A DNA stretch of 64,000 bases from Arenibacter arenosicollis. GTDB taxonomy: Bacteria > Bacteroidota > Bacteroidia > Flavobacteriales > Flavobacteriaceae. A program made the position numbers and the translations under genes. This document shows, piece by piece, positions 1 to 64,000 of this stretch (positions are counted from its first letter, which is position 1; each line of letters begins with the position of its first letter). The stretch spans positions 62,001 through 126,000 of the forward strand of contig NZ_JACLHY010000007.1 in assembly GCF_014397245.1 (NCBI RefSeq), read 5' to 3'. The notes beneath the pieces were generated by a model. That model had not been told where the DNA came from and made no database searches. It saw only the letters and a list, made by a program, of their open reading frames with translations.

Positions 1-1
1 C

Positions 2-157
2 TTTGTTTTGGCAAAAAGTGGCAGAAGAAATGAAATAGATGATATGTACCAACAATTGAAACCCTATGGCATTATGCAATTTGTACGCTCTGGGCGGATA
101 GCGGTTACTAAATCGGAAATGAAAATTTCATCATTATTAAAAGAGTTTAATCAATAA
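2..157 (+). CDS. ilvN: Acetolactate synthase small subunit, C-terminal end (partial)
   Basis: An open frame enters from the left edge and gives the last 51 residues before a TAA stop. The piece contains an LxPYGIMxFVRSGRIAVTK stretch that resembles the C-terminal end of flavobacterial IlvN, the regulatory subunit of acetohydroxyacid synthase (first common step of valine, leucine and isoleucine synthesis). It lies 46 bases upstream of ilvC on the same strand, the usual order in the ilv operon. The assignment rests on this short tail plus context; the N-terminal ACT domain is outside the window. Confidence 0.72.
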   Translation, partial: FVLAKSGRRNEIDDMYQQLKPYGIMQFVRSGRIAVTKSEMKISSLLKEFNQ

Positions 158-203
158 ATAATTAACCCCGAAGCTAATCGGGATTTAAAATCCAGTTTAA
201 AAA

Positions 204-1679
204 ATGGCAAATTACTTTAATACACTATCATTAAGAGAACAACTTACCCAATTGGGAAAATGTAGGTTTATGGAATCTACTGAATTTTCTGATGGTGTAT
301 CCGCTTTAAAAGGGAAAAAAATTGTAATCGTAGGTTGTGGTGCCCAAGGTCTTAACCAAGGTCTTAATATGCGCGATTCCGGATTGGATATTTCATATGC
401 CCTTAGGGACGCAGCTATAAAAGAAAAAAGACAGTCTTTTATAAACGCTAGTGAAAATGGTTTTAAGGTAGGAACTTATGAGGAACTTATTCCATCTGCC
501 GATGTAGTCATCAATTTAACTCCGGACAAGCAACATACAAGTGTTGTTTCTGCCGTAATGCCATTAATGAAAAAAGGAGCTACATTGTCCTACTCGCACG
601 GTTTTAATATTGTAGAGGAAGGAATGCAGATCCGTGAGGATTTAACAGTTATTATGGTGGCACCTAAATGCCCAGGTTCTGAAGTACGTGAAGAATACAA
701 AAGAGGTTTTGGAGTACCTACATTAATAGCAGTACACCCTAATAACGACCCAGAAGATAAAGGATTGGCCCAAGCTAAAGCTTATGCCGTAGCCACTGGA
801 GGTCATAAGGCCGGTGTTTTGGAGTCTTCTTTCGTTGCGGAAGTAAAATCCGACCTAATGGGAGAACAGACCATTCTTTGTGGTTTGTTGCAAACTGGTT
901 CTATCCTTTGTTTTGATAAAATGATTGAAAAAGGAATAGATAAAGGATATGCTTCCAAGCTTATTCAGTACGGATGGGAAACAGTTACAGAAGGTCTAAA
1001 ATATGGAGGTATTACCCACATGATGGATCGTTTATCCAATCCTGCAAAAATTAAAGCTTTTGAACTTTCAGAAGAATTAAAGGATATTATGCGTCCACTT
1101 TTCCACAAACATATGGACGATATCATGAGTGGTCATTTTTCCAAAACTATGATGGAAGACTGGGCCAATGATGATAAAAACCTATTGACTTGGAGAGCTG
1201 CAACAGGAGAAACTGCATTCGAAAAAACTCCCGCTGGATCTGATAAAATTTCTGAACAAGAATTTTATGACCATGGTGTATTAATGGTGGCAATGGTTAG
1301 AGCAGGTGTTGAATTGGCTTTTGAAGCCATGACAGAATCTGGAATTATCGCCGAGTCTGCCTACTACGAATCACTTCATGAAACTCCGTTGATAGCAAAC
1401 ACAATAGCTAGAAAAAAATTGTTCGAAATGAATAGGGTAATATCTGATACAGCGGAATACGGTTGTTATTTGTTTGATCACGCTTGTAAGCCATTATTGG
1501 CCGATTTCATGAAAACCGTAGACACCGATGTAATTGGAAAACATTTTGCCGATCAAAAACATTTAAGTGTTGATAACGCAAAACTAATTGCTGTTAATAA
1601 AGCTTTACGCGAACATCCTGTTGAGATAGTAGGTGCAAGATTGCGTGCTTCCATGACCGCGATGAAACCTATAGTATAA
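204..1679 (+). CDS. ilvC: Ketol-acid reductoisomerase, class II (long form)
   Basis: Converts 2-acetolactate or 2-aceto-2-hydroxybutyrate to the dihydroxy acid with NADPH and Mg2+, the second common step of branched-chain amino acid synthesis. The 491-residue product starts [14 protein letters not shown] and has the Rossmann motif [13 protein letters not shown] near residue 43, then [19 protein letters not shown] and a duplicated C-terminal knotted domain (residues about 210-490, with [11 protein letters not shown]). The length and near-identity of long stretches to enterobacterial IlvC, as I remember it, show the class II form rather than the 330-residue class I form. ATG start; directly downstream of ilvN and followed by a strong terminator. 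Confidence 0.97.
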
Positions 1680-1697
1680 TTAAGCATTACTAATTTG

Positions 1698-1735
1698 AAG
1701 ACCTGCCAAGTTTAAATAACTCGGCAGGTCTTTGT
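1698..1735 (+). terminator. Rho-independent terminator after ilvC
   Basis: AAGACCTGCC (1698-1707) pairs perfectly with GGCAGGTCTT (1723-1732) around a 15-base AT-rich loop, followed by TTGTTTAT. It ends the ilv transcript just before ilvA, so ilvA is probably read from its own promoter or by partial readthrough. Confidence 0.8.
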
Positions 1736-1747
1736 TTATAAATACAT

Positions 1748-3001
1748 ATGAAACCATATTTTCCCAAATTAGAGGACATCAAAAAGGCTGCCGAAACTAT
1801 TAGGCAAGTGGCGGATATTACACCTTTAATGCAGAGCATTAGATACTCCAAGGCCTATGATGCCAATATTCTACTGAAAAGGGAAGATTTACACAGAGTA
1901 AGAAGCTACAAGATTAGAGGTGCCTTTAATAAAATTAGCTCCCTTACAAAGGATGAAACTGTAAATGGTGTTGTTTGTGCCAGTGCTGGGAACCACGCCC
2001 AAGGTGTTGCATTCGCTTGTAATCATTTAGCAATTCATGGTACTATATATATGCCTTCCGTTACCCCTAAACAAAAGGTAGAACAGACAAAATTATTTGG
2101 AGGGGACTGGGTAACCGTGGTACTTGAGGGAGATACCTTTGATGATTCCTCGGATGCTGCCAAAAAATTCTGTGCAACTGAAAATAAGACCTATGTCCAT
2201 CCTTTTGATGACCCCAAAATAATTGAAGGACAGGCTACCGTTGCTTTGGAAATATTGGAACAGACAAAAAAACCTATAGATTACGTCTTTGTAGCTGTAG
2301 GAGGTGGTGGTTTGGCCTCTGGTCTTTGCGCTGTATTCCAGACTTTGTCGCCCCATACAAAAATTATAGGCGTGGAGCCCGAAGGCGCCCCATCCATGAA
2401 AAATTCAATAGAAAAGGGCATTAATACCGAATTGGAACATATCGATAAATTTATTGATGGTGCCGCAGTAAAACGAGTTGGCAATCTTACTTTTGATATT
2501 TGCAAGGAATGTCTATATGATATGGTCACCGTTCCGGAAGGAAAGGTTTGCCAGACCATTCTAGATCTTTACAATAGAGATGCCATTGTAGTGGAACCGG
2601 CCGGAGCCCTCACCATTACAGTATTGGACGACTATAAAGAAGAAATAAAAGGTAAAAACGTGGTCTGCATTGTAAGTGGCAGTAACAACGATATTACGCG
2701 TACGGCCGAGATAAAGGAACGTGCATTGCTATACGGCAAATTAAAACACTATTTTATAATTCGCTTTCCTCAGAGACCAGGTGCGTTGAAAGAATTCGTT
2801 GTTGATATTCTGGGTCCAACCGATGATATTACCCATTTTGAATATTCAAAAAAATCTAGTCGGGAGAATGCACCGGCGGTAGTGGGAATTGAATTAAAAA
2901 GTCCGGAAGATTTGGCTCCCCTCATAAAGAGAATGAAGGACAACAACTTTTTTGGCGAATACATTAACGATAAGCCGGATTTGTTTCAGTATTTAATTTA
3001 A
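1748..3001 (+). CDS. ilvA: Threonine dehydratase (biosynthetic, short regulatory domain)
   Basis: PLP enzyme that deaminates threonine to 2-oxobutyrate, the entry to isoleucine synthesis. The fold-type II core spans residues about 15-325, with the PLP lysine in SYKIRGA (K55), the ASAGNHAQG loop, the GGGGLASG phosphate-binding glycine stretch and SGSNND near residue 311. Residues about 335-417 form one ACT-like domain beginning HYFIIRFPQRPGALKEF; the long enterobacterial enzyme (about 514 residues) has two. ATG start only 16 bases after the ilvC terminator. Its place beside ilvC supports the anabolic role over the catabolic TdcB form. Confidence 0.93.
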   Translation: MKPYFPKLEDIKKAAETIRQVADITPLMQSIRYSKAYDANILLKREDLHRVRSYKIRGAFNKISSLTKDETVNGVVCASAGNHAQGVAFACNHLAIHGTIYMPSVTPKQKVEQTKLFGGDWVTVVLEGDTFDDSSDAAKKFCATENKTYVHPFDDPKIIEGQATVALEILEQTKKPIDYVFVAVGGGGLASGLCAVFQTLSPHTKIIGVEPEGAPSMKNSIEKGINTELEHIDKFIDGAAVKRVGNLTFDICKECLYDMVTVPEGKVCQTILDLYNRDAIVVEPAGALTITVLDDYKEEIKGKNVVCIVSGSNNDITRTAEIKERALLYGKLKHYFIIRFPQRPGALKEFVVDILGPTDDITHFEYSKKSSRENAPAVVGIELKSPEDLAPLIKRMKDNNFFGEYINDKPDLFQYLI

Positions 3002-3115
3002 TAACATTTCCCGCAATTTTTATGATATTGCAAGTTACGAAAGCGTTTTAGTGCTTTAACGACGAATATTCCATGAAATTTATAGAGTATTAAAATTCTT
3101 GTTTTACTAATTTAG

Positions 3116-3136
3116 TGGAATGGAAATATCATTCCA
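3116..3136. promoter_or_regulatory. Inverted repeat upstream of gapN (candidate operator)
   Basis: TGGAATG (3116-3122) and CATTCCA (3130-3136) form a perfect 7-bp inverted repeat around a 7-base spacer, 30 bases before the gapN start codon. No T-tract follows, so it does not look like a terminator. Its place in the promoter/leader region is suitable for a repressor. The identity of any regulator is unknown. Confidence 0.4.
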
Positions 3137-3166
3137 ACAATTTCAATTTTCTTAAAAAAATCAATT

Positions 3167-4753
3167 ATGGGCAAATCAAACATACCGTCAGAATTTAGTA
3201 TCAAGGAGGTCATTAATCAAAAAACCTATCTGGTCAATGGAGAATTAAAGACTTGGAACGGGAAGACCTCTGAGGTATATTCAACCATATCCAGTACTGA
3301 CAAATATGAACCCACCTTATTGGGAAGTATTCCGGACATGGAGGAAAAAGAAGCCTTGGAAGCTTTGGACGCAGCTTTGGTAGCTTATGACAAGGGTAAG
3401 GGCATTTGGCCAACCATGCGTGTTAAGGAGCGTATAGATTGCATGGAGATTTTTGTAAAGAAAATGCAGACCAAAAGAGAGGAAATTGTTAAACTTTTAA
3501 TGTGGGAAATTGGAAAATCGCTCCCAGACTCACAAAAGGAGTTCGACAGAACGGTAGAGTATATTAACGATACCATAGAAGATTACAAGCAACTTGATCG
3601 GGATAACGCCAAATTTGAAAAAAACGATGGTGTCTATGCACATATTAGAAGGGGACCGCTTGGAGTAGTATTGTGTTTAGGGCCATATAACTATCCCTTA
3701 AACGAAACCTTTGCGTTGCTTATTCCTGCCATAATCATGGGGAATACTACAATTTTCAAACCTGCAAAACACGGTGTCCTATTGATTACGCCACTTTTGG
3801 AGGCCTTTCAAAGCAGTTTCCCTAAAGGTGTAGTGAATATTGTATTTGGTAGGGGTAGGGCAGTGGCCGCACCAATAATGCAAACTGGAAAAGTTGATGT
3901 TTTGGCATTGATCGGCAATAGTAAATCTGCCAATGCCTTACAAAACCAACATCCCAAAAGCAACAGACTGCGTTTAGTACTTGGTTTGGAGGCCAAAAAT
4001 CCTGCCATTATACTTCCAGATGCGGATTTGGACCTAACTATTAATGAATGTATTGCCGGGACATTGTCCTTTAACGGACAGCGTTGTACCGCTCTTAAAA
4101 TAATTTATGTCCACGAGGATATTGCCAGTGAATTCAACAAGCGATTTACAGAGAAGGTAGATGCCCTTAAATTTGGAAACCCTTGGGAAGATGGCGTTAA
4201 ATTAACTCCGTTGCCGGAACCCGGAAAACCAGCCTATATCCAGGAATTAATAGATGATGCTAGGGAAAAAGGCGCTAAAATATTAAACAAAAAAGGAGGT
4301 ACTCATTCCGACAACTACATTTGGCCTGCAATCCTCTATCCGGTAAAAAAAGAAATGAGGGTTTATAAGGAAGAACAGTTTGGACCTGTAATACCTATCG
4401 TAACCTTTAAGGATATTGAAGAGCCCTTGGATGATATGGCCGAGTCCAATTATGGCCAGCAAGTAAGTTTGTTTGGCAAGGATGTATATGCCATTGCCCC
4501 GTTAATAGACACCTTGGTAAACTTGGTCTGCCGAGTAAACCTTAACAGTTCCTGCCAACGTGGCCCTGATGTGTATCCTTTTACAGGACGAAAAGATTCT
4601 GCACAGGCTACCTTAAGTGTATATGATGCCCTACGCTCATTTTCCATACGAACCTTTGTAGCCTTTAAAGACAACGAACTTAATAATGAAACCGTAGAGC
4701 AATTATTGGAATCCAGATTGTCGAACTTTATTAGTACCGACTATATCTTGTAA
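3167..4753 (+). CDS. gapN: NADP-dependent non-phosphorylating glyceraldehyde-3-phosphate dehydrogenase-type aldehyde dehydrogenase
   Basis: 528 residues of the aldehyde dehydrogenase superfamily. The substrate-positioning Asn is in [12 protein letters not shown] (N175), the general base in [10 protein letters not shown] (E275) and the nucleophile in [10 protein letters not shown] (C307). The [17 protein letters not shown] and GLEAKNPAI stretches are typical of GapN, which oxidises glyceraldehyde 3-phosphate directly to 3-phosphoglycerate and yields NADPH without ATP. About 30 extra residues at the N-terminus make it longer than the 475-residue streptococcal enzyme. ATG start; a single gene between an inverted repeat and a strong terminator. 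Substrate is inferred from family likeness; another aldehyde cannot be excluded. Confidence 0.82.
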
Positions 4754-4804
4754 CCCGGGTGGTTATTAACAGGATTCTTAATATCTAGAAGTACCTAAAA
4801 AATT

Positions 4805-4842
4805 AAAGGCCCCACTTAACTAATGTCAAGTGGGGCCTTTTC
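4805..4842. terminator. Bidirectional rho-independent terminator
   Basis: AAAGGCCCCACTT (4805-4817) pairs over 13 bp with AAGTGGGGCCTTT (4828-4840) around a 10-base loop, with T-rich sequence on the right and A-rich on the left. It can stop gapN from the left and the histidine kinase operon (minus strand, stop at 4959) from the right. Confidence 0.88.
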
Positions 4843-4958
4843 TATGCTTTTTAGTGCCCTATTTCCAGATTCCAAAGCCTAGTAGATATGGGTTTAGGGT
4901 CTATATTTCTTTGTTACCTAACTTTCCTCTTTCAAGCTCAAACCACTAAATTCTGGGC

Positions 4959-6725
4959 TTAATGAATATATTTTTGCTGAAGTATGGTCGTCAATGTTTT
5001 AAATAATTCGGTAGGATTAAAAGGTTTACATATCAGACCATCTATTCCATATTCCCCCAATTGGTTTTTAATATCCATTCCCGTGGAAGCCGATAAGGCG
5101 TAGATGGGCATAACCTTATTAAGGGGGTTGCCGGATTCCCTTATGGCCTTACTTGCTTCAAAACCGTTCATAACAGGCATTTGAAGATCCATCAAAATCA
5201 TATCGTAGGTATTTTCTATAGCCATATTAATGGCTATTAATCCATTTTCGGCAATATCAAAATCGACCTGCCATTTGGATAGAAACTTTTCAATGACCAT
5301 AATGTTTACCTTATTATCCTCAGCGACCAGAATTCTAGCCCCTTTTAGGTTTTCTTGCTGATGAATGGACTTGGCGTCAAAGTCATATATGTCTTCCTGA
5401 TAATCTGCCATTGTACTCTTGTGTAGTTTCAGCTTAAAACTAAAAGTAGATCCTTTGCCCACTTCACTTTCCAGTTCCAGATCGCTATCCATTAATTCCA
5501 ACAAGCGTTTACATATAGCAAGACCCAGACCTGTTCCGCCATATTTTCTAGTGGTATCCGAATTGGCTTGAGCAAACGAAAGAAATATTTTATCGCGTTT
5601 ATCTTCTGGAATTCCAATTCCCGTATCGGATATAATAAATTCCAAAACGCAATAATCCTTAGCTATCTCCACGGCTTCAATATCCACGGTAACCCTACCT
5701 TCCTCTGTAAACTTAATGGCATTGCTGACCAGGTTGGTCAGGATTTGGGATAATCTGGTACTGTCACCAATAAATGTTTTGGGGAGCGCTGTGTCCGTCT
5801 TGACAAGAAGCCTTAAGTCCTTTTCTTTTGCCGTATTATGGAATATACTCTGTAAACCATTGAGGACCTGATTTAGACTAAAATCCCTTTCCTCCAATTC
5901 CAATAGACCAGAGGCAATTTTATTAAAATCTAAAATATCATTTACCAAACACAAAAGATGTTCCGAGGAATGCTTTAGGGTACTTAGGTTTTCCAACTGT
6001 TCCTTTTTTGGATTTTCCAAAAGTAATAAGTGGCTAATACCAATAACCGCATTGAGGGGTGTTCTTATCTCGTGCGACATAGTTGTGAGAAACTCATCCT
6101 TGGCCTTATTGGCCATAGATTCCTTTTCCTTGGCTTCTATTAAGGCCAATTCCGTTTCCTTTATTTTACTAATATCAACAATGGCGCCAATATAGCCTTC
6201 AATACTTCCATCTTCAGATTTAATAACCTTCAAGGAAAAATCCAACCATTTGTGTTCACCACCAATAGTTTGGGATTTGAAAATTTTACTAATAGTTTTA
6301 AAATTGGGTTTCTTTAAATCTATTAGATTTGTGTAATCCTTTCCTCTGTCATCCTTCAAAAATTGGTGAAATGGTTTCCCCAAACAATCCCTGACCTTAA
6401 GTCCTGTCAATTTTTGCCAGGCCGGATTAAGATAGGACCAATTGCCTTTAAGGTCCATTTCGAAAATAACATCCTTAATATTCCCTGCTACTTTTGATAA
6501 TTGACCACTGATGGATTCTATACTATTTTTTAACTGCTGATTGGTTTGGAATAATTCTTGGGAACTTTTTTCCAGGACATTTTCCACATGCTCCAAATCA
6601 CTGTCAAACGCCTTATATGCTTCATCAACCTGATGCAATAGGGGAGCGATAAGATCTAGAGTTCTGTCGTCCAAATCAATCTTCTTGAGCTGTCTATTAA
6701 GTAGTCGGTGGTAATTGTTGATCAT
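4959..6725 (-). CDS. PAS-containing hybrid sensor histidine kinase
   Basis: 588 residues with no evident membrane segment, so probably cytoplasmic. Order: N-terminal helical/coiled region (1-75), PAS/PAC domain (about 76-195, with WSYLNPAWQKLTG and GYIGAIVDISKIK), a short coiled coil, the HisKA box SHEIRTPLNAVIG with phospho-accepting H218, the HATPase domain (N box NLVSNAIKF, G1 ISDTGIGIP, G2 GGTGLGL near 396-401) and a C-terminal receiver domain (about 462-580) with phospho-acceptor D513 in LMDLQMPVMNG and K567. The ATG overlaps the FIST gene stop in an ATGA junction, so the two are translationally coupled. The output pathway is not visible here; no DNA-binding partner is adjacent. Confidence 0.92.
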   Translation of the reverse strand: MINNYHRLLNRQLKKIDLDDRTLDLIAPLLHQVDEAYKAFDSDLEHVENVLEKSSQELFQTNQQLKNSIESISGQLSKVAGNIKDVIFEMDLKGNWSYLNPAWQKLTGLKVRDCLGKPFHQFLKDDRGKDYTNLIDLKKPNFKTISKIFKSQTIGGEHKWLDFSLKVIKSEDGSIEGYIGAIVDISKIKETELALIEAKEKESMANKAKDEFLTTMSHEIRTPLNAVIGISHLLLLENPKKEQLENLSTLKHSSEHLLCLVNDILDFNKIASGLLELEERDFSLNQVLNGLQSIFHNTAKEKDLRLLVKTDTALPKTFIGDSTRLSQILTNLVSNAIKFTEEGRVTVDIEAVEIAKDYCVLEFIISDTGIGIPEDKRDKIFLSFAQANSDTTRKYGGTGLGLAICKRLLELMDSDLELESEVGKGSTFSFKLKLHKSTMADYQEDIYDFDAKSIHQQENLKGARILVAEDNKVNIMVIEKFLSKWQVDFDIAENGLIAINMAIENTYDMILMDLQMPVMNGFEASKAIRESGNPLNKVMPIYALSASTGMDIKNQLGEYGIDGLICKPFNPTELFKTLTTILQQKYIH

Positions 6726-7849
6726 TCAGAAAACGTTGTTATAGTCATCGTTTGATTGTGTAGGGTACATGGCGAAAATTTATCAAATGGAGCAATCTCC
6801 CCATAAGAATAGAACCCTGTAGTATATATATCATTATCAAATACATCGTTTACAGCCTCCACCTCTTCCTCCACCAATTGTTTCATAACCAAACGGCGAC
6901 CTACACAGCTTATTAAAAATGCCAATTGATGTTGATTCTCTGTACTGCCCTTTGTTGTTATTGCAGATTGTTCCGCACCGCCAATAATCCTATCGATATT
7001 TGCCTTCATTAATCTCACATAGGAACCTTGGGGGATATTTCCTGCAAAAGTGAGGCTTCCACTTTTTTCATCAACGGCCAAAATAGTTCTTACAACTGGT
7101 ATTTGATTATCCTCATCCCTCATGCTCAAAGGAAATAAAAGTCCAGAACCAGGCAAATCCTTGGCCATGTCGCCTAAAAATGATTTATAGAGTTCCAATG
7201 CCGGTTGACCATCCAATTCATAAAGGACATTATTTTTGGATTTCGTCACTAATCTTTCAATTCCGAAACTGTCCCAACCTCCTTTGGATCCAAACCCTAT
7301 ATTTAATTCAGAACCATATAAACCTAGGGCAACTATCTTTTTGGAAGCTATTTTTGAACCTGCGATTACGAAGGTATTTTCAAAATTTGAACAATCCCCG
7401 GCCAATCCACCTGTGATGCTTACAGCTTTATCAAGATCGGTGTGCAAGCCTTTTACCAATTCGGCACCATTTACGATAAGCCCATCACTCAGAACAAAAA
7501 TATGCCTCAGATCAGTTCCTATTAACTTATTGCTTAAAGCCTTGCCAGCCGTAAAACTGTCCAGATTATAGGAGACCAGATCAACCTCTTCAATTCGAAT
7601 CTTCGTTTTTTCAAACCTAACCGCCGTTAAGGCAATTGTGGAATCCAACACCTCGTTTCCTAAAATCTCACCTGCTGTGGAACATCCGATTAAAATAGCA
7701 TTTTCATATTTATGCGCTAATTTGCCCACAAATTCTTCTGTACCCACAAATGAGGGAGATGCAAAAAGAAAAAATACTTCAGGAACAAAATCGATATCCA
7801 AATGATCAAGGTCTTCAAGATGAAGTATTTTGTGCTGATATATTTTCAT
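6722..7849 (-). CDS. FIST-domain (FIST_N/FIST_C) sensor protein
   Basis: 375 residues matching the FIST (F-box and intracellular signal transduction) layout: a FIST_N region (about 20-210, with FASPSFVG, ILIGCSTAGEILG and the GGLAGDCSNFENTFV stretch) and a FIST_C region (about 215-370, with LPGSGLLFPL near the middle and VGRRLVMKQLVEEEVEA, then TGFYSYGEIAPF near the end). FIST proteins are thought to bind small ligands such as amino acids and feed signalling proteins. No signal peptide or membrane helix. It precedes and overlaps the hybrid kinase by 4 bases, so it is probably the ligand-sensing partner of that kinase. Ligand unknown. Confidence 0.88.
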   Translation of the reverse strand: MKIYQHKILHLEDLDHLDIDFVPEVFFLFASPSFVGTEEFVGKLAHKYENAILIGCSTAGEILGNEVLDSTIALTAVRFEKTKIRIEEVDLVSYNLDSFTAGKALSNKLIGTDLRHIFVLSDGLIVNGAELVKGLHTDLDKAVSITGGLAGDCSNFENTFVIAGSKIASKKIVALGLYGSELNIGFGSKGGWDSFGIERLVTKSKNNVLYELDGQPALELYKSFLGDMAKDLPGSGLLFPLSMRDEDNQIPVVRTILAVDEKSGSLTFAGNIPQGSYVRLMKANIDRIIGGAEQSAITTKGSTENQHQLAFLISCVGRRLVMKQLVEEEVEAVNDVFDNDIYTTGFYSYGEIAPFDKFSPCTLHNQTMTITTFSE

Positions 7850-7885
7850 GGTTTAAATATTTGTAAGAAAAATACTATTTATTAT

Positions 7886-7907
7886 GTAAGTAAAAAATTT
7901 TACTTAC
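7886..7907. promoter_or_regulatory. 22-bp palindrome upstream of the FIST-kinase operon
   Basis: GTAAGTAAAA and TTTTACTTAC form a perfect 10-bp inverted repeat separated by AA, centred 47 bases upstream of the FIST start codon (7849, minus strand). There is no T-run that would make it a terminator. The position fits an operator or activator site for the FIST-kinase operon. No TAnnTTTG box is convincing nearby. Confidence 0.4.
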
Positions 7908-8290
7908 CATAAGTATCAACGTTTAATATCTTCAAATCGTATAGTTTTTAGAATATTGCGGACAATTGGGCCGTAATGTGGCATCCTTATTTATTATATA
8001 TATTAAAATCAGTACTATTTCCTTTCACATTGCCACTTAGTCTTTGGGATTAATCCAAAGAGCAACTTTCAAATCACTTATACGGCAAAGTTTTTAGCTT
8101 GGTAAATATTAAATGTTTCCCAACAAATTTCAATTACCACTATAAAAGCACACCATTTACATAAAGAGTATTACTTTTGCGGCTTTTTTTACAGGATATA
8201 AATGAATATAAATTGGATAATTCTCCATAGCGATGGAAAAATACCATGTAGTAATATTGTACCTGTAATAATTCTTTAAATGATAATATT
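7908..8290. promoter_or_regulatory. Divergent intergenic region before the MFS gene, with a -7 box
   Basis: About 380 non-coding bases between the divergent FIST operon and the MFS gene. A TACTTTTG box (8172-8179) fits the Bacteroidetes TAnnTTTG consensus and would give a leader of about 105 bases for the MFS gene; its -33 partner is weak. A minus-strand open frame over 8140-8400 has no recognisable protein features and overlaps the MFS start, so it is not called. I see no RNA gene. Confidence 0.35.
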
Positions 8291-9493
8291 ATGAGTATGG
8301 ACAAATCAAACAAAAAAGCGCTTATAGCCCTAGGGGTAGGAGGTTTTGGTATAGGTATGACCGAATTTGTAATTATGGGTATTTTACCCGACGTGGCCAC
8401 TTCCCTTCAAATAAGTATTCCACAAGCTGGGCATTTTATTGCGGCCTATGCCCTGGGCGTTGTGGTTGGAGCGCCAACCTTGACCGCCTTAAGTGGAAAA
8501 TGGCCTGCACATAAGGTATTGCTATATCTTATGATATGGTTTACGGTGTTCAATACACTTTCAGCTTTTTCTACGAGCTATACGACTTTAATAATTTCGA
8601 GGTTCCTATCTGGATTACCACATGGAGCATTTTTTGGAATCGGAGCGGTAGTAGCAGGTAAGCTGGCAAAAGAGGGAAAAGCGGCTCAGGCCATTGCCAC
8701 CATGTTTGCCGGACTAACTATAGCCAATGTAATAGGAGTACCCATAGGCACCTATTTAGGTCATCATTATAATTGGAACCTTTCCTTTCTATTAGTGGGT
8801 ATAGTTGGTATTATAGCGATGCTAAGTATATACTTTTGGATCCCAAAAATGGAAAAATCCTCCTCCGAGGGATTTATTAAGGATTTGAAGGTTTTTAAAA
8901 GATTGGAAATATGGCTTCTTATTCTACTTACTACCATTGGTACAGGAGGATTCTTTGCTTGGTACAGTTATATTGCCCCATTGTTGACCAATGTATCAGG
9001 ACATTCTGAAAGTATGGTAAGTTATGCCATGATATTGGCTGGTTTGGGAATGGTGTTCGGCAATTTTATCGGTGCCAAAATGGCTGAGATATTTAGCCCT
9101 TTGAAGGCCGTAATCATCAGTTTATCCCTAATGGTCATGGTGCTAGTCATTAATTCATTTGTTGCCGCCAACCCTGTTGCCATTCTAATCCTAACTTTTA
9201 TAATAGGAATCGTTTCCTTTATGGTAGGAACACCTATTCAAATGGCGATTATAAAAGCATCCAAGGGCTCTGAAATGTTGGGATCGTCCATGAATCAAAG
9301 TGCCTTTAACATGGGCAATGCATCAGGTGCATTCTTTGCAGGATTGCCTATTGCCATGGGTTACGGTTTTACATCCGCAAGTTTGGTAGGTGCATTAATG
9401 GCAGGTACAGGTATCTCTATTGCGGTAATGATAATTATGTTTTCCAGAAGTAGGGCGGTCAACTCTAAGAGAAAAATGGCGTTTAATTCCTAA
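8291..9493 (+). CDS. MFS transporter, DHA1 (AraJ-like) drug/sugar exporter
   Basis: 400 residues with about 12 hydrophobic helices, typical length for the 12-TM DHA1 group of the major facilitator superfamily. The first helix GVGGFGIGMTEFVIMGILPDVA carries the TEFVIMGILP motif seen in AraJ/YdhP-like proton-driven exporters, and residues about 95-125 hold RFLSGLPHGAFFGIGAVVAGKLA, the DHA1 motif-B/C region. Inner membrane. It stands alone with its own promoter region and terminator. The substrate cannot be told from the sequence. ATG start; a second ATG at codon 3 is equally possible. Confidence 0.85.
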   Translation: MSMDKSNKKALIALGVGGFGIGMTEFVIMGILPDVATSLQISIPQAGHFIAAYALGVVVGAPTLTALSGKWPAHKVLLYLMIWFTVFNTLSAFSTSYTTLIISRFLSGLPHGAFFGIGAVVAGKLAKEGKAAQAIATMFAGLTIANVIGVPIGTYLGHHYNWNLSFLLVGIVGIIAMLSIYFWIPKMEKSSSEGFIKDLKVFKRLEIWLLILLTTIGTGGFFAWYSYIAPLLTNVSGHSESMVSYAMILAGLGMVFGNFIGAKMAEIFSPLKAVIISLSLMVMVLVINSFVAANPVAILILTFIIGIVSFMVGTPIQMAIIKASKGSEMLGSSMNQSAFNMGNASGAFFAGLPIAMGYGFTSASLVGALMAGTGISIAVMIIMFSRSRAVNSKRKMAFNS

Positions 9494-9528
9494 TCTTCGA
9501 GTTCGGATAAAATTTGCTAAAAAATAAA

Positions 9529-9564
9529 AGAGGGCGTCTAAATCTAATTAGACGCCCTCTTTTT
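9529..9564. terminator. Bidirectional rho-independent terminator between the MFS gene and leuB
   Basis: AGAGGGCGTCTAA (9529-9541) pairs over 13 bp with TTAGACGCCCTCT (9548-9560) around a 6-base loop, followed by TTTTAT and preceded by an A-rich tract. It lies between convergent genes and can end both. Confidence 0.9.
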
Positions 9565-9568
9565 ATAG

Positions 9569-9588
9569 ATTCCTGCCTACGCAGGAAT
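9569..9588. repeat. Short perfect palindromic hairpin, REP-like
   Basis: ATTCCTGC-CTAC-GCAGGAAT is a perfect 8-bp stem with a 4-base loop, sitting 8 bases past the terminator and 10 bases from the leuB stop. Units of this kind (ATTCCTGCnnnnGCAGGAAT) occur scattered in intergenic DNA of many bacteria. I see only this one copy in the window, so the repeat nature is from general knowledge, not shown here. Confidence 0.5.
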
Positions 9589-9598
9589 AACATTTCCT

Positions 9599-10654
9599 CT
9601 ATATATTCTTAGCCAACCAATCCCCAATTTCACTGGTTTTATAAGCTTTGCCTCCTTCTGCCAAATCTTCTGAAACCACTCCTTCCGTCAAGGATTTGTT
9701 TACCACATCCCTGATGGCCTGCGCCTCTTCCTTTAAATCGAAATCCTCGAACATCATAGCAGCCGATAGTACGGTAGCCAATGGGTTTGCAATATCCTTA
9801 CCCGCTGCTTGTGGATACGACCCGTGGATAGGTTCATACAATCTAACTTTGCTTCCTACGGAAGCAGATGGCATTAATCCCATAGATCCGGAGATAACGG
9901 AAGCCTCATCCGTTAAAATATCCCCAAAAAGGTTTTCGGTGATTATAACGTCATAAGAACTTGGCCATTGTACCAATCGCATAGCAACCGCATCCACAAA
10001 TTCATAGGAAACAGTTACTTCTGGGTAATCCTTTTCCATTGCTTGTACCGTCTCTCTCCACAATCTGGAAGATTCCAAAACGTTGGCCTTATCAACACAA
10101 CAAAGTTTTTTGCTACGTCCCATGGCCATTTCAAAACCTTTTTTGGCCAAACGTTGTATTTCGGCACGGGTATAGGTCATAGTGTCAAAAGCAGTATTCC
10201 CATTATCCTTACGGCCACGTTCCCCAAAATATACTCCGCCCGTTAATTCTCTTAGAATAATTAAATCCGTACCCTCGATTCGCTCACGTTTTAAAGGGGA
10301 CTTATCTATAAGCGACGGAAAAGTAAAAGTAGGCCTAACGTTGGCAAACAAACCCAATTTTTGTCTCATTTTCAATAATCCCTGTTCTGGACGTACCTTA
10401 GCAGAGGGGTCGTTGTCGAATCTTGGGTGCCCAATCGCCCCGAAAAGAACAGCATCTGCGGCTTCACAAATGGCATGGGTCTCATCAGGATAAGGTTCAC
10501 CTACTGCATCAATGGCTGCAGCTCCGGTAAGGGCCGGTGTCCAATTAATCTCATGATTGTATTTTTTGGCTATCGCATTGGATACTTTTACCGCCTGATC
10601 AATTACTTCAGGTCCTATTCCATCTCCTGCTAAAAGGGCAATTTTTAATTTCAT
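9599..10654 (-). CDS. leuB: 3-isopropylmalate dehydrogenase
   Basis: 351 residues, the usual length. Oxidatively decarboxylates 3-isopropylmalate to 4-methyl-2-oxopentanoate, the last leucine-specific step before transamination. It begins KIALLAGDGIGPEV, has the substrate-binding RPEQGLLKMRQKLGLFANVRP stretch, LRELTGGVYFG, the DKANVLE motif, the metal-binding NLFGDILTDEASVI region and the NAD-binding GSAP-equivalent EPIHGSYPQAAGKDIANPLA. Last gene of leuCDAB, 61 bases after leuA. Confidence 0.96.
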   Translation of the reverse strand: MKLKIALLAGDGIGPEVIDQAVKVSNAIAKKYNHEINWTPALTGAAAIDAVGEPYPDETHAICEAADAVLFGAIGHPRFDNDPSAKVRPEQGLLKMRQKLGLFANVRPTFTFPSLIDKSPLKRERIEGTDLIILRELTGGVYFGERGRKDNGNTAFDTMTYTRAEIQRLAKKGFEMAMGRSKKLCCVDKANVLESSRLWRETVQAMEKDYPEVTVSYEFVDAVAMRLVQWPSSYDVIITENLFGDILTDEASVISGSMGLMPSASVGSKVRLYEPIHGSYPQAAGKDIANPLATVLSAAMMFEDFDLKEEAQAIRDVVNKSLTEGVVSEDLAEGGKAYKTSEIGDWLAKNI

Positions 10655-10715
10655 TTATTTTTGCTTTTTGCCAAACGCTTTTCGAATGGCATGGTTAAAA
10701 TTGTTTGTGTTTTTA

Positions 10716-12233
10716 CTAGATAATATTCAACATTTTCTCGGTTGCTTTAATGGCCGAGACGGTTTGATCGGAGTCCAACCCCCTAGAAATAAACTCCTTA
10801 TCACCACTTTTCCATGTAATAATGGTTTCACAAAGGGCGTCGGAATTACTACCAGGTGGAATTCGCACTGCATAATCTATCAAAATGGGCAATTCCATTT
10901 TTTTGGATTTATATACTTTTCTCAATGCATTCATAAAGGCATCATATTGTCCATCCCCTTGGGCGTGTTCCTCTATAAGCTCGCCGTTAATTTCAAGGGC
11001 TAGGGTAGTGGATGGCTTTAATCCTTTGGAATGGGTAAGCACATATGATTTTACAAAAACTTTTTGTTGGTAGGTATCACTATCCAAAACATCGGAAATG
11101 ATATAAGGCAAGTCTTCCTTGGTAACCTTTTCCTTTTTATCTCCCAACTCAATGATACGGGCCGTGACCTTTCTTAATTCATCATCGTTAAGCGTTAATC
11201 CTAGTTCCTGTAAATTCTTTTGAATATTGGCTTTCCCTGATGTTTTACCTAAGGCATATTTACGTTTTCTGCCAAAACGCTCCGGCATTAAATCATTAAA
11301 GTAAAGGTTCTTCTTACTGTCCCCATCTGCATGAATACCTGCAGTTTGAGTAAAAACATTATCTCCTACAATCGGCTTATTGGCCGGAATTCCAAAACCG
11401 GTAAATGCCGACACCAACTTACTGACCTTGTATAAGGAAGATTCGTTTACGGCCACCTCTATTTCGGGCATAAAATCATTTATTACCGCTATGGCACTGG
11501 CCATTGGAGCATTACCTGCTCTCTCTCCCATACCGTTTACAGTTAAATGAAGTCCATGGCAACCTGCTTTTATGGCTTCCATAACATTGGAAACACTTAG
11601 ATCATAATCGTTATGACCATGGAAATCAAAATGCATCTTGGGATAACGCTGTACTATTTCCGCTATATAACCGTAAGTTTCGTTATATGTCAAGATTCCC
11701 AGGGTATCCGGCAACAACACTCTTTTTATGGGCTGTGTAGACAAAAAATCCAAAAAATGGAATACGTATTCCTTGGAACTCCGCATACCATTGCTCCAGT
11801 CCTCCAAGTATACATTGGTTACAATTCCTTCCTTGGCTGCCGAGGATATGGTATTTTCAATTTCCTTAAAATGTTGTTCGGGAGTTTTTTTAAGTTGATG
11901 CGTTAAATGGTTCATAGAACCTTTAGTCAAGAGATTCTGGACCTTGGCACCGGATTTTTTCATCCAATCGATAGAAACACCGCCATCTACGAAGGTCAAC
12001 ACCTCAACACGGTCTATGCACCCTTTGGCATTGGCCCATTCGGTAATTTGTTGTACAGCAGAAAGTTCTCCCTCTGATACTCGGGCAGAAGCTATTTCAA
12101 TTCTATCCACTTTCAACTCATCCAACAATAACTTCGCCAAGGTAAGCTTTTCGGATGCTGAAAAGGACACCCCAGAGGTTTGCTCCCCATCCCTAAGGGT
12201 AGTGTCCATTATTTCAATTTTTCTTCTTTTCAT
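10716..12233 (-). CDS. leuA: 2-isopropylmalate synthase / citramalate-synthase-like, with LeuA regulatory domain
   Basis: 505 residues. TIM-barrel HMGL domain (about 5-275) with the DTTLRDGEQTSGVSFSASEK signature, a HGHNDYDLS metal-binding motif near residue 207 and NGMGERAGNAPMASA; the rest holds the communication segment and the C-terminal allosteric domain (about 375-500, with QYDAFMNALRKV). It condenses acetyl-CoA with 2-oxoisovalerate at the start of leucine synthesis. The family also contains (R)-citramalate synthase, and this short branch is divergent from classical LeuA (GERAGN followed by APMAS), so substrate preference is not certain. Position between leuD and leuB favours the leucine role. 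Confidence 0.82.
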   Translation of the reverse strand: MKRRKIEIMDTTLRDGEQTSGVSFSASEKLTLAKLLLDELKVDRIEIASARVSEGELSAVQQITEWANAKGCIDRVEVLTFVDGGVSIDWMKKSGAKVQNLLTKGSMNHLTHQLKKTPEQHFKEIENTISSAAKEGIVTNVYLEDWSNGMRSSKEYVFHFLDFLSTQPIKRVLLPDTLGILTYNETYGYIAEIVQRYPKMHFDFHGHNDYDLSVSNVMEAIKAGCHGLHLTVNGMGERAGNAPMASAIAVINDFMPEIEVAVNESSLYKVSKLVSAFTGFGIPANKPIVGDNVFTQTAGIHADGDSKKNLYFNDLMPERFGRKRKYALGKTSGKANIQKNLQELGLTLNDDELRKVTARIIELGDKKEKVTKEDLPYIISDVLDSDTYQQKVFVKSYVLTHSKGLKPSTTLALEINGELIEEHAQGDGQYDAFMNALRKVYKSKKMELPILIDYAVRIPPGSNSDALCETIITWKSGDKEFISRGLDSDQTVSAIKATEKMLNII

Positions 12234-12362
12234 TTATGCTGAACTAGTAACAGTATCTCTATTGTCCAATAACCTAATAAGTAATAAATTCCCAATGTCG
12301 CATATCAAGAAGAAGGGTACGCTCCATGAAACACTTCGCGAGTTTAACGGGAACCCAATGTT

Positions 12363-12959
12363 TTACAAAGGTGTATCTTGGGCAAATTCCCTAATATTTT
12401 CTTTTATGTTCAATAGGTAGTCAATGTCATCAAAGCCATTAAGCATATTGTCTTTCTTATAATGGTTGATGTCAAAACTTTCCGACTCACCTGTAGACGA
12501 TAAGGTAATTGTCTGTTCCGGCAAGTTGACCACTAATTCGGTTTTTGGATCTGCTTCAATTGCAGCATATATTTTTTCCAAAAATGGGGCGCTCACCTGA
12601 ACCGGCAATACTCCTATATTTAAACAGTTGTTTTTAAAGATATCTGCAAAGAAACTAGATACCACACACCTAAATCCATAGTCATAGACTGCCCAGGCAG
12701 CGTGTTCCCTAGAAGAACCTGATCCAAAGTTCTTGGCACCCACCAAAATCTTACCGCTATAAGTAGGGTCGTTTAAAACGAAATCCTTTTTTGGACTGTT
12801 ATCAGGGTTATAGCGCCAATCCCGGAACAAATTGTCCCCAAAACCTTTACGCTCTGTAGCCTTAAGAAATCGAGCTGGTATTATTTGATCGGTATCCACA
12901 TTCTCAATAGGAAGTGGAACGGCTGTTGATTTAAGTATATTAAATTTATCGTATGCCAT
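12363..12959 (-). CDS. leuD: 3-isopropylmalate dehydratase small subunit
   Basis: 198 residues, standard length for LeuD. Motifs: PLPIENVDTDQIIPARFLK near the N-terminus, GKILVGAKNFGSGSSREHAAWAVYDYGFRCVVSSFFADIFKNNCLNIGVLPV, which forms the swivelling substrate-recognition domain of the aconitase superfamily. Works as a heterodimer with LeuC to isomerise 2- to 3-isopropylmalate. Lies 177 bases downstream of leuC and 129 bases upstream of leuA, looser spacing than elsewhere in the operon. Confidence 0.95.
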   Translation of the reverse strand: MAYDKFNILKSTAVPLPIENVDTDQIIPARFLKATERKGFGDNLFRDWRYNPDNSPKKDFVLNDPTYSGKILVGAKNFGSGSSREHAAWAVYDYGFRCVVSSFFADIFKNNCLNIGVLPVQVSAPFLEKIYAAIEADPKTELVVNLPEQTITLSSTGESESFDINHYKKDNMLNGFDDIDYLLNIKENIREFAQDTPL

Positions 12960-13036
12960 GTTATTTAAACTTATGTGCTTAGCGCTTAGCGCAAAACGAA
13001 AATTAAACTTTATTTTATATTACTAGATTCATTCGG

Positions 13037-13135
13037 ACTTTCTTAACTTAATACAGATCAAATCCCTAAAGAGCGTCTTCAAAAATCCTATGAATTCTGT
13101 TTAACGGTTAAGAAAGTGCAAAAAGTACTTTTTGC
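13037..13135. repeat. Nested inverted repeats in the leuC-leuD spacer
   Basis: ACTTTCTTAAC (13037-13047) is matched by GTTAAGAAAGT (13107-13117), a perfect 11-bp inverted repeat with a 59-base loop. Directly beside it, GCAAAAAGTACTTTTTGC (13118-13135) is a perfect 18-base palindrome that starts 1 base past the leuC stop codon. Neither is followed by a T-tract on the transcribed (minus) strand, so this looks like an mRNA processing or stabilising structure rather than a simple terminator. Confidence 0.45.
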
Positions 13136-13136
13136 T

Positions 13137-14543
13137 TTAAACCAATTCCTGCATCAACTCTCTTGGATCTGTCACCTTTCCTGTAACTGCAGCTGCTGCA
13201 GCAACAAGTGGACTTGCCAATAGTGTTCTTGACCCAGGACCTTGTCTTCCTTCAAAGTTACGGTTCGAGGTACTAACCGCATATTTCCCAGCAGGCACCT
13301 TATCATCGTTCATGGCCAAACATGCGGAACAACCAGGTTCGCGCAATTCAAATCCTGCCTCGTGCAAAATGTCCAAAATTCCCTCTTCCTTGATTGCCGA
13401 TTCCACCTTATGGGATCCAGGCACCAACCAAGCGGTTACATTATCTGCTTTCTTTCTACCTTTTACAATAGATGCAAAGGCTCTAAAGTCTTCAATACGT
13501 CCATTGGTACAACTTCCCAAGAACACAAAATCGATTGGTTTGCCGATCATATTATCACCCTCATTGAAAGCCATATATTGAAGGGACTTCTTGTAGGTTG
13601 AAACACCACCCTCAACAGCTTCTGCCATTGGAATGCCATTGGAAATTCCGATACCCATCCCTGGATTGGTCCCGTAGGTAATCATAGGTTCTATATCTGC
13701 GGCATCAAAAGTTATTTCCTTATCAAAAGTTGCACCCTCATCCGTTTTAAGTGTTTCCCAGTATTCCATGGCGGTATCCCAAGCTGCACCAACAGGAGTA
13801 AATTCGCGTCCTTTTATATACTCAAAAGTCTTTTCGTCAGGAGCGATCATACCTCCACGGGCACCCATCTCTATGCTTAGGTTACAAACGGTCATCCTAC
13901 CTTCCATAGTCATGTTCCTGAACACATCCCCCGCATATTCCACAAAGTATCCTGTAGCACCAGAGGTGGACAATCTGGAAATTATATATAAGGCTACATC
14001 CTTTGAAGTTACCCCTCTACCAAGTTTTCCATTTACATTAATACGCATAGATTTGGCTTTCTGCTGCATAATACACTGTGTGGCCAAAACCATCTCCACC
14101 TCGGAAGTTCCGATACCAAATGCTATGGCTCCAAATGCTCCATGGGTAGAGGTATGTGAATCACCACATACAATGGTTGCTCCTGGTTGTGTAATTCCAT
14201 ATTCAGGACCTACAACGTGAACAATACCATTTTTTTCATGCCCAAGTCCCCAATAGGATATGCCATGAGCCTTGGAATTCTCTTCCAATGCTTTCAACTG
14301 ATTCGCTGAAAGTGGATCCTTAACCGGTAAATGCTGGTTAATGGTAGGAGTATTGTGATCTGCCGTGGCAAAAGTACGCTCTGGATACATTACTGGAATC
14401 CCCCTACTTTTTATACCTAGAAATGCTACCGGACTGGTAACCTCATGAACCATGTGACGGTCAATGAACAATACATCCGGCCCATTTTCGATTTTATGAA
14501 CAACGTGGGAATCCCACACTTTATCAAATAACGTTTTTTTCAT
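13137..14543 (-). CDS. leuC: 3-isopropylmalate dehydratase large subunit
   Basis: 468 residues, as in other bacterial LeuC proteins. Aconitase-family [4Fe-4S] enzyme. Cluster ligands are the Cys in [17 protein letters not shown] and the pair in [10 protein letters not shown] near the C-terminus; other family motifs are [55 protein letters not shown]. First gene of leuCDAB. A TAATTTTG promoter box lies 75 bases upstream (see separate entry). Confidence 0.97.
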
Positions 14544-14617
14544 TTTATAGGGTTATGATTTATGATCTTAGATTTCTATTTATAAAGAGGCCCATTGCCT
14601 ACTTTTTCACTAGCACG

Positions 14618-14689
14618 CAAAATTAAGACTATCTTATAAATCACTGAAATTATTATAGGAATAATTACGATGTTCAACATAAATGTTGA
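14618..14689 (-). promoter_or_regulatory. leuCDAB promoter with upstream inverted repeat
   Basis: On the minus strand a TAATTTTG -7 box occupies 14618-14625, giving a leader of about 68 bases before leuC. Upstream of it lies TCAACAT-N2-ATGTTGA (14674-14689, perfect 7-bp arms), plus an AT-only repeat AATTATT-N5-AATAATT (14648-14666). The TCAACAT site would sit roughly 65-80 bases before the predicted transcription start, a normal place for an activator such as an Lrp-like protein. The leader has no run of leucine codons, so a leucine attenuator is not evident. The rest of 14544-14863 holds only the peptidase terminator. Confidence 0.5.
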
Positions 14690-14811
14690 CGAATGTTTGG
14701 AATATAACCCTTCCAATTCCATTTGTAGTTTATAAACTGTTTTTACAGCAAATCAATTCTTACTTGCCTGCTTTCTTTACGATTAAAAACTTTTATATAT
14801 AGCACAAAAAA

Positions 14812-14840
14812 AAGGTGATTGAAACCGATTCAACCACCTT
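14812..14840 (-). terminator. Rho-independent terminator of the M28 peptidase gene
   Basis: Arms 14829-14840 and 14812-14823 pair over 12 bp (one G-U) with a 5-base loop; on the minus strand the stem is followed by a run of eight T. It lies 24 bases past the peptidase stop codon. Confidence 0.85.
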
Positions 14841-14863
14841 TTTACACTCTAATGTATTGTGTT

Positions 14864-16426
14864 CTACTTAGCAGCCTTATCCACCTTTAGGCGCGCATCC
14901 CTATTGGCTATTTCCCAAGCCGTAAGGAACACTAACCTTGTTCTATTTTGCAACAGGTCATAATTTATTTTGTCCGGTGTATCACCAGGTTGGTGATAAT
15001 CGGCATGCGTTCCATTGAAATAAAAAATTATAGGAATATTATTTTTGGCAAAATTGTAATGATCGCTTCTGTAATAAAAACGGTTGGGATCATTTTCATC
15101 ATTGAAGGTATAATCCAATTCAATATTCATATATTTTCTATTCACTTCTTCCGATAGTTCATGAAGTTCGGTGCTCAATTTGTCAGAACCAATTAAATAA
15201 ATATAATTCCTGTCCCCTTTGCGGTTAGGGTCTATTCTGCCTATCATATCAATATTTAAATCGGCCACGGTTTCCGACAAAGGGAAAATGGGATCATGAT
15301 CAGCATAGTATTTAGAACCCAAAAGGCCTTTTTCCTCTCCCGTAACATGTAGAAAAACGACAGATCTTTTAGGACCATGGCCTTCATCCGCTGCTTTCTT
15401 AAAGGCTTCCGCAATCTCCAAGAGTCCAACCGTTCCAGAACCATCATCATCAGCCCCGTTAAAAATCTCACCTGCATTATTTACTCCTACATGATCAAGA
15501 TGCGCTGAAATTATAACATACTCATTTGGCTTTTCCGAACCTTTGATTACAGCTACTACATTCTCCGAGTCCACATCTTTGCTATCGCTTTCAATGTTTA
15601 AAACCAATTTAGTGGCAACGTTTTTCGATTTATTTTCCGAGAGAATATTCGGAAGAATGGCATTGGCTACCGTGGCATCAATAAAAAAGCTGAAAAAATC
15701 AGATTCCATTTCGTCTTTAAGCACCATACTGCCACCATCGTTACCTTGCATAAAATTGAACCTATTTTTGAAACGGCCATAGTTGCCTTCGTCGAAATAC
15801 AAAACTCCTATAGCTCCTTTGCTAGATGCCAATTCCATTCTTTTCCCAAGAGATTCGGACATATTGCTCCAAACGGACTTTTCATTGGTGCCCGATATTT
15901 TATAGGTACCATCTGCATTTACAGGTTCGCCTGCTTTCATCAATACAATTTTACCCTTTACATCCAGCCCGGCATAATCCGAATAGTTTTCTTCTTCTAC
16001 GCCATTGTTGACATATACGATATTATCATAGCTACCACTGGCGGCTGAAAAGGTCAACAATCCATCGCCATTCTCATATTTCTTTCCATGAATGGAAACA
16101 CTTCCTTTTGGCAGATGATTAATTACCAATGGAACATTTTGAAAGTAATTCCCATCGGATTGTGCTGCAGGAATGCCGAGTTGTACATATTCTGCTTTTA
16201 AATACTCTACCGCTTTCTTTTGTCCAGGCTCTCCTGTATCCCTTCCTTCAAATTCGTCGGAGGCATAGGTATAAAGATGCTCTTTTAATTCAGCCTCAGT
16301 AATGGATTCTGCATAAACCTGAGGGTCCACAACGGTCTTTACCGGTTCCGTCTGTTGGGAAATCGTTTTTTGTGAAGAGTTGCAGGCCAAGGAAAGCCCT
16401 AGCGCAACAAACAATATTTTTTTCAT
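14864..16426 (-). CDS. M28-family zinc aminopeptidase, lipoprotein with PA domain
   Basis: 520 residues from the ATG at 16426. A longer frame reaches a TTG at 16459, but the ATG begins MKKILFVALGLSLACNSS, a lipoprotein signal with the lipid-accepting Cys at residue 16. A PA-type insert (about 110-290) precedes or interrupts the catalytic domain. Zinc-binding residues of family M28 are visible in order: ISAHLDHVGV (His), NGADDDGSGTVG (bridging Asp), TGEEKGLLGS (Glu pair), LNIDMIGR (Asp) and GTHADYHQPGDTPDKI (His). Probably anchored to the outer or inner membrane facing the periplasm and trimming peptides. Own terminator; not tied to its neighbours. Confidence 0.9.
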   Translation of the reverse strand: MKKILFVALGLSLACNSSQKTISQQTEPVKTVVDPQVYAESITEAELKEHLYTYASDEFEGRDTGEPGQKKAVEYLKAEYVQLGIPAAQSDGNYFQNVPLVINHLPKGSVSIHGKKYENGDGLLTFSAASGSYDNIVYVNNGVEEENYSDYAGLDVKGKIVLMKAGEPVNADGTYKISGTNEKSVWSNMSESLGKRMELASSKGAIGVLYFDEGNYGRFKNRFNFMQGNDGGSMVLKDEMESDFFSFFIDATVANAILPNILSENKSKNVATKLVLNIESDSKDVDSENVVAVIKGSEKPNEYVIISAHLDHVGVNNAGEIFNGADDDGSGTVGLLEIAEAFKKAADEGHGPKRSVVFLHVTGEEKGLLGSKYYADHDPIFPLSETVADLNIDMIGRIDPNRKGDRNYIYLIGSDKLSTELHELSEEVNRKYMNIELDYTFNDENDPNRFYYRSDHYNFAKNNIPIIFYFNGTHADYHQPGDTPDKINYDLLQNRTRLVFLTAWEIANRDARLKVDKAAK

Positions 16427-16743
16427 TGAGTAATGTTTAATTATTTCAGAATTTTTCAAAAATAGGGAAATCTTGAAGAAACAATCTTACTATTTTTATA
16501 AAACTGCAAGCTGTGCTGCATGTATTTCAATTTATCCAGCTTAAATAATTCAGCATCACACTATAATGCCAGTAAACCCAGAATTTCTCTAGCTTTAATT
16601 ATACGCCATAGTAAATGTTATGTTGGCATTTTTTATGGCGGGGCACCTTGGAATAGTCAATATCCTCTCAAGTTTGGCTAATATACCTCTATTCCAAGGG
16701 GTGTGATTTTACTAAATTTGTAGATCATAATAAATTTATAGCT
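16427..16743 (+). promoter_or_regulatory. Promoter region of the hydroxyproline operon with an 11-bp inverted repeat
   Basis: A TAAATTTG -7 box (16713-16720) lies 23 bases before the first gene. CCTTGGAATAG (16646-16656) and CTATTCCAAGG (16689-16699) are perfect 11-base inverted repeats 43 bases apart (start to start), and the downstream arm covers the expected -33 position. That arrangement suits a regulator bridging two half sites, or a repressor blocking RNA polymerase. No regulator gene is next to the operon. The remainder of this 317-base gap shows nothing else recognisable. Confidence 0.5.
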
Positions 16744-17664
16744 ATGCAAATAAAATGGGAAGGCGTAATGCCAGCAGTGACCACCAAATTCACAAAAGAC
16801 GATAAATTGGATTTAAAAATGTTCGAGCTAAATATACGGGCACAAATGGAGGCGGGAGTCAACGCCATTATTTTAGGTGGTACCCTTGGTGAAGCTAGCA
16901 CACTGACCGATGACGAAAAGAAAATACTTATTCAGGAGACAGTAGAAATTGTTGATGGAAATATCCCAGTAATCATAAATATTGCGGAACAAACTACCAA
17001 AGGCGCCATTGAGGCTGCCGCTAAAGCAAAACAATACGGAGCCAGTGGACTAATGATGCTTCCCCCAATGCGTTATAAGGCCAATGATTTTGAAACGGTA
17101 ACCTACTTTAAGGAAGTTGCCAAAAGCACTGATTTGCCCATCATGGTTTATAATAACCCTATAGATTACGGAATAGAAGTAACCTTGGATATGTTCGAAG
17201 AATTATTAACAATGGACAACATTCAGGCGGTTAAGGAATCTACCCGTGATATCTCGAATATTACAAGAATTAAAAATCGATTTGGCAATCGTTTAAAGGT
17301 TTTGACAGGGGTTGATACCTTAGGATTGGAAAGTATTCTAATGGGTGCTGACGGCTGGGTAGCTGGTTTGGTATGTGCATTCCCAGCAGAAACGGTGGCT
17401 ATCCACAACTTGGCCAAGGCTGGGAAAATTAAGGAAGCCCTAGCCATTTACAGATGGTTTTTGCCTTTATTGGAACTGGACATCAACCCTCAATTGGTCC
17501 AAAACATAAAGTTGGCCGAAGTGGCTACCGGCATAGGAACAGAAGAAGTACGGGCTCCTAGACTTCCGCTTCAAGGAGAGGAAAGGAAAAGGGTCTTAAA
17601 AATTATTGAAGAAGGAATGAGAACAAGGCCAACCCTTCCGAATTATAAGGAAGAATTGGTTTAA
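16744..17664 (+). CDS. DHDPS-family deaminase, probable 1-pyrroline-4-hydroxy-2-carboxylate deaminase
   Basis: 306 residues of the dihydrodipicolinate synthase/N-acetylneuraminate lyase family of class I aldolases. The Schiff-base lysine is K164 in IQAVKEST and the catalytic tyrosine Y136 in IMVYNNPIDYG; GGTLGEASTLTDDEK replaces the GTTGE loop of DapA. A biosynthetic DapA is less likely because the gene heads an operon with a hydroxyproline epimerase, a D-amino acid dehydrogenase and a 2-oxoglutarate semialdehyde dehydrogenase. In that pathway the enzyme converts pyrroline-4-hydroxy-2-carboxylate to 2-oxoglutarate semialdehyde and ammonia. Function inferred from family plus context. Confidence 0.83.
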   Translation: MQIKWEGVMPAVTTKFTKDDKLDLKMFELNIRAQMEAGVNAIILGGTLGEASTLTDDEKKILIQETVEIVDGNIPVIINIAEQTTKGAIEAAAKAKQYGASGLMMLPPMRYKANDFETVTYFKEVAKSTDLPIMVYNNPIDYGIEVTLDMFEELLTMDNIQAVKESTRDISNITRIKNRFGNRLKVLTGVDTLGLESILMGADGWVAGLVCAFPAETVAIHNLAKAGKIKEALAIYRWFLPLLELDINPQLVQNIKLAEVATGIGTEEVRAPRLPLQGEERKRVLKIIEEGMRTRPTLPNYKEELV

Positions 17665-17757
17665 GCAGAATGTAACTGGAAAAACCCAGCTAAAGTGTTA
17701 CTTTAGTGGTGAAAAAACAAGCTCATTAGGAGAGCATAATTATAATATAAATTTACA

Positions 17758-19341
17758 ATGATTACAGGGAAAAACTATATTGGAGTAGATACATCGGCCA
17801 AGAACAGTAGAACTTATTCAACCTTCAATCCAAAATTAAATAAACCTACTGAATGGATTTTCCATGAGGCCTCTAAGGAAGAGGTAAATGCAGCTGTGGA
17901 AAAAGCTGCGGTAGCGTTTGAAACATATCGCACTTTTTCAGACAGAAAAAAAGCAGAATTTTTAAAGGCCATTGCCAGCGAAATTGAATCCTTGGGGGAT
18001 GAATTGATTTCCGTTTATGTACAGGAATCTGGATTACCGGAAGGCAGGGCCAAAGGAGAACGTGGTAGAACCATGGGACAACTTCGCGCCTTTGCCACTT
18101 TATTGGAGGAGGGCTCATGGGTGGAGGCCACCATTGATACCGCTCAGCCGGACAGGGAGCCATTGCCCAAAGTAGACCTAAGAAAAATGTTACTTCCTAT
18201 TGGTCCTATTGTTGTATTTGGTGCCAGCAATTTCCCATTGGCGTTTTCTACCGCCGGGGGAGATACGGCCAGTGCTCTTGCTGCAGGATGTCCCGTAATT
18301 GTAAAAAGTCACCCAATGCATGCAGGCACGGGAGAGTTGGTTGCCTCGGCTATAGCTATAGCAGCTAAAAAGACAGGTATGCCCGATGGCGTATTTTCCA
18401 ATCTAAATAGTAGTGATTTAGAGGTAGGACAGCTATTAACCGTACACCCTAAAGTAAAAGGAATAGGTTTTACAGGAAGTACAAATGGGGGAATGGCCCT
18501 GTATAGATTGGCTTCCCAAAGAAAGGAGCCTATTCCAGTTTTTGCCGAGATGGGCAGTATTAATCCAGTGATAGTACTACCATCTGCCCTTGAACAAAAA
18601 GGGTCCGAATGGGCAACCCAATACGCCGGTTCCATTATGCTGGGAGCAGGACAATTTTGCACCAACCCAGGACTTATTCTAGGTATAAAAGGTCAGGCGC
18701 TGGATAGTTTTGTAGCCACCTTGGGTTCAGAAATAGAAAAGTTGGATCCTACATGTATGTTGCATCCAAACATCTATGAAGGTTACGAAAAAGGAAAAAA
18801 AGAATTGTCTTCACAACCAAAAACCGTGGAGGTAGCTTCGCACAATGGCAATGTAGCTCCTAATTTTGCACAACAGAAGGTTTTAACCGTATCTGCCGAA
18901 GATTTTTTAGCCAACCCTGTTTTACATAGAGAGGTTTTTGGACCATTTTCAATCGTAGTTCAATGTAAGGACAAAGAAGAGTTGATAACAGTGACCCAAG
19001 AATTGGAAGGGCAACTGACAGGAACTATTTTAGGGAAGGAAACTGAAATAAAAACTTATACAGAGGTAGTAAATGCCTTGGTAAATAGGGTAGGTCGTAT
19101 AATATTCAATGGGGTGCCGACTGGAGTGGAAGTTTGTCCGTCCATGATGCACGGAGGCCCATTTCCTTCCACAACGGATAGTAGATTTACTTCAGTTGGA
19201 ACCTCTGCCATTAGGCGATGGGTACGGCCCGTTTCTTTCCAAAGCTGGCCTTCAGAATTATTGCCAGAGGCTTTAAGGAATAATAATCCGTTGGGAATAA
19301 TGAGACTTGTGAACGGAGAACACACCAAACAGAAGATTTAG
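17758..19341 (+). CDS. 2-oxoglutarate semialdehyde (2,5-dioxovalerate) dehydrogenase
   Basis: 527 residues, aldehyde dehydrogenase superfamily. General base E264 in FAEMGSINPV and nucleophile C301 in GAGQFCTNPG; FGASNFPLAFSTAGGDTASALAAGCPVIVKSHP is typical of the ketoglutarate-semialdehyde dehydrogenase branch, as are the length and the lack of a FGGxKxS C-terminal motif. It oxidises 2-oxoglutarate semialdehyde to 2-oxoglutarate, the last step of hydroxyproline breakdown. A small hairpin (CTAAAGT-GTT-ACTTTAG, 17690-17706) lies in the 93-base gap before it. Its stop codon is 4 bases from the epimerase start. Confidence 0.9.
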   Translation: MITGKNYIGVDTSAKNSRTYSTFNPKLNKPTEWIFHEASKEEVNAAVEKAAVAFETYRTFSDRKKAEFLKAIASEIESLGDELISVYVQESGLPEGRAKGERGRTMGQLRAFATLLEEGSWVEATIDTAQPDREPLPKVDLRKMLLPIGPIVVFGASNFPLAFSTAGGDTASALAAGCPVIVKSHPMHAGTGELVASAIAIAAKKTGMPDGVFSNLNSSDLEVGQLLTVHPKVKGIGFTGSTNGGMALYRLASQRKEPIPVFAEMGSINPVIVLPSALEQKGSEWATQYAGSIMLGAGQFCTNPGLILGIKGQALDSFVATLGSEIEKLDPTCMLHPNIYEGYEKGKKELSSQPKTVEVASHNGNVAPNFAQQKVLTVSAEDFLANPVLHREVFGPFSIVVQCKDKEELITVTQELEGQLTGTILGKETEIKTYTEVVNALVNRVGRIIFNGVPTGVEVCPSMMHGGPFPSTTDSRFTSVGTSAIRRWVRPVSFQSWPSELLPEALRNNNPLGIMRLVNGEHTKQKI

Positions 19342-19345
19342 ATTA

Positions 19346-20353
19346 ATGGCCAGAAAGACCTTTTTTTGCGTGGATGCCCATACTTGCGGGAATCCCGTTA
19401 GGGTGGTTGCCGGGGGAGGACCAAATTTATTGGGCAATAACATGAGTGAAAAGCGCCAGCATTTCCTTAAAGAGTTTGATTGGATTCGGAAAGGATTAAT
19501 GTTTGAGCCTCGAGGTCACGATATGATGAGTGGAAGTATTTTTTACCCGCCTTCCAATCCCGAAAACGATTTTGGTATTTTATTCATAGAAACCAGTGGT
19601 TGCCTTCCCATGTGCGGACACGGTACTATTGGAGCCATAACCATTGGTATAGAGGAAGGTTTACTCTCTCCCAAGGAGCCCGGTAGAATAAGTATGGAAA
19701 CCCCGGCGGGTTTGGTAAACATCCAATACCAGCAAACTGGAAAAAAAGTAGATTGGGTAAAATTGACCAATGTGAAGTCTTATTTAGCTTCCTCGGAACT
19801 CACTATTAACTGTTCTGTTTTGGGTGAACTAATTTTCGATGTTTCCTATGGGGGCAACTACTATGCAATCTTTGACCCCCAAAAAAATTTCAAGGGAATC
19901 CAAGAATATTCTGCGAGTAATTTGATTCAGTATAGTCAAGAAATAAGAGAAAAAATCAATCTAAAATATCCTGACCACTTTATCCATCCAGAGAACACTA
20001 CCATAAACGGTGTTAGCCATATCCTTTGGACAGGCAACACTATATCACCAGAGGCCACAGCAAGGAATGCTGTTTTCTATGGTGACAAAGCTATAGACAG
20101 ATCGCCCTGTGGTACTGGCACTTCAGCACGCATGGCACAATGGCACGCCAAAGGAAAATTAAAAGTGGGGGATGATTTTATTCACGAAAGTTTTATTGGG
20201 TCCCAGTTTATTGGCAAAGTGGAGGAGGAAACTACGCTATCCGGATTAAAGGCCATTGTTCCAAGTATTAAGGGATGGGCCCAAGTTTACGGATACAATA
20301 ACATTATTATTGACGATGATGATCCTTATGCACACGGATTTCAAGTAATATAG
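19346..20353 (+). CDS. 4-hydroxyproline 2-epimerase (proline racemase family)
   Basis: 335 residues. Converts trans-4-hydroxy-L-proline to cis-4-hydroxy-D-proline by a two-base mechanism. Both catalytic cysteines are present: C90 in LPMCGHGTIGA and C255 in SPCGTGTSARMA. A Cys at the second position separates racemase/epimerase members from the trans-3-hydroxyproline dehydratases, which have Thr there. Other family motifs: FFCVDAHTCGNPVRVV near the N-terminus and EPRGHDMMSG at about residue 54. The gene neighbourhood supports hydroxyproline rather than proline as substrate. One base separates its stop from the next ATG. Confidence 0.92.
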   Translation: MARKTFFCVDAHTCGNPVRVVAGGGPNLLGNNMSEKRQHFLKEFDWIRKGLMFEPRGHDMMSGSIFYPPSNPENDFGILFIETSGCLPMCGHGTIGAITIGIEEGLLSPKEPGRISMETPAGLVNIQYQQTGKKVDWVKLTNVKSYLASSELTINCSVLGELIFDVSYGGNYYAIFDPQKNFKGIQEYSASNLIQYSQEIREKINLKYPDHFIHPENTTINGVSHILWTGNTISPEATARNAVFYGDKAIDRSPCGTGTSARMAQWHAKGKLKVGDDFIHESFIGSQFIGKVEEETTLSGLKAIVPSIKGWAQVYGYNNIIIDDDDPYAHGFQVI

Positions 20354-20354
20354 A

Positions 20355-21605
20355 ATGGGAAAAAACGTATTGATTATTGGCGGGGGAATAGTAGGACTCT
20401 GTTCGGCCTACTTTTTACATAAAGAGGGTCATCAGGTTACCATATTGGACAAATCGGATATTACATCCGGAGCCTCTTTTGTCAACGCCGGGTATATTAC
20501 TCCTAGTCATATAATTCCCCTGGCCTCCCCAGGAATGATTGTCAAAGGAATTAAATGGATGTTCAGTCCAACCAGTCCATTTTATATGAAACCACGATGG
20601 GATATGGACTTTTTTAGGTGGTCATGGTATTTTCACAAATCATCCACCAAGGAAAAAGTGGCCCACGCTATTCCCTTGATCAAGGAAATAAACCTAATGA
20701 GCAGGGAACTTTTCGCAGCTATTAAAAATACTGGGGATTTAGGGGATTTTCAACTGGAAAGAAAGGGCTTGTTAATGTTGTACAAGACCGAGGAGGAAGG
20801 GGAGCATGAATTGGAGGTTGCTGAAAAGGCTTCCTTTTTAGGAATGGAAGTTAGCTCCTTGGACAAGAAAGCATTGAACAAATTACAGCCCAACCTTACC
20901 ATGGACGTTAAAGGGGCTGTTCATTATGAGTGCGACGGACATACCACACCAACAGAGTTCATGGAAAAAATGTTGGATTATCTAAAACGCAACGGTGTAA
21001 TCATCAAAACCAATGAGGAGGTCACGGATATAGTGACAGATAATGGCCGAATAACCAAAGTAATTTCAGAAAAGACAGAGTATTCACCTGAAGAAATTGT
21101 TTTGGCGGCCGGCTCTTGGAGTGAAAAATTATCCAAGAAAATGAAGCTAAAACTTCCCATTCAAGCAGGTAAAGGATATAGTATAAACGTTCCGCGCCCA
21201 ACAGGGATTACCATTCCTGCCATTTTAATGGAAGCCAAAGTAGCCGTGACCCCTATGAAGCAGTTTACCCGCTTTGCAGGAACCATGGAATTTTCCGGAA
21301 TCAACGATATCATTAATAAAGAGCGAGTGGAAGCTATAGCCAAAGCGGTCAAGGAGTTTTATCCAGAAATAGAAATCAATACCGAGGAAATAGCCAAAGC
21401 AAAAAGTGGTCTACGCCCAGTTTCTCCGGATGGCTTACCCTATATTGGAAAAAGTAGCACCCTAGAAAATTTAACCATTGCCACAGGACACGCTATGATG
21501 GGCTGGAGCCTTGGACCGGTTACGGGACAATTGGTCTCGGAAATAATTTCTGACAAGAAAACTTCTATGGACATAATCGGCTTTTCGCCAAATAGAAAGT
21601 TCTAA
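20355..21605 (+). CDS. FAD-dependent D-amino acid dehydrogenase (probable D-hydroxyproline dehydrogenase)
   Basis: 416 residues of the DadA/DAO family. FAD-binding dinucleotide fold at the N-terminus (VLIIGGGIVGLCSAYFLHKEGHQV), GASFVNAGYITPSHIIPLASPG near residue 38, and the C-terminal GLRPVSPDGLPYIG and ATGHAMMGWSLGPVTGQLV, typical of DadA-like dehydrogenases. It would oxidise cis-4-hydroxy-D-proline to pyrroline-4-hydroxy-2-carboxylate, joining the epimerase and the deaminase of the same operon, probably membrane-associated and feeding the respiratory chain. Last gene of the operon, followed by a large hairpin. Confidence 0.88.
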   Translation: MGKNVLIIGGGIVGLCSAYFLHKEGHQVTILDKSDITSGASFVNAGYITPSHIIPLASPGMIVKGIKWMFSPTSPFYMKPRWDMDFFRWSWYFHKSSTKEKVAHAIPLIKEINLMSRELFAAIKNTGDLGDFQLERKGLLMLYKTEEEGEHELEVAEKASFLGMEVSSLDKKALNKLQPNLTMDVKGAVHYECDGHTTPTEFMEKMLDYLKRNGVIIKTNEEVTDIVTDNGRITKVISEKTEYSPEEIVLAAGSWSEKLSKKMKLKLPIQAGKGYSINVPRPTGITIPAILMEAKVAVTPMKQFTRFAGTMEFSGINDIINKERVEAIAKAVKEFYPEIEINTEEIAKAKSGLRPVSPDGLPYIGKSSTLENLTIATGHAMMGWSLGPVTGQLVSEIISDKKTSMDIIGFSPNRKF

Positions 21606-21680
21606 AATTTAAAATTAGTTCTTAAGGTCTATGTATAATGAATCCTCCACTATATCTCACTCCCCATTAATCCATTGAAA

Positions 21681-21713
21681 GTTAACCAGAAATGCATTAC
21701 ATTTCTGGTTAAC
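21681..21713 (+). terminator. Long perfect hairpin after the hydroxyproline operon
   Basis: The arms 21681-21694 and 21700-21713 (GTTAACCAGAAATG and its complement) form a perfect 14-bp stem with a 5-base loop, 75 bases past the last stop codon. It lacks a clear T-tract on either strand, so it may end transcription weakly, protect the mRNA 3' end, or be a protein-binding palindrome. Confidence 0.55.
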
Positions 21714-21783
21714 TATTATGCATGCCTAAGCCAGTAATTTATAATGAACTATCCTTTTTTTTTATAAAAAGAGGTTGCGTTGA

Positions 21784-22953
21784 TTAGTGATCATGACCAC
21801 CGGTCTCGCCTACCAAATTAAAACCTCCCTTAACAATTACCTGATCGGTATCCTTCAATCCACCCAAATCCGTAATGGCAATATATCCATTAAAGCTATC
21901 TCCGGTCTTAACTGTTCTTGGTTCAAAAATTTTTCCGTCGCTTTCTTCCGAAACCAAGGATAAAACATACTGATTGTTATCCAGGGTAACAACGCTCTCA
22001 CTGGGCAAAGCATTAATATTCCTATTCTCGGTAATAATAGCAGCTTCTACGAACATTCCTACAGCAAAATTGTGGTTTTCATCATCATGCAAATGACCGT
22101 GCACCTTAACCGTTCTGCTTTCGGCATCAATGGAGGTACCTACCAAATACACCTCCGCTTCGTAATATTCCTCAGAGGCCTCCGAAATCCTAAAACGTAT
22201 TTTTTGATCCTTTTTTATTTTCATTATATCCTTTTCAAACACGGATAATTCCAAATGAATATGGTCCGTATTTATTATCTCCATAATTTCATCCGAAGGG
22301 GAAACATACATGCCTTTACTAACATTAACTTGTGTAATACTGCCATCTATGGGCGCAAAAATGGTTGTTTCCGAAACCAGTATTCCCTTTTCTACATTTT
22401 CTGGAGAGATATTTAACATTTTAAGTTTTTGTCGCAAACCATTATACCTGGCAAGATTACGCTTGTATTCGCTCTCTGCTTTTAAAAAATTCTTTTGAGA
22501 GGTTATTTGCTCCGCTACCAAACTTTTTTGTCGCTCAAATTCGGATTTAAGAAAATTAAGCTGTTCAAAACTTTCCAGATACTCTTGTTGAATTTGAACA
22601 AATTCGGGATTTTCCAAGCTAAGCAAGGGTTGCCCTTTTTTTACTTTATTCCCAATCAAAAGGGGAGTTCTTTTTATATAGCCTCCAGAAAAGGCGCTAA
22701 CTATTGCCTTGTTTTGAGGTGGAACATCAATGGTTCCCGCAACCTCCACCACTACAGGGAAATTTTGTTGACTAAGCATGCCCAATTCCATGTTCTCGCC
22801 TTCAAATTGTGCCTTTGTAACAGTTATAGTGTTTGCCTTAATTGTACTCTCCGCAGCACTCTCAACGGTATTATTTTTATTGCTTGAATCTCCGCAGCCC
22901 AAAACATTGAACAAAAGGATTGATATAAGGGGGATATATAGTATACGTGACAT
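21784..22953 (-). CDS. RND efflux periplasmic adaptor (CusB/CzcB-like lipoprotein)
   Basis: 389 residues. N-terminal lipoprotein signal ILLFNVLGCGDSS with the lipid Cys at residue 20. Membrane-fusion-protein layout: barrel-sandwich half (PPQNKAIVSAFSGGYIKRTPLLIGNKVKKGQPLLSLENPE near 77-115), a coiled-coil hairpin (about 118-175), second lipoyl half (IFAPIDGSITQVNVSKGMYVSPSDEIMEI), beta-barrel and a membrane-proximal domain. Ends in GGHDH, a possible metal-binding tail. It bridges the inner-membrane pump and the outer-membrane channel. Starts 11 bases after the CusA-type gene, so same operon. Confidence 0.9.
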   Translation of the reverse strand: MSRILYIPLISILLFNVLGCGDSSNKNNTVESAAESTIKANTITVTKAQFEGENMELGMLSQQNFPVVVEVAGTIDVPPQNKAIVSAFSGGYIKRTPLLIGNKVKKGQPLLSLENPEFVQIQQEYLESFEQLNFLKSEFERQKSLVAEQITSQKNFLKAESEYKRNLARYNGLRQKLKMLNISPENVEKGILVSETTIFAPIDGSITQVNVSKGMYVSPSDEIMEIINTDHIHLELSVFEKDIMKIKKDQKIRFRISEASEEYYEAEVYLVGTSIDAESRTVKVHGHLHDDENHNFAVGMFVEAAIITENRNINALPSESVVTLDNNQYVLSLVSEESDGKIFEPRTVKTGDSFNGYIAITDLGGLKDTDQVIVKGGFNLVGETGGHDH

Positions 22954-22963
22954 ATTTTTTGTT

Positions 22964-25900
22964 TTATAGGTTTATGTAATTAATTGCAATGACCGTTTGA
23001 TTATAGGCATTTAGATTCTCCAAATAGGTAAGGGTAATATGGTAGCCGTTTTCCATACTTTGTATATATTGAAAAAAGTCTATTTCCCCGCTCTGATAAC
23101 TTAGTGTCGCCGTTTTTATAATTTCGTCGGCTAGTCCCTGACCTTCGGTTTCATAATAAGCCAACACCTCTTGATACTTTTTCAGCAGGCCCATAAGCGA
23201 TTCGTATTTGGCCCTTAGTTGTATTCGATAATCCTGTGCTTCGGCCTGGGAAATATCCTTGGCTATCTTGGCCGCCTTTATTTTAGAAGCATTTCCACTA
23301 AAAAATAAAGGAATTTTAATCCCCAATTGAAAACCTTGAAGGTTTTCACCCAAAGTGGAATTGGTGCCCTGGAAATAATTAAAGTTCAAATCTGGCAGTA
23401 AATGCTGTTGCTCAAGGTTACTTTTGGCATCGAACATTTTTATTCTGTTTTTAAAATATGACATACCAACATTTTCCTCAATATCAATATCCATTAATCT
23501 AAGTTTTTCCATTGGCAGGGTTTTAACCAGTAATGTAGAATCTGGCTGCACCGTCTTAATTAGTTGCTGATAGGCCAGGTTGGCATCTTCAATGGCTTTT
23601 GTATATAGTATCTGAAGCTCCCTTTGCTTGGCCTGGGCCGTTATTTTTTCCAAATAATTACTTTCACCCAGTTCAAACCTTCGTTGTGCAGAATAGGAAA
23701 ACCTCTCATACAACTCATTCAATTCACTATAGGTCTTTTCCTTTTGCCTGGCATATTGTAGCTCATGATAATTGGATGCCAATTCCTGTTCGAGCATTTG
23801 CTTCTTTAGCTCAAAGTTGCTGTTTTCTATAAGATAATTGGCCTTATTAACACCTTTTCCTGCAAAATATACAGTTGGAAAAAGGAAATTCTGCTGTACT
23901 CCGAACACCTCCAAAGGTTTGTCATTAAAAGCTATATTATTTTGATCGTAATGATAATAGACCTCTGTCTTATCAAAATTAAATGCACTCCCGATCAACA
24001 CCTTGGATTCATCCACTTTTAAGCTCGATGCTTTTAGTCCAGAATTACCCTTAAGAGCCATAGTCCGTAATTCGTCAAAATTAAGTCCATCTTCCTGTGC
24101 CTGAACCGAAGTGGCACAGACCGTAAACAGCACTACGAAACCTAGAATCTTTGAACTGCTTTTGGATTTTACCTCTTTTGGCTTATCTTTTGAATGAAAA
24201 ATAGAGTAGAGGATGGGCAGAACTACCAACGTCAATATGGTGGCTGTAATAAGCCCTCCAATAACCACGGTAGCAAGCGGTCTTTGCACCTCTGCCCCCA
24301 CATTGGTGGAAATTGCCATTGGAAGGAAACCAAGTGCGGCAGCAGATGCAGTAAGCAAAACCGCTCTCAACCTATCCTTGGAACCTTGGATAATTAACTC
24401 ATCTGAATCTTCCATTCCCTGATGTTTTAGTTCTTTAAAATGTTCTAACAATACAATCCCATTAAGGACAGCAATACCGAAAAGGGCAATAAAGCCAACT
24501 CCTGCGGAAATACTAAATGGCATGTCCCGGGCAAACAGAAGGAGAATACCACCTACGGCAGCGAGTGGAATTGCAGAGTAAATAATAAGCGCCTCCCTAA
24601 TAGAATTAAATGCAAAATAGAGCATAATTAAAATAAGGATCAACGCCACTGGGACGGCGATTTTTAATCGGTCCTTGGCACTTTGTAAATTTTCGAACTG
24701 CCCCCCGTAGGTAACAGTGTAACCCGTAGGTAGTTTTACATTTGTTTCAATGAGCTTTTGAACGTCATCAACTACCGATTGAAGATCTCTGTTCCGTACA
24801 TTGATGCCCACTACAATCCTGCGTTTGGTATCATCCCTCGAGATTTTTGCCGCCCCGGTAGTGTAGGATATTTGGGCCAACTCCCCCAAAGGAATTTTAC
24901 CCGAAGCAGGGGTGTCTACATACAAATTTTTTAAATTAGTGATGTCTTGCCTACTTTTTAGATCCAACCTTAGGGTGAGGTCAAATCGCTTTTCCCCTTC
25001 AAATACACTCCCTAAGCTGGTCCCTGCAAACCCCATGGAAATAAGGTTATTCAGGTCGGCAATGTTTAGACCATATCTTGCAATCTTTGCCCTGTCAAAT
25101 TTAACGTTCATTTGCGGAAGGCCTGCAATTTTCTCAACCGTTATATCCGCAGCACCATCTACATTCTTGATCAAGTTTCTTATTTCATTTCCCTTTTTAT
25201 TTAGGATTTCCAAGTCGTCACCGAAAACTTTAATGGCAATATCAGCACGGACCCCAGTAATAAGCTCATTGAAGCGCATTTCAATGGGCTGGGTAAATTC
25301 CACCTCCATCCCTGGGATTACCGACAAGGCTTCCTTAAATTTATCGGCCAGTTCATCCTTGCTTTCGGCCGAAACCCATTCTTTTTTAGATTTTAGGATA
25401 ATGATAACGTCACTCTCTTCCATAGACATAGGGTCCGTGGGCACTTCAGCGGCACCTATCCTGGTAACTACCTGTTTAACCTCTGGAAAATTATCCAATA
25501 AAATCCTTTCAATCCTTGTGGTTATTTCAACAGTTTTACTCAATGATGTACCTGTTTTAAGAACGGGTTGTATAACAAAATCCCCTTCATCCAAAGTAGG
25601 AACAAATTCCCCTCCCATTGTTGTAAACAAATAAATGGAACTACCCAAAAGCAAGATGGCAATGGCTAAAACCAATTTTTTCATTTTCAATGCCCATCGA
25701 ATAATAGGATCATAGGATCTACTAAGAAAATCCATTAGCCGAACCGAAATATTCTTTGGGGATAGGGTAGAGGGTCTAATAAAAAGGGACGCTGCCACCG
25801 GAACATAGGTAAAACATAATATCATGGCCCCAATCAAAGCAAAACTAAAGGTAAGTGCCATGGGCTTGAACATTTTACCCTCAACACCACTAAGAGATAA

Positions 25901-27301
25901 AATCGGGATAAATACGATTAGGATAATTAACTGACCAAAGATGGCCGAGTTCATCATTTTTGAAGCTCCATTAAAGGTGATTTCATCTTTTAGTACTTGT
26001 TGTTCTTTCACCCCCAGTAATTGCAATGGCGCTCTTTTGGCAGTTATTTGAAAGGCAATATATTCCACTATTATAACGGCTCCATCGATTATTATACCAA
26101 AATCTATAGCCCCTAAACTCATTAGGTTCGCATCTACTCCGAAAATATACATTAAGGATAGGGCAAATAATAAACAAAGTGGAATTACCGAAGCCACTAC
26201 CAAACCCGAACGAAGATTTCCAAGTAGCAAGACCACCACAAAAATAACGATCAAACAGCCTAAAATCAGGTTCTCTGCAACGGTAAAAGTTGTTTTGGCA
26301 ATAAGCTCGCTGCGTTCCAAAAATCCATTGATAAAAACACCCTCGGGCAAGGTTTTGGAAATGGCATCTACACGTTCATGGATGGCCTCAATAACTTTTT
26401 TGGAATTGGCATCCTTTAACATCATTACTTGGCCTAGAACTTTTTCTCCTTCTCCATTCCCTGTTATGGCGCCAAAACGGGTTGCACTGCCAAAGTCCAC
26501 CTTGGCCACATCCTTAATATATATAGGAAGGTTGTTTGTTGTTTTAACCACGATGTTTTCAATATCCTGAAGTGAAGTAACAAGTCCTTCTCCCCGAATA
26601 AAATACGCCTGATTTACCTTTTCAATATAACCACCGCCCGAAACGCTGTTGTTCTTTTCCAAAGCAGTAAAAATATCGGCAGTGGTAATATTCATAGCAT
26701 GTAGCTTTTGAGTATTTATGGCCACCTCATATTGCTTTAAATAGCCCCCCCAAGTATTTACCTCTACCACACCCGGGATTCCGGAAAGCTGTCTTTTTAC
26801 CACCCAGTCCTGAATGGTACGCAGGTCCATAGCAGAGTATTTATCCTTATATCCTGGTTTTGTATCCAGAATATATTGATAAATTTCTCCTAGACCCGTT
26901 GTAATTGGCCCCATTTTAGGGGTGCCAAACCCTTCCGGGATTTTCTCGGAAGCGGATATTAATTTTTCGGCGATTAACTGTCTTGGCAAATAGGTTCCCA
27001 TTTTGTCTTCAAAAACAATGGTAACTACGGACAGGCCAAATTTTGATACCGAGCGTATTTCAACTACCCCGGGTAAATTGGCCATTTCAAGCTCAACGGG
27101 GTAAGTTATAAATTGCTCCATATCCTGAGTAGACAAATTTTGCGAAGTGGTAATTACCTGAACTTGATTATTGGTAACGTCCGGAACAGCACCGATAGGT
27201 ATTTGGGTTAAGGAAAATAGTCCAAAACCTATAATAAATAGAGTGAACAAAAGAACAATTAATTTATTCTTTACACTGAATTGTATAATATTGGATAACA
27301 T
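22964..27301 (-). CDS. CusA/CzcA-type heavy-metal RND pump fused to a TolC-like outer-membrane channel
   Basis: 1445 residues. Residues 1 to about 1035 are a full HME-RND transporter: TM1 at 11-30, QVITTSQNLSTQDMEQFITYPVE, a TM4 motif GAIDFGIIIDGAVIIVEY with the proton-relay Asp, and GVGFIALFGIAVLNGIVLLEHFKEL. A short linker is followed by a hydrophobic segment ending VCATSVQAQ (about 1047-1067) that looks like an old signal peptide, then a TolC/CzcC-like outer-membrane efflux domain to the end, with two copies of the coiled-coil repeat. The periplasmic domain lacks the Met-rich pattern I expect for copper/silver pumps, so the metal could be Co/Zn/Cd or Cu. Pumps of this fused type are known in Bacteroidetes. 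Confidence 0.9.
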   Translation of the reverse strand: MLSNIIQFSVKNKLIVLLFTLFIIGFGLFSLTQIPIGAVPDVTNNQVQVITTSQNLSTQDMEQFITYPVELEMANLPGVVEIRSVSKFGLSVVTIVFEDKMGTYLPRQLIAEKLISASEKIPEGFGTPKMGPITTGLGEIYQYILDTKPGYKDKYSAMDLRTIQDWVVKRQLSGIPGVVEVNTWGGYLKQYEVAINTQKLHAMNITTADIFTALEKNNSVSGGGYIEKVNQAYFIRGEGLVTSLQDIENIVVKTTNNLPIYIKDVAKVDFGSATRFGAITGNGEGEKVLGQVMMLKDANSKKVIEAIHERVDAISKTLPEGVFINGFLERSELIAKTTFTVAENLILGCLIVIFVVVLLLGNLRSGLVVASVIPLCLLFALSLMYIFGVDANLMSLGAIDFGIIIDGAVIIVEYIAFQITAKRAPLQLLGVKEQQVLKDEITFNGASKMMNSAIFGQLIILIVFIPILSLSGVEGKMFKPMALTFSFALIGAMILCFTYVPVAASLFIRPSTLSPKNISVRLMDFLSRSYDPIIRWALKMKKLVLAIAILLLGSSIYLFTTMGGEFVPTLDEGDFVIQPVLKTGTSLSKTVEITTRIERILLDNFPEVKQVVTRIGAAEVPTDPMSMEESDVIIILKSKKEWVSAESKDELADKFKEALSVIPGMEVEFTQPIEMRFNELITGVRADIAIKVFGDDLEILNKKGNEIRNLIKNVDGAADITVEKIAGLPQMNVKFDRAKIARYGLNIADLNNLISMGFAGTSLGSVFEGEKRFDLTLRLDLKSRQDITNLKNLYVDTPASGKIPLGELAQISYTTGAAKISRDDTKRRIVVGINVRNRDLQSVVDDVQKLIETNVKLPTGYTVTYGGQFENLQSAKDRLKIAVPVALILILIMLYFAFNSIREALIIYSAIPLAAVGGILLLFARDMPFSISAGVGFIALFGIAVLNGIVLLEHFKELKHQGMEDSDELIIQGSKDRLRAVLLTASAAALGFLPMAISTNVGAEVQRPLATVVIGGLITATILTLVVLPILYSIFHSKDKPKEVKSKSSSKILGFVVLFTVCATSVQAQEDGLNFDELRTMALKGNSGLKASSLKVDESKVLIGSAFNFDKTEVYYHYDQNNIAFNDKPLEVFGVQQNFLFPTVYFAGKGVNKANYLIENSNFELKKQMLEQELASNYHELQYARQKEKTYSELNELYERFSYSAQRRFELGESNYLEKITAQAKQRELQILYTKAIEDANLAYQQLIKTVQPDSTLLVKTLPMEKLRLMDIDIEENVGMSYFKNRIKMFDAKSNLEQQHLLPDLNFNYFQGTNSTLGENLQGFQLGIKIPLFFSGNASKIKAAKIAKDISQAEAQDYRIQLRAKYESLMGLLKKYQEVLAYYETEGQGLADEIIKTATLSYQSGEIDFFQYIQSMENGYHITLTYLENLNAYNQTVIAINYINL

Positions 27302-27372
27302 AATTCATAGATAAAAAGATTGCAAGCTATAGTAAAACAGCTTGTTAAATAATGATTTGTATCAGTAATGAA

Positions 27373-27810
27373 TTATGTGGCCTTGGGCGGCTGGAAGATA
27401 TCGGAATTTTGTACTGGGTAATAAGACTCTTGATAAAAAAAGTTTGAAGCGGTATCTGTTACTTGTGTGGATTTAGGCACCCCAAAATCAATCGCATTCA
27501 GCACGAAGGCTGATGTAAAATGGGAACATGTTTGATGATTGAAAGGCAATTCTTCATGATCCTTGTGTTCTTCCCTGTGTTCTATATCGTGTTGCTTTTT
27601 AAGTTCCCCGTAGTGTTTGGAGATAAAAACCAGTAAATTGTCGCCGTATTTCTGCTTATGAAATTGGGCATGAGTCAAAAAATCATCCAACTGGGCAACG
27701 TCTACCATATCCAAGTTAAAACTTTGGATTAAAAGTAAAAGCGAAAGTGCTATGGAAAATAATTTGCTCATCTGTATTGTAAAGATAAAAAGAATTTTTC
27801 TTTTAATCAT
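27373..27810 (-). CDS. Small exported His-rich protein, first gene of the metal-efflux operon
   Basis: 145 residues; not recognised as a named family. A hydrophobic segment (about 14-31) looks like a signal peptide or anchor. Residues 66-97 are rich in His with one Cys (H66, H74, H78, H82, H85, H92, C95, H97), a likely metal-binding stretch, and the C-terminus ends in PPKAT. The ATG at 27810 is preceded by AAGGAGG five to six bases away, an unusually strong Shine-Dalgarno site for this phylum, and so is preferred over the ATG at codon 14. It lies 71 bases upstream of the pump gene, so it is probably a periplasmic metal sensor or chaperone; that is inference. Confidence 0.65.
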   Translation of the reverse strand: MIKRKILFIFTIQMSKLFSIALSLLLLIQSFNLDMVDVAQLDDFLTHAQFHKQKYGDNLLVFISKHYGELKKQHDIEHREEHKDHEELPFNHQTCSHFTSAFVLNAIDFGVPKSTQVTDTASNFFYQESYYPVQNSDIFQPPKAT

Positions 27811-27939
27811 ATTTTACCTCCTTGAGCTTTACCAATGGTTCGGGAAGGAAGACACCTAAAGTGGTTTCTTCATATGTGATGGCTGTTCCAGAGCATTGTA
27901 GATCAAAAAAAAGGAATTTCACCCCACAACTTTAATGTC

Positions 27940-27947
27940 CAAAAGTA
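27940..27947 (-). promoter_or_regulatory. Candidate -7 box of the metal-efflux operon
   Basis: TACTTTTG on the minus strand, matching TAnnTTTG, about 130 bases upstream of the His-rich gene start. It would give a leader of roughly 120 bases. No clear -33 element; the box lies just past the end of the LytTR gene. Confidence 0.35.
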
Positions 27948-27969
27948 TTTAGACCTTCCATGATAATTG

Positions 27970-28680
27970 TTATTCTATCACTACCAGGGCTTCAATCAAT
28001 GCCTCCTTTTTATGCCTGCTTAGAGGAATGACCTGTCCCTTTATCTCAACTGTAGAACCATTGAAATTTTCAATTTTCTCAAGATTTACGGTAAAGGATT
28101 TATGAATCCTAAGAAATTTATCCTTGGGCAACTGTTTCGCAAATGCTTTCATAGTAGAGAGAATCAACGTTTTTTTCTCATTGGTAATAATCTTCACATA
28201 ATCACCATAAGCCTCGATCCACAATATCTCATTCAAAAATAATTTGGTCTTCTTAAGATTACTATTTACATAAATATACTCCAGCTCAATCTCTTCTGCA
28301 TTTTGAAGATCAAATTTGTTGATTGCTTTTTTAATAGAAAGATCAAATCGGTTCTTATCCACAGGTTTCTGCAAATAGTCCGTTACATCGTAGTCGAATG
28401 CCTTCATGGCATAATTAGGGTTGCCGGAAATAAGTATTACCTGCGGTTTGTGCTCCAGAGATTCCAGCAAATCGAAGCCGTTAAACCCAGGCATTTCAAT
28501 ATCTAGAAAAATTAAATCTATGGTATTGCTACAAATGTCCTTTTTAGCATCCAAACCATTATCAAATTCATTTATAAGCTCAAGTTTGGAATGTTCTTTT
28601 ATAATTTTGGCAACTGCACGTCTTTGAACCGTGGAGTCATCTATTAAAATGCATTTTAACTTAGTGTTTTTCATGGTCAT
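27970..28680 (-). CDS. LytTR-family response regulator
   Basis: 236 residues. Receiver domain (about 8-125) with acidic pocket D14/D15, phospho-acceptor D60 in IFLDIEMPGFNGFDLL and K105 in YLQKPVD. A LytTR DNA-binding domain (about 138-232) follows, with ILWIEAYGDYVKIIT, KTLILSTMKAFAKQLPKDKFLRIHKSFTVNLEKIENF and IPLSRHKKEAL. Such regulators normally pair with a LytS-type kinase of the His_kinase group; none is adjacent. It lies 160 bases upstream of the metal-efflux operon on the same strand, which may be coincidence. ATG start, with a second ATG at codon 3. Confidence 0.93.
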   Translation of the reverse strand: MTMKNTKLKCILIDDSTVQRRAVAKIIKEHSKLELINEFDNGLDAKKDICSNTIDLIFLDIEMPGFNGFDLLESLEHKPQVILISGNPNYAMKAFDYDVTDYLQKPVDKNRFDLSIKKAINKFDLQNAEEIELEYIYVNSNLKKTKLFLNEILWIEAYGDYVKIITNEKKTLILSTMKAFAKQLPKDKFLRIHKSFTVNLEKIENFNGSTVEIKGQVIPLSRHKKEALIEALVVIE

Positions 28681-29143
28681 AATTTAAATAAACAACCATA
28701 TACCATTAAAGTAGACCCATGCCGAATAACAAGGATCAGTCCGTATTTTCCTGCTCCCTTTAAGTAACAAGACCAACAATAACTTTAATGCCTATGGTTA
28801 GTGTTTGGCATTTTATAAGAAACAAATATACAGCATGTTATAATAAAAATAAACCTAAATGATTATAAATTATATATACTGCAAATCTGGATTTAAAATT
28901 AATAATCCACTATCTTATTAAGTTTTTTTATTAACCTTAACGATACATTAGGATTCCAAAGGCATTAAAATTTTTCGATTATCTTTATAATGGCGCATTA
29001 TAAGTTTAAGAACATTCCCTATCATTTAATTTTTAGGAACACCACCGACACCTTATTATTAAAGTTATGAATTAAATAAAACTAACTAACTATTTGATTT
29101 TTATATAGTACGGTTTTTGAATTTTTAGAAAAAACAATACTTT
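28681..29143. promoter_or_regulatory. AT-rich divergent intergenic region with a -7 box for the LytTR gene
   Basis: 463 bases without a gene. On the minus strand TATATTTG (28823-28830) fits the Bacteroidetes -7 consensus and would give the LytTR gene a leader of about 135 bases. A short imperfect stem (AATGCC/GGCATT, around 28788-28815) is nearby. No open frame or RNA gene that I can support. Confidence 0.35.
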
Positions 29144-29524
29144 ATGACGGACGCAAAACCCAATAGCTCAACAAATGACGTAACAGCATATATTGCCCAT
29201 TTCCCACAAGGGGTTCAAGAGACTTTGGAGGAACTTAGAAGGACAATTAAAAAAGCTGCACCCCTGGCAGAAGAAATAATCAGCTATAAGATGCCCGCTT
29301 ACAAATACCATGGAATGTTAGTGTATTTCGCCGCCTATAAAAAGCATATTGGATTCTATGCCACACCTACAGGGCACAAAGAATTTGAAAAAGATTTGGC
29401 GCCGTTTAAGCAAGGAAAGGGCTCGGTTCAATTTCCATTGAACAAACCCTTACCACTGCCCTTAATTACAAAAATTGTAAAATTCAGGGTAAGGGAGAAC
29501 TTGGAAAAATCACTGAATAGCTAA
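29144..29524 (+). CDS. DUF1801 (YdhG-like) family protein
   Basis: 126 residues. Contains the DUF1801 pattern: VQETLEELRRTIKKAAPLAEEIISYKMPAYKYHGMLVYFAAYKKHIGFYATPTGHKEFEKDLAPFKQGKGSVQFPLNKPLPLPLITKIVKFR. Members are small soluble proteins related to the Bacillus frataxin-like iron chaperone YdhG/Fra, but the group is broad and its function is mostly unproven. ATG start; stands alone with long non-coding DNA upstream. Confidence 0.85.
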   Translation: MTDAKPNSSTNDVTAYIAHFPQGVQETLEELRRTIKKAAPLAEEIISYKMPAYKYHGMLVYFAAYKKHIGFYATPTGHKEFEKDLAPFKQGKGSVQFPLNKPLPLPLITKIVKFRVRENLEKSLNS

Positions 29525-29684
29525 TACATAAGAAAGCAATCAACCTAAATTTGGACTTAACTATCAAAACCTTTATCCATAAGCCCTTGTATTCACCTTT
29601 TAAATCCATTACAGGATATAAAATATCGTACCTTAGGAATAATAGAAGCTTTTTTAATCCAATTTATAATTATCAGGTTGAACC

Positions 29685-30655
29685 TTGTTCTATAAGCTAC
29701 CAATATCAATTTTACTGGCTTCCTCCATGGTTGTAGCCGCACAACCCCAGAGAGAGGAGGAACAACACTACATAATCTCAGTAGACCTTACCTACAGCTT
29801 TAAAAAGCCTAAATTTTTAGATATGATACGGTATATCCCAAAAGATATCGCCCAATTTGGTCAGTTTACCGTACAAAGGGAAAACATATTATGGACAAGT
29901 CTTGCCATCGCCTCTACCGGAGCTTTGATTCCCCTTGATCAACATATAACAGATTTCAGTATTGATTTAGGGGAGCCCACAGGCTGGAACCAAGACCATT
30001 CTTACAATAAATTATTTGGTGTATTTAGAGTTATTCCCAATGACATCAACTCAGCCGTTTATTACGTGGGCAATGGAGGAACAACACTTTTATTAAGCGG
30101 CGGTTTTTATGTGTTTGGAAAATTTTCCAATAACTACAGGGCTTTTAATACGGCAAATGAATTGGTGGAAGTGTTATTATCTGTTGGAGTGATTACCCAA
30201 ACCATAAAAAGGATAACCGGAAGACAAAGCCCCATTAGAGCAATGGAAACCGGCCACCCAGGGGGCCATTGGACCCCTTTTCCCAGTTTTAAAGCGTACC
30301 AGACCAACACCCCCAATTATGACGCCATGCCTTCCGGACATGTCGCTACCTTTATGGCAACCATAACCGTTATAGCAACCAACTATCCGGAAATAAGATG
30401 GACAAACCAGTTGGCTATTCCTTAATGGGAATTATGGCATTTGAAATGATAAGCAGTAAGATACATTGGGTATCAGATTATTCCTTGGCCATTTTAATAG
30501 GCTATGCCATTGGAAAAAATGCGGCCAAAAGACGAATCATCAAAAGAAATAAAGCTGACGCCATAGGGGAAATATACCAGTCAAACATTCAAACCGATTT
30601 CAACTTCAACATGAATTCTCAGTTTACCACAATAGGAATTACTTTTAATTTTTGA
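29685..30655 (+). pseudogene. PAP2-family phosphatase, disrupted by a frameshift
   Basis: Two frames together make one membrane-associated PAP2 (type 2 phosphatidic acid phosphatase) protein of about 320 residues. Frame one (29685-30425) starts at TTG with a signal-like N-terminus and holds the KRITGRQSPIR and PSGHVATFMA motifs; it then ends early. Frame two (30398-30655) continues with PVGYSLMGIMAFEMISSKIHWVSDYSLAILIGYAIGK, carrying the third motif with the catalytic His. One missing A in the ACAAACC run at 30402-30408 restores WTKPVGYSLMG. The weak TTG start also suggests decay. A sequencing or assembly error is the other explanation. Confidence 0.75.
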
Positions 30656-30704
30656 AAAATTATCCAAGCAACTAAGTTTTGCCATAGCAATGTTTAATTT
30701 TTCC

Positions 30705-30735
30705 TTTTGTTATGACCTTATAAAGACTAATTTTG
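30705..30735 (+). promoter_or_regulatory. Strong Bacteroidetes-type promoter of the 30740 gene
   Basis: TTTTG (30705-30709) and TAATTTTG (30728-30735) are separated by 18 bases, close to the ideal -33/-7 spacing. The start codon lies only 4 bases beyond the -7 box, so the transcript should have almost no leader. Confidence 0.6.
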
Positions 30736-30739
30736 ACAT

Positions 30740-31687
30740 ATGATAAAAAACTACCTGCCCATTATTCTTTTATGCATTTCCAATATTCTGGGACTATCCT
30801 CCCCAGCAAGTATGCTTGCCCAAGAAATAAAGGTTTTTACTGTACAGGATTTTGATTTAAACGGTCCGGTTAAATCTTGTTTGGTAGCTACCGATTACGG
30901 AAAGGAAGAGTACGACTTCAATGAAGAGGGATTCTTGACCAAAGCAGTTACCCGTTATAACGACACAGATTATGACATAACGCAGTACAAACTGAATGGA
31001 AGCCAGTTATTGGAAAAGCGGGTCGAGAATTACAGGGATGGAATTTTTGTAAAAAACACTTCAATTGCCAATTTCTATGAATTGGATACCACCGAAGGCA
31101 AAAAGATTACAGAGAAAATTATTTCATATAATAAAGAATTCCTAGATCAATATGAATACTTTTTTGGTGAGGATGGAAGAATCTCTACTATAAAACGCAT
31201 CAATGACAGTGGAATAGATGAAACTGCCATAAAATATGAAGCCTACAAAGGGGAATTTACCGAGACGTATTACTTGAACGATATTATTTTTAAATCCATA
31301 CGGACCTCAAAAGTAAAGGGGAAAGATAATGCTGTTCAAAAATTAATCCTAACCAAGGAATTTCTAGAGGGCCAACCTCAGATAGCACTGGAACAAACCT
31401 ACAATAGCAACAATAAGTTGGTGTCCGAAAAAAAGTTTACCTATAATTTGGATCAAAAAACATTTGTACCAACCGCAAGTTCCAACTACACCTACAACAA
31501 CCAAGGAATGCTAACCTCTTTAAAAAACACAAATGGTAAATCTGTAAAAGTCCAAGAGTACATTTATCAATATGATAGCCATGAATCGGGCAATTGGATC
31601 AAGCAAATTATTACCCCGGACAACACCTATAAGACCAGAAAAATTAAATACTACCAAACAGAACCTTCAAAAGAAGATAAGTCATAA
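30740..31687 (+). CDS. Secreted protein of unknown function with YD/RHS-like repeats
   Basis: 315 residues. A signal peptide is visible at the N-terminus (hydrophobic residues 5-23, cleavage probably after SMLAQ near residue 28). The rest is beta-rich, with repeated short motifs of the type YDFNEEGFLTKAVTRYN, YNSNNKLVSEKKFTYN and YTYNNQGMLTSLKN, like the loose YD/RHS-type repeats found in many periplasmic Bacteroidetes proteins. No enzyme motif seen. A well-formed promoter lies directly in front. Not assigned to a function. Confidence 0.7.
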   Translation: MIKNYLPIILLCISNILGLSSPASMLAQEIKVFTVQDFDLNGPVKSCLVATDYGKEEYDFNEEGFLTKAVTRYNDTDYDITQYKLNGSQLLEKRVENYRDGIFVKNTSIANFYELDTTEGKKITEKIISYNKEFLDQYEYFFGEDGRISTIKRINDSGIDETAIKYEAYKGEFTETYYLNDIIFKSIRTSKVKGKDNAVQKLILTKEFLEGQPQIALEQTYNSNNKLVSEKKFTYNLDQKTFVPTASSNYTYNNQGMLTSLKNTNGKSVKVQEYIYQYDSHESGNWIKQIITPDNTYKTRKIKYYQTEPSKEDKS

Positions 31688-31876
31688 TCCGTTGAACAAA
31701 AAGGCCTTTTAGCTCTTCAATCAAGACAATAACAACTCTACCTTACACTTCCTTTGTAATTAAACTATAACTTTAATTATAGCGTGCTAAAATGAAGTAT
31801 AACAAATATTTGTGTTTTAATTTCAATAATAAATATATTAAAAAGAAACCAAGCAATCCACAAATCCAGGGACTTG
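31688..31876. other. Intergenic gap between convergent genes
   Basis: 189 bases, AT-rich. Contains a 12-base palindrome AAAAGGCCTTTT (31699-31710) without loop or T-tract. No gene or clear terminator. Confidence 0.3.
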
Positions 31877-32680
31877 CTATTCCTTTGAAACAGAAGGCTT
31901 ATTCCTGTTCATCCTTATGTTCAAAAATTCCACGAATAGCGAAAACGCTATAGCAAAATAAAGATAACCTTTAGGAATAGCACCAACTTCATTGCCAAAG
32001 AATTTAGCATGACTTAAATGCGCAGCTTCCATTATAAGCATAAACCCAATAAGGATCAAAAAAGAAAGCGCCAACACCTGCATGGAAGGATGTTTGCTAA
32101 TAAACAACCGTATTGGATTGGCAAAAACCATCATAATGATGATGGAAATCACTACAGCAATAATCATAAGTAACAACGCATCTCCAGGTTTGTTCCCTAT
32201 ACCATTGGTCATACCAACCGCCGTAAGAATGGAATCTATGGAAAAGATAAAATCAATTAGAATAATCTGAACAATTGCATTAGAAAAGCTTGTAACTCCC
32301 TTGGCCTTGACCTGACTTTCATCATGGTCCGGCATTTCAATTTTTTCATGAATTTCCGAGGTACTCTTGTACAACAAAAAGAGTCCTCCAAAAAACAATA
32401 TCAAAGCTTGCCCACTTACACCCAAATAGACCCATGAAGCTTCCACATAGAAAAACGGGTTTTTAAGCCCAATTAAGAAAGAAACAGCAAATAGCAGTAT
32501 TATCCTTTGCAACATCGCTAAAAGCAGCCCTAAATTCGTTGCTTTGGCCTGCAGTTTTTTGGGCAGTTTATTGGCGATAATGGAGATGAAAATAATATTA
32601 TCTATCCCGAGGACAATCTCCAAAAAAGTTAGCGTAAGTAACGCGACCCAGGCATCCGGAGTCGATAAGATCTCAAACAT
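31877..32680 (-). CDS. TerC-family integral membrane protein
   Basis: 267 residues with about seven to eight hydrophobic helices. Begins MFEILSTPDAWVALLTLTFLEIVLGIDNIIFISIIANKLPKKLQAKA, with the conserved acidic residue pattern ExxLGIDNxxF of TerC; a second half repeats it as IVQIILIDFIFSIDSILTAVGMTNG. TerC proteins are implicated in manganese export (MntX/YceF/Alx group) and tellurite resistance, with the paired Asp residues binding the metal in the membrane. Starts 2 bases after the upstream lipoprotein gene, so they are co-transcribed. Confidence 0.93.
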   Translation of the reverse strand: MFEILSTPDAWVALLTLTFLEIVLGIDNIIFISIIANKLPKKLQAKATNLGLLLAMLQRIILLFAVSFLIGLKNPFFYVEASWVYLGVSGQALILFFGGLFLLYKSTSEIHEKIEMPDHDESQVKAKGVTSFSNAIVQIILIDFIFSIDSILTAVGMTNGIGNKPGDALLLMIIAVVISIIIMMVFANPIRLFISKHPSMQVLALSFLILIGFMLIMEAAHLSHAKFFGNEVGAIPKGYLYFAIAFSLFVEFLNIRMNRNKPSVSKE

Positions 32681-32682
32681 AG

Positions 32683-33063
32683 CTATTCAATTTTAATTGC
32701 TATTCCCCTAGATTTCTTAGTACTACCAACAACGTTATATTCAAATGTATAGGAATTATTGGTTGTGGACAAAATCTTCATGTGGATAGATTTCTCCTCA
32801 GCCATGCTCTTTGGATGGAGCTTTTTAACTATATACTCACAATCATTTATCCATCTAACCGAGGAGGTGTCAACCTTTCCCTGGAAATAATCCAATTCAA
32901 TAGTATCGTTCCTAACGAAGGTAGTGGTGAGATTTTCTCCAGAAATTTCCGCCGTAAAGGAGAATTTTCCATTTTTAAAATCGGTGCAATTTCTTTCGGG
33001 CCGATAACAGGAACACACTCCAAACAAGAGCACGGCCAAGCCGATGGTCATATTTTTAATCAT
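32683..33063 (-). CDS. Small lipoprotein of unknown function, upstream of terC-like gene
   Basis: 126 residues. N-terminal lipoprotein signal MTIGLAVLLFGVCSCYRPERNC, lipid Cys at about residue 19. The mature part is short and beta-rich (KFSFTAEISGENLTTTFVRNDTIELDYFQGKVDTSSVRWINDCEYIVKKLHP), a layout common in flavobacterial proteins paired with membrane genes, with 'ExDCEYxLxxxxP'-type motifs. Its stop is 2 bases from the TerC start, so the two probably act together. Function unknown. Confidence 0.75.
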   Translation of the reverse strand: MIKNMTIGLAVLLFGVCSCYRPERNCTDFKNGKFSFTAEISGENLTTTFVRNDTIELDYFQGKVDTSSVRWINDCEYIVKKLHPKSMAEEKSIHMKILSTTNNSYTFEYNVVGSTKKSRGIAIKIE

Positions 33064-33119
33064 ACCGCAAAATAAAGAAATTTGAAGCTGAAATCATTCA
33101 AAAAATTAATAATTCAAGC

Positions 33120-33491
33120 TCATATTTCAGAATAAGCTTTAAAGCTTCCGTCGGAATAAAATATTATAATTTTATCTATGGTTTTGGCCTGGGAGGGAGG
33201 GTCTTCCAAAACCTCACTCTTCACAACTTTAGCTATCGGAGTTTCAGCAGGAGGAGCAGTCTTAGCTTTCTTGGAAAAAACGCCTTCGCCATACAACAGC
33301 CAATACAGATCAACATCTGGAAATGCAGCAACAACCTTAAGCACGAATTCCAAACTTGGCTTATTCCTACCGGCCAAGAGATGGGATATACCGGATCGCT
33401 GAACACCAATAGTATCCGCAAAAACCGATGCGGAAATATCATGGAATCCCATAATTTGATCTAACCTCTTTATAAATTCCGAAGTGTTCAC
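33120..33491 (-). CDS. XRE-family helix-turn-helix regulator
   Basis: 123 residues, GTG start. N-terminal HTH_3 domain: FIKRLDQIMGFHDISASVFADTIGVQRSGISHLLAGRNKPSLEFVLKVVAAFPDVDLYWLLYGEG (residues 5-70). A flexible Pro/Ala linker leads to a conserved tail KTIDKIIIFYSDGSFKAY. This composite is common in flavobacteria, as I recall it, but its targets are unknown. A TACTTTTG -7 box is placed 19 bases upstream. Confidence 0.88.
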   Translation of the reverse strand: MNTSEFIKRLDQIMGFHDISASVFADTIGVQRSGISHLLAGRNKPSLEFVLKVVAAFPDVDLYWLLYGEGVFSKKAKTAPPAETPIAKVVKSEVLEDPPSQAKTIDKIIIFYSDGSFKAYSEI

Positions 33492-33794
33492 TGTTGTAAT
33501 TATTTAATAACAAAAGTAATCATTCCATATCCATATTTCTATGTCAAAATACACAAATCAATTATTAATTATTAATTTATAACTTTAATCAAGTCCTATT
33601 ATATAATTGATATATAGAATAATATTACCCTACTATAGTCGGACCAAATTTTTTATCCTTAACAACAAAATCCATTCACACAATCAAACACACTGTCCAG
33701 TAGTATTGTTTACATTTATAAACATTCTAATTTACATCTGTAAATTATTTTGAACTTACCTTTGCAAGGTTTAAACAAAACCAGGGTACTACGC
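33492..33794. promoter_or_regulatory. Divergent promoter region between XRE and M14 genes
   Basis: Minus strand: TACTTTTG at 33511-33518 gives the XRE gene a leader of about 13 bases. Plus strand: TACCTTTG at 33757-33764 with a TTTG-like element missing; it would start transcription near 33771, 24 bases before the ATG at 33795. This places the longer frame's TTG (33750) upstream of the transcription start, so it cannot be the start codon of the M14 gene if this promoter is used. The middle is very AT-rich, with no gene. Confidence 0.5.
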
Positions 33795-34895
33795 ATGCAG
33801 TTAAATTATGATGAAATAAAAGAGGGATCAGTAAAAGGAAGGTACGTTACAAATAATGACATTGATCCATTTATAAACTCAATCTCCAAATATTATAAGG
33901 TCCAAATCGAGGGTACTTCAGTAGAAGGTCGGGCCATAAAAAGCATTACAATAGGTGAAGGGGAACTTAAAATTTTGATGTGGTCCCAAATGCACGGCAA
34001 TGAATCCACCACTACCAAAGCGGTCATGGATTTAATGAACTTTCTACAGTCCAATACAAATCGGTCAAAGTCGATACTTAACAATTGTACCATTAAAATT
34101 GTCCCCATATTAAATCCGGATGGCGCCAAGGCCTATACCAGGGTCAATGCCAATGGCGTGGATTTAAATCGGGATGCCCAGGAACGGACCCAACCTGAGA
34201 GCATTGTATTAAAAAAGGTATACGAGGATTTTAAACCGGATTATTGTTTCAATTTACATGACCAACGCACTATTTTCAATGTAGGAAACACTTCCAAACC
34301 TGCTACTGTTTCTTTTTTGGCCCCAGCTCATGACCCGGAAAGAAGTATATCCAAAACCAGAGGGATCAGTATGCAGATAATTGTTGCCATGAACGAGGAA
34401 TTACAAAAGTTTATTCCTGGCCAGGTGGGAAGATACGACGATGGATTTAACAGTAATTGTGTGGGAGACACTTTTCAAATGTTGAATATTCCCACCATAT
34501 TATTCGAATCAGGTCATTTTCCCGGGGACTATGACCGTGAAAGTACAAGGAAGTATATTTTTTTCGCAATGCTTAAGGCTATCGAAATAATTTCCAACAA
34601 AACGATCCACCAATACAAATTGGACTCTTACTTTGATATTCCGGACAACAACAAATTATATTATGACATCCTGATTCAGAATGTTCAAATTCTTAATGCC
34701 GAACATAAATCAGAAAGTAGTGCTGGTATATTGTTCGTGGAAACACTGGTTGATAATCGTATTGAATTCAAGATGAAACTGGAAGAAATTGGAGATTTGG
34801 ACGGCAAGTTCGGCCATAAAACATATAATTGTCTTGATCCTAATGACTTAAATGAAATAAAAAATCAACCTGACATAGTTAATCTATTGGATTAA
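33795..34895 (+). CDS. M14-family zinc carboxypeptidase-like hydrolase
   Basis: 366 residues from ATG 33795. Zinc-site motif of M14: HGNE in LMWSQMHGNESTT (His and Glu, about residues 75-78), third zinc ligand in FNLHDQRTIF and the catalytic Glu in ILFESGHFPGDYDRE near 250. PILNPDGAKAYTRVNANGVDLNRDAQ is the substrate-binding stretch of the carboxypeptidase A/succinylglutamate desuccinylase clan. No signal peptide, so it is probably cytoplasmic and works on a peptide or amide, unlike typical secreted carboxypeptidases. The C-terminal 90 residues show no known domain. Confidence 0.85.
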   Translation: MQLNYDEIKEGSVKGRYVTNNDIDPFINSISKYYKVQIEGTSVEGRAIKSITIGEGELKILMWSQMHGNESTTTKAVMDLMNFLQSNTNRSKSILNNCTIKIVPILNPDGAKAYTRVNANGVDLNRDAQERTQPESIVLKKVYEDFKPDYCFNLHDQRTIFNVGNTSKPATVSFLAPAHDPERSISKTRGISMQIIVAMNEELQKFIPGQVGRYDDGFNSNCVGDTFQMLNIPTILFESGHFPGDYDRESTRKYIFFAMLKAIEIISNKTIHQYKLDSYFDIPDNNKLYYDILIQNVQILNAEHKSESSAGILFVETLVDNRIEFKMKLEEIGDLDGKFGHKTYNCLDPNDLNEIKNQPDIVNLLD

Positions 34896-34981
34896 ATTGG
34901 AATATTTTTTTAAAAAATCTAAAATAGTTACGGTTTTCATAAAAAAATGATAGATTCGTTACATTTAATTCGATAATTTTT

Positions 34982-34989
34982 TATTTTTG
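34982..34989 (+). promoter_or_regulatory. -7 box of the Lrp/AsnC gene
   Basis: TATTTTTG fits TAnnTTTG and lies 18 bases before the ATG. The upstream -33 element is weak. Confidence 0.45.
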
Positions 34990-35007
34990 CATTTAAATTA
35001 AACACTA

Positions 35008-35487
35008 ATGGGTAAAGTAAAATTAGACGAAATAGACCACCAAATTCTGGACATGTTAATTGACAATACCAGAACACCATTTACCGATATTGCTAAAAAG
35101 CTTTTAATTTCTGCGGGAACAGTCCATGTTCGTGTAAAGAAAATGGAAGAAGCTGGCATTATCAAGGGGTCATCACTTACATTGGACTATGTTAAACTTG
35201 GGTATGCCTTTATTGCTTACGTAGGCATATTTTTGGAAAAGACTCATCAGACCAAATTTGTATTGGAAAGATTAAATCAGATTCCTAATGTTACCGTGGC
35301 TCATATTACAACAGGGAAATTTAATATCTTCTGTAAAATTCGTGCCAGGGATACCAATCACGCCAAAAACATAATTTTTAAAATTGATGATATTGACGGA
35401 ATTGACAGGACAGAGACCATGATATCTTTGGAGGAGAGCATAAATGACAAAAAACGTCTTATGCACACTATCTTCAATGAAATGTAA
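35008..35487 (+). CDS. Lrp/AsnC-family transcriptional regulator
   Basis: 159 residues, typical length. N-terminal winged HTH (6-60; LDEIDHQILDMLIDNTRTPFTDIAKKLLISAGTVHVRVKKMEEAGIIKGSSLTLDYVKLGY) and C-terminal RAM ligand-binding domain (68-150; AYVGIFLEKTHQTKFVLERLNQIPNVTVAHITTGKFNIFCKI with GxxD-like RARDTNHAKNIIF). Lrp-type proteins respond to amino acids such as leucine, glutamine or lysine. It is a candidate regulator of the amino acid operons in this window, but no site can be tied to it from sequence alone. Confidence 0.95.
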   Translation: MGKVKLDEIDHQILDMLIDNTRTPFTDIAKKLLISAGTVHVRVKKMEEAGIIKGSSLTLDYVKLGYAFIAYVGIFLEKTHQTKFVLERLNQIPNVTVAHITTGKFNIFCKIRARDTNHAKNIIFKIDDIDGIDRTETMISLEESINDKKRLMHTIFNEM

Positions 35488-35516
35488 TTGATCCTTAAAG
35501 ACAAAAAATGTTAAAG

Positions 35517-35548
35517 ATCCCAAGCAGTTTTTGTTTGGGATTTTTTGT
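35517..35548 (+). terminator. Rho-independent terminator of the Lrp/AsnC gene
   Basis: ATCCCAA (35517-35523) pairs with TTGGGAT (35535-35541) around an 11-base T-rich loop, followed by TTTTTGTTTTTTG. Confidence 0.72.
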
Positions 35549-35613
35549 TTTTTGTGCATAAAGAATATCACTCAAGAAAGTGAGAACAGTTATGGTTCCT
35601 AAAATATATACCT

Positions 35614-36135
35614 ATGAGAAAATCCAGTTTACCACAGGAAGCCTACAATCAGTTTTATGGGACTTATCTTTCCGTATTGGACGATAGCGAATTAAACGAT
35701 CTTTTGGCATTGGGAAAAACTAATTTCATCCAGTTTCTTGAAAGTATTCCTGATGAAAAATTGAATAGTTCGTACACCTTGCGCAAATGGACCATTGCAG
35801 AGGTAATTCTGCACATTATTGATGCCGAGCGTGTATTTCAATACAGAGCGCTACGCTTTTTGCGAGGGGACAACACCCCCTTGCCCGGTTTTGACCAGGA
35901 CCACTATGTTAAATACTCCAATGCAAAAACTAGGAGCAAGGAAAGTTTGATTACCGAATTTAACGCGGTAAGGGAAGCGTCCATTATCCTATTCCTTAAT
36001 TTGGACAATGAAGATCTTAATCGGACTGGGATCGCCAGCAATATAGAATGGACAGTTGCTACACTTGGTTTTGTAATCTGCGGACACCAAAAACACCATC
36101 AACAGATAATTGCCAACAGATATCTACAGCCTTAG
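35614..36135 (+). CDS. DinB-family protein (DUF664/YfiT-like)
   Basis: 173 residues; DinB superfamily four-helix bundle. Its metal-binding His triad is visible: H in EVILHIIDAERVF, and two near the end in ICGHQKHHQQII. LRKWTIAEVILHIIDAERVFQYRALRFLRGDNTPLPGFDQDHYV is typical of the YfiT/bacillithiol transferase-like group. Members are metal-dependent transferases or hydrolases, often with thiol cofactors; the exact reaction is unknown. It overlaps the end of the convergent 108-residue gene by 4 bases. Confidence 0.88.
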   Translation: MRKSSLPQEAYNQFYGTYLSVLDDSELNDLLALGKTNFIQFLESIPDEKLNSSYTLRKWTIAEVILHIIDAERVFQYRALRFLRGDNTPLPGFDQDHYVKYSNAKTRSKESLITEFNAVREASIILFLNLDNEDLNRTGIASNIEWTVATLGFVICGHQKHHQQIIANRYLQP

Positions 36136-36458
36136 TCCAGTTGTGATTCTTCCTCTTCTGGGTTGAATTCCATTTCCGGTTCATCTGAAGGGGAAACAAA
36201 TTCTACCGACTCTGATTGATCCTCCAATTCCTTTTCCATATTATCCTCAAAATTGGAAATAAAATTGGCCAGGCTTTTACTTATTTTCACCAAATAAATA
36301 CAATTCTGGGTTTTTACCTCCACAGCCTCTATAATCTCGCCATGGATATTTTTGAACATTATAATATCTTCATCACCATAGCCATCAGGATACATCTCAA
36401 TTAAGCTAGAAGCCACTTCATGACTTAGTTTTTTGTAATCTACAAGTTTCCGTAACAT
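36132..36458 (-). CDS. Conserved hypothetical protein, acidic tail
   Basis: 108 residues. A small folded N-terminal part (LSHEVASSLIEMYPDGYGDEDIIMFKNIHGEIIEAVEVKTQNCIYLVKISKSLANFI) precedes a highly acidic C-terminal tail (about 70-108, mostly Glu/Asp/Ser). No signal or membrane segment. I do not recognise the family; a gene of this kind at this place beside aroB is common in flavobacteria, as I recall. It converges on the DinB gene with a 4-base overlap. A hairpin CCTGATT-AA-AATCAGG (36474-36489) lies just upstream of the start codon. Confidence 0.7.
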   Translation of the reverse strand: MLRKLVDYKKLSHEVASSLIEMYPDGYGDEDIIMFKNIHGEIIEAVEVKTQNCIYLVKISKSLANFISNFEDNMEKELEDQSESVEFVSPSDEPEMEFNPEEEESQLD

Positions 36459-36473
36459 AGTTTGGTTTTTTAC

Positions 36474-36489
36474 CCTGATTAAAATCAGG
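36474..36489. repeat. Small perfect hairpin in the leader of the 108-residue gene
   Basis: CCTGATT-AA-AATCAGG is a perfect 7-bp stem 16 bases upstream of the start codon (minus strand). It may be an operator or a leader hairpin. No T-tract. Confidence 0.35.
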
Positions 36490-36577
36490 AGGATTAGTTA
36501 TATCACCTAAACTATAGAAAATTGAGTATCAATCTGTTAAAGAGTTGTAAAAAGGATGTTTTTAGTATGTGTAACTG

Positions 36578-37639
36578 TTATTCCGCGTAGTAAGCAAAAG
36601 CTTGTTCCAGTAATTCTGGGGCCACTTTTATGTCTATTGCCGGTTCTCCGATACTTTTCAACAAAACAAAATTGATATTGCCATGTGAATTTTTCTTGTC
36701 AAATTTCAATAAGCCAAGGATAGTATCTATATCCTTTTGTCCAAAAGATATTTTTTTGTACCTCCCTAGAAAGGTTGCCTTGATATCTTCCAGCGCATTT
36801 TTACTCAGACCGGTTAATTTAAATGAAAGATACCCCTCCAAAATCATTCCAATGGCAATAGCCTCACCATGTAAAAGCAGATCGTGCTCTTCACTTTCCA
36901 AAAAATAAGATTCTACCGCATGACCAAGGGTATGTCCATAATTTAATATTTTTCTAAGATGCTGCTCGGTGGGATCTTGTTGCACAACTTCATTTTTAAT
37001 GGACACCGAGGTTAGGATGTACTCATCCAAATTATCGAAACTCGTATTACCTTTTAGTGTTTCCCAGTAACTGGCATTACTAATAAGACCATGTTTAAGC
37101 ATTTCTGCGTAACCACTATTCAATTGCCGTTGATCCAAGGTATTCAAATAGTCGGTATCCACCACCACTATTTGTGGTTGGTTAATAACCCCGACCTGAT
37201 TCTTTAAGGGACCTAGATCAACACCCGTTTTCCCCCCAACAGAGGCATCAACCATGGACAATAGGGTAGTGGGTACGTTAATAAAATCTATACCTCTTTT
37301 AAAACAGGATGCCACAAAGCCCCCAAGGTCTGTAACCACACCACCTCCAAGGTTGATCATAGCACTTTTTCGGTCCGCATCCAATTCTGACAGAACCTCC
37401 CAAACCTGAGTGCAGGTAGTTATATTTTTATTAATCTCACCTTCTTCTATTTCAATAATCTCAAAATCGTATTCACCTTCAATTTTCGACATAAAAATAG
37501 GCAGACAGCAATTGTGGGTATTTTCATCTACCAAAACAAATATTTTGGAATAATTGGCTTTGGCCAAATGCTTGTTTAGGGCCACATAAGCCTTTTCGTT
37601 AAAATGCACGGCGTAAGTAGGTGTAGTAATAGAATTCAT
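36578..37639 (-). CDS. aroB: 3-dehydroquinate synthase
   Basis: 353 residues, the usual length. NAD-dependent sugar-phosphate cyclase of the shikimate pathway. Motifs: NLGGGVVTDLGGFVASCFKRGIDFINVPTTLLSMVDASVGGKTGVDLGPLKNQVGVINQP, then GYAEMLKHGL, LRKILNYGHTLGHAVES and LLHGEAIAIGM; the Glu and His of these three are zinc ligands. ATG start. Divergent to the proline dehydrogenase gene. Confidence 0.97.
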   Translation of the reverse strand: MNSITTPTYAVHFNEKAYVALNKHLAKANYSKIFVLVDENTHNCCLPIFMSKIEGEYDFEIIEIEEGEINKNITTCTQVWEVLSELDADRKSAMINLGGGVVTDLGGFVASCFKRGIDFINVPTTLLSMVDASVGGKTGVDLGPLKNQVGVINQPQIVVVDTDYLNTLDQRQLNSGYAEMLKHGLISNASYWETLKGNTSFDNLDEYILTSVSIKNEVVQQDPTEQHLRKILNYGHTLGHAVESYFLESEEHDLLLHGEAIAIGMILEGYLSFKLTGLSKNALEDIKATFLGRYKKISFGQKDIDTILGLLKFDKKNSHGNINFVLLKSIGEPAIDIKVAPELLEQAFAYYAE

Positions 37640-37669
37640 TATTGATCAATTTATGGCAAAATAAACACT

Positions 37670-37709
37670 ATTTTATATGATTAGAATATAAAATCTGTAC
37701 TTATATTTG
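37670..37709 (+). promoter_or_regulatory. Proline dehydrogenase promoter with overlapping inverted repeat
   Basis: A TATATTTG -7 box lies at 37702-37709. Directly upstream, ATTTTATAT (37670-37678) and ATATAAAAT (37686-37694) form a perfect 9-bp inverted repeat with a 7-base spacer, covering about the -33 region. It is AT-only, so chance is more likely than for the other repeats. The same region holds the divergent aroB promoter. Confidence 0.4.
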
Positions 37710-37731
37710 AATCCTTAATAAATTCATATAA

Positions 37732-38898
37732 ATGAAGGATATTTTTGAGGATACCGCAACAGCATTTGCACTTAAAACCGACTCAGAATTAGAAAGGGCG
37801 TATTTTTTATTCAAATTAATCGCAAACGAACCTCTCGTTAAAATTGGTACTGCCGTAACCAACTTTGCGATAAAAGCCCATTTACCTGTAGAAAAACTTA
37901 TTAGGGCCAGTGTTTTTGATCATTTCTGCGGAGGGGTCAACGAGGAAGAATGTATGGTGGTCGCCGACAAAATGTTCGAAAAAGGAGTAAGCACCATATT
38001 GGATTATTCGGTTGAAGGGCAAGAGGTTGAGAATCAATTGGACTCCTGCTATGAAAAGGCCCTGAAAACCCTGGATTTTGTAAAGGAGAATCCCGCAATA
38101 CCCTTCATTGTATTTAAACCTACGGGATTTGGAAGATTCAAACTTTACCAGAAGATTGGGGAAGGTAAAATCCTGACCAATGACGAAAAAGCGGAGTGGC
38201 AACGCGTAGTGAACAGATATGACAAAGTCTGCAAAAAGGCACATGACCTGGAAGTGTCTATTTTGATCGATGCGGAAGAAAGTTGGATGCAGGGACCTGC
38301 GGATGATTTGGCCGAAGAAATGATGAGGAAATACAATCAAAAGAAAGCCATTGTCTTTAATACCTTACAAACATATAGATGGGACCGACTTGACTATCTA
38401 AAAAGACTCCATAAAGATGCTGTGAAAAACAATTATTTCATTGGACTAAAAGTGGTGCGTGGCGCCTATATGGAAAAAGAAAATGATAGGGCTGAGGAAA
38501 TAGGCTATCCATCACCAATTTGTCCGTCAAAAAAAGCTACCGATGACAATTTTGACAATGTTGTTGCCTATATGGTAGATAATTTGGACACTATTTCACT
38601 TTTTGCCGGAACACATAACGAATTGAGCAGCTACCGTTTAATGGAACAGATGGAAGCTAAGAATATTATGCACAACGACCCTCGGATTTGGTTTGGGCAA
38701 CTTTACGGCATGAGTGACCATATCTCTTTCAATTTGGCAAAAGAAGCTTATAATGTGGCTAAATACCTGCCATTTGGACCTGTCAAGGATGTTATGCCTT
38801 ATTTAATAAGGAGGGCAGAGGAGAACACTTCAGTTGCTGGCCAGACCAGCAGGGAGCTTACCCTCTTGAAAAAAGAAAGAAAGAGAAGGAAGATCTAA
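37732..38898 (+). CDS. Proline dehydrogenase (single-domain, FAD)
   Basis: 388 residues of the PutA-type TIM barrel. Oxidises L-proline to 1-pyrroline-5-carboxylate with FAD. Family motifs: KPTGFGRF, DAEESW near residue 183, GLKVVRGAYMEKENDRA, GTHNE (FAD contact) and the C-terminal YLIRRAEENTS with arginines that hold the substrate carboxylate. The separate P5C dehydrogenase is not fused and not adjacent. ATG start. Overlaps the convergent DUF4258-like gene by 4 bases. With the hydroxyproline operon at 16.7-21.6 kb it suggests growth on collagen-type or proline-rich substrates. Confidence 0.94.
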   Translation: MKDIFEDTATAFALKTDSELERAYFLFKLIANEPLVKIGTAVTNFAIKAHLPVEKLIRASVFDHFCGGVNEEECMVVADKMFEKGVSTILDYSVEGQEVENQLDSCYEKALKTLDFVKENPAIPFIVFKPTGFGRFKLYQKIGEGKILTNDEKAEWQRVVNRYDKVCKKAHDLEVSILIDAEESWMQGPADDLAEEMMRKYNQKKAIVFNTLQTYRWDRLDYLKRLHKDAVKNNYFIGLKVVRGAYMEKENDRAEEIGYPSPICPSKKATDDNFDNVVAYMVDNLDTISLFAGTHNELSSYRLMEQMEAKNIMHNDPRIWFGQLYGMSDHISFNLAKEAYNVAKYLPFGPVKDVMPYLIRRAEENTSVAGQTSRELTLLKKERKRRKI

Positions 38899-39275
38899 TA
38901 GGAGATACTCTCTATTACGGCCTTCTCCAAACAATTTTTTACTTTTAAAGTGGCTTCCTTATCTTTCACCAGTCCTTCAATAAAATAAGTTTTACAGGGA
39001 CCCGCCTTGGTTTCACTATTTCCGAAGTCAACTTCTCCGTTGTTCAAAAAATTGTTAATATCGGTAGTGTCCAATTCTTTTTTCATCAAAAGTGCGTTTA
39101 TGCCTTCGGCATATGTAATTTGCTTGGATCTAATATCCTTGAGCGTCCTACAATTGGGAAAATAACAGAATTCCGTTCCGGTTTCCTCCGATTTTTTCTT
39201 CAAAAAAATAGTTAAAAAAACCAAGCCAATAGATAATCCAAAAAGAAAGAAGCCCAAACGCTTTAAAAATGCCAT
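38895..39275 (-). CDS. DUF4258-like small membrane-anchored protein
   Basis: 126 residues. One hydrophobic helix near the N-terminus (about 6-25) is followed by a soluble part with Cys residues (FCYFPNCRTLKD, GPCKTYF, LKVKNCLEKAV). The pattern LDTTDINNFLNNGEVDF with an aromatic end fits the DUF4258 motif, with a membrane anchor. It sits 4 bases after the alanine dehydrogenase gene, so it is probably co-transcribed. Function unknown. Confidence 0.65.
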   Translation of the reverse strand: MAFLKRLGFFLFGLSIGLVFLTIFLKKKSEETGTEFCYFPNCRTLKDIRSKQITYAEGINALLMKKELDTTDINNFLNNGEVDFGNSETKAGPCKTYFIEGLVKDKEATLKVKNCLEKAVIESISY

Positions 39276-39278
39276 AAA

Positions 39279-40478
39279 TTAAAAAATAAGAAAATTAATA
39301 TCGCTGTAGGAAAGGTCGAACCACTCCCCAACGGATTTATTGGTCAAAATACCGTGGTAAAGATAGAGTCCGTTACGTAGACCCTTATCAAATCGCAACG
39401 CATTTTCAAATCCCCCGTCTTCTCCAATTTTTAATAAATAAGGGGTAAAAATATTGCTTATGGAAATAGAGGCTGTTTTTGGGTATCTGGAAGGAATATT
39501 GGGCACCCCATAGTGGAGTACTCCATTCTTAATCTTAATAGGTTTGTCATGGGTAGTGATCTCACTGGATTCAAAACATCCGCCCATATCAATACTAACA
39601 TCAATAATTACCGCCCCTTTTTTCATTTGCTCCACCATGGTATTGGATACCACCACAGGGGAACGGTCCTTGCCTCTAGTAGCCCCAATGGCCACATCGC
39701 AACGTTTTAACGCTTTCAATAAATTCTTGGGCTGAATGGTAGACGTGTAAACGGTTTGTCTTAGATTGGTCTGGATGCTCCGTAATTTGGTAATCGAATT
39801 ATCAAACACCTTTACATTGGCCCCTAGACCGATTGCCGATCTTGCTGCAAACTCCCCAACAGTACCAGCGCCAATTATAACCACCTCTACCGGGGGAACC
39901 CCACTAATATTTCCAAACATAAGGCCATTACCTTTATTGGTGGCTGCCATTATCTCGGAAGCAATTAAGACTGAAGAAATTCCTGCTATTTCACTCAACG
40001 ACCGCACAGCAGGATATTTTCCATCGTCGTCCCTAATATATTCAAAGGCTATAGCTGTAATCCTCTTTTTGGCCAATTCCTCAAAATATTTCTTACTCTG
40101 AATTTTGATCTGTAGGGCAGATATGATGGTAGATTGTGGATTTATCATCTGAACCTCCTGTAATGTGGGCGGCTCAACCTTTAAAATTATTGGGCAGGCA
40201 AAAACTTTCTTGGTATCCCTCGTAATTTCAGCTCCGGCTTTGGTGTACTCCAAATCTGAATAATTGGCACCATCTCCTGCTCCAGATTCTATTAGAATCC
40301 TATGTCCATTGGCCGTTATTGCATTAACTGCGTCCGGGGTAAGGCAAATTCGTTTTTCCTGGTATTGATTTTCCCTTGGAATCCCTATAAAAAGCTCTCC
40401 TTTTTGTCTTAGGATTTCTAAAGTTTCTTCTTGAGGCAGTAATTGCTGCTTGCTAAACGGTGAGGAATGTTGACTCAT
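39279..40478 (-). CDS. ald: Alanine dehydrogenase (AlaDH/PNT family)
   Basis: 399 residues. NAD(P)-dependent reversible deamination of alanine to pyruvate. AlaDH/transhydrogenase N-terminal domain (about 30-160: IGIPRENQYQEKRICLTPDAV, GAGDGANYSDLEYTKAGAEI) and NAD-binding Rossmann domain (about 170-330) with VVIIGAGTVGEFAARSAIGLGANVKVFDNS. Longer than the 371-residue Bacillus enzyme by an N-terminal extension of about 28 residues. Homologues often sit near the porX-tsaE pair in flavobacteria (from memory). The related transhydrogenase alpha subunit is an alternative, but no beta subunit is near. Confidence 0.85.
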   Translation of the reverse strand: MSQHSSPFSKQQLLPQEETLEILRQKGELFIGIPRENQYQEKRICLTPDAVNAITANGHRILIESGAGDGANYSDLEYTKAGAEITRDTKKVFACPIILKVEPPTLQEVQMINPQSTIISALQIKIQSKKYFEELAKKRITAIAFEYIRDDDGKYPAVRSLSEIAGISSVLIASEIMAATNKGNGLMFGNISGVPPVEVVIIGAGTVGEFAARSAIGLGANVKVFDNSITKLRSIQTNLRQTVYTSTIQPKNLLKALKRCDVAIGATRGKDRSPVVVSNTMVEQMKKGAVIIDVSIDMGGCFESSEITTHDKPIKIKNGVLHYGVPNIPSRYPKTASISISNIFTPYLLKIGEDGGFENALRFDKGLRNGLYLYHGILTNKSVGEWFDLSYSDINFLIF

Positions 40479-40535
40479 AGGCTGTAAATCTGTCTGATAT
40501 ATTCCGATACATATCGAAACTACCCAAAGTCAAAA

Positions 40536-41093
40536 TTACGATATTTTTTCTTTTGCCATTTCCTCTTTTTGAAGACGCTCCTTTTCCTTAATCTCTTTTT
40601 CCTTATATGCTTTCAATTCCCGGTCCATAGCCTCCAGATCAATACCAAGAACATGCTTATCAAATAACTTCAAACGTATTAGATAAACAAAGGGTATGAT
40701 CACGGTCATTATGGGCAGCAACCAATATATTTCTACTTCATCTATAAACCGATCTTCGTAAATTAAGGAGACTATCTGGAAGGTAAACATGGATATAGGA
40801 ATCAACAAAACGTGATACCACCAATGTTTACATGTAAAAAACCATAGAACCAAAAGTATTAAAGGCACAAATTTGGCCATAAACAACCACATTACGGTGG
40901 TTATACTTAATTGATATTTACTCTCATAAGTAAAAAAGTAAAGGTCCAGAGTACTCCCAGAAGGAAAAAATTTATAGTAATAAAATATTAATGGGGTCAG
41001 GGCAATAATAACTGCTACAATACTTCCAATTAAAATACTTCTCGATTTCTTTTTTTTCGAGTTTTGTTCGAGGTTTTGAAACAGTTTAAACAT
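40536..41093 (-). CDS. Membrane protein of unknown function with charged C-terminal coiled coil
   Basis: 185 residues with about four hydrophobic helices (about 20-42, 70-85, 95-112, 122-140) and a C-terminal tail of about 45 residues rich in Lys/Glu (LEAMDRELKAYKEKEIKEKERLQKEE) that should form a coiled coil. No named family recognised; the helix-plus-tail layout resembles small flavobacterial membrane proteins often found near ald. ATG start. Confidence 0.7.
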   Translation of the reverse strand: MFKLFQNLEQNSKKKKSRSILIGSIVAVIIALTPLIFYYYKFFPSGSTLDLYFFTYESKYQLSITTVMWLFMAKFVPLILLVLWFFTCKHWWYHVLLIPISMFTFQIVSLIYEDRFIDEVEIYWLLPIMTVIIPFVYLIRLKLFDKHVLGIDLEAMDRELKAYKEKEIKEKERLQKEEMAKEKIS

Positions 41094-41140
41094 GTTTGTT
41101 ATAGGGGGTAATTGTTTTACTAGTATTATAACAAAAAAAA

Positions 41141-41165
41141 AGGGCTTCTAGTATTTAGAAACCCT
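41141..41165 (-). terminator. Rho-independent terminator of the 62-residue lipoprotein gene
   Basis: On the minus strand a 10-bp stem (AGGGTTTCTA with TAGAAGCCCT, one T-G pair) around a 5-base loop is followed by a run of nine T. Confidence 0.82.
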
Positions 41166-41185
41166 TCTAATTTTAAAATTATGTT

Positions 41186-41374
41186 TTAACCATTTTTAGG
41201 CACCTTTATCTTGAGTTTATCGATGCCGTTCGCAGGTACTTTTATTTTTAATTTGTCGATATTTTGTTCATACAAGGAATCTTCTTCCGCCGTATTATTT
41301 GGTGTACAGGAAAAACTTACTAATGAAATACATGCTGCCAGCGCAAAGCCAAGGAAAATTTTTTTAATGTTCAT
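41186..41374 (-). CDS. Tiny lipoprotein with a duplicated IDKLKIKVPxNG peptide
   Basis: 62 residues. Lipoprotein signal MNIKKIFLGFALAACISLVSFSC with lipid Cys at residue 23, then TPNNTAEEDSLYEQN and two tandem copies of (N)IDKLKIKVPANG / IDKLKIKVPKNG that fill the C-terminus. It has its own -7 box (CAAAAATA on the plus strand, 41416-41423) and terminator, so it is a real single-gene unit. No known family; the duplicated amphipathic peptide suggests a structural or binding role. Confidence 0.75.
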   Translation of the reverse strand: MNIKKIFLGFALAACISLVSFSCTPNNTAEEDSLYEQNIDKLKIKVPANGIDKLKIKVPKNG

Positions 41375-41598
41375 TGTTTTTAGGTTTTAGGTTCGATAAA
41401 GGGTTTAACGTTTAACAAAAATATACAAAAAAACCACATAGTCTGCATTACATCGATCAAATTGAACATTCTAACAGAATAAATAAGCGCTTCATCGATT
41501 TTTAAGTTTTTCCTAGCCCGACCAACAGTAATAGCATATTAAAACAACTCCTATGTAATTCAGGGTTTAACGCTTATAAATTTTGTAGAAAGTCTGCA

Positions 41599-42009
41599 CT
41601 ACAAAATGGTAAGCCTCCTTGTTTTTTCATCCAAAATTTCAATCTTTATTTCAGTTCTCGGTTCTGGAAGTATTCCTTTTATTTTTTCGGGCCATTCCAT
41701 AAATATCCAAGTATCGGTGCTTAAATAGTCTTCCAGCCCAAGGTCCCATGCTTCCGATTCATCTTCCAATCGGTAAAAATCGAAATGATAGCCAAGGAGC
41801 TCTCCGTTATTTCTTTGATACTCGTTTACGATACCAAAAGTAGGGCTGCTGGCAGAACCACTGCCTTCCAATTCTTTAACCAAGGCTTTTATTAGCGTAG
41901 TTTTACCTGCGCCCATCTCTCCATAAAAGCAGAGGGTCTTTGAAGGCACATTGGCAATCAACTGCTTTGCAACATTCGGAATTTGCGAAATTGTGTAGGG
42001 AATAATCAT
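41599..42009 (-). CDS. tsaE: tRNA threonylcarbamoyladenosine biosynthesis ATPase TsaE
   Basis: 136 residues, typical length. P-loop LCFYGEMGAGKTTLIKALVKELEG (Walker A near residue 29-36), then SSPTFGIVNEY, LGYHFDFYRLED and WIFMEWPEKI (Walker B-like/W-motif). TsaE works with TsaB, TsaC/C2 and TsaD to put t6A on tRNA position 37. It is downstream of porX on the same strand (84-base gap), a gene pairing seen in other flavobacteria. Confidence 0.95.
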   Translation of the reverse strand: MIIPYTISQIPNVAKQLIANVPSKTLCFYGEMGAGKTTLIKALVKELEGSGSASSPTFGIVNEYQRNNGELLGYHFDFYRLEDESEAWDLGLEDYLSTDTWIFMEWPEKIKGILPEPRTEIKIEILDEKTRRLTIL

Positions 42010-42093
42010 CTTAAAAATTTAAAATAATCGCAATTTAAATCCTATTCCCGACTTAATAAAATTCAGGATTCATTTATACTAAATCAAATATGA

Positions 42094-43638
42094 TCAACGA
42101 GGCTCCAATACGACAAAGGGAATGATCATTTCTTCCATTGACACCCCCCCATGCTGATAGGTATTGCGGTAATAACTAACGTAATGGTTATAGTTATTGG
42201 GATATGCGAAAAACAAGTCATTTTTAGCAAAAATATAGGAGCTACTTACATTTATATTGGGCAGGAATATTTTTTTTGGATCCTTTGCTTCCAAAACATC
42301 CTTTTGCTCATAGGTAAGGCTCCTTCCTGTTTTATAGCGTAGGTTAAGACTGGTTTCCTTATCGCCGATGACTTTGGAAGGTTGCTTAACGTTTATGGTA
42401 CCATGATCTGTTGTAATAATCAATTTTAACCCCAGACCTTGTGCCTGCTGAATTATTTCCAATAAAGGTGAATTTTTGAACCAACTCTGTGCCAATGAAC
42501 GGTAAGCCTTATCGTTGGCGGCCAATTCCTTGACTACCTCCATTTCTGTTTTGGAATGGGATAACATATCCACAAAGTTGTACACTATAACGGTCAGGTC
42601 ATTATCTTTCTGAGACCTAAAATTTTGTGATAGGTGCTTGCCCTGCTTTAGACTGCTTATTTTATGGTATTCCCACTTTAGATCTAACCCCAATCTCTTG
42701 AGCTGTGCCTCTAAAAATTCCGCTTCAAACAGATTCTTGCCACCTTCCTCTGTGTCATTTTTCCACCATTGGGGATATTTTTTCTCCATATCCAACGGCG
42801 TAAGGCCAGAAAATATGGCATTCCTTGCATATTGGGTAGCCGTAGGCAAAATACTGAAGTATGGGACTTCCTTACGTTTTCTATAGAAGGAATTTAAAGT
42901 ATCTTCAAAGGATAACCATTGATCATATCTCAAATTATCTATGACCACCAATAATGTTTTGTTGTCCTTTAATTCAGGTTTAATTAATTGTCCGAAAAGG
43001 GTATGGGACATTACAGGACCATCCTTATCCTTAAACCAATCGGGATAATTTTTTTCCACGAATTTACCAAACTGCTGGTTGGCTTCCGTTTTTTGGGACT
43101 CTAGGATCTCGAACATTCCGGAATCCTCTATTTCCTCCAATCGCAATTCCCAGTAAATAAGCTTTTTATACAATTCCGCCCATTCCTCATAGCTATTTAC
43201 CATTGACAATTCCATGGCAATCTTCCTAAATTCCTGCTGATAATTGGCAGTAGTTTTTTCGGAAACCAGTCGGGAATGGTCCAAATTCTTTTTTAACGAT
43301 AAAAGAATTTGATTAGGGTTAACCGGCTTTATTAAATAATCCGCTATTTTGGAACCTATGGCCTCCTCCATAATCAACTCTTCTTCACTTTTGGTTATCA
43401 TTACTACCGGAAGCGAATTATTGATCACCTTTATTTCGTTCAATGTTTCCAATCCGGAAATTCCGGGCATATTTTCATCCAAAAAAACAATATCTACATG
43501 CGTTTCCTTTAATTCATCCAATGCCTCCCTACCACTTAGACAGGTAATCACCTTATAATTTTTGCCTTCTAAAAATAGAATGTGCGGTTTTAATAAATCT
43601 ATTTCATCATCTACCCAAAGTATTGTTATCTTGTTCAT
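42094..43638 (-). CDS. porX: PorX-type response regulator with PglZ (phosphodiesterase-fold) domain
   Basis: 514 residues. Receiver domain (1-118) with acidic residues D10/D11, phospho-acceptor D54 in VFLDENMPGISG and K104. A helical linker leads to an alkaline-phosphatase-superfamily PglZ domain (about 225-514): VVIDNLRYDQW, PTATQYARNAIFSGL (nucleophile Thr in the T266/T268 position), MLSHSK, TTDHGT and HGGVSMEEMIIP, whose Asp/His residues bind zinc. PorX with PorY controls transcription of type IX secretion genes in Porphyromonas and Flavobacterium. Its presence implies gliding/T9SS in this organism; none of the secretion genes are in the window. Confidence 0.92.
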   Translation of the reverse strand: MNKITILWVDDEIDLLKPHILFLEGKNYKVITCLSGREALDELKETHVDIVFLDENMPGISGLETLNEIKVINNSLPVVMITKSEEELIMEEAIGSKIADYLIKPVNPNQILLSLKKNLDHSRLVSEKTTANYQQEFRKIAMELSMVNSYEEWAELYKKLIYWELRLEEIEDSGMFEILESQKTEANQQFGKFVEKNYPDWFKDKDGPVMSHTLFGQLIKPELKDNKTLLVVIDNLRYDQWLSFEDTLNSFYRKRKEVPYFSILPTATQYARNAIFSGLTPLDMEKKYPQWWKNDTEEGGKNLFEAEFLEAQLKRLGLDLKWEYHKISSLKQGKHLSQNFRSQKDNDLTVIVYNFVDMLSHSKTEMEVVKELAANDKAYRSLAQSWFKNSPLLEIIQQAQGLGLKLIITTDHGTINVKQPSKVIGDKETSLNLRYKTGRSLTYEQKDVLEAKDPKKIFLPNINVSSSYIFAKNDLFFAYPNNYNHYVSYYRNTYQHGGVSMEEMIIPFVVLEPR

Positions 43639-43654
43639 TTAGTCCTTATATTTG
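43623..43654 (+). promoter_or_regulatory. Promoter of the HD-domain gene, overlapping the porX start
   Basis: TTG (43623-43625) and TATATTTG (43647-43654) are 21 bases apart, fitting the -33/-7 layout. The box lies just outside porX on the divergent side. It argues against the long frame that begins at the same TTG and puts the first usable start at 43677. Confidence 0.6.
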
Positions 43655-43676
43655 CCTGCGTAAAAGAATTCTGGTT

Positions 43677-44906
43677 TTGATAAAATCAAATAAGCTCAAA
43701 ATTTTCAATGATCCAATTTACGGATTTATTGGAATACCCAATGCACTAATCTTTAATCTAATTGCGGAACCCTATTTTCAGCGATTACGGAGAATCTCTC
43801 AAATGGGGTTGTCCTATCTGGTGTATCCAGGTGCCCACCATACGCGTTTTCAACATGCGATTGGAAGCATGTACCTAATGCAACAGGCCATTCAGGTATT
43901 ACGGTTTAAGTCCATCGAAATTACCAAAGAAGAAGAGGATGGGCTTCTATGTGCCATATTATTGCACGACATTGGACACGGTCCTTTTTCCCATGCCATG
44001 GAACACAGCATCGTTGAAGGTGTAAACCATGAACACATATCGTTATTGTTCATGGAGGCCTTAAACAAAAAATACAAGGGAAAATTATCCACTGCCATTG
44101 CCATTTTTAAGGGTCAATACCCTAAGAAATTTTTAAACCAACTCGTTTCCAGCCAGCTGGACATGGACCGGATGGACTATTTAAAAAGGGATAGTTTCTA
44201 TACCGGGGTCGCAGAAGGAAATATAAATTCTGAAAGGCTTCTCACAATGTTGAATGTCCTTAACGGAGAACTGGTAATAGAGGAGAAGGGAATATACTCC
44301 ATTGAGAAATTCTTAATGGCAAGACGCTTTATGTATTGGCAGGTTTATTTACATAAAACCGGTTTGGTGGCGGAACAACTATTGATTAAAATCTTACAAA
44401 GAGCCAAGGAATTGTTGGCTACGGGTGAAACAATAGAATTTAACGGCGCCCTTAAGTTTTTTATGGAAAACAAGGTGCCAAAGGAAGCTTTTACCCAGGA
44501 CAAGTTGGATTTATTTGCCCAATTGGACGATGTAGATATATTAGCTGCCATTAAAAATTGGCAGAATCACTCGGATTTTGTCCTATCCAGACTATGTAGG
44601 ATGATCATTGAACGTAGGTTGTTATACATTAAACTCAAGAACAAGCCCATAAATGAGGCTAAGTTGAAGAAACACTTTTTAAATTTCAAAAATCAACATC
44701 AGTTAACCGATGAAGAAACGGCTTATTTTGTGTTTTCAGGGGAGATACAAAACCAAGCCTATAACTCAAAAAGTCAGAATATAAATATTCTAAGAGGAAA
44801 CGGCAGAATTACCGATGTTGCCAAGGCGTCCGACCAACAATATTTGAAAACGCTTTCCAAGACCGTTACCAAATATTATATGTGCTATCCGAAAGTTTCC
44901 GTTTAA
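43677..44906 (+). CDS. HD-domain phosphohydrolase (dNTPase/YwfO-like)
   Basis: 409 residues with TTG 43677 as start; the longer frame to 43623 overlaps the promoter. The first residues [17 protein letters not shown] match the way homologues begin. Metal-binding HD motif: [17 protein letters not shown] (His), [16 protein letters not shown] (HD pair plus His) and [16 protein letters not shown] (Asp), i.e. H...HD...D. It resembles the dGTPase/YwfO and SAMHD1-like group that hydrolyse nucleotides; substrate unknown. Cytoplasmic. Ends 23 bases before the lpxD start at 44930. Confidence 0.88.
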
Positions 44907-44916
44907 CTATTTTTCT

Positions 44917-44924
44917 TACTTTTG
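44917..44924 (+). promoter_or_regulatory. -7 box of the lpxD-lpxC-lpxA operon
   Basis: TACTTTTG fits TAnnTTTG and ends 5 bases before the lpxD ATG at 44930, so the transcript should be nearly leaderless. The -33 element is weak, around TTTCC at 44896-44900. Confidence 0.45.
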
Positions 44925-44929
44925 TCCAC

Positions 44930-45946
44930 ATGATATTTACAGCAAGCCAAATCGCGGGTATTTTAGAAGGTGACGTGGAAGGGAATCCTGAAATAGCTGT
45001 TCATAAATTATCGAAGATCGAGGAAGGTGAAAAGGGTGCACTCACTTTTCTAGCCAATCCAAAATACACTTCATACATTTACACTACTAAAGCGTCCGTA
45101 ACGATTGTAAACAGGGACTTTATACCGGACCATCATTTGGAAACCACCTTGATCAAGGTGGATGATGCCTACAAATCCTTTTCAAAATTATTGGAATATT
45201 ACAATCAGGTAAAAAATAACAAAGTAGGAATTGAAGAGCCAGTTTTTAAATCGGAATCCGCTACCTATGGCAAGGACTTTTATTTAGGCGCCTTCTCCTA
45301 TTTGGGCAATAATGTTAAGATCGGGGATAATGTTAAAATCTATCCCAATGTATATATTGGTGATAATGTTACTATTGCCAACAATGTTGTAATTTTTGCA
45401 GGCGCAAAAATTTATTCGGAAACCCTCATTGGCAACAATTGTGTGGTCCATAGCGGAGTTGTTCTAGGCGCAGATGGTTTTGGATTTGCACCCACCGAAA
45501 ATGGTGAATATATAACGATACCCCAAACGGGTAATGTAATTGTTGAGGACAATGTTGATATTGGGGCAGGCACCACAATTGACAGAGCTACTTTGGGCTC
45601 TACCATATTAAGGAAAGGGGTGAAGTTGGACAATCAAATCCAAATAGCCCACAATGTGGAAATTGGGGAACATACCGTAATTGCAGCACAGACTGGGATA
45701 GCTGGGTCTACCAAAATTGGAAAGTACTGCAAAATTGGAGGTCAAGTAGGTATTGTTGGACATATAGTAATAGGAGATCGAGTTAAGATACAGGCACAAT
45801 CCGGTATTGGAAGAAATGTTAAGGATGATGAGGTTTTACAAGGTTCCCCCGCTTTAAATTATGGGGATTACAATAAATCTTATGTACATTTTAAAAATCT
45901 ACCTAAGATAATTAATAGATTAGAACACATTGAAAAAAAGGATTGA
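44930..45946 (+). CDS. lpxD: UDP-3-O-(3-hydroxyacyl)glucosamine N-acyltransferase
   Basis: 338 residues from the ATG at 44930; the longer frame to 44882 would overlap the HD gene and the promoter. N-terminal uridine-binding domain (1-100, [38 protein letters not shown]), then a left-handed beta helix of hexapeptide repeats (about 105-305: [25 protein letters not shown]) with GADGFGFAP and the catalytic His in [18 protein letters not shown]. Third step of lipid A synthesis, adding the N-linked acyl chain. Its stop overlaps the possible TTG start of lpxC/fabZ. Confidence 0.95.
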
Positions 45947-45948
45947 CG

Positions 45949-47349
45949 GTGAGTAATACAACTACAAAACAACGAACAATTGCAAAGGAAATAACACTTA
46001 AGGGTGTTGGTTTGCATACAGGGGAAAATGTAACATTGAAATTTGTTCCCGCCCCAGAAAATTTTGGTTATGCTTTTAAGCGCATAGACTTGGAAGGTGA
46101 ACCCATAATAGAAGCGGACGCCAATTATGTGGTAAATACCCAACGTGGAACCAATTTGGAAAAACGTGGTGTAAAGATTCAGACTTCGGAACATGTTCTT
46201 GCCGCTTTGGTAGGCTTGGAGATAGACAATGTTCTAATAGAATTGAACGCTCCGGAACCTCCTATAATGGACGGCTCCTCCAAATTTTTTGTAGAAGCTC
46301 TTGAACAGGCAGGTATCGTTGAGCAGAATGCCATGCGAGATGAGTTTATTGTAAAGGATGTTATCTCGTACAAAGACGAGGAAACAGGTAGTGAAATTAC
46401 AATTATCCCTGCTGACAATTACCAGGTAACGACCATGGTAGATTTTGGAACCAAGGTCCTGGGTACGCAAAATGCCACTTTGGAAAATTTAAGCGATTTT
46501 AAATCCGAAATAGCGGACGCCAGAACATTTAGTTTTTTGCATGAACTGGAAATGTTACTTGAAAATGGCTTAATCAAAGGTGGTGATCTAAATAACGCTA
46601 TTGTTTATGTAGATAAGGAAATATCCGACTCCACCATGAAAAAGCTGGAGAAGGCATTTAATAAGAAGAAACTATCCGTAAAACCCAATGGTATATTGGA
46701 TAACTTAACGTTGCATCAGCCCAACGAGGCGGCAAGACACAAGTTATTGGATGTTATTGGAGATCTTGCCCTGACCGGCACTAGGATAAGGGGGAAAGTA
46801 ATTGCCAATAAACCAGGACACTTTGTAAATACACAATTTGCAAAAAAACTGTCCAAGATCATTAAAATGGAAAAGAGAAATCACGTTCCACAATATGATT
46901 TGAACAAGCCTCCTTTGATGGATATTCATCAAATCATGGACATGTTACCACACCGACCTCCTTTCTTACTTCTGGATAGGATCTTGGAACTGTCCGATCA
47001 ACATGTAGTTGGAATGAAGAATGTGACCATGAACGAACCTTTTTTTGTAGGTCACTTCCCAGGAGCTCCCGTAATGCCTGGTGTACTTCAGGTTGAAGCT
47101 ATGGCACAAACTGGTGGAATATTAGTGCTGAGTACCGTTCCAGATCCAGAAAACTACCTTACACTTTTTATGAAAATAGATAATGTAAAGTTTAAACAAA
47201 AAGTGCTTCCCGGCGATACCTTAATATTCCATTGTAGTTTAATAACCCCAATAAGAAGGGGTATATGTCACATGCAGGCCTATGCCTATGCCAATAGCAA
47301 ATTGGTATGCGAAGCGGAAATGATGGCTCAAATTGTTAAAAAGAAATAA
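45949..47349 (+). CDS. lpxC/fabZ: Bifunctional UDP-3-O-acyl-GlcNAc deacetylase / 3-hydroxyacyl-ACP dehydratase
   Basis: Fusion of about 466 residues. LpxC part (about 1-310) with EHVLAALVGLEIDNVLIELNAPEPPIMDGSS, ADARTFSF and the zinc ligands (His in SEHVLA, His/Asp in AARHKLLDVIGDLAL). FabZ part (about 316-466) with MLPHRPPFLLLDRI and the catalytic His/Glu in VGHFPGAPVMPGVLQVEAMAQTGG. Deacetylates the lipid A precursor and dehydrates 3-hydroxyacyl-ACP, coupling lipid A to fatty acid supply. I chose GTG at 45949; a TTG two codons earlier overlaps the lpxD stop. The fusion is characteristic of Bacteroidetes. Confidence 0.93.
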   Translation: MSNTTTKQRTIAKEITLKGVGLHTGENVTLKFVPAPENFGYAFKRIDLEGEPIIEADANYVVNTQRGTNLEKRGVKIQTSEHVLAALVGLEIDNVLIELNAPEPPIMDGSSKFFVEALEQAGIVEQNAMRDEFIVKDVISYKDEETGSEITIIPADNYQVTTMVDFGTKVLGTQNATLENLSDFKSEIADARTFSFLHELEMLLENGLIKGGDLNNAIVYVDKEISDSTMKKLEKAFNKKKLSVKPNGILDNLTLHQPNEAARHKLLDVIGDLALTGTRIRGKVIANKPGHFVNTQFAKKLSKIIKMEKRNHVPQYDLNKPPLMDIHQIMDMLPHRPPFLLLDRILELSDQHVVGMKNVTMNEPFFVGHFPGAPVMPGVLQVEAMAQTGGILVLSTVPDPENYLTLFMKIDNVKFKQKVLPGDTLIFHCSLITPIRRGICHMQAYAYANSKLVCEAEMMAQIVKKK

Positions 47350-47352
47350 AGG

Positions 47353-48138
47353 ATGAATCAACCACTGGCTTACATTCACCCTGGAGCTAAAATTTCCAAG
47401 AATGTTGTAGTAGAGCCTTTTACTACAATTCACAATAATGTAATAATTGGCGATGGTACTTGGATAGGATCCAATGTTACCATTATGGAAGGCGCCCGCA
47501 TCGGAAAAAATTGTAATATTTTCCCAGGCGCTGTTATTTCCGCGCCTCCCCAAGATTTAAAGTATGATGGGGAAGAAACCACAGTTGTAATAGGCAATAA
47601 TACCACCATTAGGGAATGTGCCACAATACACAAGGGCACATCGGACAGAATGAAAACTGTCATTGGCGACAATTGTTTAATAATGGCCTACTGCCATATA
47701 GCGCATGATTGCCTTGTAGGCAACAACTGCATTTTCTCCAACAACTCCACCTTGGCAGGCCATGTAACCATTGGGGACAATGTAATTCTGGCCGGCTTGG
47801 TAGCTGTACATCAATTTGTATCCATAGGAAGACATGCCTTTGTAACAGGAGGTTCTCTGGTAAGGAAAGATGTCCCACCATTCGTTAAGGCCGCAAGGGA
47901 ACCACTTTCCTATGTAGGAATCAATTCCGTAGGTTTAAGGAGAAGGCATTTTGAGTCTGATAAAATCAGGGAAATACAGAACATTTATAGAATACTATAT
48001 CAAAAGAATTACAACAATTCCCAAGCCGTTCAAATTATTGAAGCTGAAATGGAGGCAACTCCGGAAAGGGATGAAATTTTACAATTTATAAGAGATTCCC
48101 AAAGAGGAATCATGAAAGGTTATTTTAGCACAAATTAA
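47353..48138 (+). CDS. lpxA: UDP-N-acetylglucosamine O-acyltransferase
   Basis: 261 residues, the usual length. Left-handed beta helix of hexapeptide repeats (about 1-185), with PGAVISAPPQDLKYDGEET, the catalytic His in YCHIAHDCLVG and the acyl-chain ruler region VAVHQFVSIGRHAFVTGGSLVRKDVPPFVKA, then the C-terminal helical domain. Adds the first acyl chain to UDP-GlcNAc in lipid A synthesis. ATG 3 bases after the lpxC/fabZ stop. Confidence 0.96.
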   Translation: MNQPLAYIHPGAKISKNVVVEPFTTIHNNVIIGDGTWIGSNVTIMEGARIGKNCNIFPGAVISAPPQDLKYDGEETTVVIGNNTTIRECATIHKGTSDRMKTVIGDNCLIMAYCHIAHDCLVGNNCIFSNNSTLAGHVTIGDNVILAGLVAVHQFVSIGRHAFVTGGSLVRKDVPPFVKAAREPLSYVGINSVGLRRRHFESDKIREIQNIYRILYQKNYNNSQAVQIIEAEMEATPERDEILQFIRDSQRGIMKGYFSTN

Positions 48139-48144
48139 AATTAT

Positions 48145-48711
48145 ATGGCATCAACATCAGATATTAGAAAAGGATTGTGCATCAGGTACAACAACGACAT
48201 TTATAAAATAATAGAATTTCTTCACGTTAAACCAGGAAAAGGTCCGGCTTTTGTAAGGACCAAACTTAAAAGTGTGAGTAGTGGAAAAGTATTGGACAAT
48301 ACATTCTCAGGTGGCTCAAAAATTGAGGATGTACGTGTGGAAACCCGATCTTATCAATTTTTATATGCGGAAGGAGAAACCTACCACTTTATGAATACGG
48401 ATGACTACAACCAAATTACCCTACAAGAGAGTTCCTTGGATGCGCCAAATTTATTAAAGGAAGGTGAAGTGGTGACCATTCTTTTCAATACAGAAGACAG
48501 CATGCCGCTATCCGTGGATATGCCTGCAAGTGTCATTTTGGAAGTGACCTATGCAGAACCAGGAGTTAAGGGGAATACTGCAACCAATGCGACTAAACCT
48601 GCGAAGGTGGAAACGGGAGCTACCGTAAATGTCCCTCTTTTCATCAATGAGGGCGATAAAATAAAAATCGATACGGAAAAAGGCGCTTATATGGAGCGTG
48701 TTAAAGAATAG
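48145..48711 (+). CDS. efp: Translation elongation factor P
   Basis: 188 residues, typical length. KOW-like N-terminal domain, OB domain and the EF-P C-terminal domain (PLFINEGDKIKIDTEKGAYMERVKE). K32 in VKPGKGPAFVRTKL is the tip residue modified (lysylated or otherwise) in other bacteria. Relieves stalling at poly-proline stretches. Placed inside the lipid A gene cluster, 6 bases after lpxA. Confidence 0.97.
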   Translation: MASTSDIRKGLCIRYNNDIYKIIEFLHVKPGKGPAFVRTKLKSVSSGKVLDNTFSGGSKIEDVRVETRSYQFLYAEGETYHFMNTDDYNQITLQESSLDAPNLLKEGEVVTILFNTEDSMPLSVDMPASVILEVTYAEPGVKGNTATNATKPAKVETGATVNVPLFINEGDKIKIDTEKGAYMERVKE

Positions 48712-48763
48712 TTTAGTTGATACGAGGCTTTTCTGCACATTGGCAATATAGAACCAAACAATT

Positions 48764-49711
48764 ATGAAATTTCCATCTCCTTACACACTTAACCAGATTG
48801 CTACCATAATCAACGCTGAATATGTGGGACATGAAGATTTCCCGGTGTTGGGCATGAACGAAATCCATGTTGTGGAAAAGGGTGATATTGTTTTTGTTGA
48901 TCATCCAAAATATTACGAAAAAGCCCTAAACTGTTCTGCATCAATAGTTTTGATCAACAAAAAGGTTGACTGCCCAGAGGGAAAGGCATTGTTAATTTCT
49001 GACGATCCCTTTAGGGACTTTAATATATTGACGCACTTTTTTAAACCATTTTTACGAGCCCACAACAGTATTTCCACTTCGGCCAAAATTGGCAATAACA
49101 CCGTTATTCAGCCCAATTGTTTTATTGGAAACAATGTGGTTATAGGGGATAACTGTCTAATACATTCCAATGTATCCATATACGACAATTGTATTATTGG
49201 AAACAATGTTACCATTCATGCGGGATCAGTGTTGGGATCGGACGCCTTTTATTACAAAAAAAGACCGGAAGGATTTGATAAATTAATTTCTGGTGGAAGG
49301 GTAGTAATACAGGATAACGTGGACATAGGTGCCCTTTGTACTTTGGACAGAGGAGTAACAGGGGATACGCTGATCAAAAAGGGTACGAAGTTGGACAACC
49401 AAGTACATGTAGGTCACGATACGGTAGTTGGTGAGAAATGCCTAATAGCTTCCCAAACCGGTATCGCCGGTTGCGTAATAATTGAGGATGAGGTTACCCT
49501 ATGGGGGCAGGTTGGCGTAACAAGTGCTGCTACCATTGGAAAAAAAGCAATAGTAAGTGCACAATCGGGAGTTTCAAAATCCTTGGAAGGGGGAAAAAGT
49601 TATTTTGGGAGCCCAGCAGAGGAATTTAGGGAAAAATTAAAACAGTTGGCTTATTTAAAGCAAATCCCTTCAATTTTAGAAAGATTAGAAAATAAATATG
49701 CAGAAGAATAG
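48764..49711 (+). CDS. Second LpxD-type (UDP-acylglucosamine N-acyltransferase-like) protein
   Basis: 315 residues. LpxD fold: N-terminal domain (YTLNQIATIINAEYVGHEDFPVLGMNEIHVVEKGDIVFVDHPKYYEKALNCSASIVLINK) and a hexapeptide beta helix (about 100-285) with IGNNTVIQPNCFIGNNVVIGDNCLIHSN and VHVGHDTVVGEKCLIASQTGIAGC. It is less like LpxD than the gene at 44930 (GSDAFYYKKRPEG replaces GADGFGF; the catalytic His region reads VHVGHD). Paralogous copies beside lpxA/efp are common in flavobacteria. It may use another acyl chain or substrate. Last gene before sucD, same strand. Confidence 0.85.
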   Translation: MKFPSPYTLNQIATIINAEYVGHEDFPVLGMNEIHVVEKGDIVFVDHPKYYEKALNCSASIVLINKKVDCPEGKALLISDDPFRDFNILTHFFKPFLRAHNSISTSAKIGNNTVIQPNCFIGNNVVIGDNCLIHSNVSIYDNCIIGNNVTIHAGSVLGSDAFYYKKRPEGFDKLISGGRVVIQDNVDIGALCTLDRGVTGDTLIKKGTKLDNQVHVGHDTVVGEKCLIASQTGIAGCVIIEDEVTLWGQVGVTSAATIGKKAIVSAQSGVSKSLEGGKSYFGSPAEEFREKLKQLAYLKQIPSILERLENKYAEE

Positions 49712-49734
49712 TTTAGAATTCCTTTTCAAAACTT

Positions 49735-49742
49735 TATTTTTG
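49735..49742 (+). promoter_or_regulatory. -7 box of sucD
   Basis: TATTTTTG, a TAnnTTTG match 26 bases before the sucD ATG, so sucD probably has its own transcript. Confidence 0.45.
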
Positions 49743-49768
49743 CAACAATTCAATAAACCAAATATATA

Positions 49769-50641
49769 ATGAGCGTTTTAGTAAATAAAGATTCCAAAAT
49801 TATTGTTCAAGGGTTTACAGGCAGTGAAGGCACATTTCATGCTGAACAGATGATCGAATATGGCACCAATGTAGTTGGTGGTGTAACTCCGGGTAAAGGC
49901 GGACAGGAGCATTTGGGAAGACCTGTGTTCAACACAGTTGAAGAAGCTGTACAAAAAGTTGGGGCCGATACCACTATCATTTTTGTCCCGCCAGCTTTTG
50001 CCGCAGACGCAATAATGGAAGCTGCTAGCGCTGGAATAAAAGTAATAATTACGATTACGGAAGGGATTCCTGTTGCAGACATGGTGAAGGTCTATGACTA
50101 CATAAAACATATGGACTGCAGGTTGGTTGGACCTAACTGTCCAGGAGTAATTACCCCAGGAGAAGCCAAAGTAGGCATTATGCCAGGTTTTGTCTTTAAA
50201 AAGGGACATGTAGGAATTGTTTCCAAATCCGGAACTTTAACATATGAAGCGGCCGATCAAGTGGTACGCCAGGGTCTTGGAATTACAACCGCGATAGGAA
50301 TAGGAGGAGATCCAATTATTGGAACCACCACTAAAGAAGCTGTTGAATTATTGATCAATGACCCAGATACTAATTGTGTGGTCATGATCGGGGAAATAGG
50401 TGGCCAATTGGAAGCCGATGCTGCACAATGGTATAAGGCTAGTGGAAGCAAGAAGCCCATTGTTGGTTTTATTGCAGGTGAAACTGCCCCAGCTGGTAGA
50501 ACGATGGGACACGCAGGTGCAATAGTTGGAGGTAGTGATGATACTGCCCAGGCCAAAAAACGAATAATGAGGGAATGTGGAATACACGTTGTTGATTCGC
50601 CTGCAGAAATTGGTTTAAAAGTAAAACAAGTTTTGGGATAA
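49769..50641 (+). CDS. sucD: Succinyl-CoA synthetase alpha subunit
   Basis: 290 residues, standard length. CoA-binding domain ([43 protein letters not shown]), [21 protein letters not shown] and [32 protein letters not shown]; phosphohistidine in [13 protein letters not shown] (near residue 245). Interconverts succinyl-CoA and succinate with substrate-level phosphorylation in the TCA cycle. The beta subunit (sucC) is not adjacent, which is normal in this phylum. Confidence 0.97.
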
Positions 50642-50659
50642 CCCCTAATATATAATACC

Positions 50660-50724
50660 AAATTCCGTTTATACTGTACTACCGATCAACTCGGAATTAT
50701 TCAGGATAAACGGAATTTTTTTTT
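50660..50724 (+). terminator. Terminator of sucD with a long loop
   Basis: AAATTCCGTTTAT (50660-50672) pairs over 13 bp with ATAAACGGAATTT (50706-50718), loop 33 bases, followed by TTTTTTTTGC. Confidence 0.78.
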
Positions 50725-50833
50725 GCTTAAAAGCATTAAACTGTTTAAAATTTTTCGCTGCATTTTGTGTAAAAATTTTAATACAGATAAAACATGAACT
50801 ATATTTGATTATCAACTAAGAAACTAAAGACAG

Positions 50834-51583
50834 ATGAAGTTACTAGAAGGAAAAAATGCAATAATCACTGGAGCAAGTAGAGGTATTGGATCGGGAATAG
50901 CCCAAGTTTTTGCCAAGCACGGTGCAAATGTTGCATTTACATATAGTTCCAGCGAAGCACCAGCTTTAGCCTTGGAAAAAGAGTTAAGCGGTTATGGCGT
51001 TAAGGCAAAAGCATATAAGAGCAATGCCGCTAGTTTTGAGGATTCCGAGAAATTGGTAGCCCAAGTATTGGAAGATTTTGGGGGCGTAATCGATATTTTA
51101 ATTAACAATGCCGGTATTACCAAGGATAATCTATTGATGAGGATGGGTGAAGATGATTTTGATTCGGTTATCGAAATCAATTTAAAATCGGTCTTTAATA
51201 TGACCAAGGCCGTTCAGCGTACTATGCTAAAACAAAGAAAAGGCTCTATTATAAACATGAGCAGTGTAGTAGGGGTGAAGGGTAATGCAGGACAGGCAAA
51301 TTACGCAGCTTCCAAAGCCGGTATGATTGGATTTACTAAATCCATCGCCTTGGAACTAGGGTCAAGAAATATAAGATGTAATGCCATTGCACCCGGTTTT
51401 ATTGAAACCGAGATGACGGATAAGTTGGATGAAAAAGTAGTACAAGGTTGGAGAGATGGTATTCCATTAAAAAGAGGTGGTCAGCCAGAAGATGTTGCCA
51501 ATGCGTGCTTGTTTTTAGCTTCAGACCTTTCCGCCTATATCACAGGACAAGTATTAAATGTAGATGGCGGAATGCTTACCTAA
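50834..51583 (+). CDS. fabG: 3-oxoacyl-[acyl-carrier-protein] reductase
   Basis: 249 residues, classical short-chain dehydrogenase. NADP-binding TGASRGIGSGIAQVFAKHGANVAFTYS, NNAGITKD, catalytic Ser-Tyr-Lys in MSSVVGVKGNAGQANYAASKAG, and IAPGFIETEMTDKL. Second step of the fatty acid elongation cycle. The motif spacing and the C-terminal ITGQVLNVDGGMLT are typical of FabG rather than of a specialised dehydrogenase. Confidence 0.95.
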   Translation: MKLLEGKNAIITGASRGIGSGIAQVFAKHGANVAFTYSSSEAPALALEKELSGYGVKAKAYKSNAASFEDSEKLVAQVLEDFGGVIDILINNAGITKDNLLMRMGEDDFDSVIEINLKSVFNMTKAVQRTMLKQRKGSIINMSSVVGVKGNAGQANYAASKAGMIGFTKSIALELGSRNIRCNAIAPGFIETEMTDKLDEKVVQGWRDGIPLKRGGQPEDVANACLFLASDLSAYITGQVLNVDGGMLT

Positions 51584-51729
51584 GATTGGTTGATTAGTTG
51601 GGGCCTACTAAAGTCTGGTTTTAAATATTTAAATGCGGGGAAGCCTAAGTGCAATTCTTCATTACCCTAATATTGGACACTTTATACAGCCCAAAACTTC
51701 TATCAACTTACAAGTCCCAATGAATAAAT

Positions 51730-53766
51730 ATGATGCAAATTCAAACAGTACTCTTTATATTGCTCGCAGCCTTTGTGGCATTGGCACTGGTACTGTTTCA
51801 ATATTATTATAAAACCAAAAGGAAGGGAAAACTACATGTGGTCCTATCCTTTTTACGTTTTTTATCCATATTTGGTATCCTGCTACTTATTATAAACCCA
51901 AAATTTGCCCATAAGGAATATACCTTGGAAAAAACAAATTTGGTTCTGTTAACGGACAATTCCACATCAATAACCCCCGATGACAAATCCCAAATAATCT
52001 CGAACCTCTCTACATTAAAAAATAACACCTCTACCATATCCGAAAAGTTCAATATTGTAAATTATAATTTTGGAGCGGACCTAAGCGATTTTGATAGTCT
52101 CAGCCACACTGAAAGAAGTACCAACATTTCAAAGGCCTTGTCCAGTCTAAATGAAATATATACAAGTTCCAATACGGCAGTGGTACTTTTTTCCGACGGC
52201 AATCAGACTATAGGGGAGGATTATGAATTTTACGGCAAAAGACAAAACCTTCCTATCTATCCTATTGTTTTAGGAGATACTACCAAGTATGATGATATCT
52301 TAATTCGCCAGGTAAATACAAATAAATATGCCTTTTTAAAGAATAAATTCCCCTTGGAAGTTTTTATCTCCTATGATGGTCAAAAAGATATAAACCCAGA
52401 ATTGCAAATTCTTATCGATGGCAAATTGAGTCATAAGGAAAAGGTATCCCTATCCGCTAAGTCGAACACTAAAATTATTAATACTCAATTAGAGGCTAGT
52501 AGCGTAGGAATAAAAAATATTAAGGTGAGTGTAGCTCCTCTACCCAATGAAAAAAACAAGGTTAACAATGAAAAATTATTGGCCTTGGAAGTTCTGGATG
52601 AAAAAACAAATGTCGCTATTATTTCCAGTATCCTCCACCCGGACATTGGAGCTATTAAAAAAGCAATTGAGAGTAATGAACAAAGATTGGTATCCATTTA
52701 TAAGCCCAACATCGATTTAAACAAATTGGATGAAGTGGATGTCTATATTCTATACCAACCTGATGCTTCCTTTGATAGAATCTACAAACAAATCCAATTA
52801 CGAAAATCCAATTCATTTACGATATTGGGAACCTATACCGATTTTAATTTTATAAACAGGATTCAAAAAAACTACGTTATTGGAACAGGGTATCCAATAC
52901 AAGAAGTATTTGCTACTCTTAATAATGCTTTTTCCAAATTTGACATTTCCGAATTCTCCTTCGATGGTTTTCCACCACTTTTAACCAATGCTGGATCCGT
53001 GGATGTTTTGGGTATTAGTGAACCTATGCTAAAAATGCGGATCAAAGGGGTGGAAATGAATCAACCCTTATGGACCATTGCAGAACAAGATGTATCAAAA
53101 CACGCCGTTCTGAATGGAGAAAATCTATGGAAATGGAGACTTCAGACCTACAGAAACGATCAAGCCTTTAAGAATTTTGATGCTTTTCTAGGAAAATTGA
53201 TCCTTTATCTTTCAACCTCAAAAGGAAAAAACAGATTTGTATTGGATTATAGTCCTATTTACAACAACAGCAGTGAAACAAAAATAAGGGCTACCTATTT
53301 TGATGAGGCCTTTTCCTTTGATACCAATGCCTCTATCAATTTAAAAGTAGTGGATAAACCTAATAATAAATCCATGGAGGTGCCTATGTTGCTAAAAGAT
53401 GGGTATTATGAGGCCGACCTAAGTAATTTATCTTCGGGAGAATATAGCTTTACGGCCACTATAGCCAAGGAAAACCTAAGTAGGTCCGGTAACTTTTCTA
53501 TTTTGGATTTTGATGCGGAAAAACAATTTTCTTCCAGTGATCATCGAAAACTGCAACGTCTGGCAAACAACACTAAAGGAAAGTTATATTTCCCCGGCCA
53601 GGTGCAATCATTGATAAAGGATTTGGAAGCCGACCCTAAGTACGTGCCAACCCAAAAAAGCAAAGAAATTGTCGTACCTTTAATCGATTTTAAATTTCTA
53701 TTGGCTGCTATTATTGCGGCGCTATCCTTGGAATGGTTTATCAGAAAGTATAACGGATTAACTTAA
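51730..53766 (+). CDS. Large membrane protein with vWA-like extracytoplasmic domain
   Basis: 678 residues. Two hydrophobic helices at the N-terminus (about 7-25 and 38-58) and one near the C-terminus (about 655-670). The region 70-190 looks like a von Willebrand A-type fold (LVLLTDNSTSITPDDK, the MIDAS DxSxS-like motif as DNSTS, and SSNTAVVLFSDGNQTIGEDYEFYGKR). The rest (about 200-640) is beta-rich with an Ig-like look. Such proteins are common in Bacteroidetes (BatA-like neighbourhoods) and not functionally assigned. ATG ATG start; 147 bases after fabG. Confidence 0.75.
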   Translation: MMQIQTVLFILLAAFVALALVLFQYYYKTKRKGKLHVVLSFLRFLSIFGILLLIINPKFAHKEYTLEKTNLVLLTDNSTSITPDDKSQIISNLSTLKNNTSTISEKFNIVNYNFGADLSDFDSLSHTERSTNISKALSSLNEIYTSSNTAVVLFSDGNQTIGEDYEFYGKRQNLPIYPIVLGDTTKYDDILIRQVNTNKYAFLKNKFPLEVFISYDGQKDINPELQILIDGKLSHKEKVSLSAKSNTKIINTQLEASSVGIKNIKVSVAPLPNEKNKVNNEKLLALEVLDEKTNVAIISSILHPDIGAIKKAIESNEQRLVSIYKPNIDLNKLDEVDVYILYQPDASFDRIYKQIQLRKSNSFTILGTYTDFNFINRIQKNYVIGTGYPIQEVFATLNNAFSKFDISEFSFDGFPPLLTNAGSVDVLGISEPMLKMRIKGVEMNQPLWTIAEQDVSKHAVLNGENLWKWRLQTYRNDQAFKNFDAFLGKLILYLSTSKGKNRFVLDYSPIYNNSSETKIRATYFDEAFSFDTNASINLKVVDKPNNKSMEVPMLLKDGYYEADLSNLSSGEYSFTATIAKENLSRSGNFSILDFDAEKQFSSSDHRKLQRLANNTKGKLYFPGQVQSLIKDLEADPKYVPTQKSKEIVVPLIDFKFLLAAIIAALSLEWFIRKYNGLT

Positions 53767-53785
53767 TAATTAATAAATATAATAA

Positions 53786-54601
53786 ATGGACAAATTACCA
53801 AAAATTGCATTACCAGTCATATTCGGTATTATAGTACTAGTAATATTAATCTCAAAATCTGCCATTACCATTGGCTCAGGTGAAGCCGGCGTGTTATATA
53901 AAACTTTTTCTGGTGGTGTGGTTACGGATGAACCACCTTTAGGTGAAGGATTCCACATTGTAGCTCCCTGGAACAAGGTTTTTATATATGAGGTTAGGCA
54001 ACAGGAAGTTTTGGAGAAAATGCAGGTACTGTCATCCAACGGGCTTGAAATTAAGTTGGAAGCTTCTGCCTGGTTTGAACCTAAAAGAGAGTTTATAGGA
54101 AAGTTGCACCAGGAAAAAGGCACGGAATACATACAACGTGTATTGTTGCCCACCATCAGGTCTGCCGCCCGAAGTGTAGTGGGAAGATATACCCCGGAAC
54201 AATTGTATTCCAGTAAAAGGGATGCCATTCAGCAAGAGATCTTTGAAGAAACCCAAAAAATCGTAGATGGACAATATATTCAGCTAAATGAAATTTTGGT
54301 TAGGGACGTAACCCTGCCCGCTACCATCAAGGAGGCAATAGAACGTAAACTTAAGCAGGAACAGGAATCCTTGGAATATGAATTTAGATTGGTTACTGCA
54401 CAGAAAGAAGCTCAAAAAGTTATCATTGAGGCTCAGGGTAAGGCAGACGCCAATACAATACTAAGTGCTTCCTTGACGGACAAAATATTACGGGATAAGG
54501 GAATTGATGCCACTATTAAATTAGCGGAATCTCCAAATTCCAAGGTTATTGTAATAGGTAGTGGCGACTCAGGTATGCCCATTATTTTAGGTAATCAATA
54601 A
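53786..54601 (+). CDS. Prohibitin/SPFH-family membrane protein
   Basis: 271 residues. N-terminal hydrophobic helix (about 8-27) as membrane anchor, then the band-7/SPFH domain (about 32-205: GSGEAGVLYKTFSGGVVTDEPPLGEGFHIVAPWNKVFIYEVRQQE, VLLPTIRSAARSVVGRYTPEQLYSSKRDAIQQEIFEETQKIV) and a charged coiled-coil part (about 190-235). Prohibitins form large ring complexes at membranes and may assist protease or lipid organisation. It follows the vWA protein by 19 bases and probably shares its transcript. Confidence 0.92.
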   Translation: MDKLPKIALPVIFGIIVLVILISKSAITIGSGEAGVLYKTFSGGVVTDEPPLGEGFHIVAPWNKVFIYEVRQQEVLEKMQVLSSNGLEIKLEASAWFEPKREFIGKLHQEKGTEYIQRVLLPTIRSAARSVVGRYTPEQLYSSKRDAIQQEIFEETQKIVDGQYIQLNEILVRDVTLPATIKEAIERKLKQEQESLEYEFRLVTAQKEAQKVIIEAQGKADANTILSASLTDKILRDKGIDATIKLAESPNSKVIVIGSGDSGMPIILGNQ

Positions 54602-54662
54602 TAATTTAACAATTTTGAAATAAATTGTACCGTATAAATTTTCCAAGGTTGAAAAATAGTTT

Positions 54663-54670
54663 TAATTTTG
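54663..54670 (+). promoter_or_regulatory. Candidate -7 box of the histidine operon
   Basis: TAATTTTG (TAnnTTTG) ends 7 bases before the leader peptide ATG at 54678, so the leader peptide would be translated from a nearly leaderless transcript. The -33 element is not clear. Confidence 0.55.
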
Positions 54671-54677
54671 TCATATC

Positions 54678-54734
54678 ATGAAAAACAACAGGACACATCA
54701 TCATCATTTCTTTACTTGCAGTCAAGCGAGCTAG
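54678..54734 (+). CDS. hisL: Histidine operon leader peptide
   Basis: An 18-residue frame: MKNNRTHHHHFFTCSQAS, stop TAG. Four consecutive CAT histidine codons (54696-54707). A terminator-like hairpin follows 31 bases after its stop, and hisG starts 109 bases after its stop. This is the classic layout of ribosome-mediated attenuation: low histidyl-tRNA stalls the ribosome on the His run and prevents the terminator. The peptide is too short for normal gene callers. Confidence 0.85.
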   Translation: MKNNRTHHHHFFTCSQAS

Positions 54735-54764
54735 GAATGTATTGTTGTATCTAAACTATATTCT

Positions 54765-54798
54765 AACCCGTTTGAGCAATCAAACGGGTTTTGTATTT
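54765..54798 (+). terminator. Attenuator terminator of the histidine operon
   Basis: AACCCGTTTG (54765-54774) pairs perfectly over 10 bp with CAAACGGGTT (54781-54790) around a 6-base loop AGCAAT, followed by TTGTATTT. It lies between hisL and hisG. A competing (antiterminator) pairing between the TAGGAAT after the hisL stop and the ATTCTA before the stem is possible with a bulge, but I cannot fold it here. Confidence 0.8.
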
Positions 54799-54843
54799 AA
54801 CATCCTGTTAGATTTGTTCAGGCCAAAAACAAAAAATTAGAAA

Positions 54844-55701
54844 ATGAAAAAAATTAGAATTGCTATCCAGAAAAGTGGCCGTCTAAATGAAGACTCACTT
54901 CAAATACTAAAAGATTGTGGAATTTCTATCGATAATGGAAAAGACCAACTTAAAGCCTCTTCCAGAAATTTCCCCTTGGAAGTTTTCTATCTTCGAAATG
55001 GAGATATCCCACAATATTTAAGGGATGGCGTAGTAGATATTGCCATTATTGGGGAAAATGTACTAATAGAAAAAGGAGAGGATATTTCAATTGCAGAGAA
55101 ATTAGGTTTTTCCAAATGCAAAGTATCTTTGGCTGTTCCTAAATCGGTAAAGTACAATTCGGTAAAAGATTTTGAAGGCAAAAAAATTGCCACATCGTAT
55201 CCAAATACCGTAAAAAACTATCTAGATAGCAAAGGAGTAAAGGCTGATCTTCATATTATTAGTGGTTCTGTGGAAATTGCACCCAATATTGGTTTGGCCG
55301 ATGCTATTTGTGATATTGTCTCAAGTGGAAGTACACTTTTCAAGAATAATTTGAAAGAAGTTGAGGTGATGTTGACCAGTGAGGCCGTACTGGCAGTTTC
55401 TCCACAAATTTCTCAGGAAGGAACGGAGTTGCTGGAAAAATTAAGATTTAGAATTCAATCCGTTTTACGTGCCAGGCAATCCAAATATGTTCTATTGAAC
55501 GCCCCTAACAATAAATTGGACGAAATTATTGGGCTGCTGCCCGGTATGAGGAGTCCTACAGTACTACCTTTGGCCGAGGAAGGTTGGAGTTCCGTACATA
55601 CTGTAATCAACAAGGATAAATTCTGGGAAGTTATCCAAGAGCTTAAAAAAGCTGGAGCTGAGGGAATACTTGTTTGCCCCATTGAAAAAATGGTGCTATA
55701 A
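54844..55701 (+). CDS. hisG: ATP phosphoribosyltransferase (long form)
   Basis: 285 residues, the long, self-contained hisG type that does not need HisZ. First step of histidine synthesis. Motifs: RIAIQKSGRLNEDSLQILKDCGI, the VDIAIIGENVLIEK region, SGSVEIAPNIGLADAICDIVSSGSTLFKNNL (PRPP site) and the C-terminal regulatory ACT-like part (about 215-285, PTVLPLAEEGWSSVHTVI) that binds histidine. It starts the operon behind an attenuator. Confidence 0.97.
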   Translation: MKKIRIAIQKSGRLNEDSLQILKDCGISIDNGKDQLKASSRNFPLEVFYLRNGDIPQYLRDGVVDIAIIGENVLIEKGEDISIAEKLGFSKCKVSLAVPKSVKYNSVKDFEGKKIATSYPNTVKNYLDSKGVKADLHIISGSVEIAPNIGLADAICDIVSSGSTLFKNNLKEVEVMLTSEAVLAVSPQISQEGTELLEKLRFRIQSVLRARQSKYVLLNAPNNKLDEIIGLLPGMRSPTVLPLAEEGWSSVHTVINKDKFWEVIQELKKAGAEGILVCPIEKMVL

Positions 55702-55712
55702 CACTTGTCCTT

Positions 55713-56144
55713 ATGACTACTACCTTTCATATGGAGCTTATCCCAAAGAAGAATATAAATGATATTTTACCTTTGGTACAAATGCTCAACAACGGTAAAT
55801 TTCCTGTTGAAATTCTTAAAAAAAGATTGCAGGATATGCTTAGGGACGGCTATCAATGTTTGGGCGTCTACGATAAAGAAGCGTTAATAGGTATATGTGG
55901 TATATGGGTTCTAAATAAATTATATGTAGGTAAACATATTGAACCTGACAATGTTTATGTATTACCGGAATATCGAAGTTCTGGAGTTGGAAAATTGATG
56001 ATGGATTGGGTATTTAATTATGCTCTAGAAATCGGATGCGATGCCTCGGAAGTTAACTGCTATATAAAAAATGAAAAAGGAATTCAGTTTTGGAATAACC
56101 AAGGTTATAAGGCCATAGGCTACCATATGCAAAAAGTATTATAG
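55713..56144 (+). CDS. GNAT-family N-acetyltransferase embedded in the his operon
   Basis: 143 residues. GNAT fold with the acetyl-CoA-binding motif in YRSSGVGKLMMDWVF (Q/RxxGxG/A) after a beta strand VYVLPE, and EVNCYIKNEKGIQFWNNQGYKAIGYHMQKVL at the C-terminus. Substrate unknown. It starts 11 bases after hisG and ends 2 bases before hisD, so it is read with the operon. It is not a known histidine biosynthesis enzyme; possible roles are modification of a pathway intermediate, detoxification, or an unrelated gene inserted by chance. Confidence 0.85.
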   Translation: MTTTFHMELIPKKNINDILPLVQMLNNGKFPVEILKKRLQDMLRDGYQCLGVYDKEALIGICGIWVLNKLYVGKHIEPDNVYVLPEYRSSGVGKLMMDWVFNYALEIGCDASEVNCYIKNEKGIQFWNNQGYKAIGYHMQKVL

Positions 56145-56146
56145 CA

Positions 56147-57430
56147 ATGAATAAGATATACAATCCACAGAGAGCAGATTGGAAGGCAGTTTTAAAACGG
56201 CCGACCCAAACTATTGCCGATATCGAGGATATGGTCGATGCCGTTTTTATGGAAATAAAGACTGGCGGCGATTCCGTGGTAAGCAACTATACCAAAAAAT
56301 ATGATGGAGTGGTTTTACCGGATGCATTTGTATCTCGCTTAGAGATAGAGGAGTCTGAAAAAATGATTTCAAGCGATTTAAAGTCGGCTATTCAACAGGC
56401 CAAAAACAATATTGAAATATTTCATAAAGCACAAAAAACGGATAAAGTTTCCGTAGAAACTGCTAATGGTGTCCAATGCTGGCAAGAAAAACGTCCCATA
56501 CAAAAAGTGGGATTGTACATTCCCGGAGGTACGGCTCCTTTGTTTTCTACGATCTTAATGCTTGCAGTACCAGCAAATATTGCGGGCTGCCAAGAAATTA
56601 TCCTGTGTACCCCGCCCAACAAGGAAGGAAAAGTTCATCCGGCCATATTATATACGGCCAATCTATGCGGAGTTACCAAAATATTTAAAGTTGGAGGCAT
56701 TCAGGCCATTGCCAGTATGACTTTTGGAACAGAAACCATTCCTCCCGTCTATAAAATATTTGGGCCAGGAAATCAATTTGTAACCGTTGCCAAACAAATA
56801 GCCACAAAATATGGTGTAGCCATTGACATGCCTGCAGGTCCCAGTGAACTTTTGGTGATGGCCGATGATACCGCCAATGCAGCATTTGTAGCCTCAGATC
56901 TATTGAGCCAGGCAGAACATGGTGTGGACAGTCAGGTTATTTTAGTATCCACTTCCAAAAATTTTATAGATGCCGTTGAAGCGGAGGTAGCTGAGCAAAT
57001 TAAGGATTTGCCGAGAAAAGATATAGCCGAAAAGGCTATAGCCAATAGCAAATTAATTTACGTGGATAGCCAACAGACGGCTGTAGATCTAATCAATGAG
57101 TACGGTCCGGAACATTACATTCTATGTGTTAAAAATGAAGAATTTTTCCTAAGACAAACCTATAATGCCGGTTCTGTTTTTATTGGGAATTACACTCCAG
57201 AAAGTGCAGGGGATTACGCATCTGGAACCAATCATACGTTACCGACCAATGGATATGCGAAACAGTATAGTGGCGTAAACCTGGATAGTTTTATGAAAAG
57301 TATGACTTTTCAAAAAATATCGGAAAAAGGAATTCAGGAAATTGGCAATACCATAGAGTTGATGGCCGAAGCGGAAGGGCTGCAAGCCCATAAGAATGCA
57401 GTAACCCTGAGATTGAACAGTTTAAAATAA
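56147..57430 (+). CDS. hisD: Histidinol dehydrogenase
   Basis: 427 residues, standard length. NAD-dependent, zinc enzyme for the last two steps, histidinol to histidine. Motifs: VGLYIPGGTAPLFSTILMLAVPANIAGC, KIFGPGNQFVTVAKQIA, IDMPAGPSELLVMADD, the zinc site SQAEHG, YGPEHYI with the catalytic Glu/His, and SAGDYASGTNHTLPT with SGV near the C-terminus. ATG start 2 bases after the GNAT gene. Confidence 0.97.
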   Translation: MNKIYNPQRADWKAVLKRPTQTIADIEDMVDAVFMEIKTGGDSVVSNYTKKYDGVVLPDAFVSRLEIEESEKMISSDLKSAIQQAKNNIEIFHKAQKTDKVSVETANGVQCWQEKRPIQKVGLYIPGGTAPLFSTILMLAVPANIAGCQEIILCTPPNKEGKVHPAILYTANLCGVTKIFKVGGIQAIASMTFGTETIPPVYKIFGPGNQFVTVAKQIATKYGVAIDMPAGPSELLVMADDTANAAFVASDLLSQAEHGVDSQVILVSTSKNFIDAVEAEVAEQIKDLPRKDIAEKAIANSKLIYVDSQQTAVDLINEYGPEHYILCVKNEEFFLRQTYNAGSVFIGNYTPESAGDYASGTNHTLPTNGYAKQYSGVNLDSFMKSMTFQKISEKGIQEIGNTIELMAEAEGLQAHKNAVTLRLNSLK

Positions 57431-57477
57431 TAAGACCGAAGTATTGAGCTGGCACAGCACGATACTAGCCGGATAAA

Positions 57478-58557
57478 ATGCCGAAAAGCATAAATAGAAT
57501 GAAAACAAAAATATTCAACATTAACAACATAGTTCGGGAGAACGTAAAAGGATTAAGTCCCTATTCCTCTGCAAGGGATGAATATGTTTCAGATGGTTCC
57601 AAAATGGTATTTTTAGACGCCAATGAAAATCCTTTTGAATCTGGTGTAAATAGATATCCGGATCCACATCAAAGACGCTTAAAAGAAGTCTTGGCAGAAA
57701 AAAAGGGAGTTTCCACACAACAACTTCTTTTAGGGAATGGTAGTGATGAGGTGTTGGATTTAATTTTTCGGGCCTTTTGCGAACCCAAAGAGGACAATAT
57801 TATCTCCTTACCACCCACATACGGTATGTATAAGGTACTTGCAGGAATAAACAATGTGGAGAATAGAGAGGTATTATTGACAAAAGAATTTGAACCCAAT
57901 GTACCAGAAATACTGAAAGTAGCTGATGGTAAGAGTAAATTACTATTTCTCTGCTCGCCAAACAATCCCACCGGAAATAGCTTTTCCAGTAGCAGCGTTA
58001 GGGAGTTGTTGGACAATTTTAATGGATTGGTAGTTATAGATGAAGCCTATATCGATTTCTCAAGTGAAGTAAGTTGGATTTCGGAATTGCAGAATTATCC
58101 CAATCTAGTGGTAACCCAAACCTTATCCAAAGCCTATGGTATGGCAGGTATAAGATTAGGGACCTGTTATGCTTCTGAGGAAATAATAGCTGTATTAAAT
58201 AAAATAAAACCACCATATAACGTAAATGAATTAACGCAGCAAAGAGCTTTGGAGCGGGTTTTGGACGTTAATGCGGTTAATTTGGAGGTAATAGATATTT
58301 TAACGGAAAGGGAGGCCCTTTTTAATGTGTTGCACCAAGTAGAGTTTGTAGAAAAAATATATCAAACTGACGCAAATTTTATTCTCGCCAAAGTGGATGA
58401 TGCTACCAGAAGATACAATCAACTTTTGAAAATGGGTATCGTAGTTCGCAACAGGACCTCGCAGCCACTTTGTGAAAATACACTGAGATTTACCGTGGGA
58501 ACCAAAGAGGAAAATAAGAAATTAATAAGCGCATTGCAAAATATAACAACCTTATAA
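57478..58557 (+). CDS. hisC: Histidinol-phosphate aminotransferase
   Basis: 359 residues from ATG 57478; ATG at codon 8 (57499) would give the more usual N-terminus [13 protein letters not shown] and may be the true start. Fold-type I PLP enzyme: [75 protein letters not shown] and the PLP lysine in [13 protein letters not shown]. Transfers the amino group to imidazole acetol phosphate. Confidence 0.95.
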
Positions 58558-58561
58558 TATT

Positions 58562-59740
58562 ATGAGTCCGGATAAGAACACTAATGCCGCCAAACGAAAT
58601 AAAAATGGTAAAAAAGTGCTGTTTATAGATAGGGATGGTACCATTATTAAAGAAACCATAGACGAGCAGATAGATGCTTTTGAAAAAATGGTATTTTATC
58701 CCAAGGCATTTACCTTTTTGGGGAAAATAGCCAAGGAATTGGATTATGAATTGGTAATGATTACCAATCAGGATGGCTTGGGTACCGATATTTTTCCTGA
58801 AGACACTTTTTGGCCGGTACATAATTTTATATTGAAATCGTTCGAAAATGAAGGAGTTGTATTTGATAAGGTATTCCTTGATCGAACTTTCCCCCATGAA
58901 AATGCCAATACGCGAAAGCCCGGAACAGGTTTGTTAACGGCTTATTTTTCGGAAGATTACGATTTGGAAAATTCCTTTGTCATAGGGGACCGATTGACCG
59001 ATGTTGAATTGGCCAAAAATTTAGGGGCCAAAGGAATCTTTATAAATGACAATACCAATTTAGGAAAAGGGGAAATATCCGTTAAAAGAGAAGAATTGGA
59101 TAATTACATAGCCCTGGAGAGCAATGATTGGGAAAAAATATACGAGTTTTTAAAATTGAAAGATCGGGTTTCTGAAATAACCCGTAAAACCAATGAAACC
59201 GATATTTTCATTAAACTTAATTTGGACGGTACCGGAAAGAGTGATATTAGCACCGGGTTGGACTTCTTTGACCATATGTTGGATCAATTGGCCCGTCATG
59301 GCCAAATGGACCTTGAAATCAAAGTTAAAGGCGATCTGGAAGTAGACGAACATCATACCATAGAAGATACGGCAATAGCATTGGGCGAGGTGTTTCATAA
59401 AGCTTTGGGCAATAAATTGGGAATCGAAAGATATGGTTTCTGTTTGCCTATGGACGACTGTTTGGCACAGGTTGCCATCGATTTTGGTGGACGAAACTGG
59501 TTGGTTTGGGAAACGGAATTCAAAAGGGAAATGATAGGAAAAATGCCAACGGAAATGTTTTATCATTTCTTTAAATCGTTTACGGATGGAGCCAAAGCCA
59601 ATTTAAATGTTAAGGCTGAAGGTAATAATGAACACCATAAAATAGAGGCCATTTTCAAAGCTTTTGCCAAGGCAATCAAGGTGGCCGTGAAACGTGACGT
59701 AGAAAAAATGGTGCTACCAAGTACCAAAGGAGTTTTATAG
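58562..59740 (+). CDS. hisB: Bifunctional histidinol-phosphatase / imidazoleglycerol-phosphate dehydratase
   Basis: 392 residues. N-terminal HAD phosphatase (about 17-175) with DxD nucleophile motif FIDRDGT (D23, D25), the zinc-type loop and [19 protein letters not shown]-terminal IGPD domain (about 200-392) with the His/Glu-rich metal sites [15 protein letters not shown] and [13 protein letters not shown]. Catalyses steps 6 and 8. The fused form is known from enterobacteria and Bacteroidetes. Starts 4 bases after hisC. Confidence 0.96.
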
Positions 59741-59773
59741 GAGTAAATAAATCTGTCCGAAGGACAACTAAAA

Positions 59774-60364
59774 ATGAAAATAGTAATTATTGATTACGGA
59801 GCCGGAAATATTCAGAGTATTAAGTTTGCCTTTCAGCGCTTGGGGTATGAGGCTATTTTGAGCCGGGATGCCGATGAGATTATGGCGGCCGATAAAGTTA
59901 TATTTCCGGGAGTGGGGGAGGCAAGCAGTGCCATGAAGAAATTGCGTGAAAGTAAATTGGACCAGATTATTCCTAAACTAAAACAGCCAGTATTGGGAAT
60001 TTGCCTGGGAATGCAATTAATGTGTCATTCTTCGGAAGAAGGCGATACACAAGGCCTTGGTATTTTTGATGTAGATGTGGTTAAATTCTCCAATAAGGTC
60101 AAGGTTCCGCAGATAGGGTGGAATCAAATTACCAATTTAAAATCCGACCTATTCAACAACATAAAGGAAAAGGAACATATTTATCTAGTACATAGTTTTT
60201 ATGCCCCAATTTGCGAGGAAACAATTGCCGAAGCTGAATACGGCTTGGGATATAGTGCCGCTTTAAAAAAAGATAATTTTTATGGAACTCAATTCCACCC
60301 AGAAAAGAGCAGCGAGGTTGGAGAAAAGATCCTTAGGAATTTTATTGATAGTGCCACTAGTTAA
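59774..60364 (+). CDS. hisH: Imidazole glycerol phosphate synthase, glutaminase subunit
   Basis: 196 residues. Class I glutamine amidotransferase: nucleophile C77 in PVLGICLGMQLMC, then H175 and E177 in GTQFHPEKSSEVG; IDYGAGNIQSI at the N-terminus and FPGVGEASSAM for the oxyanion part. Supplies ammonia to HisF. A small hairpin TGTCC-GAA-GGACA (59754-59766) sits in front of its ATG. Confidence 0.96.
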   Translation: MKIVIIDYGAGNIQSIKFAFQRLGYEAILSRDADEIMAADKVIFPGVGEASSAMKKLRESKLDQIIPKLKQPVLGICLGMQLMCHSSEEGDTQGLGIFDVDVVKFSNKVKVPQIGWNQITNLKSDLFNNIKEKEHIYLVHSFYAPICEETIAEAEYGLGYSAALKKDNFYGTQFHPEKSSEVGEKILRNFIDSATS

Positions 60365-60376
60365 TACTGTATAAAC

Positions 60377-61105
60377 ATGAGAATAATACCTGCAATAGAT
60401 ATAATTGAAGGAAAATGTGTAAGACTGTCCAAAGGAGACTACGACACCAAGAAAATCTATAATGAGAATCCCTTGGAGGTGGCCAAAGAGTTTGAAGCCC
60501 ATGGAATTGAATACTTGCATTTGGTAGATTTGGACGGGGCTAAATCCAAACATATCGTAAATCATAAAGTGTTGGAAAAAATAGCTTCCAATACCAACTT
60601 GAAAATAGATTTTGGTGGCGGGCTAAAGACCGATGATGATCTAAGGATCGCCTTTGAAAGTGGGGCCAATCAAATCACTGGCGGGAGCATTGCCGTTAAG
60701 GACAGGGATACTTTTATTTCCTGGATCAACAAATACAGTCCTGAGAAGATTATTCTTGGAGCGGACGCAAAAGATGAGATGGTAGCTGTATCGGGTTGGA
60801 TGGAAGAATCCAAGGAAGAGTTGATTCCCTTTATCCAAACGTATCAAAAAGAAGGTATTAGAGCAGTAATTTGTACCGATATAAGTAAAGATGGCATGTT
60901 AGAGGGTCCTTCTTTTGATCTGTACCGTAAAATTTTGGAGGCTTGCGGCCCAAATATCTTACTGATAGCCAGTGGAGGAATTTCAACCTTTGAAGAACTT
61001 CCCAAATTGGCCGAATTGGGTTGCGAAGGAACCATAATTGGAAAAGCCATTTATGAAAATAGAATTAGTTTAAAACAATTGGAAAAATTTATTCTCGACA
61101 TCTAA
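60377..61105 (+). CDS. hisA: ProFAR isomerase (1-(5-phosphoribosyl)-5-[(5-phosphoribosylamino)methylideneamino]imidazole-4-carboxamide isomerase)
   Basis: 242 residues, TIM barrel. Catalytic Asp residues in [14 protein letters not shown] (D8) and [13 protein letters not shown] (near 170), with VDLDGAK and the phosphate-binding FGGGLK and IASGGIS loops. Step 4 of the pathway. 12 bases after hisH. Confidence 0.96.
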
Positions 61106-61198
61106 TAAATATTAAGCTTGTTGTTGAATTATTGGGCGCCATTTATAGTTTTCAAGACCGTAAGTAGCAGCTTAAATTTCCAAAAATAAATGTAGCAA

Positions 61199-61954
61199 AT
61201 GTTAACAAAAAGAATAATCCCTTGTTTGGATATTAAAAATGGTAGGACTGTAAAAGGGATAAACTTTGTGGATTTGCGGGACGCAGGTGATCCAGTGGAA
61301 CTTGCCGAGATCTACGCCAAGTCCGGCGCGGACGAATTGGTCTTTTTGGATATTTCGGCCACGGAGGAGGGAAGAAGAACTTTGGCCGATTTGGTATTGC
61401 GGGTTGCCGAAAAGGTAAATATTCCTTTTACCGTAGGTGGTGGTATTTCGTCTGTGAAGGATGTGGATATATTATTACATAACGGAGCGGATAAAGTATC
61501 CATAAATTCATCCGCCGTCAAAAATCCTCAATTGATCAACGATCTGGTAGCCAAATTTGGCTCGCAATGTATTGTTGTGGCCATAGATGCCAAACAGATC
61601 GATGGGGAATGGATAGTGCATTTGGTAGGAGGGAAGGTACCCACAGAACTAAATCTTTTTACTTGGGCGAAGGAGGTTGAAAAACGTGGGGCTGGAGAAA
61701 TTTTATTTACCTCCATGAACCATGATGGAACAAAGGATGGGTTTGCCAATGAGGCTTTGGCCAAATTATCAACAGAATTGAACATTCCAATAATAGCATC
61801 GGGTGGGGCAGGAAATATGCAACATTTTACGGATACATTTGTTGAAGGAAAGGCAGATGCAGCTCTGGCTGCAAGCGTTTTTCATTTTAAGGAAATAGAA
61901 ATCAAAGACTTAAAGGAAGAGTTAAAAAGAAATAATATCCCCGTTAGGCTATAA
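61199..61954 (+). CDS. hisF: Imidazole glycerol phosphate synthase, cyclase subunit
   Basis: 251 residues, TIM barrel. Catalytic residues in [19 protein letters not shown] (D11) and [13 protein letters not shown] (near 130), with [14 protein letters not shown], the VGGGISSV and [10 protein letters not shown] loops. Forms a complex with HisH and joins histidine to purine synthesis by releasing AICAR. ATG start; a 93-base gap separates it from hisA. Confidence 0.96.
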
Positions 61955-62019
61955 TCAATTTTATTATCAGCAAGGTGGATTAATCCAAACACTTCCTATA
62001 ACAAACCTAAAATTACATT

Positions 62020-62655
62020 ATGGAATCCAAAAGCATGAACATAGACTTCAACAAAAACAATGACGGCTTGGTCCCGGCAATAGTACAGGATGCAAATACC
62101 AAAAATGTACTTATGTTGGGATATATGAACCAGGAAGCATATAACAAAACAATAGACAGTAGTAAAGTAACCTTCTATAGCCGCACAAAAAGCAGATTAT
62201 GGACCAAAGGAGAGGAAAGCGGAAATTTTTTGAATCTAGTGGACATTAAATTGGACTGCGATAACGATACCCTGCTTGTCATGGTAGATCCTGTTGGACC
62301 AACCTGCCATAAAGGAACCGATACCTGTTGGGGCGAAGAAAATAAATCTACATTCGGGTTTATTACAGAACTGGAAAATATTATTCAGAACAGAAAAGAT
62401 CAGGCCGATGGTATAATTCCGATTCCCGAAGGAGTTAAACCCAGCTATGTTTCCTCACTATTTAAGAGCGGTATCAATAAAGTAGCACAGAAAGTAGGGG
62501 AAGAAGCTGTAGAGGTGGTAATTGAGGCCAAGGATGATAATGATCAACTGTTCAAAGATGAAAGTGCAGATCTATTGTTCCATTATCTAATATTGTTACA
62601 GGCTAAAGGGTTTAAACTTCAGGATATTGTAAAGGTTCTGGAGTCGCGCCATTAA
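62020..62655 (+). CDS. hisIE: Phosphoribosyl-AMP cyclohydrolase / phosphoribosyl-ATP pyrophosphohydrolase
   Basis: 211 residues. HisI domain (about 10-110) with LVPAIVQDANTKNVLMLGYMNQEAYNKT, ESGNFLNLVDIKLDCDNDTLLV and the metal-binding Cys/His in GPTCHKGTDTCWG; HisE domain (about 115-211) with YVSSLFKSGINKVAQKVGEEAVEVVIEAKD. Steps 2 and 3. ATG 62020; codon 6 is a second possible start. Last gene of the operon. Confidence 0.96.
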   Translation: MESKSMNIDFNKNNDGLVPAIVQDANTKNVLMLGYMNQEAYNKTIDSSKVTFYSRTKSRLWTKGEESGNFLNLVDIKLDCDNDTLLVMVDPVGPTCHKGTDTCWGEENKSTFGFITELENIIQNRKDQADGIIPIPEGVKPSYVSSLFKSGINKVAQKVGEEAVEVVIEAKDDNDQLFKDESADLLFHYLILLQAKGFKLQDIVKVLESRH

Positions 62656-62664
62656 TTTCTGAAT

Positions 62665-62690
62665 ATTTTCATTTGAAATGAAAATTGTTT
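62665..62690 (+). terminator. Candidate AT-rich terminator of the his operon
   Basis: ATTTTCATTT (62665-62674) and AAATGAAAAT (62676-62685) form a perfect 10-bp stem around a single G, followed by TGTTTAATTT, 10 bases after the hisIE stop. It is AT-rich and the T-tract is short, so confidence is moderate. Confidence 0.5.
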
Positions 62691-62781
62691 AATTTACAAC
62701 TTGGTATTTTTTGGTAAAAAAAATTGACTTATCTTCAAAAATTCCAATAGTTAATTAATAATCTTAATAATCGCATAGGCT

Positions 62782-64000
62782 ATGAAATCAAATAGGAGAG
62801 ATTTTATCAGAAAAACATCCATTGCAGGAATGGGTTTGGCAATGGCACCGGCTTGGTCCCATAATACAATGGGAAATAATATAAATAACGGACCTGCAGC
62901 AAGTCCGGGAGCTATTTATATGGGTGGCTTTTCTGCTCCAAAATTGGATACGGTCAAGTGTGCGTTTATAGGTGTTGGTGCCCGAGGATCTGGACATGCC
63001 CATCAGATAGCCGCCATTGAAGGCACAGAGGTAGTAGCTATTAGTGATTTGTACCAAGATTTGGCCGAGAAATCTGCGAAGGTATGTACGGAGAACGGTG
63101 CAGGAACCCGTCACAAGAAGATAAAGCTGTACACCAATGGTGAAGACGATTGGAAAAAAATGCTGAAAAAGGAAAAACCTGATGCGGTTTTCGTCTGTAC
63201 CCCATGGGAATTGCACGCCCCCATGGCTATTGAGGCCATGAAAAATGGAGCTCACGTATTTGTAGAAGTACCACTTGCCCTCACACTTGAAGAAATGTGG
63301 GAAATAGTAGATACTTCGGAGAAGACCCAGAAGCACTGTATGATGATGGAAAACGTCAACTACGGTAGGGAAGAGCTTCTCTACCTAAACATGTGCAGAC
63401 AGGGTGTTATTGGGGAATTGCTTCATGGAGAAGCTGCCTATATCCACGAATTAAGAGGACAGATGAACGAGGTGGAACGTGGTACCGGTTCATGGCGTAC
63501 CCCGCATTATGCCCATCGCGATGGAAATCTATATCCAACACATGGATTGGGCCCAGTTGCCCAATACATGAATTTGGCCAGGGGAGAGGATAACTTTAAA
63601 TTTATTAACTCATTTTCATCCCCAGGCAAAGGACGAAATCTATATGCTGCCAAAAATTTCCCGCCAGATCACAAATGGAATAAGTTGGACTTTAAAGGGG
63701 GCGATATAAATACATCTATAGTTAAGACCAACTTGGGCAGAACTATTATGGTACAATGGGACGAAACTAGCCCTAGGCCATACACCAGACATAATCTGAT
63801 TCAGGGGACAAAAGGAACCTTGACCGGTTTCCCAACAAGGGTCGCCCTGGAAGGTGGGGTTGAAGGAGGACCTGATAGCCATCATGAATACGCAGAAGGT
63901 GATCAATTACAAAAAATATTTGAAAAATACGAACATCCACTGTACGTCCGTTTAGGAGAATTGGCCACTAAAATGGGCGGACATGGAGGAATGGACTTTA
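62782..64000 (+). CDS. Gfo/Idh/MocA-family enzyme, GH109-like (partial, cut by window end)
   Basis: 406 residues to the window edge, no stop codon. Tat-type signal at the N-terminus (NRRDFIRKTSIAGMGLAMAP) marks export of a folded, cofactor-loaded protein. NAD-binding Rossmann domain with AFIGVGARGSGHAHQIA near residue 62, VCTPWELHAPMAIEAMKNGAHVFVEVPLALT, then MMENVNYGREELLYLNMCRQGVIGELLH and THGLGPVAQYMNLARGED. The last pattern and GGHGGMDF resemble GH109 alpha-N-acetylgalactosaminidase, which cleaves with a tightly bound NAD. A dehydrogenase acting on another sugar is possible. Confidence 0.82.
   Translation, partial: MKSNRRDFIRKTSIAGMGLAMAPAWSHNTMGNNINNGPAASPGAIYMGGFSAPKLDTVKCAFIGVGARGSGHAHQIAAIEGTEVVAISDLYQDLAEKSAKVCTENGAGTRHKKIKLYTNGEDDWKKMLKKEKPDAVFVCTPWELHAPMAIEAMKNGAHVFVEVPLALTLEEMWEIVDTSEKTQKHCMMMENVNYGREELLYLNMCRQGVIGELLHGEAAYIHELRGQMNEVERGTGSWRTPHYAHRDGNLYPTHGLGPVAQYMNLARGEDNFKFINSFSSPGKGRNLYAAKNFPPDHKWNKLDFKGGDINTSIVKTNLGRTIMVQWDETSPRPYTRHNLIQGTKGTLTGFPTRVALEGGVEGGPDSHHEYAEGDQLQKIFEKYEHPLYVRLGELATKMGGHGGMDF

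Follow-up and report, generated by a model that had tools for sequence, protein, structure and literature searches.

Four described systems come closest to the element treated here. Guerin et al. 2021 reported structured 5' elements of hisG and pheA in Flavobacteriaceae, and the available excerpts of that account also give clues to leader-peptide attenuation upstream of flavobacterial amino-acid operons (PMC9723704). The hisL leader of E. coli and Salmonella is a short ORF with a His run, followed by a terminator before the first his gene and by alternative pairings that the ribosome sets (PMC3896937, as excerpted). Among leaderless systems, the S. meliloti trpL leader ORF heads an RNA that starts at its ATG and controls a classical terminator/antiterminator (PMC7298713, as excerpted), and in the mycobacterial polycysteine attenuators (Canestrari et al. 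2020) consecutive codons for the sensed amino acid in a leaderless ORF control the downstream genes (as described in the review PMC9031893). Two parts of the framing given to this locus in the original prediction need to be amended. Attenuation had been presented as best described in proteobacteria, while a flavobacterial hisG 5' element and clues to attenuation were already in print (PMC9723704), and ribosome loading on a leaderless mRNA in time for attenuation had been raised as an interesting question, while the Sinorhizobium (PMC7298713) and mycobacterial (PMC9031893) leaders were already known.

The window, by which we mean the whole stretch of 64,000 nucleotides of Arenibacter arenosicollis DNA that was analyzed, contains a locus that resembles each of these systems in part. 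From its sequence and that of its relatives we read it as an attenuator of his operon transcription that works through a translating ribosome and has a near-leaderless leader ORF, and we consider this reading very likely to be correct.

Anatomy of the hisG upstream region

The 18-codon frame with four consecutive His codons that had been predicted before hisG is present in the letters, with its ATG at 54678, its CAT codons at 54696-54707 and a TAG stop at 54732-54734. A His-codon-rich leader ORF precedes the matching biosynthetic operon, as is expected of an attenuator. The products of hisG, hisD, hisC, hisB, hisH, hisA, hisF, and hisIE all score above their NCBIfam model cut-offs (Table 1), and gene order and strand suggest that these genes are transcribed as a single unit. 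Between hisG and hisD there is an ORF (55713-56144) with NCBIfam matches to acetyltransferases, all of them below cut-off. The upstream neighbor gene is on the same strand and ends at 54601. The HisG of the window shares 98% identity with its A. catalasegens counterpart (L002) and clusters with three Arenibacter rows in the tree.

Of the perfect 10-bp terminator hairpin that had been predicted before hisG, the presence holds and the length does not, as the stem is 11 bp (AACCCGTTTGA-GCAA-TCAAACGGGTT at 54765-54790, then TTGTATTTAA). This places an intrinsic terminator between the leader ORF and the first gene, again as in an attenuator. A scan of 54550-54860 shows no other terminator-like site (one found, against a mean of 0.2 in shuffles), the fold of 54678-54810 beats all 200 dinucleotide shuffles (z -5.46), and RNAalifold applied to 50 loci returned the terminator as the sole structure. 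The single-sequence fold also includes a long-range pairing of 54687-54693 with 54804-54810, the downstream arm of which is not kept identical in L002, L003, and L004. The stretch from the leader stop to the terminator (54737-54764) is well conserved in relatives too (TGTATTGT..GTA), and, judged by eye, many loci could form a small TTGTA/TACAA hairpin within it.

Table 1. Features of the his leader region and operon in the window, with the basis of each assignment.
Feature	Position	Strand	Basis
-33/-35 element, TTT at -35 to -33	54640..54642	+	T 99-100% in 69 box-aligned loci
A-tract AAAAATA between promoter elements	54652..54658	+	A 90-100% at -23 to -20, 69 loci
-7 box TAATTTTG	54663..54670	+	TA[ACT][ACT]TTT[G/A], 69/81 loci; consensus from PMC6847099
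Predicted 5' UTR, start 54675 or 54676, 3 or 2 nt	54675..54677	+	F. johnsoniae spacing (inferred)
Leader ORF MKNNRTHHHHFFTCSQAS and stop	54678..54734	+	Direct reading of sequence
Regulatory His codons, four CAT	54696..54707	+	HHH or longer in 79/81 loci (best 80 of 528 relatives plus window)
Hairpin 1:2 (predicted), core CTTGC 54715-54719 with GCGAG 54726-54730, outer 54709-54712 with 54733-54736	54709..54736	+	Predicted, -8.9 kcal/mol in window
Segment 2 TCAAGCG, antiterminator 5' strand within last leader codons	54722..54728	+	Can pair with segment 3 in 98% of 350 cells
Intrinsic terminator 3:4, 11 bp, GCAA loop, T-rich tail to ~54799	54765..54790	+	Sequence and terminator scan
Segment 3 CGTTTGA, common to antiterminator and terminator	54769..54775	+	CCCGTTTGA in 81/81 loci
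hisG, first structural gene, ATG 54844	54844..55701	+	TIGR00070 187 bits, cut-off 75.75
Operon remainder: acetyltransferase-like ORF, hisD, hisC, hisB, hisH, hisA, hisF, hisIE	55713..62655	+	NCBIfam

Conservation, alternative pairing and ribosome register

Upstream regions were compared for the window and the best 80 of 528 hisG relatives, ranked on HisG similarity alone; locus counts are taken over related genomes and are uncorrected for kinship. The His run and the hairpin were expected to recur in related genomes, and both do so in all 81 loci of this set (best 80 of 528 plus the window). Each has a short ORF with adjacent His upstream of hisG, with at least three His in a row in 79, and each carries the terminator core CCCGTTTGA between leader and hisG. 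In an alignment of 50 of the 81 loci, picked by hand to remove near-duplicates, CCCGTTTGAG is unchanged throughout.

Folding had been proposed as a way to find a mutually exclusive antiterminator, and one was found, in that the end of the leader (segment 2) is complementary, with one G-U pair, to the 5' arm of the terminator (segment 3). The 2:3 pairing can form in 98.0% of the 350 cells of the 50-row alignment, a figure that drops to 20-56% once the partner is shifted by 1-3 columns. Its energy averages -14.3 kcal/mol over the 81 loci, whereas shuffling the leader ends gives -7.2 and recoding them at random with synonymous codons gives -9.1; no more than 5 of 100 shuffles are as good in 70 of the 81 loci, and no more than 5 of 100 recodings in 63. 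The window itself is on the weak side, with an energy of -11.0 that 6 shuffles and 4 recodings, out of 100 each, match or better. No compensatory change was found in the 2:3 helix within the close family (50-row alignment), because segments 2 and 3 hardly vary there.

The position of segment 2, which was recognized by pattern in 78 of the 81 loci, is fixed on both sides. The distance from the first base of the last His codon to the first base of segment 2 is 17 nt in 76 of these loci and 16 nt in 2, and segment 2 ends 3 nt before the leader stop in all 78, despite His runs of three or four codons. A ribosome covers about 12 nt past the first A-site base, which is the figure used in our nascent-RNA folding; given this coverage, a ribosome stalled on His leaves segment 2 exposed and one at the stop covers it. 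In the folding of RNA up to the terminator loop, with segment 4 absent, a ribosome placed on the final His codon gives 2:3 a mean probability of 0.98, and all 81 loci exceed 0.5. With no ribosome the mean is 0.67 (0.41 in the window), so tight termination is not predicted when translation does not take place. With a ribosome at the stop the value is 0 by construction, because covered bases were omitted. By pairing potential and geometry, antiterminator and terminator exclude each other, and the former lies in register with a ribosome halted at the control codons.

A hairpin 1:2 is also predicted. Its region folds with -7.3 kcal/mol on average, and the exact pairs of the window are retained in 70.9% of cells over 50 loci, which is less than for 2:3; in the same loci, compensatory changes in 1:2 show no excess over shuffles, whether counted as pairs or as types.

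For comparison beyond the close family we used a phylum sample of 90 hisG loci, made up of the 30 best-scoring and 60 hand-chosen from the matches, of 252 genomes with hisG. A rough automatic pass for the antiterminator found leader and terminator in 55 of 90 loci and left 35 unscored. At a threshold of 10 of 200 shuffles, the leader end matches the terminator, which in these other families is unrelated to that of the close family, in 26 of the 55 scored loci, while 29 fail. Family f4 has GCTTACC-type terminator arms and leaders that end in GGTAAGC or a variant spanning the stop codon, and 6 of its 7 scored loci pass; f16 has CCCCG-type arms (3 of 4 pass), f34 passes in its one locus (1/1), and f5 in 1 of 4 (L108, CTACCTG with CAGGTAG). 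Both pairing sides, the leader end and the terminator arm, change between families. Some automatic picks are wrong by eye, such as a second overlapping ORF in L113 and L138. This ORF, MHVNHHILKPV, occurs between the His leader and hisG in the Flavobacterium-type loci L113, L126, L127, L133, and L138; its stop falls within the terminator 5' arm, and it may be a chance occurrence.

Promoter, predicted 5' end and distribution of the layout

The TAnnTTTG box reported seven bases before the leader ATG is indeed there, as TAATTTTG at 54663-54670 with the ATG at 54678. A box in this position is found in 69 of the 81 loci (best 80 of 528 plus the window), at a gap of 6 (one locus), 7 (54), or 8 nt (14), compared with a box at gaps 5-9 in 2.5% of dinucleotide shuffles; if only a final G is accepted, the counts are 27 of 81 loci against 0.9% of shuffles. 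The final G is nearly invariant in F. johnsoniae promoters (PMC6847099, as excerpted), but A takes its place in 42 of the 69 near boxes; the box of the window has the G. The 12 loci with no near box are nine from Aquimarina, two from Kordia, and one from another flavobacterium. Transcripts of F. johnsoniae begin 4 or 5 nt past the box, and promoters there also have AT-rich motifs around -18 and -28 (PMC6847099, as excerpted). With a box 6-8 nt before the ATG, this spacing gives a predicted 5' UTR of 2-4 nt, and in the window the leader transcript would be near-leaderless, with a start 2-3 nt before the ATG. A transcription start downstream of the leader had been named as a finding that would contradict the prediction; a strict TAHHTTTG occurs between leader and hisG in 2 of the 81 loci and is absent there in the window.

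Other promoter candidates were considered and rejected. TAGATTTG at 54809-54816 (also in L004) carries a G at a position where F. johnsoniae promoters almost never have one, the three sigma-70-type sites in 54550-54860 are all on the minus strand, and in Muricauda-type loci a further TAATTTTG, 50 nt upstream of the near box, appears by eye to belong to the coding end of the gene before it. A palindrome-like GTTCAATTTTGAAC or similar sequence is visible by eye just upstream of the promoter in L030, L031, L036, and L044 and is perhaps a regulator site.

Taken at face value, and with the predicted hairpin 1:2, the arrangement would be that of a classical 1:2/2:3/3:4 attenuator. RNA polymerase would start about 2-4 nt before the leader ATG, as the footprinted promoter suggests, and a ribosome would initiate at the 5'-proximal AUG. 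When charged His-tRNA is scarce, the ribosome would stall on the His codons with its leading edge just short of segment 2, which would be free to pair with the terminator 5' arm as the antiterminator 2:3, and transcription would continue into hisG. When His-tRNA is plentiful, the ribosome would reach the stop, 3 nt past segment 2, and cover segment 2, so that the terminator 3:4 would form. If no ribosome loads, hairpin 1:2 would partly hide segment 2. The observed anatomy, conservation, pairing potential, register, and promoter footprint support the His attenuator originally predicted, and from them we infer the start site, translation of the peptide, a response to histidine, and the kinetics of the switch.

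How common such a layout is can be judged from the same genome and from the phylum. Leaderless mRNAs make up 5.5% in F. psychrophilum (PMC9723704), and in B. thetaiotaomicron ~3.7% of 5' UTRs measure less than 10 nt (PMC7366714), according to the available parts of these reports. As a genome control we took 264 ORFs of at least 200 aa from the window and 400 kb of the same genome, with the first ATG as predicted start. A strict box lies within 60 nt of 43 of these, with a gap of 4-10 in 6 of the 43; for a relaxed box the figure is 15 of 74. The trp leader of the same genome (MKNMVSNTWWWSNLRTTS, with a Trp run, before trpE, L200) has a strict box at gap 7, and for its ilv leader (MKINVNIINVVIIVP, Ile/Val-rich, before ilvD, L202) a relaxed box stands at gap 5; both leaders are followed by a terminator. 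In the other loci of this genome that were scanned, no amino-acid leader was recognized apart from that of pheA. The pheA leader (L175, reverse strand) reads MTKQYFWNGFYFYFFFKGGRGLF, with a possible longer start, and Phe/Tyr-rich leader ORFs occur in 22 of 28 pheA upstream regions (L172-L199), most with a terminator behind. A Trp-run leader precedes trpE in 29 of 30 flavobacterial loci, with a gap of at most 10 in 15 of the 29 (14 strict boxes, 1 relaxed) and of 12-20 in 14.

In the phylum sample, 84 of the 90 hisG loci have a His-rich leader ORF and 57 have a strict box within 60 nt. Applied to regions upstream of pheA, trpE, and ilvD, the same ORF criterion selects 0 of 84, and applied to shuffled regions it selects 3 of 58. 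The gap is 2-10 in 21 loci, from families f1, f4, f5, f8, f9, f10, and f23, where mononucleotide shuffles of this sample give such a box at 0.3% per start. All 15 loci from f2, f3, and f16 have a longer gap or lack a strict box, as do 27 of the 28 sampled from f1; four f1 loci that lack a short strict-box gap have a relaxed box at 7-8. The Flavobacterium-type, Aquimarina, and Kordia his leaders do not have the near-leaderless layout. Four of the 12 leaders in f23 (another class of the phylum), in L091, L097, L103, and L105, begin with GTG exactly 4 nt past a TAHHTTTG box; they are long, at 25-29 aa, and His-rich. Neither inspection by eye nor the automatic scan revealed an intrinsic terminator in f23 leaders, whose mechanism may differ from that of the window attenuator. 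The near-leaderless trait is recurrent and not universal, and attenuation can do without a short 5' UTR.

Competing readings and relation to known systems

The hairpin could in principle be the ordinary terminator of the upstream gene, which ends on the same strand at 54601, and the His ORF a product of chance. This is exceedingly improbable given that the His run, the register, and the antiterminator pairing are conserved and that the same ORF criterion selects 0 of 84 other upstream regions; the conservation refutes such an account, unless leader translation turns out to have no effect on hisG expression. We give as little credence to the idea that a T-box or a different leader RNA, trans-acting or tRNA-binding, exerts the control in place of a translating ribosome. 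Our searches found no support for it, and a His run inside an ORF requires translation. Rfam release 15 has no match in the window at gathering score, enterobacterial-type leaders included, the T-box covariance model has none in the window, and the 11 weak matches in 54600-54900 at E up to 10 are all implausible and include no leader family, so a T-box or other Rfam leader was rejected.

Other readings keep the attenuator and dispute its 5' end. A promoter further upstream would give the leader an ordinary 5' UTR, and both the additional TATTTTTG that some Maribacter-type loci carry about 57 nt upstream of the leader ATG and the lack of the final G in 42 of 69 near boxes fit that idea; it nevertheless seems unlikely, as 69 of 81 loci have the near box in line with its -35 TTT and the A-tract, and the window has a strict near box with no further strict box upstream within the 320 nt before hisG. 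A short 5' UTR could also be incidental, a consequence of compact promoters that plays no part in timing, which we regard as having nearly even prospects. The same leader and terminator are kept in Flavobacterium-type, Aquimarina, and Kordia loci with gaps of 16-36 nt, and flavobacterial trp leaders are evenly split (a gap of up to 10 nt in 15 of 29, of 12-20 nt in 14). In this genome, however, only 6 of 43 strict-box ORFs (15 of 74 relaxed) have a gap of 4-10, while the gaps of the his, trp, and ilv leaders are 7, 7, and 5, and the gap of 6-8 is maintained across 69 loci. More tentatively, Bacteroidota amino-acid attenuators may be selectively built on leaderless or near-leaderless leaders for ribosome-polymerase timing, because a 5'-terminal start codon would let a ribosome engage as the RNA emerges; his, trp, and ilv leaders would then form a natural leaderless class that recurs across the phylum. 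If so, the f23 GTG 4 nt past the box would have its predicted start site on the codon itself.

Bacteroidota initiate translation without Shine-Dalgarno sites, and the his attenuator, as read here, would offer a conserved and tractable example in such a phylum. Simple reporters could relate the speed of initiation at a 5' end to attenuation and gauge how closely transcription and translation are coupled in these bacteria. The short his, trp, ilv, and phe leader ORFs may constitute a recurrent class of near-leaderless messages.

The hisG element of Guerin et al. 2021 occupies the same position upstream of hisG and is conserved in other genera, and it is very probably the same element as that of the window; the leader sequence, the pairing scheme, and the 5' UTR are not among the features described in the available part of that account (PMC9723704). 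The separate parts of the arrangement are each known. A search of open-licence PMC articles, which is weak evidence of absence, returned no paper on near-leaderless attenuator leaders in Bacteroidota or on their recurrence as a combination. The enterobacterial his leader has an ordinary 5' arrangement, unlike the window leader with its predicted start at 2-4 nt and no Shine-Dalgarno site. Seven of the 18 residues of hisL are His (PMC3896937, as excerpted), whereas the window leader has four in an unrelated sequence with no Rfam match. The mycobacterial attenuators differ in sensing cysteine and in belonging to Actinomycetota, and the likeness to them concerns the leader ORF. The S. meliloti trpL leader senses Trp in an alphaproteobacterium, and its transcription start has been measured at the ATG (PMC7298713, as excerpted), whereas the start of the leader treated here is predicted to lie 2-4 nt upstream of the ATG.
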